Made by a program: the position numbers and the translations under genes. Positions 1 to 64,000 of a stretch of 64,000 nt of DNA are shown one piece after another (position 1 is the stretch's first letter; each line of letters opens with the position of its first letter). Below the pieces are notes generated by a model. The model worked only from the letters and a program-made list of their open reading frames with translations. It had not been told where the DNA came from and did no database searches. The DNA comes from Janthinobacterium lividum (GTDB lineage Bacteria > Pseudomonadota > Gammaproteobacteria > Burkholderiales > Burkholderiaceae_D), in assembly GCF_034424625.1 (NCBI RefSeq), contig NZ_CP139976.1, positions 5,394,001 to 5,458,000 of the forward strand, read 5' to 3'.

Positions 1-181
1 GCGGAATTTGACCGTATCCCACGCTGGCAACATTCCTGGAAAAATCACACGCTTCCGTTGAAGCAAAAGCAAAACATGGTTACAGACCTCCATTCTGCCA
101 CTTTTTCCACACGGCAATACTCACCAATTTTCACAAGACACCGCTGCGCCACGTTTTACTATGCCGCAGGTCAAGGGAAAT
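1..181. other. left-edge intergenic sequence, no gene seen
   Basis: I see no convincing coding frame here. The open frames on both strands lack coding character and run into the lpdA region antisense. The segment lies downstream of the lpdA terminator and probably belongs to the intergenic space before a neighbour outside the window. Confidence 0.5.
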
Positions 182-210
182 AAAAAAACCGGGAACATGT
201 CCCGGTTTTT
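182..210 (-). terminator. Rho-independent terminator of the pdh operon
   Basis: A stem of AACCGGG and CCCGGTT closes around a short centre, with A/T tracts on both sides, so on the minus strand the hairpin is followed by a run of seven T. It lies about 20 bases after the lpdA stop codon and should end the aceE-aceF-lpdA transcript. The A-tract on the other side means it could also work in the opposite direction. Confidence 0.85.
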
Positions 211-232
211 CATACTGAAAGTTAACTCTTTA

Positions 233-2017
233 TCAGCGCTTGCGCGGCGGCGGCAAGTCCGTGCACACGCCTTCGTACACTTCCGCAGCCATCCCGATCG
301 ACTCGCCCAGGGTTGGATGCGGGTGGATGGTCTTGCCGATATCGGTGCCGTCGCAACCCATTTCGATGGCCAGCGCGATTTCACCGATCATGTCGCCCGC
401 ATGCGTGCCGACGATGGTGCCGCCGATGATGCGGTGCGTTTCCGCGTCGAACAGCAGCTTGGTGAAGCCTTCGGCACGGCCATTGGCCACGGCGCGGCCG
501 GAAGCGGCCCAAGGGAAGTGGCCCTTCTCGACCTTGATGCCCTTGGCTTTCGCTTCGTCTTCCGTGATGCCGGCCCATGCCACTTCCGGATCCGTGTAGG
601 CGACCGACGGGATCACCTTGACGTCGAAGTGCGACTTCTGGCCGGCAGCGGCTTCCGCTGCCACGTGGCCTTCATGCACGGCCTTGTGCGCCAGCATCGG
701 CTGGCCCACCAGGTCGCCGATGGCGAAGATGTTCGGCACGTTGGTGCGCATCTGGCTGTCGACGTTGATGAAACCGCGGTCCGTCACCTGCACGCCGGCC
801 TTGTCGGCGGCAATCTTCTTGCCGTTCGGGCTGCGGCCCACGGCGACGAGCACCAGGTCGTAGACTTGCGGCGCCGGTGCCGTGGCACCCGCTTCGGCTG
901 CTTCGAACGTGACCTTGATGCCTTCCGGCAGCGCCTCGACGGCCACCGTCTTGGTCTTGGTCATGATGTTGTCGAAGCGCTTCTCATTGAACTTCTGCCA
1001 CACCTTGACGGCGTCGCGGTCCGCGCCCTGCATCAGGCCATCCATCATTTCAACCACGTCGATGCGCGCGCCGAAGGTGGAATACACGGTCGCCATTTCC
1101 AGGCCGATGATGCCGCCGCCGATGACCAGCATGCGTTTCGGGATCTGGCGCAATTCCAGCGCGCCCGTCGAATCGACGATGCGCGGGTCTTCCGGCACGA
1201 ATGGCAGCTTCACCACGGACGAACCGGCCGCGATGATGGCTTGCTTGAACTGCACGACTTTTTTCGAACCGTCGCCTGCCGTCACTTCGATATGGTTCGC
1301 GGAGAGGAACTGGCCCACGCCCGTGACGACTTGCGTCTTGCGCGCCTTGGCCATGCCGGCAAGGCCGCCCGTCATGTTCTTGATCACGCCTTCCTTGTAA
1401 GCGCGGACCTGGTCGATATCGATGGTCGGCTTGGCAAACGTCACGCCCGTGTTCGACATGTGCGCCGTTTCATCGATGACGGAAGCGACGTGCAGCAGCG
1501 CCTTGGACGGGATGCAGCCCACGTTCAGGCACACGCCGCCCAGGGTGGCGTAGCGCTCGACGATGACGGTGCTCATGCCCAGGTCGGCCGCGCGGAACGC
1601 CGCCGAATAGCCGCCGGGACCGCCGCCCAATACCATCATGTCGACATCGATGTCGACCTGGCCGCTGTAATTGCCGGCCGGGATGGCGGCAACGGCTGCC
1701 GGTGCTGCCGCCGGGGCAGCCGCCGGAGCTGCTGCCGCAGGTGCAGGAGCCGCCGCAGGAGCGGCAGCAGCCGCACCTTCAGCTGCTTCCACCACCAGCA
1801 GCGCGCTGCCTTCGGCGATCTTGTCGCCGACCTTGACCTTGACTTCCTTGACGACACCCGCGTGGGTCGATGGAATCTCCATGCTGGCCTTGTCCGATTC
1901 GACCGTGATCAGGGACTGGTCCACCTTGATGGTGTCGCCGACCTTGACCATCAGTTCGATGACTTCGACTTCCTTGAAGTCGCCGATATTCGGTACTTTT
2001 ACCTCTACTGTGCTCAT
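233..2017 (-). CDS. lpdA: dihydrolipoyl dehydrogenase (E3) with N-terminal lipoyl domain
   Basis: This is the E3 subunit of the pyruvate dehydrogenase complex: an FAD enzyme that re-oxidises dihydrolipoyl groups with NAD+ in the cytoplasm. The 594-residue protein starts with a lipoyl domain (residues 1-78, lipoyl lysine K43 in ESDKAS), then an Ala/Pro linker to about 118, then the E3 core. The core shows the FAD-binding GGGPGG near 135, the redox disulfide motif [13 protein letters not shown], a second nucleotide-binding GGGIIGLE and the C-terminal HPHPTLGE that supplies the active-site base. I chose the ATG at 2017 because it begins the lipoyl domain; a longer upstream frame would run into aceF. 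It is the last gene of the operon, 10 bases after aceF. A lipoyl-domain E3 is known from Neisseria and other betaproteobacteria. Confidence 0.97.
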
Positions 2018-2027
2018 CAATCGCTCC

Positions 2028-3698
2028 TTACAGCAGAATTTTGCGCATGTCGGCCAGGACTTCGCCGAGGTACACGGAGAATCGCGCGCCCATCGCGCCA
2101 TCGACCACGCGGTGGTCGTAGGACAGCGAGGTGCCCATCATCAGGCGTGGCTGGAAGGCCTTGCCATCCCATACCGGCTTGATCGAGGCTTTCGACAGGC
2201 CCAGGATCGCCACTTCCGGCGCATTGACGATAGGCGTGAAGTGCGTGCCGCCGATGCCGCCCAGGGACGAAATCGTGAAGCTGGCGCCCTGCATGTCGGC
2301 CGGTTTCAGCTTGCCTTCGCGCGCTTGCAGCGACAGTTCCGTCATTTCGCGGGCGATCTGCGAAACCGACTTCTGGTCCGCGCCCTTGATCACCGGTACC
2401 ACCAGGCCATTCGGCGTGTCGGCCGCGAAGCCGATGTTGTAGTACTGCTTGAGGATCAGGTTTTCGCCCTTGGCGTCGAGCGAAGCGTTAAACGCGGGGA
2501 ATTTCTTCAGCGCGGCGACGGACGCCTTGATGACGAATGCCAGCATGGTCAGCTTGGCTGCATCCTTGTTCTTCGCATTGGCGGCGTTGGTGTCGACGCG
2601 GAACGCTTCCAGGTCCGTCACGTCCGCTTCGTCGAACTGCGTGACGTGCGGGATCATGACCCAGTTGCGGTGCAGGTTCGGACCCGAGATTTTCTTGATG
2701 CGCGACAGCGGCAGCAATTCGGTCGTGCCGAACTTGCTGAAGTCCAGCGACGGCCATGGCAGCAGGTCCAGACCCACGCCCGAACCGGCTTTGGCGGCCG
2801 GCGCATTTGGCGCGGCGACGGCGCCCGACATCACGCCCTTGACGAAGTTCTGCACGTCTTCCTGGGTGATGCGGCCTTTCGGACCGGAACCGCCCACGCG
2901 GGCCAGGTCCACGCCCAGTTCGCGCGCGAACTTGCGGATCGATGGCGACGCGTGCGCCAGCTTGCCATTTGCGGCAGGCGCGGCGGCGGGAGCTGGTGCG
3001 GCAGCAGGTGCTGCGGCAGGCGCCAGCGCCGAAGCGACGGCGGCCGCTGGTGCGGCGGCAGCTTGCGCGGCAGGTGCAGGTGCAGCAGCGGCAGGAGCAG
3101 CGCCGCCCGTCGTTTCCACGACCAGTACCAGCGAACCCTTGGCAACCTTGTCGCCAACCTTGACTTTCAATTCCTTGACGATACCGGCATGGCTCGATGG
3201 GATTTCCATGCTGGCCTTGTCCGATTCGACCGTCAGCAGCGACTGGTCGACCTTGATGCTGTCGCCGACCTTGACCATCAATTCGATGACTTCGACTTCC
3301 TTGAAGTCGCCGATATCGGGCACGGTCACTTCCACCAGCGCAGGCGCGCCGGCAGGGGCGGCAGGTGCAGCGGCGGCGGGGGCGGCTTCAGCGGCAGGTG
3401 CAGGTGCTGCAGCGGCGGGTGCCGGTGCAGCGGCAGGCGCGGCCGTAGCGGACGCATCATCCGCCACTTCCAGCAGCAGGACCAGCGAACCTTCGGCGAT
3501 CTTGTCGCCCACGTTGACTTTCAATTCCTTGACGACACCGGCGTGGCTCGATGGAATTTCCATGCTGGCCTTGTCCGATTCGACCGTGATCAGGGACTGG
3601 TCAACCTTGACCGTATCGCCTGGCTTGACCATCAGTTCAATGATCTCGACTTCCTTGAAATCGCCGATATCCGGGACTTTGACTTCCACAATGCTCAT
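2028..3698 (-). CDS. aceF: dihydrolipoyl acetyltransferase (E2) of pyruvate dehydrogenase
   Basis: This is the E2 core of pyruvate dehydrogenase, which transfers the acetyl group from lipoyl to CoA. The 556-residue protein has two lipoyl domains (about 1-78 and 115-190, each with an ESDKAS lysine site). They are joined by Ala/Pro-rich swinging-arm linkers. A peripheral subunit-binding domain follows near 250-285 ([14 protein letters not shown]), then the catalytic domain with the active-site motif HRVVDG near the C-terminus. The ATG at 3698 is chosen because it opens the first lipoyl domain. It is the middle gene of aceE-aceF-lpdA. A 94-base spacer carrying a strong hairpin separates it from aceE. 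Confidence 0.97.
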
Positions 3699-3727
3699 AG
3701 CTTGCTCCGTTATTTTATTTGTCAGAT

Positions 3728-3783
3728 GGACCCGCACACACGCCAGGGCGGCACTTTCGCACCGCCCTGGCATCATCGGGTCC
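3728..3783 (-). other. nested hairpin between aceE and aceF
   Basis: A perfect 10-bp stem (GCCAGGGCGG at 3742-3751 with CCGCCCTGGC at 3762-3771) is bracketed by an outer complementary pair, GGACCC at 3728-3733 and GGGTCC at 3778-3783. No T-tract follows on the minus strand, so it is more likely an mRNA processing, stability or partial attenuation element within the operon than a full terminator. Confidence 0.6.
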
Positions 3784-3792
3784 GCACAACGA

Positions 3793-6489
3793 TTACTGGG
3801 TCACCGGATTCGGTTTGTTCGCGTCGATGCCGTACTTGGCGATCGCCTGCTCCACCACCGACACGTCGATCTTGCCTTCGTCTGCCAGCGATTTGAGCGC
3901 GGCCACGGTGACATAATAACGGTTCACTTCGAAGAACTCGCGCAGCTTGGCGCGGCTGTCCGAGCGGCCAAAGCCATCGGTGCCCAGCACTTTATAAGTG
4001 CGGCCCTTCGGCATGAAGGCGCGGATCTGTTCTGCAAACGCGCGCATGTAGTCGGTCGTGGCGACGATCGGGCCGTCCGTGTCCTGCATCAGCGACGTCA
4101 CGTACGGCACGCGCTGCTCTTTCGACGGGTTGACCATGTTCCAGCGTTCCGCATCCTGGCCATCGCGGGCCACCAGGGTCAGCGACGGCGCCGACCACAC
4201 GTCCGCAGCCACGCCCCAGTCGTTTTGCAGCAATTCGGCGGCGAAGATCGATTCGCGCAGGATGGTGCCGCAACCGATCAGCTGTACGCGCAGCTTGGCG
4301 TCAGCCTGGCCTTCCTGCAGCTTGTACATGCCTTTCAGGATGCCTTCTTCCTGGCCTGGCTTGATGCCTGGCTGGGCGTAGTTTTCGTTCATGATCGTGA
4401 TGTAGTAGAACACATCTTCCTGGTTGGCGATCATGCGGCGCAGGCCGTCCTGGATGATGACGGCGACTTCATGGCTGAAGGTCGGATCGTACGGCATGCA
4501 GGTCGGGATGGTCGCGGCGAAGATATGGCTGTGGCCATCTTCGTGCTGCAAGCCTTCGCCGTTCAGGGTCGTACGGCCAGCCGTGCCGCCCATCAGGAAG
4601 CCACGGGCGCGCATGTCGGCCGAAGCCCACACCTGGTCGCCGATGCGCTGGAAGCCGAACATCGAGTAGAAGGTGTAGAACGGGATCATGATGCGGTCGT
4701 TGGTCGAATACGACGTCGCCGCGGCAATCCACGAGCTCATGCCGCCCGCTTCGTTGATGCCTTCTTGCAGGATCTGGCCAGCCTTGTCTTCGCGGTAGTA
4801 CATGACCTGGTCTTTGTCGACCGGCTCGTACAACTGGCCTTTCGGGTTGTAGATGCCGATCTGGCGGAACAGGCCTTCCATGCCGAAGGTACGCGATTCA
4901 TCGACCAGGATAGGCACCACGCGCTGCCCCAGGTTCGGGTCTTTCAGCAGGGTCGAAATGACGCGCACGAACGCTTGCGTGGTCGAGATTTCGCGGCCTT
5001 CCGGCGTCGCTTCCAGCACGTTCTTGAAGGCGTCCAGGCCAGGCACCGGCAGGGTTTCTTCCGACTTCTGGCGGCGCTGCGGCAGGTAGCCGCCCAGGGC
5101 CTTGCGGCGCTCGTGCAGGTAGACCATTTCCGGCGCGTCGTCGGCCGGCTTGAAGAACGGGATGTCGGCCAGCTTGTCGTCAGGGATAGGCAGCGAGAAG
5201 CGGTCGCGCATTTCGCGGATGGCTTCGTCGTCCAGTTTTTTCGTCTGGTGCGCCGTGTTGCGCGCTTCGCCGGACTTGCCCATGCCGTAGCCCTTGATGG
5301 TTTTCACCAGCAGGACGGTTGGCTGGCCCTTGTGTTCCTGGGCGATCTTGAATGCCGCGTAGATCTTGTGCGGATCGTGACCGCCACGGGTCAGGCGCCA
5401 GATGTCGTCGTCCGTCATGTTGGCAACCATTTCCAGCAGCTTCGGATGCTTGCCGAAGAAGTGCTTGCGCACGTAGGCGCCATCTTTCGCCTTGTAGTTC
5501 TGGTATTCGCCGTCGACGGTTTCCATCATCACGCGCTGCAGGATGCCTTCCTTGTCCTGTGCCAGCAGGGCGTCCCAGCCCGGGCCCCAGATGACCTTGA
5601 CGACGTTCCAGCCGGCGCCGCGGAATTCGCCTTCCAGCTCCTGGATGATCTTGGTATTGCCGCGCACAGGGCCGTCCAGGCGCTGCAGGTTGCAGTTGAC
5701 CACGATGACCAGGTTGTCGAGCATGTCGCGCGCGGCCAGGCCGATCGCGCCCAGCGATTCCGGCTCGTCCATCTCGCCGTCGCCGCAGAAGGCCCAGACC
5801 TTGCGGTTGTCGGTCTTGGCGATGCCGCGTGCGTGCAGGTATTTCAGGAAGCGCGCTTGGTAGATCGCCATGTGCGGGCCCAGGCCCATCGACACGGTCG
5901 GGAACTGCCAGAAGTCAGGCATCAGCTTTGGATGCGGGTACGAAGACAGGCCCTTGCCGTCGACTTCCTTGCGGAAGTTCAGCATTTGCTCTTCCGTCAA
6001 ACGTCCTTCGAGGAAGGCGCGCGCGTAGACGCCGGGCGAGGAGTGGCCCTGGATGTACAGCAGGTCGCCGCCGTGGTCGGCCGTTGGCGCGTGCCAGAAA
6101 TGGTTGAAACCGATGCCGAGCATGTTCGCCAGCGAAGCGAACGAGGACAAGTGGCCGCCCAGGTCGCCGTCGGCGCGGTTGGCCTTGACGACCATGGCCA
6201 TGGCGTTCCAGCGCATCCACGAGCGCAGGCGCTCTTCGTATTCCAGGTTGCCGGGACAGTGTGCTTCTTGCTTGGTGGGGATGGTATTGACGTAGGCGGT
6301 GGTGCTGGAGAACGGAATCTGGGCGCCGCGGCGGCGAGCCAGGTCAACCATGCGCTCCATCAGGTAATGCGCGCGCTCCGGACCTTCATTTTCCAGAACG
6401 GCTTCGAGCGCGTCCAGCCACTCCTTGGTTTCCTGCATATCCGGGTCGGTGCCGATCTGTGTCGTTACCTGGTTCAGTTGAGCTGACAT
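3793..6489 (-). CDS. aceE: pyruvate dehydrogenase E1 component, homodimeric type
   Basis: The thiamine-diphosphate enzyme decarboxylates pyruvate and reductively acetylates the lipoyl groups of AceF. At 898 residues it has the normal length for the homodimeric AceE type. The ThDP/Mg motif is visible as GDGEMDEPES followed about 25 residues later by NCNLQRLDGPV. The family block DADDP is not needed for the call; the sequence WNAMAMV and the SSFAS.A...GIGFNHF stretch also fit AceE. The ATG at 6489 has an AAGGAG ribosome-binding site 8 bases upstream. It is the first gene of the pdh operon, with a good sigma-70 promoter about 100 bases upstream. Confidence 0.97.
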   Translation of the reverse strand: MSAQLNQVTTQIGTDPDMQETKEWLDALEAVLENEGPERAHYLMERMVDLARRRGAQIPFSSTTAYVNTIPTKQEAHCPGNLEYEERLRSWMRWNAMAMVVKANRADGDLGGHLSSFASLANMLGIGFNHFWHAPTADHGGDLLYIQGHSSPGVYARAFLEGRLTEEQMLNFRKEVDGKGLSSYPHPKLMPDFWQFPTVSMGLGPHMAIYQARFLKYLHARGIAKTDNRKVWAFCGDGEMDEPESLGAIGLAARDMLDNLVIVVNCNLQRLDGPVRGNTKIIQELEGEFRGAGWNVVKVIWGPGWDALLAQDKEGILQRVMMETVDGEYQNYKAKDGAYVRKHFFGKHPKLLEMVANMTDDDIWRLTRGGHDPHKIYAAFKIAQEHKGQPTVLLVKTIKGYGMGKSGEARNTAHQTKKLDDEAIREMRDRFSLPIPDDKLADIPFFKPADDAPEMVYLHERRKALGGYLPQRRQKSEETLPVPGLDAFKNVLEATPEGREISTTQAFVRVISTLLKDPNLGQRVVPILVDESRTFGMEGLFRQIGIYNPKGQLYEPVDKDQVMYYREDKAGQILQEGINEAGGMSSWIAAATSYSTNDRIMIPFYTFYSMFGFQRIGDQVWASADMRARGFLMGGTAGRTTLNGEGLQHEDGHSHIFAATIPTCMPYDPTFSHEVAVIIQDGLRRMIANQEDVFYYITIMNENYAQPGIKPGQEEGILKGMYKLQEGQADAKLRVQLIGCGTILRESIFAAELLQNDWGVAADVWSAPSLTLVARDGQDAERWNMVNPSKEQRVPYVTSLMQDTDGPIVATTDYMRAFAEQIRAFMPKGRTYKVLGTDGFGRSDSRAKLREFFEVNRYYVTVAALKSLADEGKIDVSVVEQAIAKYGIDANKPNPVTQ

Positions 6490-6558
6490 CTGTTGAGTCT
6501 CCTTTGTGAACGCCCCACCCCGATTTTCCGGATCGCTGTCGGACGGTATTTCGCTGAT

Positions 6559-6611
6559 TATTTACTATTAAGTCGGTTTAGTGTGGGGATTCTAACAGCG
6601 TATTTACTATT
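6559..6611. repeat. 11-bp direct repeats at the aceE promoter
   Basis: The sequence TATTTACTATT occurs exactly at 6559-6569 and again at 6601-6611. Start-to-start spacing is 42 bp, about four helical turns. One copy lies in the spacer between the -10 and -35 boxes of the aceE promoter; the other lies in the transcribed leader. They look like a paired binding site for an unidentified regulator of the pdh operon. Confidence 0.55.
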
Positions 6612-6617
6612 TTTCAA
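6589..6617 (-). promoter_or_regulatory. sigma-70 promoter of aceE-aceF-lpdA
   Basis: Read on the minus strand, TTGAAA (6612-6617) and TAGAAT (6589-6594) are separated by exactly 17 bases, a near-consensus sigma-70 promoter. The predicted start is near 6582, leaving a leader of about 90 bases before the aceE ATG. Confidence 0.75.
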
Positions 6618-7029
6618 ATTACGATATAGCATTTCACATCATGAAATCACCCTATGAAATTTATGCTGCACTGCCGCAAATTCTGTCCGGAAATTAGGGT
6701 GATCAGAGTAGCAAATAGCGCCGAAACCGGAAAACTTGCATGCCCTGGCCGCCCCTGCTCTACGAGCACATCAGCAAACCGAATTAACACCCCAGTCGTC
6801 CGCACAGGCATACCGGGCCAAGCAGGCCTGAAAAATGTCGAGGGCAAGGCGCGGCGACGCAGACAGTACGCATGTACGGCAAGGAGCTACAACGCCGCCA
6901 TCGGCATTTTCTCAGGCTCGCGTCTCTGGCCCGCTGTTGTTACGCCTTTGCATAGCCAAAACCGCCCCTTTGCGCCGCCCGGCTTTATAATCTGACTTTT
7001 CCCTCCTACCAGCTCTCAGCCTCCCTACC
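6618..7029. other. intergenic region between aceE and folD
   Basis: No gene is supported in this stretch: the open frames are short and unlike known families. A TATAAT at 6986-6991, about 40 bases before the folD ATG, may be the -10 of folD, but I could not find a matching -35 at 16-18 bases. Confidence 0.4.
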
Positions 7030-7875
7030 ATGCCAGCACAACTGATCGACGGAATCGCCCTCTCCCAAAAACTGCGCAGCGAGATCGCCACGCGCGCCGC
7101 CGCCCTCACGGCCAAGGGCACCCAGCCCGGTCTGGCCGTGATCCTCGTCGGCGAAGACCCGGCCAGCCAGGTGTATGTCCGCAACAAGGTCAAGGCGTGC
7201 GGCGACGTGGGTTTCCACTCGGTGCTGGAAAAATATGAAGCGGACCTGCCTGAAGCGGACTTGCTGGCACGCATCGCCAGCCTGAACGCGGATCCCGCCA
7301 TCCACGGCATCCTCGTGCAGATGCCCTTGCCCAAGCACATCAACCCGCACAAGGTCATCGAAGCGATCGCCACGACGAAAGACGTGGATGGCTATTCCGT
7401 CTTGAGCGCCGGCGAACTGATGACGGGCTTGCCCGGCTTCCGCCCTTGCACGCCGTATGGCTGCATGAAACTGATCGAAAGCACGGGCGTGGACTTGCGC
7501 GGCAAGCACGCCGTCGTCATCGGCCGCAGCAACACCGTCGGCAAGCCGATGGCCCTGCTGCTCTTGCAAGCGAACGCTACCGTCACCATCTGCCATAGTG
7601 CGACACCGGACTTGGGCCTGTACACGCGCCAGGCGGACGTCGTCGTCGCCGCCGTCGGCCGCCGCAACACCCTGACGGCCGACATGGTCCGTCCGGGCGC
7701 CATCGTGATCGACGTGGGCATGAACCGCGACGATAACGGCAAGCTGTGCGGCGACGTGGATTTTGCCGGCGTGAAAGACGTCGCGTCGCACATCACGCCC
7801 GTGCCGGGTGGCGTGGGGCCGATGACCATCACGATGTTATTGATGAATACCGTCGAGGCGGCAGAGCGCGTGTAA
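7030..7875 (+). CDS. folD: bifunctional methylenetetrahydrofolate dehydrogenase / cyclohydrolase
   Basis: FolD interconverts 5,10-methylene-, 5,10-methenyl- and 10-formyl-tetrahydrofolate in the cytoplasm, with NADP. The 281-residue protein is full length. The family motifs [14 protein letters not shown] near residue 40, [13 protein letters not shown] near 95 and the NADP-binding segment [13 protein letters not shown] near 165 are visible, as is the C-terminal [11 protein letters not shown] signature. The gene stands alone on the plus strand and ends at a GC-rich terminator. The ATG at 7030 is the natural start, as the conserved PAQLIDG region follows at once. Confidence 0.97.
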
Positions 7876-7882
7876 AAACACC

Positions 7883-7905
7883 GGGGCGGCCTGACCGCCC
7901 CTTTT
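7883..7905 (+). terminator. terminator of folD
   Basis: GGGGCGG (7883-7889) pairs with CCGCCCC (7895-7901) over a 5-base loop and is followed by TTTT. It lies 7 bases after the folD stop and 17 bases before the next start codon, so it should limit read-through into prlC. Confidence 0.75.
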
Positions 7906-7922
7906 AATATATGGAACCGACG

Positions 7923-9992
7923 ATGAATACCAATCCCCTGCTTGATTTTTCCGGCCTGCCACGCTTCGACGCGATCACGCACGAGCATGTCACGCCTGCC
8001 ATCGATACCTTGCTGGCCCAGGCGCGCGCCACGGTGGCGCAGCTGGAAGCGCCCATGGAAGAAGTAAGCTGGGAGAACTTCGTTGCGCCCCAGGACCAGA
8101 TCGCCGAAACCCTGGGCCGCGCCTGGAGCATCGTCAACCACCTCAACAGCGTGATCGATACGCCCGAGCTGCGCGCCGCCTACAATGCGAACCAGCCCAA
8201 GGTGACGGAATTCTGGACCGAGCTGGGCCAGAACGAAATCCTCTTCGGCAAATACAAGCAATTGCAGGCGCGCGCCGATTTCGCCAGCCTGTCGCCAGCG
8301 CGCCGCCGCATCGTCGACAATGCCGTGCGCGATTTCCGCCTCGGTGGCGCCGAGTTGCCCGAGGACAAGAAAGAGCGCTTTGGCGCCATCCAGGAAGAAC
8401 ATGCGGCCGTCTCGACGCGCTTTTCCGAAAACGTGCTCGACGCCACCAATGACTACAAGCTGCTGGTCGAGAGCGAAGCTGAACTGGCCGGCTTGCCCGA
8501 CGACGTGAAGGCGGCCGCGCGCGCCGCCGCCGAAAAGGCTGGCAAAGCGGGCTATGAATTCTCGCTGCACTTTCCCTCTTACTACCCGATCCTGCAATTT
8601 GCCGACAACCGCGCGCTGCGCGAAACCATCTATCGCGCCAACGCCACCAAGGCCTCGGACCAAGGTGACGTCTTCAGCAAAAAAGAGGACTGGGACAATA
8701 CGCACAACATCGTCACTCTGTTGCAATTGCGCGACGAAGAGGCAAAACTGCTCGGCTACGCCAATTTCGCCGAAGTGTCGCTGGTCTCCAAGATGGCCAC
8801 CTCGCCCGCGCAAGTGATCGCGTTCCTGGAAGACCTGGCGAAACGCGCGCGCCCGTTCGCCGAGAAAGACTTGACAGAACTAAAACAATTCGCGAAGGAA
8901 GAGCTAGGCATTGCGGAACTGCAAGCGTGGGACGTGCCTTACGCTTCCGAAAAACTGCAGGAACGCCGCTACGCATTCTCGGCCCAGGAAGTCAAACAGT
9001 ACTTCCCTGAACACAAGGTGATCGACGGCCTGTTCCGCCAGATCCAGAACCTGTTCGCCGTCGAGATCAAGCCCGATACGGCGCCCGTGTGGCACCAGGA
9101 CGTGCGTTTCTACCGCATCGAGCGCGACGGCCAGCTGGTCGGCCAGTTCTACCTGGACCTGTATGCGCGCGCGGGGAAAAGCGGCGGCGCCTGGATGGAC
9201 GACGCGCGCGGACGACGCGCCGACGCGCAACACGTGCAAACGCCGATCGCTTATCTCACCTGCAATTTCACGGAACCGGCCGTGGTCGACGGCAAGATAC
9301 AGCCAGCCCTGTTCACGCACGATGAAGTGATCACCCTGTTCCACGAATTCGGCCACGGCCTGCACCACATGTTGACGGTGGTCGACGAGCTGGGCGTGTC
9401 GGGCATTGCCGGCGTCGAATGGGATGCTGTGGAACTGCCGTCGCAATTCATGGAAAACTTCTGCTGGGAATGGGACGTGCTCGAGCACATGACGGCGCAT
9501 GCCGTCACGGGCGCGCCGCTGCCGCGCGCGCTGTACGACAAGATGCTGGCCGCCAAGAATTTCCAGTCCGGCTTGCAAACCCTGCGCCAGGTGGAGTTTT
9601 CCTTGCTCGACATGCATTTGCACTATGACTACGATGCCAGCACGGGCCAAAGCGTGCAGCAACTGATCGACGGCGTGCGCGCCAAGTTTTCGCTGCTCAT
9701 CCCGCCCCCGTTCAACCGCTTCCAGAATGCCTTTGGACATATCTTCTCCGGCGGCTATGCGGCTGGCTACTACAGCTACAAATGGGCCGAGGTGCTGTCC
9801 GCCGACGCCTATGCAGCGTTTGAAGAAGCCAGGGCGCTGGGACCGGCCGCCACCACGGCGGCAGGCAAGCGCTACCTGCAAGAAATCCTGTCCGTCGGCG
9901 GCTCGCGCCCCGCGCTGGAATCGTTCACGGCCTTCCGTGGCCGCGAGCCGTCCATCGACGCCCTGCTGCGCCACAGCGGCATGGCCGCTTGA
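7923..9992 (+). CDS. prlC: oligopeptidase A, M3 family metallopeptidase
   Basis: This zinc endopeptidase of the cytoplasm degrades short peptides, including cleaved signal peptides. The 689-residue protein has the expected family length. The M3 zinc motif HEFGH is visible in LFHEFGHGLHHML near residue 475, with the third ligand in the following GVEWDAVELPSQFMENF block, which is highly typical of PrlC/OpdA. An ATG at 7911 is also in frame, but 7923 has a GGAA 6 bases upstream and gives the usual N-terminus (MNTNPLLDF). The stop codon is 5 bases before holC. Confidence 0.95.
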   Translation: MNTNPLLDFSGLPRFDAITHEHVTPAIDTLLAQARATVAQLEAPMEEVSWENFVAPQDQIAETLGRAWSIVNHLNSVIDTPELRAAYNANQPKVTEFWTELGQNEILFGKYKQLQARADFASLSPARRRIVDNAVRDFRLGGAELPEDKKERFGAIQEEHAAVSTRFSENVLDATNDYKLLVESEAELAGLPDDVKAAARAAAEKAGKAGYEFSLHFPSYYPILQFADNRALRETIYRANATKASDQGDVFSKKEDWDNTHNIVTLLQLRDEEAKLLGYANFAEVSLVSKMATSPAQVIAFLEDLAKRARPFAEKDLTELKQFAKEELGIAELQAWDVPYASEKLQERRYAFSAQEVKQYFPEHKVIDGLFRQIQNLFAVEIKPDTAPVWHQDVRFYRIERDGQLVGQFYLDLYARAGKSGGAWMDDARGRRADAQHVQTPIAYLTCNFTEPAVVDGKIQPALFTHDEVITLFHEFGHGLHHMLTVVDELGVSGIAGVEWDAVELPSQFMENFCWEWDVLEHMTAHAVTGAPLPRALYDKMLAAKNFQSGLQTLRQVEFSLLDMHLHYDYDASTGQSVQQLIDGVRAKFSLLIPPPFNRFQNAFGHIFSGGYAAGYYSYKWAEVLSADAYAAFEEARALGPAATTAAGKRYLQEILSVGGSRPALESFTAFRGREPSIDALLRHSGMAA

Positions 9993-9997
9993 TCGCC

Positions 9998-10423
9998 ATG
10001 AGCCGCGTCGATTTTCACAGCAATGTGCCGGACAAGCTGGCCTACGCCTGCCGCCTGGCCCGCAAGGCGTATATGGCCGGCAACAAGGTCGTCGTGCTGG
10101 CGGCCGACAGCGCCCAGCTCGACGCCTTGAACAGCGCCATGTGGACCATTTCCGCCACGGATTTCCTGCCCCACGTGCTGGCCGGCGATCCGCTGGCGGC
10201 GCAGACGCCCATCATCCTGACCGATGACGAAGCGGCCGAACTGCCGCACCACGACATCCTCGTCAACCTGTCGCAATTGCCGCCCGCCAATTACGCGCAA
10301 TTCCAGCGCGTCTTCGAGATCGTTTCCATGGATGAGCAGGATGCGCAGGCGGGCCGCCAGCGCTTCCTGCACTACCGCCAGCAAAACGTGCAGCCGACCC
10401 ACTTCGTGGCAGGAAAGACATGA
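9998..10423 (+). CDS. holC: DNA polymerase III chi subunit
   Basis: HolC links the clamp loader to single-strand binding protein in the replication holoenzyme. The 141-residue product begins MSRVDFHSNVPDKLAYACRLARKA and carries the family features: the early RKA(Y/F)..G.KVVV block, the WTISATDFLPH motif and the acidic LTDDEAAELPHHDILVNLS segment. I take the ATG at 9998; a TTG three codons earlier overlaps the prlC stop region but has no better ribosome-binding site. The 3' end overlaps the next gene by 4 bases (ATGA), so the two are translationally coupled. Confidence 0.93.
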   Translation: MSRVDFHSNVPDKLAYACRLARKAYMAGNKVVVLAADSAQLDALNSAMWTISATDFLPHVLAGDPLAAQTPIILTDDEAAELPHHDILVNLSQLPPANYAQFQRVFEIVSMDEQDAQAGRQRFLHYRQQNVQPTHFVAGKT

Positions 10424-10797
10424 ATCAACCGTCATTCGACCAGGGCATCCCCCTGCTGACGGAGGTGCTGCTGGGGCCGGAGGCGGCGCCCGCCATGCCA
10501 GTCGAGCCTGTTGTCGAGGCAGCGCCGGCGTTGCCGCCAACGGTGGCGCAACCCGACTGGGACGCCATCGAACAGCGGCTGACGCAACGCATCCTGCACC
10601 AGGTGCAGGGCAAGATCGACCATCTGCTGGAAGAGCGCATCGCCCACGTCCTGCAGACGGCCCTGCAAAACGCCCTGATCGGCATGCGCGGCGCCCTGCG
10701 CGAAGACTTGCAGCAGTCGCTGGAGCAGATCGTCGCGCATGCCGTGAGCCATGAGCTGGGACACTTGCACCCTCCCGCACAGGCGCTGCAACCCTAA
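10420..10797 (+). CDS. small conserved hypothetical, amphipathic helical protein coupled to holC
   Basis: I do not recognise a named family. The 125-residue protein has an acidic, Pro/Ala-rich N-terminal third. From about residue 45 comes a long charged helical segment with regular hydrophobic spacing (QRLTQRILHQVQGKIDHLL), which suggests a coiled coil or oligomerising helix. No signal peptide or membrane segment is visible. The start codon overlaps the holC stop as ATGA, so translation is probably coupled, and a role near the polymerase or with nucleoid or membrane partners is possible but unproven. Base composition matches its neighbours. Confidence 0.75.
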   Translation: MNQPSFDQGIPLLTEVLLGPEAAPAMPVEPVVEAAPALPPTVAQPDWDAIEQRLTQRILHQVQGKIDHLLEERIAHVLQTALQNALIGMRGALREDLQQSLEQIVAHAVSHELGHLHPPAQALQP

Positions 10798-10812
10798 ACT
10801 TGCTGCGCATCG

Positions 10813-10840
10813 TCGGGTTACGCGCTGCGCGCTAACCCGA
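10813..10840. repeat. REP-like palindromic intergenic element
   Basis: TCGGGTTA (10813-10820) and TAACCCGA (10833-10840) form the outer stem around a GCGC-rich centre. Palindromes of this kind with a GGGTTAGCGC core are widespread in intergenic DNA of proteobacteria. Only one copy lies in this window, just after the gene downstream of holC, where it may help stabilise or end the transcript. Confidence 0.6.
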
Positions 10841-11066
10841 CCTACCCATCTACCCTATTCCTTCTTGCAACGCCATTCTTTGGTGCGCTCGCGCCTGCGA
10901 AATCGGTGCATCGCGCCTCACTTTGGTGATTGTTGCGACAAAATGTAAAAAGCCCGAAATGCGGCTTTGCGCCGCCTGTTTTTTGTTGTACCTTTCTTCA
11001 CACGTACCGCCTGTCGAAGCGGTTTTCACGAGACGCCGCCGTATCTTTATCCATTGGAGAATGTTT

Positions 11067-12209
11067 ATGCTGCTCAAGACCAAAGTCCTTCCTCTCGCCG
11101 TCGCCCTTGCCTTTGCCGGCCATGCGGGCGCACAGGAAATCATCAAGATCGGCCACGTCGCCCCGGTCTCTGGCGCCAGCTCCCACCTGGGCAAGGATAA
11201 CGAGAACGCGGCCAAGATGGCGATCGAGGATTTGAACGCCAAAGGCTTCAAGATCGACGGCAAAGCCGTGAAATTCGTGCTGGTCCCCGAAGATGACGCA
11301 GCCGATCCCAAGCAGGGCACGGCCGTGGCGCAAAAGCTGGTCGACGCCAAGGTCAACGGCGTGGTCGGCCACCTGAATTCGGGCACGACGATTCCCGCCT
11401 CGCGCATTTACTTCAATGCCGGCATTCCACAGATTTCACCGGCGGCCACCAACCCGACGTATACCCAGCAGAAATTCAACACGGCCTTCCGCGTCGTCGC
11501 CAATGACAACAAGCTGGGCGGAACTTTGGGCGCGTATGCCGTAGGCAAGCTGCAGGCGAAGAAAATCGCCGTCATCGATGACCGCACGGCATACGGCCAG
11601 GGCGTGGCGGAACAATTCGTCAAGGGCGCCAAGAAGGCGGCCCCAGGCGTGCAAATCGTCGGCAAGGAATTTACGAATGCCAACGCGACGGACTTCAATG
11701 CCATCCTGACCAGCATCAAGTCGAAAAATCCCGACCTGATCTTCTTTGGCGGCATGGACTCCGTGGGCGGCCCCATGCTGCGCCAGATGAAGGCGCTGGG
11801 CATCAAGGCCAAGTTCATGGGCGGCGATGGCTTGTGCACGGAGCCGCTGGGCAAGCTGGCAGGCGACGCCGTGGGCGAAGACATGGTCACTTGCGCGGAA
11901 GCGGGCGGCGTGACGGGCGCGCAGCAAAAAGGCATGGACGACTTCCGCGCCCGCTACAAGCAGAAATACAATATGGAAGTGCAGCTGTACGCGCCATACG
12001 TCTACGATGCCGTGATGACCATGGCCACCGCCATGGCCGACGCGAAATCGTCGAAACCATCCGTCTACCTGCCTTTCCTGGCCAAGGTGCACTACCAGGG
12101 CGTGACGGGCCCGATCTCGTTCGACGCCAACGGCGACATCAAGGATGGCGCGCTGACCTTGTTCACTTACCGCGATGGCAAGAAGACCAAGATGGAAGTG
12201 GTCAAATAA
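11067..12209 (+). CDS. branched-chain amino acid ABC transporter, periplasmic binding protein
   Basis: This is a type I periplasmic binding protein of the LivJ/LivK family, expected to bind leucine, isoleucine, valine or a related amino acid. The 380-residue precursor starts with a signal peptide (MLLKTKVLPLAVALAFAGHAGA, cleavage near AQE), then IKIGHVAPVSGASSHLGKDNENAAKMAIEDL in two pieces typical of the family. TFFTNANATDF-like and FMGGDGLCTEP segments follow. I chose ATG 11067 because GGAGA lies 7 bases upstream; an ATG two codons earlier would sit on top of that site. No liv permease or ATPase genes lie nearby, so it must work with a transporter encoded elsewhere. The stop codon is 2 bases before the first copy of the 94-bp element. 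Confidence 0.92.
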   Translation: MLLKTKVLPLAVALAFAGHAGAQEIIKIGHVAPVSGASSHLGKDNENAAKMAIEDLNAKGFKIDGKAVKFVLVPEDDAADPKQGTAVAQKLVDAKVNGVVGHLNSGTTIPASRIYFNAGIPQISPAATNPTYTQQKFNTAFRVVANDNKLGGTLGAYAVGKLQAKKIAVIDDRTAYGQGVAEQFVKGAKKAAPGVQIVGKEFTNANATDFNAILTSIKSKNPDLIFFGGMDSVGGPMLRQMKALGIKAKFMGGDGLCTEPLGKLAGDAVGEDMVTCAEAGGVTGAQQKGMDDFRARYKQKYNMEVQLYAPYVYDAVMTMATAMADAKSSKPSVYLPFLAKVHYQGVTGPISFDANGDIKDGALTLFTYRDGKKTKMEVVK

Positions 12210-12210
12210 T

Positions 12211-12310
12211 AGAACCTACTGCGCGGCGCGATTTGCGGCCTGCGATGCTCACTGTGCATTCGCACAGCTCCGCTTCTCAGCCACAACTCACATCCGCTCG
12301 CTACGGTTCT
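12211..12310 (+). repeat. 94-bp interspersed element, copy A (with arms)
   Basis: The 94-bp core is 12214-12307, bracketed here by AGAACC and GGTTCT arms. Compared with copy B it has 5 differences. It begins 2 bases after the stop codon of the binding-protein gene, in the same orientation relative to that gene as copies B and C have to theirs. An internal hairpin CTGTGC-ATTC-GCACAG is present. The far end overlaps the last codons of the convergent LysR gene: its final two residues (Glu-Pro) and stop codon come from the element. Confidence 0.85.
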
Positions 12311-13203
12311 TGCTGTCCGGCCACGTAAGCCAGTAACCCTTCGGCCAGCGCGTCGAAGGTGGCGCGGCAGCGCAGGCTGCCGCGCAAGTCTTCATGCATG
12401 GTGATCCAGGTTTCCATCGGTAGCGCAAACGCTTGCGGCAACACGCGCCGCAGGGCCGGATCGCGCGCCGCCAGACCCGCCTGGCACACGCCGACGCCGG
12501 CGCCCGCGCGTATCAGGGCCAGTTGCGCCAGGTCGCTGTCGCTGCGCCAGGCAAAATTTTCCCGCGCAAATCCGTTGAAAGCCGCGCCCGCGTTGCGCAC
12601 GAAGGCGCTCGCCTCGTCGTAGCCGATGACGGCATGCTGCGCCAGATCGGCCAGTACCAGCGGCGTGCCATGCCGCGCTAGGTAATCCACGTGGGCATGC
12701 AGGCCCAGTTCGATATCGCCCACCTTGCGCGCCACCAGCTGTTCCTGGCGAGGCCGCAGCATGCGCACGGCGATGTCCGCTTCCCGTCGCAACAAATCCT
12801 GCACCTTGTTACTCAATACCAATTCAATGGTCAAGCCCGGATGGCGCGCACGCAGGCGGGCCAGGATGGGCGGCAGCACTTCCACGCCCACCACTTCGCT
12901 GGCCGCGATGCGCACGACGCCGGCCACGCCCTGCCCCTGGCTGCTGGCGGCGCGCTGCATCAGGGCGGCAGTATGTTCCATGGTTTCCGCATGGGGCCGC
13001 AGCGCGAGGGCCACTTCCGTGGGCAGCAAGCCCAGCTGGGAGCGCGTGAACAGGGTTGCGCCCAGCGCCTGCTCGAGCGCGGCGATATGCCGGCCGACGG
13101 TGGGCTGCGTGATGCCCAGCGCGCGTGCGGCGCCGGACAGGGAACCGTGCTTCAGCACGGCCAGCAGCGAACGGTAGTATTCCCAGGCGATCGAGGTAGT
13201 CAT
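12301..13203 (-). CDS. LysR-family transcriptional regulator
   Basis: The 300-residue protein has an N-terminal winged helix-turn-helix (about residues 5-65: LLAVLKHGSLSGAARALGI, then TQPTVGRHIAALEQALG and LFTRS) and a C-terminal substrate-binding region. I chose the ATG at 13203; a longer frame adds a non-homologous stretch. It is divergent from the NAD(P)-binding epimerase-like gene at 13295 with a 91-base gap, the classic layout for a LysR regulator and its target, so that gene is the likely target. Its effector is unknown. The C-terminal residues Glu-Pro and the stop are contributed by repeat copy A. Confidence 0.9.
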   Translation of the reverse strand: MTTSIAWEYYRSLLAVLKHGSLSGAARALGITQPTVGRHIAALEQALGATLFTRSQLGLLPTEVALALRPHAETMEHTAALMQRAASSQGQGVAGVVRIAASEVVGVEVLPPILARLRARHPGLTIELVLSNKVQDLLRREADIAVRMLRPRQEQLVARKVGDIELGLHAHVDYLARHGTPLVLADLAQHAVIGYDEASAFVRNAGAAFNGFARENFAWRSDSDLAQLALIRAGAGVGVCQAGLAARDPALRRVLPQAFALPMETWITMHEDLRGSLRCRATFDALAEGLLAYVAGQQEP

Positions 13204-13294
13204 ACATAAATGTATAGCCCATGGTCGATGCTCGTCAATTCCCAATTAGCCTTGCGCGGCAGATACTGGCTCCATCAACCACACGGAGGACAAT

Positions 13295-14308
13295 ATGGAC
13301 AAAACGGTATTGGTGCTGGGCGCGACGGGCGGCATCGGCGGCGAGATGGTCCGCCAACTGCAGGCAGCAGGCTGGCAGGTGCGCGCCCTGACGCGGGGAG
13401 AAACGCCATCGCCACGCGGCGATAACATCGAGTGGCTGCGCGGCGATGCGCTGTCGCGCGCGGACGTGCTGGCGGCCGCGAAAGGCTGCGCCGTCATCGT
13501 GCACGCCGTCAACCCGCCCGGCTACCGCCACTGGGGCCGGCTGGTACTGCCCATGCTCGACAACACGATTTCAGCGGCGATTGCCGAAGGCGCCACCATC
13601 GTGCTGCCGGGCACCGTGTACAACTTCGGTCCCGACGCCTTTCCCGCATCGGGAGACTTACTTGCGGAAGATGCGCCGCAACGCCCGCTCACGCGCAAGG
13701 GCGCCATCCGCGTGGCACTGGAAGCGCGGCTGGAATGGGCCAGCACGCAGGGCGCCAGGGTCATCATCGTGCGCGCGGGCGACTTCTTCGGCCCCCGCGC
13801 CGGCAACAACTGGTTTTCGCAGGGGCTGGTGAAACCGGGCCATCCCGTGCGCAGCGTGCTGTATCCCGGTACGCACGGCGTGGGCCACCAATGGTCCTAC
13901 CTGCCCGACGTGGCACGCACAATGCTGCAATTGCTGGCCATGCGCGCCACGTTGCCCGCGTTCTCTCGCTTTCACATGGCCGGCCACTGGGACCACGACG
14001 GCCGGCAAATGACGGGCGCGATTGCCCGCGTGGTGGAACAGGCGACAGGAACTGCGCCCGCCATCCGGCGTTTTCCGTGGTGGCTGGTGGCGCTGGCGTC
14101 GCCGTTCGTGGCGACCCTGCGCGAAATGCGCGAGATGCGCTATCTGTGGCACACGCCCTTGGCCATGGACAATGCGCGGCTGCTGGCCGTGCTGGGCCAG
14201 GAGCCGCATACGCCGCTCGACGAGGCGGTGCGGGCTACATTGGAAGGCATGGGTAATCTGCAGAAGGCAGCGGGCAAAAAAAACGCGCCGGGATTGCCGG
14301 CGCGCTGA
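13295..14308 (+). CDS. NAD(P)-binding epimerase / NmrA-like atypical SDR protein
   Basis: The 337-residue protein starts with a Rossmann motif VLVLGATGGIGGEMVRQL typical of extended or atypical short-chain dehydrogenases. A VIVHAVNPPGY segment and a VLPGTVYNFGPD segment follow in the positions of the cofactor and catalytic regions, but a clear YxxxK is not evident, so a redox or epimerase function is not certain. GGAGGA lies 5 bases before the ATG. It is divergent from the LysR gene above and probably under its control. The 3' end encodes, on the opposite strand, the terminator of the convergent cytochrome gene. The substrate is unknown. Confidence 0.8.
   Translation: MDKTVLVLGATGGIGGEMVRQLQAAGWQVRALTRGETPSPRGDNIEWLRGDALSRADVLAAAKGCAVIVHAVNPPGYRHWGRLVLPMLDNTISAAIAEGATIVLPGTVYNFGPDAFPASGDLLAEDAPQRPLTRKGAIRVALEARLEWASTQGARVIIVRAGDFFGPRAGNNWFSQGLVKPGHPVRSVLYPGTHGVGHQWSYLPDVARTMLQLLAMRATLPAFSRFHMAGHWDHDGRQMTGAIARVVEQATGTAPAIRRFPWWLVALASPFVATLREMREMRYLWHTPLAMDNARLLAVLGQEPHTPLDEAVRATLEGMGNLQKAAGKKNAPGLPAR
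14276..14304 (-). terminator. terminator of the cytochrome c gene, inside the opposite gene's 3' end
   Basis: On the minus strand CGCGCCGG (14297-14304) pairs with CCGGCGCG (14284-14291) over a 5-base loop and is followed by eight T (14283-14276). It lies 25 bases after the cytochrome stop. The same bases encode the last residues of the convergent SDR-like protein. Confidence 0.85.
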
Positions 14309-14329
14309 TTGCAGGTACTGCGGCACAGA

Positions 14330-14641
14330 TTATTTCTGTGCGAGTACCCATTTGACCAGGGTGTGGGCTTCCGCATCGCTCACTTGCGGGTTCGCTGGCA
14401 TCGGGATCGCGCCCCAGGTGCCGGAACCGCCCTTCATGACTTTCGCCACGAGCTTGGCTTCCGCGTCTTTCTGACCGGCATACTTGGCAGCCACGTCCTT
14501 GAACGCAGGGCCCACCAGTTTCGTGCTCACCGCGTGGCAAGCCATGCAGTTTTTTGCTTTCGCCAGGTCCGGATTGGCCAACGCTGCTTGCGATGCCAAA
14601 GCCGATACGGCCAATACACTCACCAACATAAAACGTTTCAT
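14330..14641 (-). CDS. small class I cytochrome c (c551/c552 type)
   Basis: This is a periplasmic electron carrier. The 103-residue precursor has a signal peptide (MKRFMLVSVLAVSALASQA, cleavage near ALAN) and a single covalent heme site CMACH at about residues 32-36. The sixth ligand is a methionine in the IPMPANPQVSD segment near residue 80. The mature size of about 80 residues fits cytochrome c551/c552. The gene is monocistronic, with its own terminator; it lies downstream of ilvD on the same strand but more than 340 bases away. Confidence 0.93.
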   Translation of the reverse strand: MKRFMLVSVLAVSALASQAALANPDLAKAKNCMACHAVSTKLVGPAFKDVAAKYAGQKDAEAKLVAKVMKGGSGTWGAIPMPANPQVSDAEAHTLVKWVLAQK

Positions 14642-14863
14642 TGTCTTTTCTCCAAAGTTACTTCCTGCGGCATTTTACTGTGTTTCCGCAGATGCACCAC
14701 GAGCCCAGATCAAGCGTTTCAATGTAGTAACGCAATGTAGTCAGGAGGCATGCATATTCTGCCCCATCTGCGCGTCCATGACCATGTTGTTTGTAAGGCG
14801 ATGTAACGACAGCCGGCCCCGCGCAGCAAATCGGGGCCGGCTGTCTTACCTGCACAACAGTAT
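14642..14863. other. intergenic region before the cytochrome gene, with a 14-bp perfect hairpin
   Basis: No gene is supported here. The main feature is a perfect 14-bp inverted repeat: GACAGCCGGCCCCG at 14808-14821 and its complement at 14832-14845, over a 10-base loop. Neither side has a clean T-tract. It could terminate ilvD transcription that passes copy B, insulate the cytochrome promoter, or be a protein-binding site. Confidence 0.6.
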
Positions 14864-14985
14864 CCAACACCTGGCAAACCGTAGCGAGCGGCAGCGAGTT
14901 GTGGCTGAGAAGCGCAGCTGTGCGAATGCACAGTGAGCATCGCAGGCCGCAAATCGCGACGCGCAGTAGGTTTTGCCTGGTGTGG
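14864..14985 (-). repeat. 94-bp interspersed element, copy B (with arms)
   Basis: The 94-bp core is 14878-14971. The flanking arms CCAACACCTGGCAAACC (14864-14880) and GGTTTTGCCTGGTGTGG (14969-14985) are complementary apart from small mismatches, and the outer arm ends directly at the ilvD stop codon. The internal CTGTGC hairpin is conserved. Relative to ilvD the element has the same orientation as copies A and C have to their upstream genes. Confidence 0.85.
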
Positions 14986-16851
14986 TCAGCGCTTCTTCAG
15001 TTGGGAGAGATCGCGCACGGCGCCCCGGTCAGCCGACGTCGTCAGCGCCGCATACGCCTGCAGCGCCTGCGACACATAGCGCTCGCGGTTGACGGGCAGC
15101 CAGGCCGCGTCGCCCTTCGCTTCCATGGCGGCGCGGCGCGCGGCCAGTTCAACGTCCGTCACGCGCAAATTAATGGTGCGCTCGGGGATGTCGATGTCGA
15201 TGAAGTCGCCCTCTTCCACCAGGCCGATGGCGCCGCCTTCGGCCGCTTCCGGCGAGGCGTGGCCGATCACCAGGCCCGAGGAACCGCCCGAGAAGCGCCC
15301 GTCCGTGAACAGCGCGCACGCCTTGCCCAGACCTTTGGATTTGATGTACGAAGTCGGGTACAGCATTTCCTGCATGCCGGGGCCGCCTTTCGGGCCTTCG
15401 TAGCGGATGATGACGACGTCGCCTTCATGCACGGTATCGGCCAAAATCGCTTCAACAGCGGCATCCTGGCTTTCGAACACGCGCGCCTTGCCCGAGAATT
15501 TCAGGATGCTTTCATCGACGCCTGCCGTCTTGACGATGCAGCCCTTTTCCGCCAGATTGCCGTACAAGACGGCCAGGCCGCCATCCTGCGAGTACGCATG
15601 CGCCTTGTCGCGGATGCAGCCCGTGCTGCGGTCCGTGTCGACTGCCGCAAAACGCTCCGATTGCGAGAACGCCGTCTGCGTCGGCACGCCTCCCGGGGCG
15701 GCGCGGAACAATTCATGCACGGCCGGATTGTCCGTGCACATGATGTCGTTTTGCGCGATGGCGTCGGCCAGAGTTGGCGCGTGGATGGTCGGCAGGGTCG
15801 TGTTCAGCAAGCCGGCGCGTGCCAGTTCGCCCAGGATGCCCACGATGCCGCCCGCGCGGTGCACGTCTTCGATATGGTATTTGTCCGTCATCGGCGCGAC
15901 CTTGCACAGGCACGGTACCTTGAGCGAGATGCGGTCGATGTCGGCCATCGTGAATTCCACTTCCGCTTCGTGCGCGGCGGCCAGCAGGTGCAGCACGGTA
16001 TTCGTCGAGCCGCCCATGGAAACGTCGAGCGCCATGGCGTTTTCAAATGCGGACTTGGTGGCGATCGAGCGTGGCAGCACCGAGTAATCGTCCTGCTCGT
16101 AATGGCGCTTGGCCAGTTCGACGATCAGGCGGCCCGCGCGCAGGAACAGCTGCTGGCGGTCCGAGTGCGTGGCCAGGATGGTGCCGTTGCCGGGCAGGGC
16201 CAGGCCCAGCGCCTCGGTCAGGCAGTTCATCGAGTTGGCCGTAAACATGCCGGAGCAGGAACCGCAGGTAGGACAGGCCGAGCGTTCGATCTCCGCCACG
16301 TCGGCGTCGGACACCGTGCTGTCACCGGCCTTGATCATGGCGTCGACCAGGTCCAGCTTGATGATCTTCTGCGTGCCGTTGACCACCTTGACAACCTTGC
16401 CCGCTTCCATCGGGCCGCCGGAAATGAAGACGACGGGGATATTGATGCGCATGGCGGCCATCAGCATGCCCGGCGTGATCTTGTCGCAGTTCGAGATGCA
16501 GACCATGGCGTCGGCGCAGTGGGCGTTGACCATGTATTCGACGGAGTCGGCGATCAGGTCGCGCGAAGGCAGCGAATACAGCATGCCGCCGTGGCCCATG
16601 GCGATGCCGTCATCGACGGCGATGGTGTTGAATTCCTTGGCTACGCCGCCGGCCGCCTCGATTTCGCGCGCCACCATCTGGCCCAGGTCTTTCAGGTGCA
16701 CGTGGCCGGGCACGAACTGGGTAAACGAGTTGACCACGGCGATGATCGGCTTGTCGAAGTCGCCATCCTTCATGCCGGTGGCGCGCCACAGGGCGCGGGC
16801 GCCAGCCATGTTGCGGCCGTGGGTGGTGGTGCGGGAGCGGTATTGCGGCAT
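14986..16851 (-). CDS. ilvD: dihydroxy-acid dehydratase
   Basis: IlvD dehydrates 2,3-dihydroxy-isovalerate and its methylvalerate homologue in isoleucine, valine and pantothenate synthesis. The 621-residue protein starts [19 protein letters not shown], as in the enterobacterial enzyme. It shows the iron-sulfur cysteines in [12 protein letters not shown] and in [17 protein letters not shown]. The LPGNGT segment follows, and the C-terminal region contains [11 protein letters not shown], typical of the family. ATG 16851 is chosen from this alignment; the upstream extension is not conserved. It is divergent from a LysR gene 182 bases away and is followed at once by copy B of the 94-bp element. 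Confidence 0.97.
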
Positions 16852-16923
16852 GATGGACCTTCCAAAAGTGTTGGTGCCTGACTGTGCGGGCTTACAAAAA
16901 AATTCGCAGTAAAACCCTGCATG

Positions 16924-16963
16924 CAGTGGGGGTACGCCAGATTGCCTTGCGCGCGCCCCACTG
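16924..16963. promoter_or_regulatory. inverted repeat between ilvD and its divergent LysR gene
   Basis: CAGTGGGG (16924-16931) and CCCCACTG (16956-16963) form a perfect 8-bp inverted repeat 24 bases apart, next to a CTGCATGCAG palindrome at about 16918-16927. The site sits in the 182-base divergent region and is a plausible regulator-binding site; which protein binds is unknown. Confidence 0.4.
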
Positions 16964-17033
16964 TCAAATATATGATGCACGTGTCTGTGAGTCGCTTTAT
17001 ATATCACAGAACTTATTCCCCATGGAAACGCAT

Positions 17034-17945
17034 ATGAACCTTGAACTGCGCCAGCTGCGCTATTTCGTCACCGTCGCCGAGGAATTGCACTTCGGCCGCG
17101 CCGCCGCGCGCCTGCACATGACGCAACCGCCCCTGTCGCAAACCATCATGGCCCTGGAAGAATTGCTGGGCGCGCCCCTGTTCGTGCGCACGCGCCGCGA
17201 AGTGCAGCTGACGCCGGCCGGCACGGCCCTGCTGCCCGAGGCGCGCCGGCTGCTGGCGCAGGCGTTCGATTTGCCCGCGCTGGTGCAACGGGCCGCGCAG
17301 GGCGAGGCGGGGCGATTGAGCCTGGCGTTTGTTTCCTCGGCCGACTACAGCGTGCTGCCGCCGCTGCTGCGCGCGTATCAGACGGCTTATCCGCAAGTAC
17401 AGATCCAGTTGCAGGAGGCCACTTCCGACCTGCAGCTGGACGAATTGCTGGCCGGGCGTACGGATGCGGGCCTGTTGATCCCGCCGCTGCCCGAAAAGGC
17501 CAAAGGGACGCTCGACTACCTGCCCGTGCTGGCCGAGCCGCTGGTGCTGGCCGCGCCGTCCGGCCTCGCCATTTTAAATACGCCGGGCGCGGTGCGCCTG
17601 CGCGACGTGCCGTCCCTGCCCTTGATCATTTTCCCGCGCGCGATCTCGCCCGCCCTGCACGACGCCATCCTCGGCGTGTTCCGCGCGGCCGGCATCACGC
17701 CGCAGATCGGCCAGGAAGCGATCCAGATGCAAACCATCGTCAGCCTCGTCTCGGCTGGCATGGGCATCGCGCTTGTGCCACAATCGGTATCGAATCTGAT
17801 GCGCCCGGGCGTAGAATACAGGCCGCTGCAGGACGCCACGCCGCTGGTGGAAACGGGCCTGGCCTGGCGCCGCGACAATCCGTCCGCCGTGCTGCAAGGC
17901 TTTCTGGCGCTGTTGCGCAAGCAGATAAGCCACCCGGCACGATAA
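17034..17945 (+). CDS. LysR-family transcriptional regulator divergent from ilvD
   Basis: The 303-residue protein has the LysR helix-turn-helix at the N-terminus ([20 protein letters not shown], then [20 protein letters not shown] and LFVRTRR) and an effector domain with [19 protein letters not shown]. The N-terminus resembles regulators of aromatic and amino-acid genes (BenM/CatM/IlvR-like group), but the effector is not evident. I chose ATG 17034, which has GGAA 6 bases upstream; an ATG at 17022 is possible. It is divergent from ilvD, and control of ilvD is an inference from layout only. Confidence 0.9.
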
Positions 17946-18025
17946 ATTAAGTGGCCGCTAAGGCAAAGAACCGCAAGCGCCCCCATACTACGCAACCTTG
18001 GCTTTAAACAAAGAAAGAAACCCCC

Positions 18026-18856
18026 ATGCTGATACACCCGATGCCCGACCCGATAGCCATCCAGATCGGCCCGCTCGCCGTGCACTGGTACGGCCTGATG
18101 TATGTGCTGGCCTTTGCCCTGTTCATTATCCTGGGCCGCGTGCGCATCAAGCAGCCGCATATCGCCGTGCTGGGCTGGAAGAAGGAAGACCTCGATGACA
18201 TGCTGTTCTACGGCATGCTGGGCGTGGTGATCGGCGGGCGCCTGGGCGAAGTGCTGTTCTACCGCCCCGAATACTTCATGCACAATCCGCTCGAGATCTT
18301 CATGGTCTGGCATGGCGGCATGTCCTTCCATGGCGGCTTCCTCGGCGTCATCCTGGCCATGTACCTGTGGAGCCGCAAGGCGGGCCGCAACCTGTTCGAT
18401 GTGCTCGACTTCATCGCGCCGCTGGTGCCGCTCGGCTACGCGGCCGGCCGTCTGGGCAACTTCATCAATGCAGAACTGCCGGGCCGCATCGCCCCGGAAA
18501 CCCTGCCGTGGGCCATGCAATGGCCAGGCATTCCGTATCCCGTGCACCCGTCACCGCTCTACCAGATGCTGGTCGACGGCATCCTGGTGTTCATCATCCT
18601 GTGGCTGTATGCGCGCAAGCAGCGTCCGCGCATGGCCGTGGGCGCCATGTTTACCCTGCTGTACGGCTGCGCGCGCTTCTTCACGGAATACTTCCGCACG
18701 CCGGACTGGGAAGTCGTGTGGCTGGGCGTGCCGATCACCTCGGGCCAGATGCTGTCCCTGCCGATGATCGTCGGCGCCATCGCGCTGCTGGTGTGGGCGT
18801 ATAAAAGCCAGGTAATGGGCACGCCGCCCACCAAGGCCCGCCCGGCCAACACGTAA
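18026..18856 (+). CDS. lgt: prolipoprotein diacylglyceryl transferase
   Basis: Lgt is the inner-membrane enzyme that adds diacylglycerol from phosphatidylglycerol to the lipobox cysteine of prolipoproteins. The 276-residue protein has about seven hydrophobic segments. It carries the HGGMSFHGGFLG motif near residue 100 and the Lgt signature GRLGNFINAELPGR near 140, both with essential residues. The N-terminal MLIHPMPDPIAIQIGPLAVHW is typical. The gene has no close partner; a strong GC hairpin follows 16 bases after its stop. Confidence 0.97.
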   Translation: MLIHPMPDPIAIQIGPLAVHWYGLMYVLAFALFIILGRVRIKQPHIAVLGWKKEDLDDMLFYGMLGVVIGGRLGEVLFYRPEYFMHNPLEIFMVWHGGMSFHGGFLGVILAMYLWSRKAGRNLFDVLDFIAPLVPLGYAAGRLGNFINAELPGRIAPETLPWAMQWPGIPYPVHPSPLYQMLVDGILVFIILWLYARKQRPRMAVGAMFTLLYGCARFFTEYFRTPDWEVVWLGVPITSGQMLSLPMIVGAIALLVWAYKSQVMGTPPTKARPANT

Positions 18857-18871
18857 AACGGCCGTTCCCCC

Positions 18872-18898
18872 GATGGCGCGCCAGGCAGGCGCGCCATC
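18872..18898 (+). terminator. hairpin after lgt
   Basis: GATGGCGCGCC (18872-18882) pairs perfectly with its complement at 18888-18898 over a 5-base loop. There is no T-tract, so it is either a weak terminator or a 3'-end stability hairpin for lgt mRNA. Confidence 0.55.
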
Positions 18899-19048
18899 AC
18901 CCTCCTCCGGCAACCTTTCCCTCAAAGCAGCATAATTTCCTTGCGGAATGAATCTTCGCTTGCGATAGCGCAATGATCGCTTTACCCTGCAGCAAGAGCA
19001 GGGCATGCAATCATGCTGTGTTGGCAATTCGAGCGGGGAGTCCCATCC

Positions 19049-20526
19049 ATGCAGTATGCGAGGAAGACCACGACATTCTGGCTGGCGCTGGCGGGCGGCT
19101 ACGTGCTGGCGCAACTGGCCTTGACGGCTTGGGCCGGGACGCGCGGTCCCGCCGTAAGCTACCTGTTCGGCGTGATGGCGCCACTGCTGGCGCTGGCCGC
19201 CTGCTGCCGCAACGCCAGCCTGAGCACACCCGGCGTCGTGCGCACGGGCTGGGGCCTGTTTGCGGCCGCCATGCTGTTCTGGAGCACGGGCATGGCGTTG
19301 TCCGCCTGGCAAGACCTGAGCGGCCATGTGGCGTCCGACACGACGTATTTCTCCGATTTTGCCTATTTCATGTATGGCGCACCCTTGCTGCTGGCCATTT
19401 CCTCCGTCAGCGACCGCCACCCTTCGCGCACCCTGCAATGGTTGGACGCCGTGCAAGTGCTGCTGGCAGCTTACCTGACCTATACGGCCATCTTTTCCGT
19501 CTCGCCCTTCGACCAGCGCTCGATCGCGCCGATACCCGCCAGCCTGCTGGTGACGACGTACAACGTGGAAAACCTCGTCCTGGCCTGTTGCGCCTCGCTG
19601 CGCCTGCTGGCGCACCGCCGCGATGGCGCACAAGGGCGTTTCTACCTGCTGCTCAGCGTGTTCCTGTGGTGCTACGCCGCCTGCGCGGGTGCCTATAATT
19701 ACCTGACCCTGCATGCGCTGGCCGAAGCCGGTCCCAGCGAGGTACTGCCCAGCCTGCCTTTCCTGCTGCTGGCGGTGCTGGCCATGCGCGTGCAGCCGGG
19801 CGAGGAAGAAGCACGGCCGCCGCGCCCGTTGACCTTGCTGATTGACAACTTCAGCCCCATCTTCTTCACGGCAGCCCTGCTGGGACTGGGATTCGTCGTG
19901 CTGCGCGAACATTTCTACCTGGCGGCCAGCGCCCTGTTTGTCGCGCTGACGGTCCACGCGCTGCGCTCGGCCACCCTGCAAAGCCGCTACATGCAAAGCG
20001 AACGGGCGTTGCGCGAAGCCCACGACAAACTGGAAAAGCTGTCGCTGACGGATGGCTTGACGGGCATCGCCAACCGGCGCTGCTTCGACCAGACCCTGCA
20101 GCTGGAGTGGCAGCGCGCCGCGCGCAACAATCAAGCGCTGGCGCTGCTGATCATCGATATCGACTTCTTCAAAAGCCTCAACGATACCTTCGGCCACCCG
20201 TATGGCGACGCGTGTCTGGTGCAGATCGCGGCGGCCCTGCATTCCGCGTTGCCGCGCGCCAGCGACCTGGCGGCCCGCTTCGGCGGAGAGGAGTTTGCCG
20301 CCATCCTGCCCGCCACCGATGGTGCGGGTGCGCTGGCCGTGGCGCACAAGATGCAGGAAGCGATTGCCTCAGCCGCCATCGTCCACGCGCCGTCGCGCGG
20401 CGGCCTGGTGACGGCCAGCATCGGCCTCGCGCTCAATGACGCAGGACAGACGCCGGAACAATTGCTCGCCGCCGCCGACCAGGCCCTGTACCGGGCCAAG
20501 CAGAATGGCCGCAACCGGGTCGAAGG

Positions 20527-20530
<4 letters not shown>
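19049..20530 (+). CDS. membrane-bound diguanylate cyclase (GGDEF)
   Basis: This enzyme makes cyclic-di-GMP from two GTP. The 493-residue protein has an N-terminal membrane sensor of about eight hydrophobic segments (residues 10-305). A short helical linker follows, then a GGDEF domain from about 330. The active-site motif is GGEEF at 412-416. An RxxD inhibitory site (RASD, 403-406) lies exactly five residues before it, so product feedback inhibition is likely. ATG 19049 is preceded by GGGGAG; an upstream ATG would add 12 residues with no better site. Its stop overlaps that of the convergent EVE gene at a shared CTAG. The signal sensed is unknown. Confidence 0.93.
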
Positions 20531-20991
<461 letters not shown>

Positions 20992-21020
20992 ATTCACTCC
21001 CTATCAAAAGCAACAGGCGT

Positions 21021-21054
21021 AAAAAAACGGTTGCGCATCGATGCTGCAACCGTT
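21021..21054 (-). terminator. terminator of 6S RNA
   Basis: On the minus strand AACGGTTGC (21054-21046) pairs with GCAACCGTT (21034-21026) and is followed by a run of T. It lies just past the 3' end of the predicted 6S RNA and 30 bases before the EVE start codon. Confidence 0.85.
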
Positions 21055-21069
21055 TTCTTGGTACTGCAA

Positions 21070-21250
21070 ATTGGGCCCCGCCTGTGCCGCTATGCCGGCA
21101 TCCCGAACCAAACGGTTCAAGGTGGTCACGTTAGTTCAATTTCGGGTTCGTCGAACGAGCGACGCTCACTCCCATCAAACAAAATTCGCAACCGATGCGC
21201 ATAAATGGTTCAAGGAATATATGGCAATCGCGAACACCGCAGGGTAGACC
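21070..21250 (-). ncRNA. ssrS: 6S RNA
   Basis: 6S RNA binds sigma-70 RNA polymerase and lowers promoter use in stationary phase. Read on the minus strand the segment has a closing stem (CTTGGGTC near the 5' end with GGGCCCAA near the 3' end). The conserved 5' element CCCTGCGGTGTTCG is present. Near the 3' side ACCTTGAACC followed by GGTTC matches the enterobacterial 6S sequence closely. A terminator follows, and TAAACT at 21253-21258 may be the -10 box. The position downstream of zapA is the known ssrS location. Ends are approximate to about 10 bases. Confidence 0.88.
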
Positions 21251-21318
21251 CAAGTTTACTCCTTTGATCGCGCATCGCAAAGACAAATCGTACTGTGTCC
21301 GCTTAAAATCCAATTAAT

Positions 21319-21438
21319 AACACTGAACAAAACCGTAGCGAGCGGCGATGAATTGTGGCCAAGAAGCGCAGCTGTGCTTGAGCACAGCGAGCATCGCAGG
21401 CCGCAAGGCGCGACACGCAGTAGGTTTGGTTCAGTGTT
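21319..21438 (-). repeat. 94-bp interspersed element, copy C (with arms)
   Basis: The 94-bp core is 21332-21425, with 14 differences from copy B. The arms AACACTGAAC (21319-21328) and GTTCAGTGTT (21429-21438) are perfectly complementary and differ from the arms of A and B; the right arm touches the zapA stop codon. The internal hairpin keeps its stem while the loop changes from GAAT to TTGA, and one adjoining G-U pair becomes G-C. It lies between zapA and 6S RNA. Confidence 0.85.
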
Positions 21439-21749
21439 TAAAAAAGGTTTTCCTGGGGCGTCAATGCACTATCCAACACCGTGTGCATGGCCGAGATTTT
21501 CTGCTTCACTTCCAGTATCGTCAATTCCGACAGCGGACCTTGCGGCGACTTCACGGAGAGGAATTCCGCGGCCACGCCCAGGGCGGCCAGCACGGCGATG
21601 CGGTCGTTGCCCTTGACCTTGCCCGCGTCGCGGATGGCTTTCATTTTGCTATCGAGATAGATCGCCGCTTCGCGCAGCGCGCGCTCTTCGCCGTCGCGGC
21701 ACACCATGCTGTAGGACTGGCCCATGATATTGACATCGACACGCGGCAT
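21438..21749 (-). CDS. zapA: cell division protein ZapA
   Basis: ZapA binds and cross-links FtsZ filaments at the division ring. The 103-residue protein has the family start VDVNIMGQSYSMVCRDGEE, a central KMKAIRDAGKVKGNDRIAVLAAL region and a C-terminal coiled-coil segment. It overlaps the upstream zapB-like gene by one base (TAATG), so both are read from one transcript. The stop codon is embedded in the outer arm of repeat copy C, and 6S RNA follows. Confidence 0.95.
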   Translation of the reverse strand: MPRVDVNIMGQSYSMVCRDGEERALREAAIYLDSKMKAIRDAGKVKGNDRIAVLAALGVAAEFLSVKSPQGPLSELTILEVKQKISAMHTVLDSALTPQENLF

Positions 21750-22012
21750 TACGCTTCCTTCTCGTTCTCGGCACTATAGGCGCCCGCTTCCGAAGCGGCT
21801 TGCTCCAGGCCGGCTTGCACCAGTTCGGGAATTTTTTCCAGCAACGCTTCCACCCGCTCCTGCGCCTCGCGCATGCGCTGCACATACAGGGCGTTGTCGG
21901 CGGCCAGCGCGGCATTGTCCTTGCGCAGTTGCGCGTTTTCACGGCGCAGCGCATGGGTCATTTCGGCCAGCAGGCCTATTTTGTCGGATAATTCGTTGAA
22001 TTCGGAAATCAT
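21749..22012 (-). CDS. zapB-like coiled-coil protein
   Basis: The 87-residue protein (MISEFNELSDKIGLLAEMTH...) is a near-continuous heptad-type coiled coil with a short acidic tail, resembling the TIGR02449/ZapB group encoded next to zapA in many proteobacteria. A role in the division ring is inferred from that pairing. ATG 22012 lies only 7 bases after a TATAGT -10 box, so the mRNA is predicted to start at or next to the ATG (leaderless). The stop overlaps the zapA start. Confidence 0.85.
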   Translation of the reverse strand: MISEFNELSDKIGLLAEMTHALRRENAQLRKDNAALAADNALYVQRMREAQERVEALLEKIPELVQAGLEQAASEAGAYSAENEKEA

Positions 22013-22018
22013 CCCGCC

Positions 22019-22048
22019 ACTATAGGGCGGACGCTCCATGGGCGTCAA
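22019..22048 (-). promoter_or_regulatory. sigma-70 promoter of the zapB-like gene and zapA
   Basis: On the minus strand TTGACG (22043-22048) and TATAGT (22019-22024) are separated by 18 bases. The normal initiation distance places +1 at about the A of the ATG at 22012. Confidence 0.7.
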
Positions 22049-22168
22049 TCGAATCACGCCGCTGTCACACATATTTACATCAATGCAGGGCAGTTGGCGG
22101 ACAATACACGCTTTTTCCGGCGCTTTTCGCCAAGTGCGCGCATCCGCCGGCGCCGCGATGGCAGCGTT

Positions 22169-22915
22169 TTACTCGTCGACGTAATCGGGTTCGATATCGA
22201 GTCCGCCATAGCGGTTTTCGCAAGAGCGGCGCGTCAGCGTCTGTTGTCCGCCCTTGCCGTCAAGCACCATCGTCAAGTCGCGGCAAGTACGGTGGTAGCT
22301 GCCAGGCTTGGCGTCCGTCCCCGAGGGCGTCAGGCGCACTGCCAGCGGCACCGCATTGCCCAGGCCCTTGTTGCTCCACTGGCGCGTCTTGCCATCCTCT
22401 TCATCTTTCAAGGTGCGCACGGCGGCCGTCAGCAGCGCTTTCTGTTCCTTCGCATTCAGCTTGGCGATGGTGACGTCGGACAGGAATGGCGGATACACGA
22501 CGGGCGCCGGGTCCTTGCCCTGCACATCCCAGCGTCCGCTGTTCTGCGAACAGGTGCGGCGGCTCAGGTCCTGCGACTTGTCGCCCGCGGTGACGACGAA
22601 TTTCAGGTCGCGGCACACGTGCGCCTTCAAACTGTGTTCCGTCATGCTGGAGTTGCTGAAGTTATATGTGACCTTCACCAGCACGCCGCTGTCGCCGCCG
22701 TTGTCCCACACATGGGCTTCCTGGTCGTCGTCATCCTTGTTCAGATCGTTGAACAAGTCATTGAGCAACATTTCCTTTTCCAGCGGCGTCAGGGCCGCCA
22801 CAGTGATCTCGTCGACGATGGTGGGCGTTTGCGCCGCAGCATTGCCCAGGCAGGCGAGACCGACGAGAGTAGCTCCCAACAGGCGCAGGGCGGGATGGGA
22901 AATCGGGAATGGCAT
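22169..22915 (-). CDS. secreted hypothetical protein with duplicated 17-kDa-antigen-like module
   Basis: I do not recognise a named gene. The 248-residue precursor has a signal peptide (cleavage near residue 28, NAAA-QT). Two copies of a roughly 90-residue module follow, 42-131 and 152-241. Each begins with an E-K/Q-x-x-LL helix and a W-(D/S)-N segment and ends with CRDL (101 and 211) and RR-T/S-C (119-122 and 229-232), offset by exactly 110 residues. The CRDL...C pair resembles the C-terminal part of the Rickettsia 17-kDa surface antigen family. The pairs of cysteines probably form disulfides in the periplasm or at the surface. ATG 22915 is chosen for the signal peptide. Confidence 0.75.
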   Translation of the reverse strand: MPFPISHPALRLLGATLVGLACLGNAAAQTPTIVDEITVAALTPLEKEMLLNDLFNDLNKDDDDQEAHVWDNGGDSGVLVKVTYNFSNSSMTEHSLKAHVCRDLKFVVTAGDKSQDLSRRTCSQNSGRWDVQGKDPAPVVYPPFLSDVTIAKLNAKEQKALLTAAVRTLKDEEDGKTRQWSNKGLGNAVPLAVRLTPSGTDAKPGSYHRTCRDLTMVLDGKGGQQTLTRRSCENRYGGLDIEPDYVDE

Positions 22916-23144
22916 GGCGTGCTTTCTGGTGCGAGTGGTGATATTGATATGCAATTGCAATCATCTTATCAAATTTCATAGTCAAACTCTGTTTCCTGTG
23001 CGTACAGGAACGCCCCCTCTCCGAACGGCATGCTAGAGTCGCGCCTGTTGCTGACGCCCGGGAACGAGGCTTGTGCTGGCGCAAACCCTGTGTAGATGCA
23101 GGCTCTGCTCAGCATCTATCTATATGTTCCCCTTGAATAAGCCC

Positions 23145-23173
23145 TTGAAGTTGACCCTTAGCGTCCCTATAAT
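23145..23173 (+). promoter_or_regulatory. sigma-70 promoter of groES-groEL
   Basis: TTGAAG (23145-23150) and TATAAT (23168-23173) are separated by exactly 17 bases. The -10 box directly abuts the CIRCE operator, so HrcA binding would block initiation. An additional heat-shock sigma factor promoter was not clear. Confidence 0.8.
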
Positions 23174-23199
23174 TAGCACTCGTTAGTAGAGAGTGCTAA
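23173..23199 (+). promoter_or_regulatory. CIRCE operator (HrcA binding site)
   Basis: TTAGCACTC at 23173-23181, nine bases, then GAGTGCTAA at 23191-23199: a perfect match to the CIRCE consensus bound by the heat-shock repressor HrcA. It places groESL under HrcA control in this organism; hrcA itself is not in the window. Confidence 0.97.
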
Positions 23200-23441
23200 C
23201 AAACTCTTTCGTAGCAATCCTCAGGACATGATGGTGTATGCCGGACAACAGCAGGGAACGCTACGCGGCGGGCGACGCCGCGATGCCACCACTGCCCAGC
23301 GCTGGCACGCACCCGATGCCATGGGGTTTGCTTGACCGTTGCGGGCTGCTTTCAACGGCGGTCACTGAAAGCAGGTCTGGCGCTGCGCCAGGCATGTATT
23401 CATTTAGCAACACCTATCCATTGAACTTTAAGGAGTTTTGT
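23200..23441 (+). other. long groESL 5' leader with competing hairpins
   Basis: About 240 bases separate CIRCE from the groES ATG. Within it GACCGTTG (23334-23341) can pair with CAACGGCGGTC (23353-23363). CTGCTTTCA (23346-23354) can pair with TGAAAGCAG (23366-23374). The two stems interleave, so they are mutually exclusive or form a pseudoknot. A third stem, CTGGCG and CGCCAG, lies at 23377-23391. No separate gene is supported, although one frame stays open from 23238 into groES. Confidence 0.6.
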
Positions 23442-23732
23442 ATGAATCTGCGCCCATTGAACGATCGCGTCATCGTCAAACGCCTCGACCAGGAAACCAA
23501 GACTGCGTCCGGCCTCATCATTCCTGATGCAGCTGCTGAAAAACCGGATCAAGGCGAAGTCCTTGCCGTAGGCAATGGCAAGATTCTCGACGACGGCAAA
23601 GTGCGTCCTCTGGATGTCAAAGTGGGCGACCGCGTCCTGTTCGGCAAGTACGCCGGCCAAACCGTCAAAGTTGACGGCGATGAGCTGCTGGTCATGCGCG
23701 AAGAAGACATCATGGCGATCGTCGTCAAGTAA
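23442..23732 (+). CDS. groES: co-chaperonin GroES
   Basis: GroES is the seven-subunit lid of the GroEL folding chamber. The 96-residue protein begins [18 protein letters not shown] and contains the mobile loop [21 protein letters not shown] that contacts GroEL, here given in two adjoining parts, and the [11 protein letters not shown] turn. The ATG at 23442 has AAGGAG upstream. It is the first gene of the groES-groEL operon, 50 bases before groEL, under CIRCE control. Confidence 0.98.
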
Positions 23733-23749
23733 TTGTTTCCACGTTGTAG

Positions 23750-25432
<1,683 letters not shown>

Positions 25433-25530
25433 TGTCCGTCGGCCAGTCGCGCAGGCGACGGCGCGACTGGCCGCATACGCAGGGACGGGGCTGGCAGACC
25501 AAAAGCTGCCAGCGCCTCCCGGCGGCCCCG

Positions 25531-25562
25531 AAAGCCACCTTCTACGGAAGGTGGCTTTTTTT
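25531..25562 (+). terminator. terminator of groES-groEL
   Basis: AAAGCCACCTTC (25531-25542) pairs with GAAGGTGGCTTT (25547-25558) over the tetraloop TACG and runs into seven T. It lies about 100 bases after the groEL stop and should also work in reverse to a lesser degree. Confidence 0.95.
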
Positions 25563-25678
25563 CGCCTGTTCATTTGGCAAGCCCGTTAGCAAGCCCGTTT
25601 GGCAAGCCCGGCGATTGCCGGGCTGTGCGTTTTGCTTTAGCATGGCCGCCATCGTCCCTCTTTCTCACGCTCACCATC

Positions 25679-26155
25679 ATGCCGCCACGCGCCTCTTCTT
25701 CCAAAACCACCATCATCGCCGGCATCCTGGCCGGCTTGCTGGCCGCCGGGCTCGGTGCTTTCTACCTGCATCAGCAGTCCGCGCCGCAGGCAGACAATGC
25801 CCCGACCGCGAGCAGCCAGACGGCGGTGCCGGAGCAGAACGCGCGCGCCGTCGATGCGCTGATGGCTTTGCCGGAAATCAAGGCATGGTCGGCGCATATC
25901 GAAAAGGCGTCCGGCGGCCGCGCGCACGGCGCCGTGATGGAAACGTCGCCCGAGACGCGTCTCGTCGATGGCGTCGCTTGCTACCAGCTGAGCTTTTTCG
26001 AAAGCACGCCCGATGCGGCGCACCGGTGGGAGAGTTTCGTCGTCACGCCCGATGGCAAGCGCATCCTCGTCGACGACATCGTCAGCGGCGACCTGATCAG
26101 CCTGGAACAATGGCGCAAGGACAATGCGCCCATGCAGCGCATCGCCACGCAGTAA
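25679..26155 (+). CDS. hypothetical single-span membrane protein
   Basis: I do not recognise the family. The 158-residue product has one N-terminal hydrophobic segment (TTIIAGILAGLLAAGLGAFY, about residues 10-29), which is an anchor or uncleaved signal. A Gln/Ala-rich linker and a soluble domain (about 55-158) with WSAHIEKASGG and the segment YQLSFFESTPDAAHRWESF follow. The domain is probably periplasmic. ATG 25679 is chosen to begin just before the membrane segment; upstream extension overlaps the groEL terminator region and looks non-coding. The ribosome-binding site is weak. Confidence 0.65.
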   Translation: MPPRASSSKTTIIAGILAGLLAAGLGAFYLHQQSAPQADNAPTASSQTAVPEQNARAVDALMALPEIKAWSAHIEKASGGRAHGAVMETSPETRLVDGVACYQLSFFESTPDAAHRWESFVVTPDGKRILVDDIVSGDLISLEQWRKDNAPMQRIATQ

Positions 26156-26240
26156 CCCCCCAAGCCAACGCGATGGCCAGGGACACCGGCGTTGCAGCGC
26201 AAGCTTTACTTTCTGGCATCGAAGCCCGATACTCGCCCAC

Positions 26241-26798
26241 ATGCCCGCCATCACCGTCCGCCCCCTCACGCCAGACGACGCCAGCGCCTACCGCGCGCTG
26301 CGCCTGGCCGGCATCGCCGAACTGCCCGCTGCCTTCTGCACCACGCATGCGGCGGAAAGCGGCTTGCCGCTGGCACAGATAGCCGAGCGCCTGCACGCCA
26401 CCTCCCACCAAATAATATTTGGCGCTTTCGCCAAGGAACAATTGATCGCCATGGCCGGCCTGCGCCGCGAACCGATCGCCGTCGTGCATGACAAGGCCAG
26501 CCTGTGGGGCTTGTACGTGGCGCCGCAGGCGCGCGGGCGCGGCGCGGGACGGCAACTGGTGCAGGCCGCCATCGCCCATGCCTGCGCCATTCCCGAGCTG
26601 GGCCGCGTGCGCCTGGCCGTGGCACAGGACAACCACGCGGCGCTGACCCTGTACCTGGCTTGCGGTTTTACCCTGCAGGACTGTCCCGCATCGGATGGCA
26701 TGCTGCAAATGCAGCTGTTGCTGCCCCGCCCGGCGCGTGCAAGTGCCGAAAGTAATGTCTTTATGAAAATCAATACCTTACAAATCCCTGCGAAATAG
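26241..26798 (+). CDS. GNAT-family N-acetyltransferase
   Basis: The 185-residue protein is a typical GNAT enzyme that transfers an acetyl group from acetyl-CoA. The start ITVRPLTPDDASAYRALRL is the family beta1-alpha1, the acetyl-CoA pyrophosphate loop appears as VAPQARGRGAGRQLVQAA, and the C-terminal part shows NHAALTLYLACGFTL. The substrate cannot be told. ATG 26241 is chosen from the domain boundary; the open frame extends upstream without similarity. It stands alone between the hypothetical gene and the peptide transporter. Confidence 0.88.
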   Translation: MPAITVRPLTPDDASAYRALRLAGIAELPAAFCTTHAAESGLPLAQIAERLHATSHQIIFGAFAKEQLIAMAGLRREPIAVVHDKASLWGLYVAPQARGRGAGRQLVQAAIAHACAIPELGRVRLAVAQDNHAALTLYLACGFTLQDCPASDGMLQMQLLLPRPARASAESNVFMKINTLQIPAK

Positions 26799-26879
26799 CG
26801 GACAGGCCGTTTTTTCTGTTGCAAGCAAACGCGGCAGGCCTTAGCATCGCGGCTTACAAAAAAAACTTGGGGAGAGCCA

Positions 26880-28454
26880 ATGTCATCGGCCGAGACACAA
26901 ACCGCCACGGGCAAGATGCCCCGGCAAATACCGTACATCATCGCCAACGAAGGCTGCGAACGCTTCAGCTTTTATGGCATGCGCAACATCCTGACGCCAT
27001 TCCTCATCAGCACCCTGCTGCTGATGATCCCGATCGACCAGCGCACGGGCGAAGCCAAGCACGTCTTCCACACCTTCGTCATCGGCGTGTATTTCTTCCC
27101 GCTGCTGGGCGGCTGGCTGGCCGACCGCTTCTTCGGCAAATACAACACCATCTTCTGGCTCAGCCTCGTGTATTGCGCCGGCCATGCCTGTCTGGCCCTG
27201 TTTGAAAACAGCGTCAACGGCTTCTATTTCGGCCTGTTCCTGATCGCCTTCGGTTCCGGCGGCATCAAGCCGCTCGTGGCCTCGTTTGTCGGCGACCAGT
27301 TCGACCAGACCAACAAGCACAAGGCCAAGCTGGTGTTCGACCTGTTCTACTGGATCATCAACTTCGGCTCCTTCTTCGCTTCGCTGCTGATGCCGATGTT
27401 CCTGCGCGACTACGGTCCATCGATCGCATTCGGCATCCCCGGCCTGATGATGCTGGCCGCCACCATCGTCTTCTGGATGGGCGCCAAGAAATACGTGCAC
27501 GTGCCGCCGGCACCGCCGAACCCCGATTCGTTCACCCGCGTGGCCCGCACGGCCCTGCTGGCGCGCGTCGACGGCGGTTCGCGTCCCGGCCTGTATGTGG
27601 CCTACGTCGGCGTGATCGGCGCCCTGTATGCGTTCTACAGCATTCCCGAATGGGGCTTCGTGATTTCCGCGTGTACGGCGCTGGTATTGCTGCTGGCCTT
27701 CGGCAGCATCGGCACGGCCATGCAGCTGGAACGCGCGCGCGGCATCCACCCCGACGAAGCCGTCGAAGGCGTGCGCGCCGTGCTGCGCATCCTCGTCATC
27801 TTCGCCCTCGTCACGCCCTTCTTCTCGCTGTTCGACCAGAAGGCTTCGACCTGGATCGTGCAAGCGAACACCATGGAAAAACCAAGCTGGTTCCTGCCGG
27901 CGCAGATGCAGGCGTTGAACCCGATGCTGGTGATGCTGCTGATCCCGTTCAACAACCTGGTGCTGTACCCGATGCTCAACCGCTTCGGCCTGGAAGCGAC
28001 GGCCCTGCGCCGCATGACGGCCGGTATCGGCTTTTCCTCGCTGGCGTGGATCGTCATCGGCTTGCTGCAGCTGGCCCTCGACAGCGGCAATGCCGTCTCC
28101 ATCATGTGGCAGATCCTGCCGTATGCCTTGCTGACGTTCGGCGAAGTGCTGGTCTCGGCCACTGGCCTGGAGTTTGCCTACAGCCAGGCACCCGTCTCGA
28201 TGAAGGGCGCCATCATGAGCTTCTGGAATCTGTCGACCACGGTGGGCAACCTGTGGGTGCTGATCGTCAACCGCAGCGTCATGAACGAAGGCGTGATCGG
28301 CAAGATCGCCGAAAGCGGCATCAGCGTGACGGCCTTCCAGATGTTCTTCTTCGCCGCCTTTGCCGCCGTCGCCATGCTGGCCTTCGGCCTGTATGCGAAG
28401 CGCTACAAGATGGTCGATAACTACCGCCAGGCGGCCATCCCGGCAAAAGCATGA
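26880..28454 (+). CDS. POT/PTR-family proton-coupled oligopeptide transporter
   Basis: The protein imports di- and tripeptides with protons across the inner membrane. The 524-residue sequence has the MFS fold of the POT family. The proton-coupling ExxER motif appears as EGCERFSFYGMRN in helix 1. PTR signature regions follow: FVIGVYFFPLLGGWLADRFFGKYNTI in two adjoining parts, and FGSGGIKPLVASFVGDQFD further on. About 12-14 hydrophobic segments are visible. GGGGAG precedes the ATG. A palindromic terminator follows. It lies convergent to pgm. Confidence 0.93.
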   Translation: MSSAETQTATGKMPRQIPYIIANEGCERFSFYGMRNILTPFLISTLLLMIPIDQRTGEAKHVFHTFVIGVYFFPLLGGWLADRFFGKYNTIFWLSLVYCAGHACLALFENSVNGFYFGLFLIAFGSGGIKPLVASFVGDQFDQTNKHKAKLVFDLFYWIINFGSFFASLLMPMFLRDYGPSIAFGIPGLMMLAATIVFWMGAKKYVHVPPAPPNPDSFTRVARTALLARVDGGSRPGLYVAYVGVIGALYAFYSIPEWGFVISACTALVLLLAFGSIGTAMQLERARGIHPDEAVEGVRAVLRILVIFALVTPFFSLFDQKASTWIVQANTMEKPSWFLPAQMQALNPMLVMLLIPFNNLVLYPMLNRFGLEATALRRMTAGIGFSSLAWIVIGLLQLALDSGNAVSIMWQILPYALLTFGEVLVSATGLEFAYSQAPVSMKGAIMSFWNLSTTVGNLWVLIVNRSVMNEGVIGKIAESGISVTAFQMFFFAAFAAVAMLAFGLYAKRYKMVDNYRQAAIPAKA

Positions 28455-28482
28455 TGCCGGTTTGACCTGCAGCAATGAAGAA

Positions 28483-28505
28483 GGGCGCCCTTGGGCGCCC
28501 TTTTT

Positions 28506-28507
<2 letters not shown>
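28483..28507 (+). terminator. terminator of the peptide transporter gene
   Basis: GGGCGCCC (28483-28490), TT, GGGCGCCC (28493-28500) then seven T. Each arm is itself palindromic. The T-tract overlaps the stop codon of convergent pgm at 28506-28508. Confidence 0.9.
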
Positions 28508-30158
<1,651 letters not shown>

Positions 30159-30257
30159 TTATTAACTTCCGATGGTAACGCATGCCAGGCAAGCGGCAAA
30201 GCGTTGTACGCCTGCCACGGTGCGCCAAGCCGCTTAGCGCTACACTCCGGCATGCCA

Positions 30258-30278
30258 TATAATGAGAATCATTCTCAT
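30258..30278 (+). promoter_or_regulatory. Fur box overlapping the -10 of the first FecI-like gene
   Basis: ATGAGAAT-C-ATTCTCAT at 30262-30278 is a perfect 17-bp dyad with strong match to the Fur box. It overlaps the 3' end of a TATAAT -10 box (30258-30263), so iron-loaded Fur would block the promoter. The ATG of the sigma factor gene directly follows. Confidence 0.92.
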
Positions 30279-30803
30279 ATGCGGCACTCCTGGCTGCGGA
30301 CTCATACATCGGACGCCGTGGTTGCACGCTATTACCAAGAACTGTTGAACTTTTGCTGGCGCAGCTTGCGCAACCGCGAAGCTGCTGCCGACCTGGTGCA
30401 GGAAAGCTATGCGCGCGTGCTGGGCGAAGCGGCCGTGCGCGAACCGCGCGCGCTGCTGTACCGCACGGCGCGCAATCTGCTGATCGACAATCACCGCCGC
30501 GCCGCCCTGCGCCAGCATGAGGAGCTCGACGCCCTGCCCGAGGCCGCGCATCCGGCCGCGCCGCGCCACTTGCAGCCGGACCAGGCGCTCGAAAGCAGCC
30601 AGGACTGGCAAGCCTGCGTGGCCGCCATCGACGCCTTGCCGCCCCGCTGCCGCGACGCTTTCGTGTTGCACGTCTTCGAGGAATTGCCGCACGCGCAGAT
30701 CGCCGCGCGCATGGGCATTTCCGTGAGCATGGTGGAAAAACATATCGCGCGGGGCATGCTCAGTTGCCAGGCGCAGTTGCATTCTTTGCGGGAAGCCACA
30801 TAA
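30279..30803 (+). CDS. FecI-like ECF sigma factor (module 1)
   Basis: This is an iron-starvation ECF sigma factor that activates the adjacent receptor gene when its FecR partner signals. The 174-residue protein has sigma-2 (VARYYQELLNFCWRSLRNRE, then LVQESYARVL) and sigma-4 (LPPRCRDAFVLHVFEELPHA, then IAARMGISVSMVEKHIARGM). The ATG at 30279 touches the Fur box and lies 15 bases after the -10, leaving almost no leader, so a GTG at 30318 could be the real start. It overlaps the fecR-like gene by one base (TAATG). The order sigma factor, FecR, TonB receptor matches the FecIRA paradigm. Confidence 0.9.
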   Translation: MRHSWLRTHTSDAVVARYYQELLNFCWRSLRNREAAADLVQESYARVLGEAAVREPRALLYRTARNLLIDNHRRAALRQHEELDALPEAAHPAAPRHLQPDQALESSQDWQACVAAIDALPPRCRDAFVLHVFEELPHAQIAARMGISVSMVEKHIARGMLSCQAQLHSLREAT

Positions 30804-31900
30804 TGGCGCCCATGACCGCCCACCCGCCCCGCCATGATTTCGGCCCGTCCGCGCAGGACGAGGCGGACTTGCGCGAGTACGCCGACTTTGCCGCCACGCA
30901 GGACGGCGTGGCGCTGGCCGCGGCAAGCTGGTTTGGCCGGCGCGGCAACCTCGATGCACAGCAACAGGCCGAATTTTCCGCCTGGCTGGCAGCCGACGCG
31001 CTGCACGCGCAAGCGTACGCGCAGCTGCGGGACACGCACCGCGTGGCGCGCAAGATTCCCGCGCAGGTCGCCGCGCGCTGGGTAGTGCCCCACGCAGCGT
31101 CATCCTCCCGCCCCCGCCGCCACTGGCTGCGCGCGCTGCCGTATGCGGCCGCCGCCATGTTGCTGCTCAGCGTGGGCGCGGGCGGCTACCAGTGGTGGCA
31201 ACAGCAAGCCGTGTTCAGCCAGTCGTATGCCACCATGCGCGGCCAGCGCCTGGCCGTCTCGCTGCCCGATGGCAGCAAGGTAGAACTCGATACGGCCACG
31301 CAGCTGCACGTTACCCTGTACCGCCAGCGCCGTGAAGTGCGCCTGGCGCACGGCGAAGCGCTGTTCCAGGTGCAAAGCAGACAGGGCCAGCCCTTCGACG
31401 TGCTGAGCGGTCCCTTGACAGTGACGGTGGTGGGCACGCAGTTTTCCGTGCGCAATACGCTCGAACACGACGGCCAGCTGCGCGTGGCCGTACAGCAAGG
31501 TTACGTGCGCGTGGCGGGCGCAGGACAAGACCTGGCCGACCTGCGGGCCGGCCAGGGCGTCAGCGCCGACGCCGGCGGCCGCCTGTCCGCCATCGCCAGC
31601 CTGGCCCCAGGCAGCGTTGCGCCATGGCGCAACGGCAGGGTCACCTTCGACAATGTGCCGCTGGGCGCGGCACTGGCCGAATTCGAGCGCTATGGCGACA
31701 CGGGCTTCGTCGTGCGCGATCCCGCCGTGGCGCAGCTGCGCATCGGCGGCAGCTTCAGCCTGACCCAGCTCGACCGCTTCGCCGCCGCCCTGCCGCAGCT
31801 GTTGTCCGTGCAGATCGTGCGCAGCGGCGGCGCCAGCGAGATCCGCATGGCAGCAAAAATGCCGGCGCAGGCCCCTGCGATGCGACTGCCTGAAAAATAA
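30803..31900 (+). CDS. FecR-like anti-sigma / signal transducer (module 1)
   Basis: The inner-membrane protein passes the receptor signal to the cognate ECF sigma factor. The 365-residue protein has an N-terminal DUF4880-like cytoplasmic region (about 20-80) and one membrane segment near 112-130 (PYAAAAMLLLSVGAGGY). The periplasmic FecR domain comes next (SLPDGSKVELDTATQLHV, FDVLSGPLTVTVVGTQFSV), and a C-terminal STN-like DUF4974 region ends it. Start ATG 30803 overlaps the sigma factor stop (TAATG), so the two are co-translated. Confidence 0.92.
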   Translation: MAPMTAHPPRHDFGPSAQDEADLREYADFAATQDGVALAAASWFGRRGNLDAQQQAEFSAWLAADALHAQAYAQLRDTHRVARKIPAQVAARWVVPHAASSSRPRRHWLRALPYAAAAMLLLSVGAGGYQWWQQQAVFSQSYATMRGQRLAVSLPDGSKVELDTATQLHVTLYRQRREVRLAHGEALFQVQSRQGQPFDVLSGPLTVTVVGTQFSVRNTLEHDGQLRVAVQQGYVRVAGAGQDLADLRAGQGVSADAGGRLSAIASLAPGSVAPWRNGRVTFDNVPLGAALAEFERYGDTGFVVRDPAVAQLRIGGSFSLTQLDRFAAALPQLLSVQIVRSGGASEIRMAAKMPAQAPAMRLPEK

Positions 31901-31927
31901 ATGCAAATAAGTCGCATTCGCAGGTGA

Positions 31928-31950
31928 GGGTTTTGCCCGCTGCCGCGTCT
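31928..31950 (+). promoter_or_regulatory. candidate FecI-type promoter before receptor 1
   Basis: A G/T-rich box, GGGTTTTGCC (31928-31937), and CGTCT (31946-31950) are spaced as ECF -35 and -10 elements. A similar arrangement, T-tract then GTCCT at nearly the same distance, precedes the receptor of module 2 (41609-41630). This is pattern similarity between two sites, not a match to a proven consensus. Confidence 0.35.
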
Positions 31951-31991
31951 ACCAAGTTAATCGACAATAAATTAACCTGGAGAAATGCAAC

Positions 31992-34388
31992 ATGTGGTCC
32001 CCCCGCCTCAATCTGACACCCGCCCCCCTCGCCCTGGCCGCCATGCTGGCCCTGGGCACCATTTCCCTGGCACAGGCGCAAACGGCGCCCGCCGTCACAC
32101 TGGCCATCGCCGCCCAGCCGCTGGGCCAGGCACTGAATGAGCTGGCGCGGCAAGCCAATCTGCAACTGCTGTTCGCGCCCGAACTCGTGGCCGGCAAGAC
32201 GGCGCCCGCCGTCAGCGGCACCCTCAGCGTGGCCAACAGCCTGGAGCGTCTGCTGGCCGGCAGCGGCCTGACGGCTGCCATCGATGGCAGCAGCGTCATC
32301 ATCCGCTCCGCGCCCGCCGCCACGGGCAAGGTGGCGACCCTGGCGGAAATTACCGTCAGCGCCCGCCAGGAGGCAGTGATCGACAGCGAGCTGACCAAGT
32401 CATACGCGGCGCAAGCGGTGAGCATCGGCAAGGGCCAGCAAAGCCTGCGCGAAATTCCCCAATCCGTCTCCGTGCTGACGCGCCAGCAGTTGAATGACCA
32501 GAATTTGCTGAGCCTGGATGACGCCATGCGCGGCGTGACGGGCATCACCGTCGAGGCCAGCAGCACGGGCGGCAACCACGGCAACTTTTATTCGCGCGGC
32601 TATGCGCTTGACTCGGTGCAGGTCGATGGCGTGATGACGCCGGCCAGCACGGGCAACGACCTGTCGGCCGGCTTCGGGCTGGCCATCTATGACCGCGTGG
32701 AAGTGCTGCGCGGCCCCGCCGGCCTGTTCCAGGGCGCGGGCGACCCGGGCGGCACCATCAACCTGGTGCGCAAGCGCGCGCGCGACACCTTTGCCGCCAG
32801 CGGCGTGCTCAGCGCAGGTTCCTGGGACCGCTACTACGCGGAAGCGGACGTCACGGGCCCCCTGAGCGCGGATGGCAAGGTGCGCGGCCGCCTGGTGGCC
32901 GCGTATGAACACCGGCGCTCCTTCGTCGACCATGTGTATGCGGAAAAACCGCTGCTGTACGGCACCGTTGCCATCGACGTGGCGCCGGGCACCGTACTGA
33001 CGGGCGGCGTCACCCACCAGCAATACAAGGGCCGTCCCGCCTTCGGCCTGCCCGCGTATGAAGACGGGCGCCTGCTCGACGTGCCCCGCTCCACCTACCT
33101 CGACCCGGCCTGGAACCACATCACGGAAAAGGTCACCGAATACTTTGCCGAACTCGATCATAAACTGGCGAACGGCGGCCAGTTCAAGGCGACCGCCCTG
33201 TACCGCGAGCAGGACGAACCGTCGCGCAATTTCGGCTGGTCCGACTGTTCCGCCGATCCCGTCACGGGCGACAGCTGCCTGGTCAGCTGGAACTACCGCA
33301 GCCACTGGAAGACACAGGGCCTGGACGCCTACCTGGCCACGCCGTTCCAGGCGTTTGGCCGCAGCCACGACCTGATCGTGGGCGCCGACTACCGCCAGGT
33401 GCACAAGAATTTCCAGTATGGCGGCGGAGACAATGCGCCGATCAACATCTTTCATCCCGATAACAATATCGCGCGGCCCAGCTATACCTTTTCCAACGGC
33501 AATGACAACCGCACCAAACAGTTCGGCCTGTACGCGCGCACCCGCCTGCAAGCGACCGAGCGCCTGGCCGTCAACTTGGGCGGGCGCGTGACGCACTGGG
33601 ACAACCATACCGTCAACCGCAACGCGTATTTCAACCAGTTCACCGATGTCAGCAACACCATCAAGGCCAAGTTCACACCGTATGCGGGCCTGGTCTACGA
33701 GCTCGACAAGCAGGTGTCGGCCTACGGCAGCTACACGCGCATCTTCACGCCCCAGAGCACCACGGACGCTGCCGGCCAGACGCTGAAACCGCGCACGGGC
33801 CAGCAGTTCGAGCTGGGGCTGAAGGCGGAGCTGTTCGACAAGAACGTCAACGCGCATGCGGCCCTGTTCCGCATGGAAGACGAAAACCGCGTCATGCCCG
33901 ACCCGGCCAACCCGCTGTTCTCCATCGGCGCCGGCAAGATGCGCAGCCAGGGCATGGAAGCCGAGCTGAGCGGCAGTCCCCTGCCCGGCTGGAACATCAC
34001 GGGCGGCTATTCCTACACCAGCACGCGCACCCTCGAAGGCAGCGACGACCAGAAGGCGCAGCTGTATTCCTTCATCGCGCCGCGCCACAATGTCAATCTG
34101 TGGACTAATTACCGGCTCGCCGGCGCGCTCGATAAAGTCAGCGTGGGCGGCGGCTTGCGCAGCGTCAGCAGCATGTACCGCCTGAACGGGCCCGTGAAAT
34201 TCGAGCAGGGACCCGTCACCACAGTGGGCTTGCAGGCTGGCTACCGCCTCAGTCCCACACTGGAGCTGTCGCTGACGGTGAACAACCTGTTCGACAAAAA
34301 ATACTACACGCGCGTGTGGGCCGCCTATGGCTCCAACTTCTATGGCGAACCGCGCAACGCCATGCTGACCCTGCGCGGCCAGCTGTAA
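31992..34388 (+). CDS. TonB-dependent siderophore receptor with STN domain (module 1)
   Basis: This outer-membrane receptor imports an iron-siderophore and also signals to FecR. The 798-residue precursor has a signal peptide (cleavage near AQAQT), then an STN signalling domain (about 35-110: LAIAAQPLGQALNELARQAN). The plug follows (about 135-260, with SLREIPQSVSVLTRQQLND and a YDRVEVLRGPAGLF box), then a 22-stranded barrel ending FYGEPRNAMLTLRGQL. The plug and C-terminus match the FhuE/FpvA-like siderophore group. The STN domain and the fecI-fecR genes just upstream fit a transducing receptor. The siderophore is unknown. Confidence 0.93.
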   Translation: MWSPRLNLTPAPLALAAMLALGTISLAQAQTAPAVTLAIAAQPLGQALNELARQANLQLLFAPELVAGKTAPAVSGTLSVANSLERLLAGSGLTAAIDGSSVIIRSAPAATGKVATLAEITVSARQEAVIDSELTKSYAAQAVSIGKGQQSLREIPQSVSVLTRQQLNDQNLLSLDDAMRGVTGITVEASSTGGNHGNFYSRGYALDSVQVDGVMTPASTGNDLSAGFGLAIYDRVEVLRGPAGLFQGAGDPGGTINLVRKRARDTFAASGVLSAGSWDRYYAEADVTGPLSADGKVRGRLVAAYEHRRSFVDHVYAEKPLLYGTVAIDVAPGTVLTGGVTHQQYKGRPAFGLPAYEDGRLLDVPRSTYLDPAWNHITEKVTEYFAELDHKLANGGQFKATALYREQDEPSRNFGWSDCSADPVTGDSCLVSWNYRSHWKTQGLDAYLATPFQAFGRSHDLIVGADYRQVHKNFQYGGGDNAPINIFHPDNNIARPSYTFSNGNDNRTKQFGLYARTRLQATERLAVNLGGRVTHWDNHTVNRNAYFNQFTDVSNTIKAKFTPYAGLVYELDKQVSAYGSYTRIFTPQSTTDAAGQTLKPRTGQQFELGLKAELFDKNVNAHAALFRMEDENRVMPDPANPLFSIGAGKMRSQGMEAELSGSPLPGWNITGGYSYTSTRTLEGSDDQKAQLYSFIAPRHNVNLWTNYRLAGALDKVSVGGGLRSVSSMYRLNGPVKFEQGPVTTVGLQAGYRLSPTLELSLTVNNLFDKKYYTRVWAAYGSNFYGEPRNAMLTLRGQL

Positions 34389-34408
34389 ACGCCCGCGCTC
34401 CTGCGCAT

Positions 34409-34441
34409 GCACGGCCGCCGCCAGCAATGGGGCGGCCGTGC
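34409..34441 (+). terminator. hairpin after receptor 1
   Basis: GCACGGCCGCC (34409-34419) pairs perfectly with GGCGGCCGTGC (34431-34441) over an 11-base loop, 20 bases after the receptor stop. There is no clear T-tract; it is a terminator-like or stabilising hairpin. Confidence 0.55.
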
Positions 34442-34483
34442 GCGTTGACGGCATCGCTGCGGCTTCATTACCACATCGCTCTC

Positions 34484-34527
34484 TTGCATGTCTCGCAACC
34501 CCGCACTATAATAAGAATAGTTCTCAT
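34484..34527 (+). promoter_or_regulatory. sigma-70 promoter with Fur box before receptor 2 operon
   Basis: TTGCAT (34484-34489) and TATAAT (34507-34512) are separated by 17 bases. The dyad ATAAGAAT-A-GTTCTCAT (34511-34527) overlaps the end of the -10 and matches the Fur box of module 1 with two changes. The leader to the receptor ATG is about 160 bases. Confidence 0.88.
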
Positions 34528-34682
34528 TCACATTTAGATTCCCACCCGAGTTTGCGCACAGTCGCCTGACTGATGCGCGGCTGGATGACACGCTGCGCCA
34601 GCCAGGCACCACCGCCAAGCAAGCCTCCCATACCAAAAACGCCAGCCGCTCGACGGCGGGCACACGAGAAGAAGGATGTTTC

Positions 34683-36944
34683 ATGGCGCGAGCACGTTCG
34701 CTGGCCGGCATGGTTGCCGGCCCGTTTTCCCCACCAGTTTCCAATGTCGCCATGCGTCCGCTGGCCATCGCCGTGCATTCCGCATTGCTGACGGCAGCGC
34801 TGGGCGCCGGCGCGGCCCTGGCTGCGGAGGCACCCGCCAAGCCCGATGAAGCCACTCTGAGCGAGATCAAGGTAGTGGGCCAGCAAGACAAGGCAGCGAC
34901 CGAGCACACGGGTTCCTACACCACCAAACAGATGGCCACGGCGACGCGCATGGGCCTGTCGATCCGCGAAACGCCGCAATCGATTTCCGTGGTGACGCGC
35001 CAGCGCATGGACGACATGGGCTTGAACAGCCTGGCCGAGGTACTGGTGCAGTCGACGGGCGTGACGGTGCAGGAGAACGACAGCGAACGCACCAGCTTTT
35101 CGGCGCGCGGCTTTTCCATCGGCAATTACCAGATCGACGGCGTGGCCGTCAATTCAGGCAGCAATGCGCTGTTCGACACGGCCATCTATGACCGCATCGA
35201 GATCGTGCGCGGCGCCACGGGCCTGGTCAGCGGCAATGGCGACCCGTCGGCCACCATCAACATGATGCACAAGCGTCCCGGCAAGGAGTTTGCCGCCTCG
35301 GCCGGCCTGACCGTGGGTTCCTGGAGCAAGGTCCGGCTCGAAGGCGACATCAGCGCGCCGCTGAATGCGGACGGCAGCATCCGCGGGCGCGTCGTGGTGG
35401 CAGGCCAGAACCGCCATTCCTACATGGACCTGTACAAGGAACGCAAGCTGGTGGGCGCCGTCATCGTCGAGGCGGATCTGACGCCTGCAACGTTGCTGAC
35501 GGCCGGCATCGACTATCAAAAGAACACGCCGAAAGGCACGAGCTGGGGCACCACGCCCCTGTTCTTCTCGGACGGCACGCCGGCCAACATGCCGCGCTCG
35601 TTCAACATGGCGGCCAAGTGGAGCAGCTGGGAGCGCGCATTCGAAAACAAATACGTCTACCTCGAACACCGCTTTGCCAACGACTGGAAAATCAAGGCCG
35701 CCTACGGGCGCCTGGACAGCTCCTCGAACGGCAAGCTGTTCTACGGCGGCAGCGGCTATCCGAAACGCGACGGCAGCGGCCTGGAAGTCTGGAGCGGCGC
35801 CTTCCCCTACGATGAAAAACAGGACAACTTCGACCTGTCGGCCAACGGCACTTTCCCCCTGTTCGGCCGCCAGCACGACCTGGTGCTGGGCGTGAACGGC
35901 TGGAAGCGCAGCGGCACGACGAATGAAACCTTGCTGCCCGATCCGCTGCCATTTGCCACCACCATCCCCGACTTCCGCAACTGGACCGGCGACGTGCCCG
36001 AGCCGGCGCTCACGCGCACGGGCGCGCGCGACGTCGCCACCACCAAGCAGTCCGGCGCCTTCATCGCCACGCGCATCAATGTCACGGACAGTTTCAAGGT
36101 ACTGGCTGGCGCGCGCGTCTCCAAATGGGAAACATATAACGACCGCTACGATACCCAGGGCCGTTTTGTGAAACGCAGCTCCGCCTACAAGACGGACGAT
36201 GTCGTCACGCCGTACGCGGGCGTGGTGCTTGACGTGAGCAAGAGCACGTCGCTGTACGCCAGCTACACGGACCTGTTCAAGCCGCAAAACCTGAAGGACA
36301 AGAACAACGCCTTCCTCGACCCGATTACGGGCAGCAATGTGGAAGCGGGCGTGAAGAGCGAATTCTTCGACGGCGCCGTGAATGCCTCGTTTGCCGTGTA
36401 TGAAGCCAAGCAGGACAACCTGGGCGAGGAAGACAAATCGGTGCCGCTGACCTTCGTGCTGCCGGACGGCAGCCGTCCCTATATCTCGACGGGCAAGGGC
36501 ACGAAAAGCAAGGGTTACGAGGCGGAAGTGTCGGGCAGCCCCTTGAGCGGCTGGCAGCTGTTTGCCGGCTACACGCACAGCAAATCGAAGACGGGCAAGG
36601 GCGTGGTGACCAACACCATCCAGCCGACCAACATGCTGCGCGTCTCGACCACCTACCGCCTGCCGGGCGAGCTGCAAAATCTCACCATCGGCGGCGGCTT
36701 GAACTGGCAGAACGAGATCTGGACGACGGCCACCCTGCCGAACAAAAGCAAGATCCGGGTCAGCCAGGGCAGCTACGTGCTGGCCAACCTGATGGCGCGC
36801 TATCAGATCAGCCCGAAACTGTCGGCCAGCCTGAATGTCAACAACCTGTTCGACAAGACGTATTTCCGCCGCGTGGGTTTCTATAACGGCGGCTATTACG
36901 GCGAACCGCGCAACGTGGCGCTGAACCTGCGCTACCAGTACTGA
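34683..36944 (+). CDS. TonB-dependent siderophore receptor without STN domain
   Basis: This outer-membrane ferric-siderophore receptor belongs to the FhuE-like group. The 753-residue precursor has an unusually long, basic N-terminal region before the hydrophobic signal core (cleavage near residue 48, ALAAEA). The plug (LSIRETPQSISVVTRQRMDD, YDRIEIVRGATGLVSG) and the barrel ending YYGEPRNVALNLRYQY follow. Unlike its two neighbours it lacks an STN domain, so it should not signal to a FecR. ATG 34683 has GAAGGA 7 bases upstream. It is Fur-controlled and heads a run of iron-related genes (DUF4198, DUF3649, PepSY, DUF3325). Confidence 0.93.
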   Translation: MARARSLAGMVAGPFSPPVSNVAMRPLAIAVHSALLTAALGAGAALAAEAPAKPDEATLSEIKVVGQQDKAATEHTGSYTTKQMATATRMGLSIRETPQSISVVTRQRMDDMGLNSLAEVLVQSTGVTVQENDSERTSFSARGFSIGNYQIDGVAVNSGSNALFDTAIYDRIEIVRGATGLVSGNGDPSATINMMHKRPGKEFAASAGLTVGSWSKVRLEGDISAPLNADGSIRGRVVVAGQNRHSYMDLYKERKLVGAVIVEADLTPATLLTAGIDYQKNTPKGTSWGTTPLFFSDGTPANMPRSFNMAAKWSSWERAFENKYVYLEHRFANDWKIKAAYGRLDSSSNGKLFYGGSGYPKRDGSGLEVWSGAFPYDEKQDNFDLSANGTFPLFGRQHDLVLGVNGWKRSGTTNETLLPDPLPFATTIPDFRNWTGDVPEPALTRTGARDVATTKQSGAFIATRINVTDSFKVLAGARVSKWETYNDRYDTQGRFVKRSSAYKTDDVVTPYAGVVLDVSKSTSLYASYTDLFKPQNLKDKNNAFLDPITGSNVEAGVKSEFFDGAVNASFAVYEAKQDNLGEEDKSVPLTFVLPDGSRPYISTGKGTKSKGYEAEVSGSPLSGWQLFAGYTHSKSKTGKGVVTNTIQPTNMLRVSTTYRLPGELQNLTIGGGLNWQNEIWTTATLPNKSKIRVSQGSYVLANLMARYQISPKLSASLNVNNLFDKTYFRRVGFYNGGYYGEPRNVALNLRYQY

Positions 36945-37017
36945 TGCATCGCAGGCCGCTGTCCCCCGGGAGCGCGGCCGCTTTGTCCATTTCACATAAG
37001 AAGATAAGGGATACACC

Positions 37018-37764
37018 ATGCACATCACCTCCATCGCGCGCCTCGGCGCCCTCGCTGCCGCCCTGCTGGGCGCGGCCCTCGTTTCCGGCACGGCCAGCGC
37101 GCACCAGATCTGGCTGCAGCAGGACGGCAAGGCGGCCAGCGTGTACTTCGGCGAGTTCGGCGACAACCTGCGCGAGGCGTCGCCCGGCCTGCTGGACAAG
37201 TTCAGCATCAAGAACGTGACATGGGTGTCGGCCAAGGGCACGCAGCCTTTGCAGGCGAGCAAGACGGCCGGCGCGTTCATCCTGAATGGCAAGGTGGGTG
37301 CCGGCGAAAGCATCATCGTCGAGGAAGACAACTACCCGTCGTGGGAAGAGAAAAAGGATGGCAGGAGCACGCGCACCGTGTGGGTCCCGGCCGCACGCCT
37401 GATCGCCGACGGCAAGGCGCAAGCGCCCGCGCTGACCCTCGACCTGGTGCCGACCGGCAAACCAGGCCAGTTCCAGGTCAGCTACCAGGGCAAGCCGCTG
37501 GCGCAAGCCAAGGTCAACGCCGTGGTGCAGTCGGGCTGGGGCAAGGAAGCGTGGAGCGATGCGCAAGGCCTGGTCAGCTTCCCGCTGCCATGGAAGGGCA
37601 CCTATGTGCTGGAAGTGCAGCACACGGACAAGACGGCCGGCCAGCGCGGCACGCAAGCCTATGACAAGGCCATGTTCGTGACGACCCTGAGCCTGGTGCA
37701 GCCGCAAGGCGTGACGCCGCTGCCGGCCGGCCCGGCCCTGCCGCCGAGCAAGGATCACGACTGA
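37018..37764 (+). CDS. DUF4198-family periplasmic protein
   Basis: The 248-residue precursor has a signal peptide (cleavage near TASA-HQ) and the family opening AHQIWLQQDG, then a two-domain beta-rich region. DUF4198 proteins are associated with TonB-dependent metal or siderophore uptake loci; some relatives bind nickel or cobalt. The N-terminal histidine right after cleavage may bind metal. It follows the Fur-boxed receptor by 73 bases and precedes the DUF3649 gene by 2, so it belongs to the same operon. Its exact ligand is unknown. Confidence 0.85.
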   Translation: MHITSIARLGALAAALLGAALVSGTASAHQIWLQQDGKAASVYFGEFGDNLREASPGLLDKFSIKNVTWVSAKGTQPLQASKTAGAFILNGKVGAGESIIVEEDNYPSWEEKKDGRSTRTVWVPAARLIADGKAQAPALTLDLVPTGKPGQFQVSYQGKPLAQAKVNAVVQSGWGKEAWSDAQGLVSFPLPWKGTYVLEVQHTDKTAGQRGTQAYDKAMFVTTLSLVQPQGVTPLPAGPALPPSKDHD

Positions 37765-37766
37765 CC

Positions 37767-38114
37767 ATGCAAGCGCCAGCCATCACTGAAACGATTGAAA
37801 AACCTGCGCGCCTGCGCCTGTCCGCCGACGCAGCGTACCGCCTCGGCGTGGCTTCGCGCAGCGTGGCGGCCATCGTTGGCGGCTACGTGCTGGCCGCGCT
37901 GGTCACCATACTGCTGTCGGTAAGCCTGCCCATGGCCCGTTCCGAAGCCGTCATGACAGCCACCCTGCTGTCGTTTGCCATCTACACCTGCGCCGTGATG
38001 TGGGTCTTCGCCACGCGCAGCGCCCTGCGCGCCTGGCTGGGCCTTGCGATCCCCGCCACCGTCATCGCCGCCATCCTGCAGTGGATGGACGCACTATCCT
38101 GGAGTTTCGCATGA
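37767..38114 (+). CDS. DUF3649-family small membrane protein
   Basis: The 115-residue protein has three hydrophobic segments (about 35-55, 65-85 and 92-110) and a soluble N-terminal tail. DUF3649 proteins are annotated as iron-uptake accessory proteins because they occur between TonB receptors and PepSY proteins, as here; the biochemical role is unknown. The stop overlaps the next start by 4 bases (ATGA), and it begins 2 bases after the DUF4198 gene. Confidence 0.8.
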   Translation: MQAPAITETIEKPARLRLSADAAYRLGVASRSVAAIVGGYVLAALVTILLSVSLPMARSEAVMTATLLSFAIYTCAVMWVFATRSALRAWLGLAIPATVIAAILQWMDALSWSFA

Positions 38115-39733
38115 AAGAAGGTTTCCGCCAGTCGATGGCATGGCTGCACACCTGGTCCGGCCTGCTCGTCTGCTGGATTTTGCTGCTGGTGTTTTGCGCC
38201 GGCACGGCCAGCTACTACCGCAATGAAATCACCCTGTGGATGCAGCCCGAATTGCACGGCGCCGCCGCCAGCCAGGTAAGCACCGAGGAAGCGGCCAGCG
38301 TGGCGCAGAAGGCGATGGAAGAGCGGGCAGAAGGCGCCACGCGCTGGTTCATCAGCCTGCCCGGCGAACGCAGCCCGGCCACGCAACTGGGCTGGAGCAA
38401 GCCTTCGAAGCCCGGCGAAAAGAAACGCGGACGGCGCGGCAATTTTCATAGCGAAAAAGCCGACCCGGCCACGGGCGAAGTGCTGTCCAAGCCGCGCGAG
38501 ACGCGGGGCGGCGAATTCCTCTACCGCCTGCATTTCGACCTGCATTACATGCCGGCCATCTGGGCCCGCTGGATCGTGGGTTTCTGCGCCATGTTCATGT
38601 TTGTCTCCATCATCAGCGGCATCGTCACGCACAAGCGCATCTTCAAGGACCTGTTTACCTTCCGGCCGAAGAAGGGCCAGCGCTCGTGGCTGGACGCGCA
38701 TAACGTGACGGCCGTGCTGGCCCTGCCCTACCACATCATGATCACCTACACGGGCCTGGTCACGTTGATGTTCCTGTACATGCCTTCCGGCGTCACGGCC
38801 GCCTACAAGGGCGACCAGGATGCCTTCTTCGCCGAAGCATTCCCGGGCCGCTCGGGCGACAGCAAGCCAGCCGGCGTGGCCGCGCCGTTGGCACGGTTGG
38901 CGCCCCTCGTGCGCCAGGCGGAACAGCATTGGGGCGGCGGCAAGGTCGAGCGCATTTCCGTCAACCACCCGGGCGACGCCAACGCCACCATTTCGCTGAC
39001 GCGCGCCGGTGGACGCGACATGTCGTCGAAGCAGCCGTCGATGGAATTCGATGGCGTTTCCGGCAAGCTGTTGTCAAGCGATGGCGACGCGCAGCCCGGC
39101 GCGGCAGCCACGCAAGGCGTGATGGTTGGACTGCACGTCGCGCATTTCGGCGGCCCGCTGCTGCGCGCCCTGTTCTTCCTGTCCGGCCTGGCCGGCTGCG
39201 CCATGGTCGCCACGGGCGCCTTGCTGTGGGCCGTCAAGACGCGCCAGAAGCAGGCCAAGGCGCTGGCCGCCGGCAAGCGCGCCAGCTTCGGCCTGCGCCT
39301 GGTCGAAGCGCTCAACATCGGCGCCATCGCCGGCATCCCGATCGCCTTTGGCGCCTACTTCTGGGCCAACCGCCTGCTGTCCGTGACGATGGAAGACCGG
39401 CCGAAAGAGGAAATCGCCTGCTTCTTCGGCGCCTGGGCCCTGGCCGCCATCATCGCCCAGCTGCGCCCGTCGCGCGCCATGTGGCGCATGCAGCTGGCCG
39501 CCGGCGCCTTCCTGCTGGCATCGCTGCCTGTGCTGAACGTCTTCACGACCAGTTCGCACCTGGGCGTGACCCTGTTCCTGGGCCGCGGCCCCGTGGCGGT
39601 CGCCGCCTTCGACCTGGTGGTGCTGGTGCTGGGCCTGGGCCTCGCGTATGCGGCGTTCAAATTGAAACCGCTGCCCGTGAAGGCGGCCAAGGCAGCAGCG
39701 GTGAAACCGGCGCAAACGATGGAGGCCGCGTGA
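38111..39733 (+). CDS. PepSY-associated TM protein, probable ferric-siderophore reductase-type membrane protein
   Basis: The 540-residue inner-membrane protein has four to five hydrophobic spans. The first is WLHTWSGLLVCWILLLVFCAG near the N-terminus; a histidine-containing LHFDLHYMPAIWARWIVG span, a TAVLALPYHIMITYTGLVT span and a C-terminal group follow, with periplasmic PepSY-like parts between. Conserved histidines in the spans could ligate heme. PepSY proteins in siderophore loci (FpvG-like) take part in iron reduction in the periplasm. ATG 38111 overlaps the DUF3649 stop; its own stop overlaps the DUF3325 start. Confidence 0.88.
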   Translation: MKEGFRQSMAWLHTWSGLLVCWILLLVFCAGTASYYRNEITLWMQPELHGAAASQVSTEEAASVAQKAMEERAEGATRWFISLPGERSPATQLGWSKPSKPGEKKRGRRGNFHSEKADPATGEVLSKPRETRGGEFLYRLHFDLHYMPAIWARWIVGFCAMFMFVSIISGIVTHKRIFKDLFTFRPKKGQRSWLDAHNVTAVLALPYHIMITYTGLVTLMFLYMPSGVTAAYKGDQDAFFAEAFPGRSGDSKPAGVAAPLARLAPLVRQAEQHWGGGKVERISVNHPGDANATISLTRAGGRDMSSKQPSMEFDGVSGKLLSSDGDAQPGAAATQGVMVGLHVAHFGGPLLRALFFLSGLAGCAMVATGALLWAVKTRQKQAKALAAGKRASFGLRLVEALNIGAIAGIPIAFGAYFWANRLLSVTMEDRPKEEIACFFGAWALAAIIAQLRPSRAMWRMQLAAGAFLLASLPVLNVFTTSSHLGVTLFLGRGPVAVAAFDLVVLVLGLGLAYAAFKLKPLPVKAAKAAAVKPAQTMEAA

Positions 39734-40086
39734 TGGAGCTGCTGTCGAACTTCCTCGTGTTTGCCCTGTGCTATGCGGGCCTGTCCTCGCTGTGCCTGGC
39801 GATGGATCGCCATTACGCCGACCTGCACGGACGCGGCGCCGAACCGCCCGCGCCACTCCGCCGCCGCTTGCAATGGGCCGGCTGGCTGGCGCTGGCCGCC
39901 GGCCTGGCCTGGGCCATGCACATCGCCGGCGGCGGTTACGGCCTCGTCTACTGGGTCGGCAGCCTGACGGGCTGCGGCTTGCTGCTGATCTGGCTGCTGC
40001 CCTATGCGCCGCACCAGGCCATGCGCCTGGCGCGCATGATCGGCGTGGCTGCCGTGCTGGCCGCCGTCGCGCTGGCCATTCTGTAG
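39733..40086 (+). CDS. DUF3325-family small membrane protein
   Basis: The 117-residue protein has three to four hydrophobic segments and the family start NFLVFALCYAGLSSLCLAMD. A basic segment around PPAPLRRRLQWAGW separates the first two spans. DUF3325 genes regularly follow PepSY genes in iron-uptake operons of beta- and gammaproteobacteria, but no activity is known. The ATG overlaps the upstream stop by one base (TGATG), and a sigma factor gene begins 12 bases later. Confidence 0.8.
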   Translation: MELLSNFLVFALCYAGLSSLCLAMDRHYADLHGRGAEPPAPLRRRLQWAGWLALAAGLAWAMHIAGGGYGLVYWVGSLTGCGLLLIWLLPYAPHQAMRLARMIGVAAVLAAVALAIL

Positions 40087-40097
40087 ATATCGTGGCC

Positions 40098-40640
40098 ATG
40101 CCAGGCAGTCCGTTCGCGCCCTCTCCCCTGCTGGCCACGCAGCTGGAAAGCCATTACCGCGCACACCACGGCTGGCTGGCGCACTGGCTGCAACGGCGCC
40201 TGGGTAACGCTGCCGAGGCCGCCGACCTGATGCAGGATACTTTCGCGCGCCTGCTGGCCGGCGCGCCAATGCAGCCGCAAACGCCGGCCCTGCGCGCCCC
40301 CAAGGCTTACCTGGCGACCGTCGCCAAACATCTGCTGATCAACCATTTGCGCCGCCAGTCGCTGGAACGGGCGTGGCTGGCAACGCTCGCCGCCCTGCCC
40401 GAACAGCATCTGCCATCGACCGAGCAGCGCGTGGAAATCCTGCAGGCGCTGCAAGCGGTCGATGCCATGCTCGACGGCCTGAAACCGAAGGTGCGCGCCG
40501 TCTTCATCATGGCGCAGATCGAAGGCCATGCCTACGCGGATATCGCCGCGCTGCTGGGCATCGGCGAGCGCTCCGTGAAACGCTACATGGCCGAGGCGCT
40601 GACGGAATGCGTGCTGCTGGCGCCGGATTTTCCCGCATGA
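40098..40640 (+). CDS. FecI-like ECF sigma factor (module 2)
   Basis: This is the second iron-responsive ECF sigma factor. The 180-residue protein has sigma-2 (ESHYRAHHGWLAHWLQRRLG, AADLMQDTFARLL) and sigma-4 (LKPKVRAVFIMAQIEGHAYA, IAALLGIGERSVKRYM). Unlike module 1 it has no Fur box of its own; it lies 12 bases after DUF3325, so Fur control should come through the promoter at 34484. ATG 40098 is chosen; a GTG two codons earlier is possible. It overlaps the FecR gene (ATGA). Confidence 0.9.
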   Translation: MPGSPFAPSPLLATQLESHYRAHHGWLAHWLQRRLGNAAEAADLMQDTFARLLAGAPMQPQTPALRAPKAYLATVAKHLLINHLRRQSLERAWLATLAALPEQHLPSTEQRVEILQALQAVDAMLDGLKPKVRAVFIMAQIEGHAYADIAALLGIGERSVKRYMAEALTECVLLAPDFPA

Positions 40641-41590
40641 GCGCCGCTGCTTCGCCATATCCTCCGCTGTCGCGCAAGGTGGCGCGCCAGGCCGTCGAAT
40701 GGTATTTATTGGAGCAGTCGGGCCAGGCCACGCCGGACGACCTGGCCGCCAGCGCCGAATGGCGCGCACGCGACCCGGAACATGCGCGCGCCTGGAACAG
40801 GGTGCAGCAGGTGAGCCAGACGGCTGGCCTGCTGCCGCCGGATCTGGCCGTGCCTGTGCTGCGCCGGCCGCAGCGCCGCGTGGCCGTGCAGGTATTGCTG
40901 GCGCTGATGGCGGCGCCCGCCGCGTGGCTGCTGGTGCGCCACGAAATGCTGGCCGATTACCGCAGCGGCGTGGGAGAACGGCGTGTAGTGTCCCTGCCCG
41001 ATGGCGGCACCCTGGTGCTCAACACGGACAGCGCAGTCGACGTGGCGTATGGCGCCGGCGAACGCCTGCTGACCCTGCGCCGCGGCGAAGCGCTGGTGCA
41101 GACGCGCGCCGATCATGCGGGCAGCCGCCCTTTCATCGTCGCCACCTGCCATGGCCGCATCCGCGCGCTGGGCACGCGCTTTACCGTGCGCGTCGACGAC
41201 GACAGCAGCCGCGTGACGGTGCTGGAGCACGCGGTGGAAATCACGCCGCGCGCGCCGTCGGCCACCGTCCGCACGCTCATGGCGGGACAGCAAAGCCGCT
41301 TCGACGCCAGCCACGCCGGCCTGCCCACGCCGGCCCCGCCGCAAGCCGATGCGTGGGCGCGCGGCATGCTGGCGGCGCAGGACATGCGCCTCGATGCCTT
41401 CGCCTTGGAGCTGTCACGCTACCGCCCCGGCCTGCTGCGCGTGGAGCCGCAAGTGGCGGGCCTGCGCCTGTCGGGCGCCTTCCAGCTCGACGACACGGAC
41501 GCCGTGCTGGAAAGCCTAGCGCGCATGCTGCCCGTCGACGTGCTGTACCGCACCCCGTACTGGGTCACCATCGCGGCCCGCAAAAAATAG
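40637..41590 (+). CDS. FecR-like anti-sigma / signal transducer (module 2)
   Basis: The 317-residue partner of sigma factor 2 has an N-terminal DUF4880-like segment (VARQAVEWYLLEQSG), a membrane segment near 80-95 and a periplasmic FecR domain (SLPDGGTLVLNTDSAVDVAY, FIVATCHGRIRALGTRFTVR). A C-terminal STN-interacting region follows. The membrane span (VLLALMAAPAAWLLV) is short. ATG 40637 overlaps the sigma factor stop. It precedes receptor 3 by 78 bases, the usual FecIRA order. Confidence 0.92.
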   Translation: MSAAASPYPPLSRKVARQAVEWYLLEQSGQATPDDLAASAEWRARDPEHARAWNRVQQVSQTAGLLPPDLAVPVLRRPQRRVAVQVLLALMAAPAAWLLVRHEMLADYRSGVGERRVVSLPDGGTLVLNTDSAVDVAYGAGERLLTLRRGEALVQTRADHAGSRPFIVATCHGRIRALGTRFTVRVDDDSSRVTVLEHAVEITPRAPSATVRTLMAGQQSRFDASHAGLPTPAPPQADAWARGMLAAQDMRLDAFALELSRYRPGLLRVEPQVAGLRLSGAFQLDDTDAVLESLARMLPVDVLYRTPYWVTIAARKK

Positions 41591-41627
41591 TTGACAAGAA
41601 TTGGCCCCTTTTTTCGGCATGGCCTGT

Positions 41628-41656
41628 CCTGTGAGTATTACAACGACACTCACAGG
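41628..41656 (+). promoter_or_regulatory. stem-loop covering the receptor 3 ribosome-binding region
   Basis: CCTGTGAGT (41628-41636) pairs perfectly with ACTCACAGG (41648-41656) over 11 bases. The downstream arm runs into the ribosome-binding site GGAAAGG, 12 bases before the ATG at 41669. It could modulate translation, or could be a protein-binding palindrome near the promoter. Confidence 0.5.
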
Positions 41657-41668
41657 AAAGGCAAGACC

Positions 41669-44116
41669 ATGCACCCACCCCGTTTGACTCCCCTCGCGCG
41701 CGCCATAGGCAGCGCCGTGTTCCTGCTGTCGCTGGCGCAGGCGCCGGCCATGGCAGCCGATGCCATCACGCCAGCCGCCGCGCAAACGGTTTTCCACGTG
41801 CCGGCCGGCGAACTATCCACCGCCATCGCCAGCTTTGCCATCGAGGCGAAGGTGAGCGTGGGCGCGGCGGCCGACCTGCTGCAAGGCGTGCGCACGCAGG
41901 GCCTGAGCGGCAGCTACACGGTGCCGCAGGCACTGGCCCGCCTGCTGGCTGGCACGGGCCTCGATGCGCTGCCCAGCGGGGAACGCAGCTACGTGCTGCG
42001 CAAGGCAGGCACGGCATCGCCCGCCGCGCCGATTGCCGCGACCCTGGGCGAAGTAGCCGTCAGCTCCAGCGCCCTGCGCGACGGCACCACGGAAGGCAAG
42101 CGCGGCTACGCGGGCCTGACCAGCGCCACGCGCCTGAACCTGTCGCTGCGCGAAACACCGCAAGCCGTCAGCGTCATCACGCGCCAGCAGATCGAGGACC
42201 AGGGCTTGCGCACCTTGCAGGACGTGCTAGTGCAGGCGCCCGGCATCACGGTCGACCATTCGTCGAGCACGCGCGAATACGACCAGGTATTTTCACGCGG
42301 CTTCGAAGTGACGTCGTACATGTTCGACGGCATCCCGACCAGCAAAAACCTGGAAGCGCGCACCTACGACATGGCCATCTACGACCGCGTCGAAATCATC
42401 CGAGGCGCCACGGGGCTGATCAGCGGCACGGGCAGTCCGTCGGCCGCCATCAATCTCGTGCGCAAGCGCCCGGGCCGCGCGTTTGCCGCCGCGGCCGGCG
42501 CGCAGCTGGGCTCTTGGGACCGCTACCGCATCGAAGGCGATGTCTCGACGCCGTTGACGGCGGACGGCAAGGTGCGCGCGCGCATCGTCGCCGCGCATGA
42601 AGACCAGCGCTCGTTCATCGACCGCTACCAGCAGAAAAAGGACGTGCTGTACGCCATCGTCGAAGCGGACCTGACGCCGTCGACGGTGCTCAGCGCCGGC
42701 ATCAACTACCAGCAGGAAAAGCTCAAGGGCGCGGGGCGCGAATTCCCCATGTTCTATGCCGACGGCTCGCAAACCCATTTTTCCCGCTCGATGAACGGCA
42801 CGGCCGCGTGGAGCACGTATGACCGCGAACAGAGCATGCTGTTCGCCACGCTCGACCATTATTTCGACAATGACTGGATCGCCAAGGTGGCCGTCAGCCG
42901 CAGCAGCAACCAGTACGATGCCTTGCAGGGTTTTTCCGGCAACGGCTACCCGGACCGCGTAACGGGCGGCGGCATGAAGCTGTGGCTGGCCAACTGGCAC
43001 AGCAAGCCGCAACAGACCTCGCTCGACGCCTACGTCAGCGGCCCGTTCCAGGCCTTCGGCCGCAAACATGAACTGGTGCTGGGCGTGAGCGCCTCGGAAC
43101 TCAAGACGAATAGCCCCATCTATCCGGGCTGGCGCCTGACTGGCTACGACTACACGGTGCCGGATATCCACGCCTGGAATGGCGCCATGCCGGTGCCCGA
43201 CTACAGCGGCACGCGCCTGGGCAGCTCGTACGACAAGGAGCGCGAAAGCGGCCTGTATTCGACCCTGCGCCTGCGCCCGACGGATGCGCTGTCGGTGATT
43301 TTGGGTGCGCGCCTGTCGTACTGGAAGCGCGACATCCGCAGCGATTACGATGCCGACACGGACTTGTACGACGCGATGCGCGAAAACGGCAAGATCACGC
43401 CGTATGCGGGCCTCGTCTACGACCTGGGCCGGCACTGGTCGGCCTATGCCAGCTACACCAGCATCTTCACGCCGCAAAGCCAGCGCGACGTCAACAGCCG
43501 CTTCCTGGCGCCGCTGGAAGGCAAGAACTACGAAGTGGGCGCCAAGGGCGAATTCTTCGACGGCAAGCTCACCACCAGCGCCGCCCTCTTCCAGCTGAAG
43601 CAGGAAAACCTGGCCGAAGCCGATCCGGGCAATGTCTGGATCATCGGCACGGGCGGCGGCTCTTACGCCTACCACACGGTCAAGGGCGCCACCACGCGCG
43701 GCTTCGAGGCGGAAGTCTCTGGCCAGCTGCGTCCCGACTGGCAACTGACGGCCAGCTATGCGTATAGCCGCATCCGCAATGCCGCCGGCGCACGCATCCA
43801 GACCAACCAGCCGCAGAACATGGCCAAGCTGTGGACCACCTGGCGCCTGGCGCAAGGCGTGCCTGGCCTGGTGCTGGGCGGCGGTGTGAACTGGCAAAGC
43901 GATATCTACATGGATGACCGCGGGCCGAACGGCGAACGCTTCACGCAGAAGGCCTATGCGGTGGCGGGACTGATGGCGCAGTACCAGCTCAGCAAGCAAC
44001 TGGTGGCGACCCTGAACGTCAACAATGTCTTCGACAAGCGCTACTACTCGACGGGCATGGGCGGCTATTACGGCGATCCGCGCAACGCCATGCTGTCGCT
44101 GCGCTATCAGTTCTGA
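41669..44116 (+). CDS. TonB-dependent siderophore receptor with STN domain (module 2)
   Basis: This is the outer-membrane transducing receptor of module 2. The 815-residue precursor has a signal peptide (cleavage near AMAADA), an STN domain (about 40-110: FHVPAGELSTAIASFAIEAK) and a plug (NLSLRETPQAVSVITRQQIE, YDRVEIIRGATGLISG). The barrel ends YYGDPRNAMLSLRYQF. It belongs to the same FhuE/FpvA-like group as receptors 1 and 2 and was probably related to them by old duplication. ATG 41669 follows GGAAAGG. The stop codon overlaps that of the convergent GGDEF-EAL gene by 10 bases. Confidence 0.93.
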   Translation: MHPPRLTPLARAIGSAVFLLSLAQAPAMAADAITPAAAQTVFHVPAGELSTAIASFAIEAKVSVGAAADLLQGVRTQGLSGSYTVPQALARLLAGTGLDALPSGERSYVLRKAGTASPAAPIAATLGEVAVSSSALRDGTTEGKRGYAGLTSATRLNLSLRETPQAVSVITRQQIEDQGLRTLQDVLVQAPGITVDHSSSTREYDQVFSRGFEVTSYMFDGIPTSKNLEARTYDMAIYDRVEIIRGATGLISGTGSPSAAINLVRKRPGRAFAAAAGAQLGSWDRYRIEGDVSTPLTADGKVRARIVAAHEDQRSFIDRYQQKKDVLYAIVEADLTPSTVLSAGINYQQEKLKGAGREFPMFYADGSQTHFSRSMNGTAAWSTYDREQSMLFATLDHYFDNDWIAKVAVSRSSNQYDALQGFSGNGYPDRVTGGGMKLWLANWHSKPQQTSLDAYVSGPFQAFGRKHELVLGVSASELKTNSPIYPGWRLTGYDYTVPDIHAWNGAMPVPDYSGTRLGSSYDKERESGLYSTLRLRPTDALSVILGARLSYWKRDIRSDYDADTDLYDAMRENGKITPYAGLVYDLGRHWSAYASYTSIFTPQSQRDVNSRFLAPLEGKNYEVGAKGEFFDGKLTTSAALFQLKQENLAEADPGNVWIIGTGGGSYAYHTVKGATTRGFEAEVSGQLRPDWQLTASYAYSRIRNAAGARIQTNQPQNMAKLWTTWRLAQGVPGLVLGGGVNWQSDIYMDDRGPNGERFTQKAYAVAGLMAQYQLSKQLVATLNVNNVFDKRYYSTGMGGYYGDPRNAMLSLRYQF

Positions 44117-45921
44117 ATGGCTTCGCCACTTTTGAGCAGCGCCTCGATACCCTCGGGCGCCATGGCGCGGCCCAGGTAGTAGCCAAACGCCTCGTCGCAG
44201 CCCATCTCGGCCAGCAGTTCCAGCTGCTCGCCGCTTTCCACCCCGCCGGCGATGGTGCGCAGTCCGAGCGTGCGCGCCATCGCCACGATGGCGCGCACCA
44301 TGGCGCCGTCGCCGCCCGGCTTTCCCACGTCGTCGACAAAACACTTTTCGATCTTCACGGCATCCGTGGGAAAGCGTTTCAGGTAGTTCAGCGAAGCGTC
44401 GCCCGTGCCAAAATCGCTGATGGCAATCGCCATGCCCAGCTGGCGGAACTGGCGCAGTATCAGTTCGCAGTTCTGGTTGCGGGCGATCAGAATGCCGGCG
44501 GCGATTTCCAGTTCAATGCAATGCCCCGGCACGCCGGCCGCCTCCAGCGCAGCGGCGAAATTGCGTGCGATATCGCGCTGGTAGAACTGGCGCGCCGACA
44601 GGCTGACGGACACCGTCAGCATCTGCCCCTGCGCGATCCAGCTGCGCGCCTGCTCCACCGCCGTGGCCATCACCCAGGCCCCAACCGGCAGGATCAGGGC
44701 GCTTTCCTCCAGTACCGGTAAAAAGTCGAGCGGCATCATCAGGCCCAGTTCCGGGTGCTTCCAGCGCAGCAGCGCCTTCACGCCCGTGATCCTGCGCATC
44801 TTCAAGTCCATGCGCGGCTGGTAGTACAGCGCGAATTCATCGCGTTCGAGCGCGTGGCGCAGGGCCGTCTCGAGGATGGTGCGCGAATACGACTGCGTCT
44901 GCATGCGCGGCGCGTAGCGCAGGCAGGTACCGGGCGCGCGGCGCTTGGCCGCATACATGGCCAGGTCGGCCTTTTCGATCAGCGCATTGACGTCGTCGTC
45001 GTCGTCCGGGTACAGGGCCACGCCCACGCTGGCCGCCACCGACAGGCTGTATTCGCCGATGACGAAGGGGGCGGCGATGGCGCCGACGATTTTTTCGGCC
45101 ACCCGCTCGGCATCGTGCGCCGTGCGCAATTCCGTCAGCAGGATGATGAATTCGTCGCCGCCCTGGCGCGCCACCGTGTCGACCTTGCGCACGCACTGCT
45201 GCACCCGGCGCGCGAACTCCGTCAGCACCTGGTCGCCCACGTCGTGCCCCAGGCTGTCGTTGATGGATTTGAAGCGGTCGATGTCGACAAACAGCACGGC
45301 CAGCAACGCCTGGTGGCGGCGCGCGTAGGCGATACCGTGCTCGAAGCGGATCTGGAAATGCAGCCGGTTTGGCAGCCCCGTCAGGCCGTCGTGGTGGGCG
45401 ATGAATTCCAGCTGCTGCTCGGCGCGCCGGCGCGCCGACACATCGTGCAGCAGCAGTACGGCGCCACCCTGCGCCAGCGGCGCGCAGCTGTACTGCACGT
45501 CGATGCGCTTGCCGTCGAGATGGCGCAGCAGCACGGCGCCGCGCGCCACTTCCAGCACTTCCTGCTGCGCCACGCAGTCGCGCACCTGGCGCGCCGCATC
45601 GATGGGCGTGCCGTCATGGAACAGGGGCAGCAGCTGTGTCACGGGCTGGCCCAGGCCACCGTCGCCCAGCAGTCCGCCCATGGCGCTGGCGCGGGGATTC
45701 AGGTACTGCACCACGCCATCGTGGTCCGTGCCGATGACGGCCGCCGGCAGCGCCTGCAACAGGGCCAGCGCATCGGCCATGCGCTGGCCCTGCGCCGCCT
45801 GCAGCACCACGCCCGTCGCATGGCGCAGGCGCCACGCGCGCGCCGCCTGCCACTGGCAGGCCAGCAGCAAGCTCAGCACCACGGCCAGGACCAGGCACAG
45901 CGCCAGCAGCAGCGCCGTCAT
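44107..45921 (-). CDS. membrane PAS-GGDEF-EAL protein with degenerate EAL domain
   Basis: The 604-residue protein has one N-terminal membrane segment (about 3-22), a PAS-like region (about 50-165), a GGDEF domain (about 172-335) and an EAL domain (about 350-600). The GGDEF motif is intact at 254-258, and an RxxD inhibitory site (RKVD, 245-248) sits five residues before it, so diguanylate cyclase activity is likely. The EAL domain has lost several catalytic residues: EALLRW is KALLRW (K382), the SVN-type Asn is Ser440, DDFGTG is SDFGTG, AEGVE is AGGVE (G559) and the QGY Gln is Phe579. Phosphodiesterase activity is therefore improbable. The gene is convergent with receptor 3, overlapping its stop. 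Confidence 0.92.
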   Translation of the reverse strand: MTALLLALCLVLAVVLSLLLACQWQAARAWRLRHATGVVLQAAQGQRMADALALLQALPAAVIGTDHDGVVQYLNPRASAMGGLLGDGGLGQPVTQLLPLFHDGTPIDAARQVRDCVAQQEVLEVARGAVLLRHLDGKRIDVQYSCAPLAQGGAVLLLHDVSARRRAEQQLEFIAHHDGLTGLPNRLHFQIRFEHGIAYARRHQALLAVLFVDIDRFKSINDSLGHDVGDQVLTEFARRVQQCVRKVDTVARQGGDEFIILLTELRTAHDAERVAEKIVGAIAAPFVIGEYSLSVAASVGVALYPDDDDDVNALIEKADLAMYAAKRRAPGTCLRYAPRMQTQSYSRTILETALRHALERDEFALYYQPRMDLKMRRITGVKALLRWKHPELGLMMPLDFLPVLEESALILPVGAWVMATAVEQARSWIAQGQMLTVSVSLSARQFYQRDIARNFAAALEAAGVPGHCIELEIAAGILIARNQNCELILRQFRQLGMAIAISDFGTGDASLNYLKRFPTDAVKIEKCFVDDVGKPGGDGAMVRAIVAMARTLGLRTIAGGVESGEQLELLAEMGCDEAFGYYLGRAMAPEGIEALLKSGEAIQN

Positions 45922-46089
45922 GCGTCACCCGGCAGGCAAGATTTGGAAGACATGCTTTTCCTTTGCAACGCGCGCCATGCGGCCGGGCGCAGAACCATGC
46001 GGAAAGGAAATAGTATAAGAATTTGGGCGCGATATTTGCCTGATCGGGGGCCGCTTGACTGGCATCAAGCGGAACGGGGCAGGTCTTCG

Positions 46090-47718
46090 TCAGGCCAGCG
46101 ACAGCCTCCGGGCCAGCGCGACACCGGCCGGTGCGGCCGCGCCGGGCGCCGCATGCAGCTTGAAGATGCTGACGGCGTCGGCCAGGCTGGCCGCCTGCTG
46201 CTGCAGCGCGTCCGCAGCGGCGGCGGCCTGCTCCACCAGGGCCGCATTCTGCTGCGTCACGCCATCCATCTGGCTGATGGCGATGCTGATCTGCTCGATG
46301 CCGTCGCGCTGCTCCACGCTGGCCACGGCGATCTCGCCAATGATGGCGTTGACGCGCTCCACGCTGCTCACCACGTCATCCATCGTGCGCCCCGCCTGGC
46401 CGGCCAGCACGCTGCCCTCTTCCGCCGTGCGCACGGATTCGCCGATCAGCTGCTTGATTTCCATGGCCGCCGCTGCCGAACGTTGCGCCAGGTTGCGCAC
46501 CTCGGTGGCAACGACGGCAAAGCCGCGTCCCTGCTCGCCGGCCCGCGCCGCTTCCACGGCCGCATTCAGGGCCAGGATATTCGTCTGGAAAGCAATGCCG
46601 TCGATGACGGCGATGATATCGACGATACGCTTCGACGAAGCATTGATATGGCTCATGGTCTGCACCACCTGCGCCACGGCCTCGCCGCCGCGCTGCGCCA
46701 CGTCGGAGGCGCCGCCGGCCAGCTGGCGCGCCTGGTCCGCGTTGTCGTTATTCTGCCGCACGGTGGACGTCAGCTCGATCATCGAGGCAGCCGTTTCTTC
46801 CAGCGAACTGGCCTGTTCTTCCGTCCGCGACGACAGGTCCATGTTGCCGCTGGCGATTTCGCCGGACGCCGTGGCGATGGCGTCCGTGCCGGCGCGCACC
46901 CGTCCCACGATGGCGGCCAGGTTACCGCTCATGGCTTTCAAGGCGCGCAGCAGGTCGCCGATTTCATCGCGGCTGCCGTCGGCCACCACGGCGCGCAGGT
47001 CGCCCGCCGCCACCTGCTGGGCGATGCCGACGGCCGCACCGAGCGGCACGGTGATGCTGCGGATCAGCCACCACACGGTCACGCTGCCGACGACCAGGGT
47101 CACCAGCACGGTGGCCAGCATCGCGATGCTGGCGCTGCGGTGCGCGGCCGCATCCTGCTCCTTCATCTGCGCCATCAGGGTGTGCGACTGCTTGCCGATG
47201 GTCGCGACGATGGCGTCGATCTGGCGCGTCGGTTCGCGGTCCATGCCTTTCACCAGCGCATCGACGGTCTGGGCGCTGTCGGCGCGCGCGCCATCATACT
47301 TTTGCAGCGCCGCCAGGTAGCTGACGCCCAGCGCGTCGTGCGCCTGCAGCGCGTGCTCCACGGGCGCCGTGTCGAGCTTCAGCGCCCCCATCATCGCTTG
47401 CAGGCTTTTCAATTCCTTGCGCGTCTGCGCGCCGCTGGCGACGAAGGCTTCGCGGTAGCGCTGGAAGGCGGCAGCATCGCCGCCGCGCAGCAGGATGTTT
47501 TTCCATTCCTGCACCTGGATCTTGAATTCCACCTGCGCGCTGCGCGCCGCGTCGACCGCTTCCGTCAAGGCGACGGAACGCTGCATGGCGTCCGCGCTGC
47601 GCGCACTGGCCGCGTCGAGAGCGCTCCAGCCGCGCACGCCCACGAACACCAGCGCAAGAAAAAAGAAGGCGCCCAACAGACCCAGGCGGACGGAAATTTT
47701 CAGATTCGCGAGTTGCAT
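46090..47718 (-). CDS. methyl-accepting chemotaxis protein (Tar/Tsr-type)
   Basis: This inner-membrane chemoreceptor signals to CheA/CheW. The 542-residue protein has a first membrane segment (about 10-30) and a periplasmic helical ligand domain of about 150 residues rich in four-helix-bundle patterns. A second span follows near 190-212, then a HAMP domain. The cytoplasmic signalling helices carry the highly conserved hairpin tip [21 protein letters not shown], split here only by numbering, and methylation-region Glu/Gln helices. ATG 47718 follows GGGAGAAACAC; the open frame extends upstream without merit. The ligand is unknown; it lies between c-di-GMP and polyol genes with no visible operon partner. 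Confidence 0.95.
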
Positions 47719-47944
47719 GTGTTTCTCCCGGCAGCAAGAACAGGATGGCAACAAAGGCGCCGCCAAAACTAACCAATTCTCACCAAATGAAGAAATCATG
47801 CGGCGCACCCCGTGAAAAACCAAGCAGCGCTTTCGTTAGAGAAACACTTTCAACATAGAAACAACAAATTACAGCACAAGGTTGACTGGATGGTCATGAT
47901 TTTCCGTCACCGTTATGGTCATCCGGGCAAGCTTGCTGGCAGCG

Positions 47945-49420
47945 TCAGCGCGCCACCACAGCGGCTCCCGCGAACTCTTCGCGCAGCAGCGGATACAGCC
48001 GCCGGTAGCGCGCCAGGCGGTCGTCCAGCACGGCAGAAGCCTGCGGCGCCACCGTTTCCTGCATGGGCGGGCGCGTGCACACCTGCGCGGGCGGCAAGCC
48101 CGTCACCGCCATCTGCGCCAGGCGCGCCGCGCCCATGGTGCCGCCGGCCACGCCGTGGTCGTGGCGCAGCACGTGCAAGCCCGAGGCATTCGCGCACAGC
48201 TGCGCCCAGAAGCGGCTGCGCGAGCCGCCGCCGACGAACGACGCTTCTTCCAGATGCGTGCCGGCGCTGCGCAAGGCCGCATTGCCGTCGGCCATGGCAA
48301 AGGCCACGCCTTCCATCACGCTGTAGGCCAGTTCGGCGCGCCCGTGTTCCGTCGACAAGCCGAAAAATACGCCGCGCGCGGAGGCATCGTTATGCGGCGT
48401 GCGTTCGCCGCTCAGGTAGGGCAGGAAGACCGGCGCCGTGCGCGCCTCGACATTTTCCGCCAGGCTGACCAGTTCGCCGATATCGCTCGACTGCGTCAGC
48501 CGCGCCACCCAGCTGAGGCTGGACGCGGCACTGAGGATCACGCTCATCTGGTGCCAACGCTCGGGCAGGCAATGGCAGAACGCATGCACGCCCTGGCCCG
48601 GATTCGGCGCAAAACCATCGCTGCCCGCGAACAGCACGCCCGAGGTACCCAGCGACAGCAGGCCGGCGCCCGGCTCCACCACGCCCAGGCCCACGGCGGC
48701 GGCTGCGTTGTCGCCCGCGCCGCCGGCCAGCAGCACCGGATGCGCGATGCCCCACTCCTGGCACAGGGACGGGCGCACCTGCGCCGCAGCGTCGCTGCCT
48801 TCGACCAGGCGCGGCATATGCTCGCGCGTCAAGCCAGTAGCGGCCAGCATGCGCTCGGACCAGTCGCGCCTGGCCACGTCCAGCCACAGGGTGCCGGAAG
48901 CGTCGGACATGTCGGACACATACTCGCCTGTCAGGCGCAGCGCCACGTAATCCTTCGGCAGCAAGACCTTGGCCGTGGCGCGGAACAGCGAGGGTTCGTA
49001 CTTTTGCAGCCACAGCAGCTTGGGCGCCGTGAAGCCGGGCATCGCCTGGTTGCCCGTGATGGCGCGCGACTCGGGCACCAGCGCCTCGAGTTCCACGCAT
49101 TCGGCAAACGCCCGCGTGTCATTCCACAGGATGGCCGCGCGCAGCACGTGCTGCTGCTTGTCGAGCAGGGTCGCGCCATGCATCTGGCCCGACAGGGCAA
49201 TGCCGCGCAGGCCGGAAAACGCCACCGGCTGCGCGGCGCGGATGGCCGCGATGACGTCCAGGGTGGCGTGCCACCAGTCCTCGGGATTCTGTTCCGACCA
49301 GCCGGGATGGGGGCTGGAGACGCGCAGGGTCACGCCGGCGCTGGCAAGGATGGCCTGGGCATCATCGGTGAGGATGGCCTTGACTTCGGAAGTGCCGATA
49401 TCGATACCGAGATAAGTCAT
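47945..49420 (-). CDS. xylB: xylulokinase
   Basis: XylB phosphorylates D-xylulose to D-xylulose-5-phosphate for the pentose phosphate pathway. The 491-residue FGGY-family kinase begins MTYLGIDIGTSEVKAIL and has the PGWSEQNPEDWW and SGQMHGATLLD motifs typical of XylB. Further on come the ATP-domain motifs SGVLFAG and GGGSRSRFWAQL. Its place as last gene of the polyol operon, after a xylitol-type dehydrogenase, suggests it phosphorylates the xylulose made by that enzyme. ATG 49420 is 17 bases after the AraC gene stop; the longer frame is not supported. Confidence 0.93.
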   Translation of the reverse strand: MTYLGIDIGTSEVKAILTDDAQAILASAGVTLRVSSPHPGWSEQNPEDWWHATLDVIAAIRAAQPVAFSGLRGIALSGQMHGATLLDKQQHVLRAAILWNDTRAFAECVELEALVPESRAITGNQAMPGFTAPKLLWLQKYEPSLFRATAKVLLPKDYVALRLTGEYVSDMSDASGTLWLDVARRDWSERMLAATGLTREHMPRLVEGSDAAAQVRPSLCQEWGIAHPVLLAGGAGDNAAAAVGLGVVEPGAGLLSLGTSGVLFAGSDGFAPNPGQGVHAFCHCLPERWHQMSVILSAASSLSWVARLTQSSDIGELVSLAENVEARTAPVFLPYLSGERTPHNDASARGVFFGLSTEHGRAELAYSVMEGVAFAMADGNAALRSAGTHLEEASFVGGGSRSRFWAQLCANASGLHVLRHDHGVAGGTMGAARLAQMAVTGLPPAQVCTRPPMQETVAPQASAVLDDRLARYRRLYPLLREEFAGAAVVAR

Positions 49421-49437
49421 TTGATTCCAAAAGAAAG

Positions 49438-50328
49438 TTAAGAATGGCCGTCGCCTGACGGCTCGGGCATGTTCATCAGCAGGCAGGAGCGGAATTTCGA
49501 CGGCGACATCTGCTTGTGTGCCAAAAACTGGCGGTTGAAATTGGAAAGGTTGTTGAAGCCCGTGCGATAGCAGATATCGGTGACCTTCATGTCCGTGTTC
49601 ATCAGCAGCTCGCAGGCCAGCGCGATGCGCTCCTGGTTGACGTATTGAATGAACGAGGTGCCCGTATGCTTGCGGAAGAAACGCGTGAATTTGAGCGTAT
49701 TCATCTCCGCCACGTCGGCCACGTCCTGCTCGCAAAAATCGAGCGTGATGTTCTGCTTGATATAGGCCAGCACCAGGTTGATGGTCGACGACATGTAGCG
49801 GCCCGCCTGCGCCAGGTAGGTGACGCTGGCCAGCGGGCGCCGCTCGCGGCAGTCGCACAGCTCGCCGAACAGGCGCGTAAACAGTTCGACCCGGCGCAAG
49901 CCCTGCGCCGTCGTCAATTCCTTCATCAGCGGCACCAGGCGCAGGCCCAGCGCATCGGGAAATTGCAAGCCCCTGCCCGCCTCGGCCAGCAGAGCTTTCA
50001 GGGGCGCCATCTCCGGGAACAGCAGCGCGCAACGTTCGATGAAGTCGCTGGAAAACTGCAGCACCAGGTCGCGCTCGGGCAGGACCACGCCTTCCGGCAG
50101 TTCGCTGACCCAGTTATGCGGCAGGTTCGGCCCTGTCAGGATCAGATTGCCTGCCCCGTAACTGCCGATATGGTCGCCGATAAAAAATTTGCCATTCGAT
50201 GTGATGATGAAGTGCAGCTCGTACTCGGGATGAAAATGCCATTTCGCCACGGTGTGCGGAAAACCGTGCGCCCACGCGCGAAACGATTCGTGGATCGGTT
50301 TATGGATCAGTTCCAGGTCAGGCGTCAC
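49438..50328 (-). CDS. AraC/XylS-family regulator within the polyol operon
   Basis: The 296-residue protein has an N-terminal cupin-like sensor (HFHPEYELHFIITSNGKFFI) and a C-terminal pair of helix-turn-helix units (about 190-285: DVAEMNTLKFTRFFRKHTG, MKVTDICYRTGFNNLSNFNR). It is encoded inside the operon between the ATPase and xylulokinase genes, on the same strand, so it is likely the local activator and is itself co-expressed with its targets. The effector is probably a polyol or pentulose, inferred from context only. Confidence 0.9.
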   Translation of the reverse strand: MTPDLELIHKPIHESFRAWAHGFPHTVAKWHFHPEYELHFIITSNGKFFIGDHIGSYGAGNLILTGPNLPHNWVSELPEGVVLPERDLVLQFSSDFIERCALLFPEMAPLKALLAEAGRGLQFPDALGLRLVPLMKELTTAQGLRRVELFTRLFGELCDCRERRPLASVTYLAQAGRYMSSTINLVLAYIKQNITLDFCEQDVADVAEMNTLKFTRFFRKHTGTSFIQYVNQERIALACELLMNTDMKVTDICYRTGFNNLSNFNRQFLAHKQMSPSKFRSCLLMNMPEPSGDGHS

Positions 50329-50370
50329 GGCAGTTCCCTTGCACGGTCTTGGTCACCCTATTCTAACCAC

Positions 50371-51486
50371 TTACTGACCACCGGGCGCCACGGCCAGCCC
50401 GCTGTCGGCGTCGAACAGATGCATGTGCTCTTCGTCGAAGGCCAGCGCCAGGGTCTGCCCTACCTGCGCCGCGCTGTTGGCCGCATTCGCCGGCAGCAGG
50501 GCCGACAAGGTCAAGGTGCCGCACTGAAAGCTGATCAGCGCTTCGGCGCCCAGCAGCTCGACCAGGTCGATGGCGCACGCCAGGCCATGGCTGCCGGCAT
50601 GTTCCTGCGGCAGAGCCGCGCGCAAGTGGTTCGGCCGCAGGCCGAAGACCACGCGCGCGCCGGCCGGCAGCGCCGCGAAGCGGGGCGAGACCAGCGGCCA
50701 GCGGTAGCCGGCGCATACGAGCACCGTTTGCCCGTTTTCTTTTTCGATGACGCCGTCGATGAAATTCATGGCTGGCGTGCCGATGAAGCCGGCCGCAAAC
50801 AGGGTGCGCGGGCGGTTGTACAGCTCCGCCGGCGTGCCGATCTGCTCGATATGCCCGCCCTTCATCAGCACCACCCTGTCGGCCAGGGTCATCGCTTCGA
50901 GCTGGTCGTGCGTGACGTACAGGGTGGTGGTGCGCAGGCGGCGGTGCAAGCGCTTGATGTCGGCGCGCAGCTGCGCGCGCAGCTTGGCGTCCAGGTTCGA
51001 CAGCGGCTCATCGAACAGGAACACTTGCGGCGTCTTTATCATGGCGCGCGCAATCGCCGTGCGCTGCTGCTGGCCGCCCGACATGGCGCGCGGCTTGCGC
51101 TCGAGCAGGCTGTCCAGGCTGAGGATGGCCGCCACCTCGCGCACGCGGCGCTCGATCTCGTCGTTCGGCACCTTCAGGCGGCGCAGGCCGAAGGCGATAT
51201 TGTCGTACACCGTCATGTGCGGATACAGCGCGTAATTCTGGAACACCATCGCCACGTTGCGCGCGCGGGGCGGCAAGTCGTTGACGACGGCGCCGCCGAT
51301 CAGCAGCTCGCCGCCGCTGATGTCTTCCAGGCCCGCGATCATGCGCAGCAAGGTCGACTTGCCGCAGCCCGATGGCCCCAGCAGGACGATGAATTCGCCG
51401 TCATCGATTTCCAGGTCGAACGGCTGCAGCACGGCCGTCTTCTCGTCATACGTCTTGTGCAGCTGCCTGCAGGCGATATTTGCCAT
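50371..51486 (-). CDS. sugar ABC transporter ATPase (UgpC/MalK type)
   Basis: This is the energy-coupling ATPase for the polyol importer. The 371-residue protein has Walker A GPSGCGKST, signature MSGGQQQRTAIARAM, Walker B VFLFDEPLSNLDAKLR and the H-loop YVTHDQLEAMTLADR. A C-terminal TOBE/OB region (FGLRPNHLRAALP) is typical of the carbohydrate group. It lies 2 bases after the dehydrogenase gene. The ATP motifs are canonical. Confidence 0.95.
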   Translation of the reverse strand: MANIACRQLHKTYDEKTAVLQPFDLEIDDGEFIVLLGPSGCGKSTLLRMIAGLEDISGGELLIGGAVVNDLPPRARNVAMVFQNYALYPHMTVYDNIAFGLRRLKVPNDEIERRVREVAAILSLDSLLERKPRAMSGGQQQRTAIARAMIKTPQVFLFDEPLSNLDAKLRAQLRADIKRLHRRLRTTTLYVTHDQLEAMTLADRVVLMKGGHIEQIGTPAELYNRPRTLFAAGFIGTPAMNFIDGVIEKENGQTVLVCAGYRWPLVSPRFAALPAGARVVFGLRPNHLRAALPQEHAGSHGLACAIDLVELLGAEALISFQCGTLTLSALLPANAANSAAQVGQTLALAFDEEHMHLFDADSGLAVAPGGQ

Positions 51487-51488
51487 GG

Positions 51489-52529
51489 TTAGTCTCCTGC
51501 CAGTTCAATCTGGATCTTGACGTCGCGCGGATGGCCCTTGGCCGCTTCCTCGAACGCCTGCACGCCGTCGGCAAAGCCGAAGGTACGCGAAATGAAGGGC
51601 TTCACGTCGATCTTGCCGGAGGCCAGCAAGGCGATGGCGCGCGGGAAGATGTTCGCGTAGCGGAACACCGACTCGATGCGCACTTCCTTGGCCTGGATGG
51701 CGACGATATCCAAAGGTACCTTATCTGGCGGCATACCGACCAGCACCAGGCAGCCGTTCGGGCAGAGCAGATCGATGATATTGTCGTAGGCGCGCATGCT
51801 GCCGCTGGCCTCGAAGACGATGTCGGCGCCCCATCCATCGGTAGCCTCGCGCACCGTGTCGGCCAGGCTGGCCTGGCGCACGTCGACCGTGGTCACGGCG
51901 GGATTGCCGGCGAACAGGGCCAGTTTTTCCGGCACCAGGTCGGCCAGGATCACGCGCGAGCAGCCGCCCGCCAGCGCGGCCAGGGTGTTCATGGCGCCAA
52001 TGGTGCCGGCGCCGATCACCACGGCCACGTCGCCCGGCTTGATGGCCGCCTTCTTGGCCGCCTGCAGGCCGATGGCCAGCGGTTCGACGATGGCGCCTTC
52101 GCCGAAGCTGACGTTGTCGGGCAGCTTGAAGGTGAACGAGGCCGGATGCACGACATATGGCGTGAGACAACCGTGGATGGGCGGCGTGGCCCAAAAGCGC
52201 ACGGCGGGATCGAGGTTGTACAGGCCGCGCATGGTGGCCGGCGAATCGAACTGCGGTACGCCCGGCTCCATGCAGACCCGGTCGCCCACTTTCAGGTGCG
52301 TCACTTCCACTCCGACTTCCGCCACGACGCCGGATGCCTCGTGGCCAAGCACCATCGGCGCTTCGACGGCGAAGGGGCCGATCTTGCCGTGCTTGAAGTA
52401 ATGCACGTCGCTGCCGCAGATGCCCACGGTATGAATCTTGATTTTCACGTCGCGCGGGCCGACGGCGAGCGGCACGTCGATATCGCGCAGGGTGATGGAA
52501 TGCGCCTGTTCCAGTACGAGTGCTTGCAT
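51489..52529 (-). CDS. zinc-type medium-chain dehydrogenase, probable xylitol dehydrogenase
   Basis: The enzyme probably oxidises xylitol (or a related polyol such as D-arabitol) to D-xylulose with NAD. The 346-residue protein is a medium-chain dehydrogenase: catalytic-zinc [11 protein letters not shown] near residue 40, GHEASG near 65 and the NAD fold [11 protein letters not shown] near 175. The lobe that usually carries four structural-zinc cysteines lacks them ([19 protein letters not shown]), which matches known bacterial xylitol dehydrogenases and sorbitol dehydrogenase. It is embedded in the transporter operon, upstream of xylB, which supports a xylulose-producing role. Confidence 0.88.
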
Positions 52530-52540
52530 GATAGCCTTCC

Positions 52541-53368
52541 TTATTTATGTTTGAGCATGGAGTTGAGCAGCCGTCCCAGGATGCCGACGAACAGCAGCGG
52601 CGGCAGCGCCAGCAGCACGGTGGAAGCGTTCACCACGCCCCACGGCACTTCCTGGCCCATCGACGTGAAGGCCGACGCCACCACGGGCAGGGTCATGCTT
52701 TTCGAGGAGGTGAGCGCCAGCGCGATCATCAGTTCGTTCCAGACCAGCACGAAGCTGAAGACGATGCCGCCCATCAGGGTTTTAGAGGCCACCGGCAGGG
52801 CCACGTGCCAGAACACCTGGTAAGGGCCGTAGCCGTCCAGCGCCGCCGCTTCCTCGATCTCTTTCGGGATGCGGGCAAACGCGGGAATCGACAGCCAGAT
52901 GATGGTCGACAGGGTCACCAGCAGATATGTCACCACCATCGACAGGCGCGAGTCGTACAGGCCCAGGTCGATCCAGATCGAGATCAAGGGAATGGCGACG
53001 GCGACGGGTGGCAAAAAGCGCAGGGAGAGCAGGAAGAACTGGATATCCTTCTTGGCCGGGATCGGATAGCGGGCGATCGCATACGCGGCCGGCACGCCCA
53101 GCACGGCGCCCAGCAACACGGCCACGCCGACGATGGCCACGCTGTTGCCCAGTCCCGTCAGCACTTCGGGGCTGGCCAGCACCTGTTTGTAGTTGGCCAG
53201 GGTCGGGCTGAAGAAAAAGCGCGGCACGGGCGTGACGATATCCATCAGCTCCTTGAAGGAATTGAGCACGGCCCACAGGATGGGAAACAGCGCCACCAGC
53301 ACGATGGCGGTGGTAATGGCGGTGGTGGCGGCATGGTCCATGCCGCGCCGAACAGTCAGTTTTCCCAT
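52541..53368 (-). CDS. carbohydrate ABC transporter permease (MalG type)
   Basis: This inner-membrane permease of the polyol importer is 275 residues long with six hydrophobic segments. The binding-protein-dependent EAA loop appears as [21 protein letters not shown]. The start [17 protein letters not shown] fits MalG-like proteins. ATG 53368 overlaps the upstream permease by 13 bases, typical of coupled permease pairs; a longer open frame upstream is out of register with that gene and is not supported. Confidence 0.93.
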
Positions 53369-54246
53369 TTGGCGACACGCTTCCAGAGTAAAGTGAAGAT
53401 GACAGTCGTGGCCAGCATCATCAGCACGGCCATGCTGGACGCATACGACACCTTGCCCATCAGGCCGATGCCTTGCGCATACGCGTACATGTCCAGGGTT
53501 TCGGTGGAGATGCCGGGGCCGCCCTTGGTCATCACGTAGATCAGGTCGAACGAGCGCAGCGACTCGACCATCTTGATGAACACGAGGCTCATGATGGGCA
53601 CCTTCAGCATCGGCAGCGCAATGTACGCATACACCTGGAGCGTGCTGGCGTAATCGAGGCGCGCCGCTTCCAGCGGTTCGGCGGGCAGGGTTTCCAGCAG
53701 CTTCAGGATGACGGCGCCGAAGAACAGGCCCCACTGCCAGATGTCGACCAGCGCCACCGCGTACAGGGCCGTGGCGGGATCGGACAGCAAGGCCGTGCCG
53801 CCCAGGCCCACGCACTCGAGCAGCCAGTTGAGGATGCCCATCAGCGGCGAATACATGAACTTCCAGATGAAGGCGGCCGAGACGCGCGGCAGCAGCACGG
53901 GCACGATCAGCAGCAGCGCGATGACGTCACGCGTGCGTCCCCTGACTCTCTCGAACAGGAACACGGCCAGCAGCACGCCGACGATCAGCGAGCCGGCCAC
54001 GGTGACCACTTCCCAGATGGCCGATACCTGCACGGCATTGACGAAGCGGCGGTCGCCGAACAGGCGGATGAAATTGGCAAAGCCGACGTAATCGCTGTCG
54101 CTGTAGCGCAGCACGCGATTTTGCAGGGCCAGGTTGATGGCGGCGATGCTGGGCACCAGGCCCAGTATCAGCAGGACCAGCAGCGGCAGTGTCAGAAACA
54201 CGGCCGGCAGCCAGGTATGGCGTTTTTTACGGATAGTGTGTGGCAT
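53356..54246 (-). CDS. carbohydrate ABC transporter permease (MalF type)
   Basis: The second inner-membrane permease of the importer has 296 residues and six hydrophobic segments. The N-terminal LPAVFLTLPLLVLLILGLVP span and the EAA loop EPLEAARLDYASTLQVYAYIALP place it in the MalF/LacF group. It is the partner of the next gene, with which it overlaps. It lies 81 bases after the binding-protein gene. Confidence 0.93.
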   Translation of the reverse strand: MPHTIRKKRHTWLPAVFLTLPLLVLLILGLVPSIAAINLALQNRVLRYSDSDYVGFANFIRLFGDRRFVNAVQVSAIWEVVTVAGSLIVGVLLAVFLFERVRGRTRDVIALLLIVPVLLPRVSAAFIWKFMYSPLMGILNWLLECVGLGGTALLSDPATALYAVALVDIWQWGLFFGAVILKLLETLPAEPLEAARLDYASTLQVYAYIALPMLKVPIMSLVFIKMVESLRSFDLIYVMTKGGPGISTETLDMYAYAQGIGLMGKVSYASSMAVLMMLATTVIFTLLWKRVAKWEN

Positions 54247-54327
54247 AGGAGAGACTCTCGCAACGGACTGTCAGGCACAGGGAAGCTGGCCGCCGCCTTC
54301 GCGGGCGGCGGCGGAACGGCATGCGGC

Positions 54328-55599
54328 TTACTTTCTTTTGCTAGCCCGTTGCATCACTTCAGTCGCGTACTCATTCGCTTCATCGAGCGCGCTTTGCACG
54401 TCGCCGCGCGTGCCCGTAAATACCTCTTCCAGCACCACGCCCAGGTTGTCGCCGATGTCCGGCCACTCGGGGCTAGGCCAGATGGTGACGCGCGAGACGG
54501 GCGTGGTGTCCGTCAGGCCCGCCTGGATCTGCGGCTTGACGTGCTTGCGGAAGTAGTCGCTGGCGATGGTGCTGCTGCGGTTGTAGTCGCTGAAGACGTT
54601 GTCCTTCAGGCGCGCCTGCTCCTGTTCCTTGCCCGTGGCGAAAGCGATAAACTTGCCGGCCGCCTGGCGCGTGCATTCATCCTTCGCGCCCGTGGCGGAG
54701 ATGGCCAGGCCGTGGCCATAGGCGGCAGACGCCAGCGGCGCGGGCGGGCGCACATAGCCCACCTTGTCGACCACCGAGGATTTTTTCGGGTCTTCCATCC
54801 AGTCGGCAAACGGCGTCGACTCGATCATGAAGGCCACCTTGCCCGACCTGAACGCTTCGAGCGCATTGCTCCAGTCGTAGGTGGCACCGCCCGGCGGCGA
54901 ATACTTGAACAGGTCGCGGTACAGCGTGGTGGCCTTCACGGCCTGCGGCGAATTGAAGGTCGGCACGCCGTCCTTTTCCCACTTGCCGCCGGCGGCCAGC
55001 ATGAACGGCGACCAGCGCCACACATTCATGCCCGAGCCGCGCTGGCCCCGCGCCGCCCAGCCATACACGTTGGGCGGGCTGTTGAGTTTTTTCACGGCGG
55101 CGACCAGTTCGTCGAGCGTCTTCGGCACGGCGATGCCGGCCTTTTCCAGCAGGTCGCGGCGGTAGAACAGGAAGTCGCTGCCGCCGATCAGGGGCGCGAA
55201 ATACGCCACGCCCTTGTACGAGGCGACTGCGCGGCGGCCCGGCAGGAAGTCGTCGTAGTCGGCGTCCTTGGGCAGGTATTTGAGCAGGGGGACGACCCAG
55301 CCGGCAGTGGCAAATTCGGCCACGTTGGCTTCATCGATGTAATAGATCTGGTAGGAACCGGCCTTGGTGGAAGCATCGAGCCTGGCCTTGGAGCGGCGGT
55401 CGTTTTCGCCGAAATAGCTGATTTGTACCTTGGTGCCGCTTTTCTTTTCATACTCGGCGAGGGTCTTTTCCATCACGGTCAGGCCCAGGCTTTTTTGCGC
55501 CAGCACCTTGAGCACAGGCACCGAGCAGCTTTGCGCCGAGGCGTCTGCGAACCCGGCGGACATGAGGGCGCCCCATGCAACAGCAGTCATGATTTTCAT
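54328..55599 (-). CDS. polyol/sugar ABC transporter periplasmic binding protein
   Basis: This is the first gene of the polyol operon: a periplasmic extracellular solute-binding protein (family 1). The 423-residue precursor has a signal peptide (MKIMTAVAWGALMSAGFADA, cleavage near ASAQ). The mature protein shows LAEYEKKSGTKVQISYFGEN and the segment YYIDEANVAEFATAGWVVPL, typical of sugar-alcohol and maltose-like binders. Ligand choice, such as xylitol, D-arabitol, mannitol or sorbitol, is inferred from the dehydrogenase and xylulokinase. GGAG lies 8 bases before the ATG, with a hairpin just upstream of it. Confidence 0.93.
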   Translation of the reverse strand: MKIMTAVAWGALMSAGFADASAQSCSVPVLKVLAQKSLGLTVMEKTLAEYEKKSGTKVQISYFGENDRRSKARLDASTKAGSYQIYYIDEANVAEFATAGWVVPLLKYLPKDADYDDFLPGRRAVASYKGVAYFAPLIGGSDFLFYRRDLLEKAGIAVPKTLDELVAAVKKLNSPPNVYGWAARGQRGSGMNVWRWSPFMLAAGGKWEKDGVPTFNSPQAVKATTLYRDLFKYSPPGGATYDWSNALEAFRSGKVAFMIESTPFADWMEDPKKSSVVDKVGYVRPPAPLASAAYGHGLAISATGAKDECTRQAAGKFIAFATGKEQEQARLKDNVFSDYNRSSTIASDYFRKHVKPQIQAGLTDTTPVSRVTIWPSPEWPDIGDNLGVVLEEVFTGTRGDVQSALDEANEYATEVMQRASKRK

Positions 55600-55611
55600 A
55601 ACACGTCTCCA

Positions 55612-55656
55612 TTTTTATAGTCCGGCGGTTTTCCACCGGTATGCCAACTATAAAAA
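55612..55656 (-). promoter_or_regulatory. palindrome / hairpin before the polyol operon
   Basis: TTTTTATAGT (55612-55621) and ACTATAAAAA (55647-55656) are perfectly complementary, with an inner CCGG-GG / CC-CCGG dyad at 55622-55639. The site ends a few bases before the ribosome-binding site of the binding-protein gene. TATAGT within the promoter-distal arm could be a -10 box, but no good -35 was found. It is a strong candidate for an operator or a leader hairpin. Confidence 0.6.
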
Positions 55657-55735
55657 CAAAGACCGCGCGCCACCACTACAAAAGGCGCGGGTTTCTAAAT
55701 ACTTTTTTTCACTTCCCTGATACGCATTTGCCGTC

Positions 55736-56278
55736 TCAGTCCAGACGAAAATCCTTGCGGTAGACATTCGTCTCCTTGCCATCCGGCGGCAGGCGCGAGA
55801 AACGCTCGAAGCGCAGGCCCAGCTTGTTGAGCAGGTTGATCGACGCCTGGTTCTGCTGCGAAGTGATGCCGTACAGGGTGCGCAGGCGCAGCACGTGCTG
55901 CGCATGCTGCACGATGGCGGCCGCCGCTTCCCAGGCATAGCCCTGGCCCCAGTACGCAGGGCGCACGGCATAGCCGATATCGGGGCCGGGCAGGCTGTCG
56001 CGGCGCACCAGGCCGGCCATGCCGACAGGCGCGCCGTCGCTGCGGCGCTCGACGATGTACAGCGAATAGCCATGCGCGCGGAACTGCGCCATGGGTCCCG
56101 TTTCCAGCGCGGCGCGGGCCGCTTCCAGGGTGTGGATGTTGCGCTGCCCGATGTTGGCGATCCACGACGGGTCGTTGACCAGCTCCATGTAGAAGGCCGC
56201 ATCGTCCAGGGTAGCGGTGCGCAAGCGCAAGCGGGACGTCTCGATGACGGTGATCGGCTCTGTCATGGCGCCGCTCAT
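55736..56278 (-). CDS. GNAT N-acetyltransferase (RimJ/RimL-like)
   Basis: The 180-residue protein resembles RimJ/RimL-type acetyltransferases: SRLRLRTATLDDAAFYMELV at the start, then DIGYAVRPAYWGQGYAWEAA carrying the acetyl-CoA binding loop, and NQASINLLNKLGLRFER near the end. I chose ATG 56278, which overlaps the stop of the upstream GNAT gene (ATGA); ATG 56266 is an alternative. The two GNAT genes form a coupled pair. The substrate is unknown. Confidence 0.87.
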   Translation of the reverse strand: MSGAMTEPITVIETSRLRLRTATLDDAAFYMELVNDPSWIANIGQRNIHTLEAARAALETGPMAQFRAHGYSLYIVERRSDGAPVGMAGLVRRDSLPGPDIGYAVRPAYWGQGYAWEAAAAIVQHAQHVLRLRTLYGITSQQNQASINLLNKLGLRFERFSRLPPDGKETNVYRKDFRLD

Positions 56279-56793
56279 GCCGGCCACTGCATCGGGTCGG
56301 TCAGCAGCTGGTACATCACGTAGGCATCGACATAGCCCAGCTGCGCGTGGCGGTAGGCCAGTGGCAGGGTGGCAACGACCGTGAAGCCCAGTTTTTTCCA
56401 CAGGGTGACGGCAGCCAGGTTGGTGCTGACGACGAAGTTGAACTGCATCGCCAGGTAGCCCGCGCGGCGTGCTTCTTCCATGCAGTGCACGCCCAGCAGG
56501 CGGCCCACGCCCACGCCCTGCGCGGCGGGATCGACCATGAACGAGGCATTGGCCACGTGCGATCCATGGCCCGGCTGGTTCGCCACCAGCTTGTACATGC
56601 CCAGCAGGCGCTCGCTGCCCATCACGGCGACAAAGCTTTGCACGCCGGGGCCGAACCAGTAGGCATGGCACTCTTCGCGCGTGGTATCGGCGGGGAAGGT
56701 ATAGGTGTCGCCGCCGGCAACCAGAGTCTGGAAGATCGGCCACATGGCGTCGAAGTCGGCTTCGTTGGCCGGGCGGATATCAATTTCTTTCAA
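56275..56793 (-). CDS. GNAT N-acetyltransferase with TTG start
   Basis: The 172-residue protein is a GNAT enzyme: IDIRPANEADFDAMWPIFQ, the acetyl-CoA loop DPAAQGVGVGRLLGVHCME, and AVTLWKKLGFTVVATLPLAY. It begins at a TTG codon 7 bases after GGGAG; no ATG in frame has a comparable ribosome-binding site, so a TTG start is the best reading. Its stop overlaps the downstream GNAT start (ATGA). The substrate is unknown. Confidence 0.85.
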   Translation of the reverse strand: MKEIDIRPANEADFDAMWPIFQTLVAGGDTYTFPADTTREECHAYWFGPGVQSFVAVMGSERLLGMYKLVANQPGHGSHVANASFMVDPAAQGVGVGRLLGVHCMEEARRAGYLAMQFNFVVSTNLAAVTLWKKLGFTVVATLPLAYRHAQLGYVDAYVMYQLLTDPMQWPA

Positions 56794-56829
56794 AGCGGTA
56801 CTCCCGATAACAAGTGATGGATGATTGTA

Positions 56830-58104
56830 TCAGCGCCCCAGGCGAAAATTGACCGTTTCGGGCCGTCCCGGCAGGTGCAGGCGCGATTGCGCGCGGGGCG
56901 CCTCGCTGACGACTTTCCCCCGCCGCAGCACCAGGCGCCGCGCCGCGCGCAGGCGCAGCGCTTCCACCGTGGAGCTGCAATCGAGGATCAGCAAGTCCGC
57001 ATGGCAGCCGGGCGCGATGCCGTAGCCATCGAGGCCCAGGATGCGCGCCGGCGTCTCCGTCACGGCCAGGAAGCAGTCGTGCATGGCTTGCTGGCCCGTC
57101 ATCTGCGCCACGTGCAAACCCATGTGCGCCACTTCCAGCATGTCGCCCGACCCGAGGCTGTACCACGGGTCCATCACGCAGTCGTGGCCGAAGGCGACGG
57201 GAATGCCGGCGGCCAGCATCTCGGGCACGCGCGTCATGCCGCGCCGCTTCGGATACGTGTCGTGGCGCGCCTGCAAAGTGATGTTGATGAGGGGGTTGGC
57301 GATGGCCGCCACGCCCGCCTCGCGGATCAGGGGCAGCAGTTTGCTGACATAATAATTGTCCATCGAATGCATGGACGTCAGGTGCGACCCCGTCACCCTG
57401 CCCTGCATGCCAAGACGCTGGCTGTGGAAGGCCAGGGTTTCGATGTGGCGCGACAGCGGGTCGTCCGACTCGTCGCAGTGCATGTCGACCATCAGGCCAC
57501 GTTCACAGGCAAATTCGCACAGCAGGCGCACGGATTCCGCGCCGTCGGCCATGGTGCGCTCGAAATGCGGGATGCCGCCCACCACGTCGACGCCCATGGC
57601 AATCGCGCGCTTCAGATTGTCGAAGGCGCCGGGGCTGCGCAGGATGCCATCCTGCGGGAAGGCCACCAGCTGCAAATCGAGATACGGCGCCACTTGCCGC
57701 TTGACGTCGAGCAGCGCTTCGACGGCCAGCAGGCGCGGGTCGCAGATATCCACGTGCGAGCGGATGGCCAGCAAGCCGCGCGCCACGGCCCAGTCGCAAT
57801 ACTGCAAGGCGCGATCCACCAGGGCGTCCTGCGTCAATTGCGGCTTCAGTTCGCCCCACAGGGCAATGCCTTCGAGCAGGGTGCCGGAGGCGTTCACGCG
57901 CGGCAAGCCGTAGCTGAGCGTGGCGTCCATGTGGAAGTGGGCGTCGACGAACGGCGGCGTGACGAGGTCGCCGGCGGCGTCGATCTCTTGCGCGCCCGCC
58001 ACGGGCAAGGCGGGGCCGACGGCGGCGATGCGGCCGCCCTCGATGGCGATATCGATGGCGCGGCGCCCGTCGGGCAGGCTGGCATTGCGGATGACAAGGT
58101 CCAT
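56830..58104 (-). CDS. amidohydrolase, cytosine deaminase-like
   Basis: This is a metal-dependent amidohydrolase that probably deaminates cytosine or a related heterocycle. The 424-residue protein has the metal-binding DAHFHMDATLSYG near residue 55, the HCDESDDPLSR motif near 210 and GHDCVMDPWYSLGSGDM near 305. These match CodA-like deaminases (HxHxD, HxDE, GHD). The first metal motif reads HFHMD, as in CodA. ATG 58104 is preceded by AAGGAGTGTC. A perfect palindrome lies about 30 bases upstream. No cytosine permease lies next to it, so the exact substrate is less sure. Confidence 0.85.
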   Translation of the reverse strand: MDLVIRNASLPDGRRAIDIAIEGGRIAAVGPALPVAGAQEIDAAGDLVTPPFVDAHFHMDATLSYGLPRVNASGTLLEGIALWGELKPQLTQDALVDRALQYCDWAVARGLLAIRSHVDICDPRLLAVEALLDVKRQVAPYLDLQLVAFPQDGILRSPGAFDNLKRAIAMGVDVVGGIPHFERTMADGAESVRLLCEFACERGLMVDMHCDESDDPLSRHIETLAFHSQRLGMQGRVTGSHLTSMHSMDNYYVSKLLPLIREAGVAAIANPLINITLQARHDTYPKRRGMTRVPEMLAAGIPVAFGHDCVMDPWYSLGSGDMLEVAHMGLHVAQMTGQQAMHDCFLAVTETPARILGLDGYGIAPGCHADLLILDCSSTVEALRLRAARRLVLRRGKVVSEAPRAQSRLHLPGRPETVNFRLGR

Positions 58105-58133
58105 GCGGACACTCCTTCTGTTGGCTACTTGGG

Positions 58134-58151
58134 GGCAATGACATCATTGCC
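58134..58151. promoter_or_regulatory. 18-bp palindrome upstream of the deaminase gene
   Basis: GGCAATGA-CA-TCATTGCC is a perfect 8-bp dyad with a 2-base centre, 30-47 bases upstream of the ATG at 58104. Its size and position fit an operator bound by a dimeric repressor, for example of the GntR or TetR type; the regulator is not identified. Confidence 0.65.
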
Positions 58152-58317
58152 ATTACATCTACTTCCGTGCGAATGCTGCAGTGCAAAAATATAGCGACTG
58201 GCAAAAACATAGCCATAGAATCACGATGCGCGCCTTGCGCGGGCGCAAACATTCGTCAGACAGCAACAAGCTGATGAATACTATGCCGCCATGACAGGGC
58301 GGCGCGATAAAAATAAC

Positions 58318-58346
58318 TTTCAACCAACTCGAATCACCGCTAGAAT
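58318..58346 (+). promoter_or_regulatory. possible promoter of the phasin gene
   Basis: TTTCAA (58318-58323) and TAGAAT (58341-58346) are spaced by 17 bases. The -35 is weak. The leader to the phasin ATG would be about 130 bases. Confidence 0.4.
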
Positions 58347-58485
58347 ATTCATATTGCGTTGCATCAAAATCAGCCTATGATCAGCTATTCAGCACGCTAC
58401 CCGCTTTACAAAACGCGGCCAACTCTGGTTTTCGGGATTTTGCAGAGCGTTTTGCCAGCATTTTAATCCGTACAAAGGAGTAAAT

Positions 58486-59313
58486 ATGTTTCCGCTTCCT
58501 GAACAAATTTCCAGCGCCGCCAAGTCGCAACTGGAAAACCAGCTGCAGATCTTCAGCACGCTGACCAGCAAAGTCTTTGAAAGCGCCGAGAAAATCATCG
58601 CCCTGAACTTGAACGCAAGCAAGGCCGCCCTGTCGCAGACAGCGGAAACGGCGCAGCACCTGCTGGAAACGCAGGACCCGCGCGACTTCTTCAGCTACAG
58701 CAGCAACCAAGCGCAGCCTAACATCGAGAGCGTGCTGGCCTACAGCCGCCAGCTGTTCGGCATCGCCTCGAGCACCCAGGCGGAATTGCTGGCCTCGGCC
58801 AAGGCCCGCCTCGATGCGGTAGCCCCTGCCGCCGCAACGGCCCCTGCCCCTGCCGCAGCCAAGCCTGCGCCGGCCATCGCCGCACCTGCCGCTGCCCCTG
58901 TCGCTGCGCCAGCGCCAGCAGCGGCCCCAGCGCCCGTTGCCGCCAAGCCTGCCGAAGTGGCCAAGCCTGTCGCCAAGCCAGCGCCCGCGCCTGTCGCCGC
59001 ACCGGCAGCCAAGCCAGCGGCAGCGCCTGCCAAGGTGGCCGAGAAGGCCGCCGACAAGCCCGCCGTGAAAGCGGTCGAAGCCAAACCGGTTGCCAAGCCT
59101 GAAGCGGCCAAGCCCGCACCTGCACCCGCCGCCGCGCCAGCACCGGCCAAACCGGCCGCCAAGCCGGCCAGCGCCGTCGGCAAGACCGTGGCCAAGGCCG
59201 CCGTGAAGCACGCTCCTGCGCCAGCCGCCAAGCCGGCAGCCAAGGCCGCCCCCAAAGGCACGCCATCGAAACAGCTCGACATGTTGGGCGGCAAAGGCAG
59301 CGGCCGCAAGTAA
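58486..59313 (+). CDS. phasin-family protein with long Ala/Pro/Lys tail
   Basis: Phasins coat polyhydroxyalkanoate granules. The 275-residue protein has an N-terminal phasin domain (about 1-110: FPLPEQISSAAKSQLENQLQ, AEKIIALNLNASKAALSQTA). From about residue 112 a 150-residue low-complexity region rich in Ala, Pro and Lys follows, with repeated [15 protein letters not shown] units. It ends in a basic tail (QLDMLGGKGSGRK). The tail resembles histone-like and PhaF-type basic regions and could bind DNA or RNA; that is inference. AAAGGAG precedes the ATG. The gene is monocistronic with its own terminator. Confidence 0.88.
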   Translation: MFPLPEQISSAAKSQLENQLQIFSTLTSKVFESAEKIIALNLNASKAALSQTAETAQHLLETQDPRDFFSYSSNQAQPNIESVLAYSRQLFGIASSTQAELLASAKARLDAVAPAAATAPAPAAAKPAPAIAAPAAAPVAAPAPAAAPAPVAAKPAEVAKPVAKPAPAPVAAPAAKPAAAPAKVAEKAADKPAVKAVEAKPVAKPEAAKPAPAPAAAPAPAKPAAKPASAVGKTVAKAAVKHAPAPAAKPAAKAAPKGTPSKQLDMLGGKGSGRK

Positions 59314-59343
59314 GCGTCGCGCACGCCACTGACGCAGCAAAAC

Positions 59344-59365
59344 AACGGGCTACGGCCCGTTTTTT
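59344..59365 (+). terminator. terminator of the phasin gene
   Basis: AACGGGC (59344-59350) pairs with GCCCGTT (59355-59361) over the tetraloop TACG, and six T follow. The same TACG loop is used by the groEL terminator. Confidence 0.92.
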
Positions 59366-59478
59366 GCGTGCCCGTCCACAGCGCGCTTTTCTACCTTGTT
59401 GTATCCTACGCGTACTTTCCGTCCGCGTGCCCGTCCTTCCGCCCCGCGACACCCCATTACTAAAAACAAAAGGTAACC

Positions 59479-61230
59479 ATGAGTTTATCGAGGCTCATCG
59501 CCGGCTTCGTGCGTCAGCATTGGCCGGCGTATGCCGCCGCTGCCGTCATGCTGACAGGCGTGGCAACACTGACCGTCTGGATCCCGCGCCGCGTGGGCGC
59601 CATCATCGACGCATTGGCCGCGCACCGCATGACGGCTGCCGAACTGTGGCTTGAGCTGCTGACCCTGCTCGCCGTCGGCGTCGTCATCTATTTCCTGCGC
59701 GTGGGCTGGCGCATCACCCTGTTCAAGGCCGCCTACCAGCTGGGCGTGATGCTGCGCACGCGTTTCTACACGCGCATGTCGCAGCAGGGCGCGTCGTTCT
59801 ACCAGAACCAGCGCACGGGCGACCTGATGGCGCTGGCGACGAACGACATCGACGCCATCGAAATGGCCGCCGGCGAAGCCATGCTGGCCGGCTTCGACGG
59901 CACATTGACCCTGCTGATGGTGCTGGGCATCATGCTGCTGGGCGTGGACTGGCGCCTGGCCTGCATCGCCCTCTTGCCCTTCCCGCTGATGGGACTGGCC
60001 TTCTGGCGCATTTCCAGCCATATCCACACGGCATCGACGGATTCATTGAAGCGCTTTTCCGCGCTGAACGACCATGTGCAGGAATCGCTGTCGGGCGTGC
60101 GCACCCTGCGCGCGCTGGGCCTGGAAGAGCGTAGCAGCCAGCAGTTTTCCGCCCTGGCCGGCCACGCGGCGAACGCCAGCCTGACGGCGCAGCGCTGGGA
60201 AGCGGCGTATGAACCGGCCGTCGGCCTGACGCTGACGGCCGCCACGGCGCTGACCCTGGGCCTGGGCGGCTACCTCGTGTGGCAAGGCCAGCTGACCATC
60301 GGCGCGCTGACGAGCTTTTCCATGTACCTGGGCCAGCTGATCTGGCCCATGTTCGCCGCCGGCTGGGTGCTCTCCCTGATCGAACGGGGCCGTGCCGCCT
60401 GGCAGCGCTTGCAGCCCATGCTGGACGCGCCTCTGGCCATCGACGACCATGGCACCATCGCCACCCTCACGCCCGGGCCCCTGCAATTGCAGGACGTCGG
60501 CTTTGCCTATGCAGGCCAGACGGCGCCCGCGCTGTCCGGCATCTCGCTGCGCCTGCAGCCGGGCCAGACCCTGGGCCTGGTGGGCCCGACGGGCAGCGGC
60601 AAGTCGACCCTGCTGCGCGTGCTGCTGCGCCAGGTCACGCCGCAATCGGGCACGGCGACGTGGAGCGGCCAGCCGCTGGACGCGTATACCTTACACGCGC
60701 TGCGCGCTGCCATCAGCTGGGTGCCGCAGGAATCGTTCCTGTTCTCCGCCACCATCGCCGACAATATCGCCCTGGCCCGTCCCGGCGCCACGCGCGAGGA
60801 AGTGGAACGGGCGGCGCAGCTGGCCGACATCCATGCCGATATCCTGCAATTCCCCGACGGCTATGCCACCCACGTGGGCGAGAAAGGCATCACCCTGTCG
60901 GGCGGCCAGCGCCAGCGCGTGGCGATTGCCCGGGCTCTCCTGGCCGACAACGGCTTGCTGCTGCTCGACGACGCGCTGTCCGCCGTCGACACGGGTACGG
61001 AAACGCGCATCCTGCAGCACCTGGAAGAACTGCGCCGCAAGCGCCCCGAGCGCAGCGCCATCATCGCCAGCCACCGCCTGAGCGCCGTCGTCAACGCGGA
61101 CCTGATCCTGGTGCTGCGCGACGGCCACGTCACGGAAACGGGCAACCACGACGCGCTGATGCAGCGCGACGGCTGGTATGCCAGCCAGTGGCGCTATCAA
61201 CAACTGGAGGCCAGCCTCGATGCCATCTAA
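59479..61230 (+). CDS. ABC exporter half-transporter, MdlA/YheI-like
   Basis: This is one half of a heterodimeric ABC exporter of the inner membrane. The 583-residue protein has an N-terminal six-helix membrane domain (to about 310) and a C-terminal ATPase. Walker A is GPTGSGKST near 369 and the signature is LSGGQRQR near 473. Walker B reads LLLLDDALSAVD near 495, with Asp where the catalytic Glu normally stands, so its own ATP site is the degenerate one. The next gene supplies the partner, overlapping by 11 bases. The substrate is unknown; lipids or drugs are typical. Confidence 0.92.
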   Translation: MSLSRLIAGFVRQHWPAYAAAAVMLTGVATLTVWIPRRVGAIIDALAAHRMTAAELWLELLTLLAVGVVIYFLRVGWRITLFKAAYQLGVMLRTRFYTRMSQQGASFYQNQRTGDLMALATNDIDAIEMAAGEAMLAGFDGTLTLLMVLGIMLLGVDWRLACIALLPFPLMGLAFWRISSHIHTASTDSLKRFSALNDHVQESLSGVRTLRALGLEERSSQQFSALAGHAANASLTAQRWEAAYEPAVGLTLTAATALTLGLGGYLVWQGQLTIGALTSFSMYLGQLIWPMFAAGWVLSLIERGRAAWQRLQPMLDAPLAIDDHGTIATLTPGPLQLQDVGFAYAGQTAPALSGISLRLQPGQTLGLVGPTGSGKSTLLRVLLRQVTPQSGTATWSGQPLDAYTLHALRAAISWVPQESFLFSATIADNIALARPGATREEVERAAQLADIHADILQFPDGYATHVGEKGITLSGGQRQRVAIARALLADNGLLLLDDALSAVDTGTETRILQHLEELRRKRPERSAIIASHRLSAVVNADLILVLRDGHVTETGNHDALMQRDGWYASQWRYQQLEASLDAI

Positions 61231-63028
61231 GACCGACCAAGCCACCACCGCCACGCAATCCGTGCGCCGCCAGGCCGCGCAAGCCATCGGCCTGCTGCGC
61301 CGCGCCGCCGCGCCCGACCTGCGCCACCTGTACTGGGCCACGTTCTGGCTGATCCTCGCCGCCGCACTGGAAGTGACGGGGCCGATTCTGGGCAAGGCCC
61401 TGATCGACCAGCATCTGCTGCCGCGCAACCTGGACTGGACGCGCATGTCGCTGCTGCTGGGCGGATGCCTGCTGACGGGCTGGGTCGCTTCCGGCCTGCG
61501 CTATCTGCAGCTGGTGCGCCTGTCCGGCCTGGCCATGCGTTCGGTGCAGCGCCTGCGCGAAACCGTCTACCAGCACGTGCTGCGCCTGCCCATGGCCTTC
61601 TTCGACCGCGCCATCACGGGACAACTGGTCAGCCGGGTCACCAACGACACGGAAGCGGTGAAATCGCTGTACGTGCAGGTGCTGTTCGTCATCCTCGACA
61701 GCTCCATCGTGCTGGTCGGCACCATGGCCGCCATGGCCTTCCTCGACTGGCGGCTGATGCTGATCGTGCTGGCCCTGCTGCCGGCCGTGCTGGCCATCGT
61801 CTTCCTGTACCAGCGCTGGAGCGCGCCGGCCGTCACGCGCGCGCGCGCCCTGCGCAGCGAGATCAACGGCCAGATCGCCGAATCGATCGGCGGCATGAGC
61901 GTGCTGCAGGCGAATAACGCGGAAAAGCGCTTCGGCGCGCGCTTCACGGGCATCAACCAGGACCACTACACGGCGCGCATGCAGGAATTGCGCGCCAACG
62001 CCTGGCTGCTGCGCCCTGCGCTCGACATGCTCAACATCGTGCTGCTGGCCGTCGTCATCTTCAGCTTCGGCCGGCGCGAGATGGGCGCCGTGGAAGTGGG
62101 CGTGCTGTATGCGTTCATCAGCTACATCGCGCGCGTGATCGAACCCTTGATCCAGATCACCATGCAATTCAGCCAGTTGCAGCAGTCGGTGGTGGCCACG
62201 GCCCGCGTCTCGGCCCTGCTGGACGAAGCGCAGGCGCTCGAGCATGCACAGGGAAGGGAAACACCGGCCCTGCGGCAGACGAAAGCGGGCAGCGACCTGC
62301 CCGCCGTGGACATCCAGAACCTGACGTTCGCCTACGTGGAAAACCAGCCCGTGCTGCACGACCTGTCGCTGACGATTCCGCAGGGCGCCTTCTTTGGCAT
62401 CGTCGGCCATACGGGCAGCGGCAAGTCGACCCTGCTGTCGCTGCTGCTGCGCTTTTATCCCGTCGCGCGGGGCAGCATCGCCATCAATGGCGTGGCCCTC
62501 GACAGCATCGACAACGAGCACTTCCGCGCCGACGTGGGCCTAGTGCCGCAAGACCCCTTCCTGCTGGCGGCCTCGGCGCGCGAAAACATCGACATGGGCC
62601 GTGGCTACACGCAGCAGCAAATCGAGACGGCAGCCCGCGCCGCGCATGCGCACGATTTCATCGCCGCGCTGGAACACGGCTACGACACGCCGCTGGGCGA
62701 AGGCGGCTCGCGCCTGTCATCGGGGCAGAAGCAGCTGATCGCGATTGCCCGCGCGCTGGCCGGCCAACCGCGCATTCTGCTGCTCGACGAAGCGACGTCG
62801 CGCATCGATAGCCAGACGGAGCAGATCGTGCAGCAGGCCCTCAACGAGTTGCGCGGCAAGGTGACCATCATCGCCATCGCCCACCGCCTGTCGACCATCC
62901 GCGAGGCCGACCGCATCATCGTGCTGAACCACGGCCGCATCACGGAAGCGGGACCGCACGATGCCCTGATGCAGATCGAAGGCGGCCTGTACCAGCGCCT
63001 GTACCTGCTGCAGCAGCTGGCGCAGTAA
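61220..63028 (+). CDS. ABC exporter half-transporter, MdlB/YheH-like
   Basis: This is the second half of the heterodimeric exporter. The 602-residue protein has a six-helix membrane domain and a C-terminal ATPase with Walker A GHTGSGKST near 395. The signature is altered (LSSGQKQL near 498), and the Walker B has the catalytic Glu (ILLLDEATSRID near 520). Together with the neighbour this gives one canonical and one degenerate ATP site, as in TM287/288 and TmrAB. ATG 61220 overlaps the upstream stop by 11 bases; a longer frame is not supported. Confidence 0.92.
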   Translation: MPSKTDQATTATQSVRRQAAQAIGLLRRAAAPDLRHLYWATFWLILAAALEVTGPILGKALIDQHLLPRNLDWTRMSLLLGGCLLTGWVASGLRYLQLVRLSGLAMRSVQRLRETVYQHVLRLPMAFFDRAITGQLVSRVTNDTEAVKSLYVQVLFVILDSSIVLVGTMAAMAFLDWRLMLIVLALLPAVLAIVFLYQRWSAPAVTRARALRSEINGQIAESIGGMSVLQANNAEKRFGARFTGINQDHYTARMQELRANAWLLRPALDMLNIVLLAVVIFSFGRREMGAVEVGVLYAFISYIARVIEPLIQITMQFSQLQQSVVATARVSALLDEAQALEHAQGRETPALRQTKAGSDLPAVDIQNLTFAYVENQPVLHDLSLTIPQGAFFGIVGHTGSGKSTLLSLLLRFYPVARGSIAINGVALDSIDNEHFRADVGLVPQDPFLLAASARENIDMGRGYTQQQIETAARAAHAHDFIAALEHGYDTPLGEGGSRLSSGQKQLIAIARALAGQPRILLLDEATSRIDSQTEQIVQQALNELRGKVTIIAIAHRLSTIREADRIIVLNHGRITEAGPHDALMQIEGGLYQRLYLLQQLAQ

Positions 63029-63099
63029 AGGGGCCTTGTCAATGCCGGCAGTGTGCACTTTCGCAAATTTCTGTGCCCTGCATGATATTTCTTGATTGC

Positions 63100-63117
63100 A
63101 ACAGAATATAATCTGTT
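63100..63117 (+). promoter_or_regulatory. dyad over the -10 box of the last gene
   Basis: AACAGA (63100-63105) and TCTGTT (63112-63117) are perfectly complementary and flank ATATAA; a TATAAT -10 lies at 63107-63112. A repressor or activator site covering the -10 is possible. No convincing -35 at 16-18 bases was found. Confidence 0.45.
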
Positions 63118-63147
63118 ACAGACAGGTGTCATTGCGGGAGCGGGACG

Positions 63148-64000
63148 TTGGCAGGCAGACAGAATCGGGCATCATGGCGAAAGGCGCATTGGCTGCTGGT
63201 ACTGGCCTGCTTGCTGCCGCCCGCCAGCCATGCCCAGGTCAGCAAGCTGGAGCAGCATATTGCCGCCGTGCGCGAGGATGGCCGCTTCGTCCCCGCGCGC
63301 GCCCTGCAGCGCCTGGAGGAGGTGGAATCGCAGGCGCGCAACGCTCCCCTGCTGGTGCGCGCGGAATTCCTGACACAGCTGAGTACCGTGCGCATGCGCC
63401 TGGGACAGAACGATATCGCCATGCGCCTGGCCGAGGAACTCATCGCCTACGCCCGCCAGAACAAGAGCGACGTGGCGCTGGCGAAAGGCATCCTCTGCAA
63501 AGCCTATGTCACGTTCGCCATGAACGAGCGCCGCGCCTCGCACCTGCTGGCCTTTGAGGCGGAACGCATCGCCAACCGCACGGACGACTTGCCCGTGCGC
63601 GTGCAGGCCACCATCAGCGCGGGCCAGTCCTGGGCTGAGGAAGGCAATTTCCCGTTTGCGCTGGCCAAGCTGCAGGCGGCCGTCGACCTGGCGCGCCAGA
63701 GCAACTCCCCCTCCAGCCTGGCCGCCGCGCTGAATGCCCTCACCCTGCTGTACACGCAGATGCGCGAATACGACAAGGGCTTCGAGGTGCTCGACGAATT
63801 GCTGGCCGTATCCGGCACCCTGGCATCGCCGGGCCGCATGGCGCAGGCAAAGAATACGGAATACGGGCTGGCGCTCGACGCGCAGCAGCCGCAGCGGGGC
63901 CAGCGCGCCCTGCTGGCGGCCCTGGCGCTGGAGCGCCAGCTGGGCGCGCGCGGCATGGTCGCCGTCACCCTCGTCAATCTGTCGGACAGCTATCTGAAGG
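63148..64000 (+). CDS. secreted or membrane TPR-like sensor protein, partial at window end
   Basis: The frame stays open from 63148 to the edge of the window, so the gene is cut there. It begins at TTG (63148) 7 bases after GGGAG, and the first 30 residues form a signal peptide (HWLLVLACLLPPASHAQ). Helical repeats follow with the spacing and small residues of tetratricopeptide repeats (for example LAKLQAAVDLARQSNSPSSL and YDKGFEVLDELL). In related bacteria such periplasmic TPR regions often precede a membrane span and a GGDEF or histidine-kinase domain; that is inference, because the C-terminus is outside the window. Confidence 0.7.
   Translation, partial: MAGRQNRASWRKAHWLLVLACLLPPASHAQVSKLEQHIAAVREDGRFVPARALQRLEEVESQARNAPLLVRAEFLTQLSTVRMRLGQNDIAMRLAEELIAYARQNKSDVALAKGILCKAYVTFAMNERRASHLLAFEAERIANRTDDLPVRVQATISAGQSWAEEGNFPFALAKLQAAVDLARQSNSPSSLAAALNALTLLYTQMREYDKGFEVLDELLAVSGTLASPGRMAQAKNTEYGLALDAQQPQRGQRALLAALALERQLGARGMVAVTLVNLSDSYLK

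Follow-up and report, generated by a model that had tools for sequence, protein, structure and literature searches.

A mobile, hairpin-forming repeat family placed behind stop codons in Janthinobacterium lividum and related bacteria

Introduction

REP and REPIN sequences, with their RAYT transposases, are structured repeats located between genes. The YPAL element of Yersinia, also called RU-2, reportedly lies just downstream of stop codons, as in the original 2006 study, and is said to end or stabilize the upstream mRNA. YPAL is ~168 bp long, with target duplications ranging from 3 to 26 bp beside dyad symmetry (PMC2229807), and the RU-2 sequence is on record (PMC2759123). The termini of ERIC are TATA, with TA as the duplicated target (PMC2759123; PMC2229807). 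Correia/NEMIS elements measure 107 and 155 bp with 24 contiguous paired bases (PMC2229807), and TA termini are treated as a rule from which YPAL departs (PMC2229807). A published table counts sX9 as one of the 20 most prevalent sRNA families in bacteria and enters a dash for its expression (PMC9029176). Here we analyze a repeat with three copies (A, B, and C) in one window, i.e., a 64,000-nt stretch of the J. lividum genome (NCBI RefSeq assembly GCF_034424625.1, contig NZ_CP139976.1, positions 5,394,001 to 5,458,000). Searches of the open-licence literature on Massilia, Oxalobacteraceae, Janthinobacterium, Ralstonia/Burkholderia, Herbaspirillum, YPAL, ERIC, MITE and stop codons, and sX9 found no description of it.

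Results

The three copies are present where an initial annotation of the window had placed them, and their repetition is far beyond chance. As annotated, the 94-mers of A and B differ at 5 positions and those of B and C at 14; for 96-mers running from AACC to GGTT, mismatches number 5 (A-B), 14 (B-C), and 16 (A-C). The annotated length of 94 bp describes real spans but falls short of the element, since copies B and C carry outer arms that pair with each other. Outer pairing in copy A is limited to AG (12211-12212) with CT (12309-12310). Genes were called with a codon-usage gene finder made for this analysis, rather than taken from annotation. The features are:

12207..12209, plus strand: TAA stop codon that ends the gene preceding copy A (called at 11061-12209, plus strand)
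12213..12308, plus strand: copy A, 96-bp core AACC..GGTT, without long outer arms
14865..14985, minus strand: copy B including outer arms CCACACCAGGCAA / TGCCAGGTGTTG
14877..14972, minus strand: 96-bp core of copy B
14986..14988, minus strand: TGA stop codon of ilvD, abutting the left end of copy B
21318..21437, minus strand: copy C including outer arms ACACTGAACCA / TTGTTCAGTGTTA; TTA is next at 21317-21315
21331..21426, minus strand: 96-bp core of copy C
21438..21440, minus strand: zapA stop codon (TAA), next to the left end of copy C

All three copies are oriented alike relative to the upstream gene and lie close behind its stop codon, as the annotation had it, with 3 (A), 13 (B), and 11 nt (C) between stop codon and 96-bp core. 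Their sense strands fold better than shuffled sequences (z of -3.1, -3.7, and -6.7 for A, B, and C, respectively). The hairpin pairs better on the opposite strand.

The repeat belongs to a large family. A covariance model gave at least 83 strong matches in the same genome, all on one contig (150 of 3699 candidates scored), and BLAST with the core gave at least 40 (40 of 95 candidates scored). Covariance match rows numbered 99, of which 13 were opposite-strand rows of the same places; the remaining 86 places include three weak matches, one of them probably not a real copy. Both core ends were recognized in 80 of these, which underlie the position profile and TNA counts, and fold comparisons within the genome used 68 copies of 95-97 bp. 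The core measures 96 bp in 62 of the 80. Most copies have paired outer arms of no fixed sequence, giving a body of ~122 bp flanked by T-N-A. Spacings below 5 kb between copies occur 9 times against 5.6 expected. Strand counts are 19+/19- in the first genome half and 30+/18- in the second, which gives no clear replication-strand bias. Relatives of the element are present in many related bacteria of several genera, and in an alignment of 64 of 69 chosen sequences the unpaired loops are conserved across genera. A distant sister branch carries a different tip. Among phages, one IMG/VR contig holds the exact core; the distant-branch element occurs in two records of a plasmid collection (Aeromonas caviae and Yersinia frederiksenii) and was not found in an E. 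coli collection. The identity of the element probably resides in a folded single strand, made up of the conserved tip, a conserved internal-loop module (CTACTGCGC/GCTCGCTACG), and pairing arms, with nearly any sequence tolerated in the outer arms provided that pairing holds.

Covariation strongly supports the proposal that the element is structured. The hairpin value was 0.493, compared to 0.151 for shuffled and at most 0.116 for slid pairings, and all four Watson-Crick types are used at most arm pairs. The better-preserved fold is that of the strand antisense to the upstream gene: fold energy was lower on this strand in 67 of 68 copies (66 of 68 with DNA parameters), in 62 of 64 sequences of a second set, and in 23 of 23 elements from between pstB and phoU (23 of 24 measured). 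The distant branch shows this preference weakly (14 of 20), and control stretches lean slightly toward antisense too (48/80, p 0.017). In 72 well-paired arms read on the mRNA strand, we counted 17 G.U versus 55 A.C, the latter being G.U on the opposite strand, and consensus arm pairs gave 8 versus 41. The contrast was smaller over all 13 arm positions of the 80 copies (42 versus 65; shuffled, 111 and 129). Palindrome correction during replication could produce paired arm changes without selection, but not the G.U/A.C contrast, which the base-change skew (62 versus 54) does not match. It is thus very unlikely that the family is a neutral relic that looks structured through common descent and through replication errors that correct palindromes. 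Internal deletions do occur in some copies (43788, 956982, and 2931007), as might be seen in such a relic; however, the loops that persist across genera, the variety of Watson-Crick pairs, the wobble contrast, and a placement rule common to other genera all count against it.

This placement rule is pronounced. At 66 of the 86 places, the left end lies at the stop codon of a gene with the same orientation; by a strict count the figure is 48 of 80, whereas even hitting of the TNA sites within the gap would give 24.5. In other genera, 61 of 94 contexts have a sense stop codon at the left end and 11 an antisense stop codon at the right end; incomplete contexts, one from the first set and five from the second, are omitted from this tally. 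In the distant branch, the sense stop codon is found in 7 of 13. Position and orientation, the tally that the initial annotation had set as the test of a 3'UTR role, are hence non-random in this genome and in other genera. Gene contexts were ++ at 38 of the 86 places, +- at 34, and -- at 11, and sense exceeded antisense in tandem contexts by 38 to 11 (p 0.00014). Much of the gene-end location would arise because TAA and TGA are themselves TNA sites, where insertion with TNA duplication would regenerate the stop codon and leave the protein intact. Fixed orientation is not explained by TNA by itself, since TNA has no polarity of its own. The contexts also bear on whether the working molecule is an RNA from the antisense strand, either a structured RNA or an intermediate of spread. 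A neighboring gene reads into that strand in 45 of 86 contexts (34 +-, 11 --), and both fold and wobble preference lie there; however, 38 contexts (++) have no neighboring gene reading that way, and the match of Rfam sX9, a family overlapping the sister branch, is to the sense strand. We regard this explanation as improbable.

Relatives often have empty sites, and therefore the element moves. Of the 66 stop-adjacent sites, 30 were compared in three relatives (one relative being counted twice at one site); 28 were empty in at least one and 12 full in at least one, and the site-by-relative rows (n = 86) comprised 66 empty, 18 full, and 2 partial. Copy A is absent after the same stop codon in three relatives. 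Copy B is absent at the ilvD end in the close relatives compared, and genome G290 keeps an internally deleted relic. The site of copy C is empty in one relative and filled in two. A clean junction reads GCA[TAA..GTTT]TAAGAAT against GCATAAGAAT, a gain of 125 bp; the ilvD junction is also clean, and several others have extra or missing bases. At ilvD the outer arms arrived with the element, and we rejected the idea that arms are split pre-existing terminators; no exact CRCCTGAC-N2..25-GTCAGGYG hairpin occurs anywhere in the genome. The empty sites, variable copy number, and TNA flanks thus bear out the earlier suggestion of a mobile, MITE-like repeat, a MITE being recognized by a short repeat with empty sites in relatives.

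Among the 80 copies, 33 have T.A at -16 and 29 have it at +13 (other offsets, 0-11); of 127 elements from other genomes, 32 have it at -16 and 34 at +13, and on the left there are additional peaks at -17 (20) and -13 (22). Left and right TNA were identical in 22 of 42 pooled cases (shuffled 12.3, p 0.0012), and in 8 of 19 in this genome alone, which is not significant (p 0.16). Copy C may show a target duplication longer than 3 bp; the pooled data indicate a 3-bp TNA. Insertion would accordingly take place at T-N-A with duplication of the TNA, a target duplication that these alignments support moderately.

Integron attC sites are bottom-strand-folded hairpins in fixed orientation behind a reading frame, with core boxes RYYYAAC/GTTRRRY. 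An attC-like recombination site would match the hairpin behind a stop codon, its orientation, the folded opposite strand, and a tandem array of three elements in genome G440. Even so, we consider this identity extremely improbable, as the position profile contains neither core box and no conserved AAC/GTT box, the hairpin is inserted alone behind a native gene at the empty-site comparison, and the outer arms have no fixed sequence.

Certain positions are shared between species. Searching 31 genomes of one genus gave the pstB region in 29, of which 24 have the element between pstB and phoU; at least three arm types were told apart by eye. Another four copies, in four genomes, lie directly 3' of tRNA-SeC, with arms that are exchanged and yet paired. 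Both positions look conserved between species with exchanged, still-paired arms, and copies there are probably kept for host use. This suggests host selection as well, a point against the reading preferred below. The same loci, together with the location directly behind stop codons and a very stable sense strand (mean -52 kcal/mol, besides the z-scores of A-C), would fit a host-serving 3'UTR hairpin that ends or stabilizes the upstream mRNA and is kept for that purpose. However, preservation of the antisense strand speaks against the hairpin being maintained for a 3'UTR role in the sense mRNA: G.U is rarer than A.C in mRNA-strand arms, although the sense strands of A-C beat shuffles. Furthermore, a relative lacks the element at 28 of the 30 sites compared, and the right arm is followed by GGCGTTGTTA and then little conservation, with no T-run, so that the GC hairpin plus T-run of a canonical intrinsic terminator was rejected. 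A structured 3'UTR, as put forward initially, is therefore not favored, and we judge it unlikely to explain the family.

Patterns of the element ends were also used in the search for an autonomous copy. The left-end pattern gave 141 matches at ≤2 mismatches versus 39 for its reversed control, and the right-end pattern gave 66 versus 1. Three solo ends were inspected among the listed matches: 43788 and 956982, like 2931007, proved to be relics with internal deletions, and at 5779964 there is a right-end fragment next to a REP-like repeat. Neither these solo ends nor the proteins near clustered copies yielded an autonomous copy or linked transposase, and there was no transposase family among 10 proteins scanned of 20 genes called near clustered copies.

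Discussion

The reading that we prefer, and hold to be probably correct, is that of a non-autonomous, MITE-like hairpin element of ~122 bp that works like YPAL or ERIC and whose target is TNA, often that of a stop codon. We infer strand-specific recognition by an enzyme acting in trans; by recognizing the folded antisense strand, it would fix the orientation. More tentatively, the family could exemplify a class of bacterial mobile elements that are recognized only as the folded strand opposite the host gene, have sequence-free arms, and insert in a single orientation at stop codons, TNA targets that repair themselves; such a class would span several genera, have exchangeable tips, be kept at pstB|phoU and tRNA-SeC, and include sX9 as half of one branch. 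A duplicated TNA that restores the stop codon would account, simply and testably, for the gathering of small mobile hairpins at gene ends. The antisense fold also shows that a gene's opposite strand can be the structured one.

Compared to described systems, the element resembles YPAL/RU-2 in being small, palindromic, and non-autonomous, lacking TA termini, having empty and filled sites, and forming long hairpins. Stop-codon placement as reported for YPAL is seen here at 66 of 86 places, and 61 of 94 elsewhere. By description, YPAL differs from the ~122-bp element with its TNA flanks, fixed orientation, antisense fold, and other hosts. ERIC (RU-1, IRU) is likewise an imperfect palindrome of similar length, intergenic and hairpin-forming; however, the termini here are T.A rather than TATA, and plain ERIC kinship was rejected, since alignments of five elements to the 127-bp consensus never exceeded the best of 200 shuffles. 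Correia/NEMIS are hairpin mobile elements of a betaproteobacterium (Neisseria), from which arms without fixed sequence and TNA flanks set our element apart by description. Compared to REP/REPIN, it is much longer, and no REP hairpin-plus-tetranucleotide unit was established.

The annotation had recognized no named element, which holds for the window copies, where Rfam gave no match, and not for the sister branch. No sX9 match (E≤1) was found in positions 11000-23000 of the window, nor was there one at eight additional loci that share the tip, whereas Rfam RF02228 sX9 reached the gathering score in 6 of 20 distant matches. RF02228, "Xanthomonas sRNA sX9", is described as a 76-nt sRNA; here it is part of a longer hairpin, corresponding to the right half of the distant branch (the tip 3' strand, the GCUCGCUACG module, and the arm start) with the left half omitted. 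This comparison suggests that the sX9 sRNA family is half of a mobile repeat.

Copies and distribution of the element

The initial annotation had described three 94-bp repeats in the window, and all three exist as described, the 94-mers of A and B differing at 5 positions and those of B and C at 14. The core of the element was found to be 96 bp (AACC..GGTT), and the features concerned are:

12213..12308 (+), copy A, at the end of a binding-protein gene
14877..14972 (-), copy B, at the end of ilvD
21331..21426 (-), copy C, at the end of zapA
21071-21248 (-), 6S RNA (RF00013, 75.6 bits), a short distance downstream of copy C and after zapA

A covariance model built on 64 diverse sequences gave at least 83 strong matches (E < 1e-12) in the J. 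lividum genome, a lower bound in that scoring covered 150 of the 3699 initial candidates. Every match lies on the 6.32-Mb contig C1, and the window holds copies A, B and C only. In most copies the core is enclosed by two outer arms that form a stem together, their sequences in this genome being close to AACRCCTGACCA / TTGTCAGGCGTT; in copy A the outer pairing comprises just two extra bases per side.

Scanning named genomes for an exact pattern gave at least 120 matching stretches, and the matches listed included many from Janthinobacterium and Massilia as well as Herbaspirillum, Ralstonia, Zoogloea, Variovorax, Rubrivivax, Solimonas, and others. Element matches occurred in 75/145 genomes of a family-level and 42/300 of an order-level sample (both E<=1e-12), in 8/140 at class level (E<=1e-6), and in 17/397 at phylum level (E<=1e-8; 1 of the 17 outside the class); these samples take in the J. 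lividum genome itself, and matches per genome are lower bounds. A distant branch, i.e., relatives with another tip, was found in records from Aeromonas caviae and from Yersinia frederiksenii and had no match in an E. coli collection. At one locus (L386, G440:C9:133822-134195), three elements form a tandem array with a spacing of ~127 nt.

Structure and covariation

The element consists of three layers: tip, internal-loop module, and outer arms. Sequence is conserved in the tip (TGCGATGCTCRCYGTRC-NNNN-GYACRGYTGCGCTTCTC) and the module (CTACTGCGC/GCTCGCTACG), for the tip partly due to the choice of scan pattern; in the arms it is the pairing that is conserved, and all four Watson-Crick types occur at the majority of the 13 arm pairs. 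The hairpin covaries: in the diverse alignment, 90.2% of cells are paired and the covariation score was 0.493, compared to 0.151 when shuffled and <=0.116 in slid versions, a control in which the structure has an advantage since it was derived from the same alignment. The layers can be exchanged: two loci (L115, L124) keep the tip and have the module replaced by other paired sequence, and in the distant relatives (L224-L243, 142-158 nt) a different tip is combined with the module and with arms that pair. A same-looking internal deletion at three J. lividum places (L381, L382, L222) has reduced the element to a mini hairpin, [arm]CTACTGCGCGTC[arm], and these places too lie at stop codons.

Placement and insertion at stop codons

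The placement behind genes noticed at the three window copies is common across the genome. With genes called by our own codon-usage finder, not an annotation, 66 of 86 J. lividum places had a sense-gene stop codon within -16..+10 of the model start, and the distances peaked sharply at -1 (21) and -2 (12). Gene contexts at these places were ++ (38), +- (34), -- (11), and -+ (2), one having no downstream call. In other genera, a sense stop stood at the left end in 61/94 and an antisense stop at the right end in 11, with 39 ++ and 19 -- tandem contexts. Strictly at the sense stop were 48/80 J. lividum copies, compared to 24.5 expected under even T.A use in the emptied gap (simulation maximum, 36); a looser stop window held 62/80, with 29.6 expected from even positions. 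Other repeats (e.g., GGGTCAGTCGCTTCGCGATCGGAAT.., GTAGGTCGG..) also occur directly behind stop codons or adjoining an element relic (L331, L338, L346, L354, L383).

At ilvD, the close relatives compared run from the native TGA straight into downstream sequence, where J. lividum has copy B and both arms; another genome (G290) has an internally deleted relic at this site. When 30 stop-adjacent sites were compared with three relatives (86 rows), 66 rows were empty, 18 full, and 2 partial; 28/30 sites were empty and 12/30 full in at least one relative. One clean junction showed exactly 125 bp gained between two TAA. T.A, the proposed target, peaked on either side of the body, at -16 in 33/80 and +13 in 29/80 J. 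lividum copies, and in 32 and 34 of 127 copies elsewhere, where left positions -17 (20) and -13 (22) were raised too. Where both flanks were T.A, they were identical in 22/42 pooled cases, compared to 12.3 when shuffled (p 0.0012), and in 8/19 in the J. lividum genome alone (p 0.16). Because TAA and TGA are themselves TNA sites, insertion there would regenerate the stop. Contrary to a uniform insertion rule, several junctions have extra or missing bases, and at L177 and L184 the gene's last codons differ, the stop being supplied from the insertion side. At another place (L207, 5702095), an insertion lies within the ATGA start/stop overlap of two genes and, by eye, the downstream gene apparently gains a GTG start. 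No moving enzyme was found among solo-end pattern matches (three solo ends inspected) or 10 proteins near clustered copies.

Strand preference of the fold

The strand antisense to the adjacent gene has the better preserved fold. Consensus energies of J. lividum copies were -25.6 (sense) vs. -56.4 kcal/mol (antisense), and the antisense fold was lower for 67/68 J. lividum, 62/64 diverse, and 14/20 distant single sequences, or 66/68 J. lividum copies with DNA parameters; among 80 downstream control stretches it was better in 48 (p 0.017). Well-paired arms, present in 72/80 J. lividum copies when no predicted structure was used, gave 683 Watson-Crick, 17 G.U, and 55 A.C pairs in the sense reading. 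All 13 arm positions of all 80 copies gave 744, 42, and 65, respectively (shuffled partners: 472, 111, and 129), and nine consensus arm pairs in 62 copies gave 8 G.U vs. 41 A.C. Base changes themselves showed no such skew (62 G.U-making vs. 54 A.C-making in arms; 17 vs. 23 in unpaired core columns). Counts summed over the entire antisense structure (217 A.C, 25 G.U) were set aside, since selecting that structure biases them. The sense strand is structured too, with copies A, B, and C beating shuffles (z -3.1, -3.7, and -6.7).

Conserved sites

In one genus, taken as Herbaspirillum, an element lies directly behind the stop of pstB and before phoU (presumptive names, from translated ends) in 24/29 compared genomes, and relics occur in 2 of the 5 genomes without it. 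By eye, the arms of these elements fall into three or more types, and the antisense fold was lower in 23/23 measured. Among 429 loci, five elements lie <=60 nt from a tRNA gene. Four of them, in four genomes (L035, L051, L102, L424), immediately follow the 3' end of tRNA-SeC and share its orientation (12-14 nt from tRNA to core); the fifth adjoins a tRNA-Trp gene that lies on the opposite strand. The gene preceding tRNA-SeC at L035 and L102 starts like SelB, as we take it. Arms of the four differ yet pair, and the four may descend from one event. Since some copies have evidently been retained at pstB|phoU and tRNA-SeC, host use at these loci seems likely.

Relation to known families

Window copies had no Rfam match at E<=1, 6S RNA being the sole hit there, and eight other loci with the same tip had none at gathering score on the element; in one, mir-2830 overlaps it at chance level (E 0.28). 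Among 20 distant-branch elements, 6 matched RF02228 (Xanthomonas sRNA sX9) at or above gathering score, always with the hairpin's right half:

L226, 1008-1082, sX9 match to the right half of a larger hairpin
L232, 1064-1139, likewise
L224, L227, L229, and L230, likewise

Since these matches are halves of a larger hairpin, the sX9 family may be a mobile repeat, not an independent sRNA gene. sX9 is listed as one of the 20 most prevalent sRNAs, its expression entry being a dash (PMC9029176), and has several genes within one Xanthomonas genome (PMC10924375).

Our analysis thus indicates a mobile hairpin element, without a name in its present form as far as searches of open-licence literature and Rfam reach, that would work like YPAL and ERIC. 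YPAL/RU-2 (PMC2229807) and ERIC (PMC2759123) are nearest to it in behavior. However, the present element differs from both in its TNA flanks, its fixed orientation at stop codons, its arms of unconstrained sequence, and the better preservation of its fold on the antisense strand.
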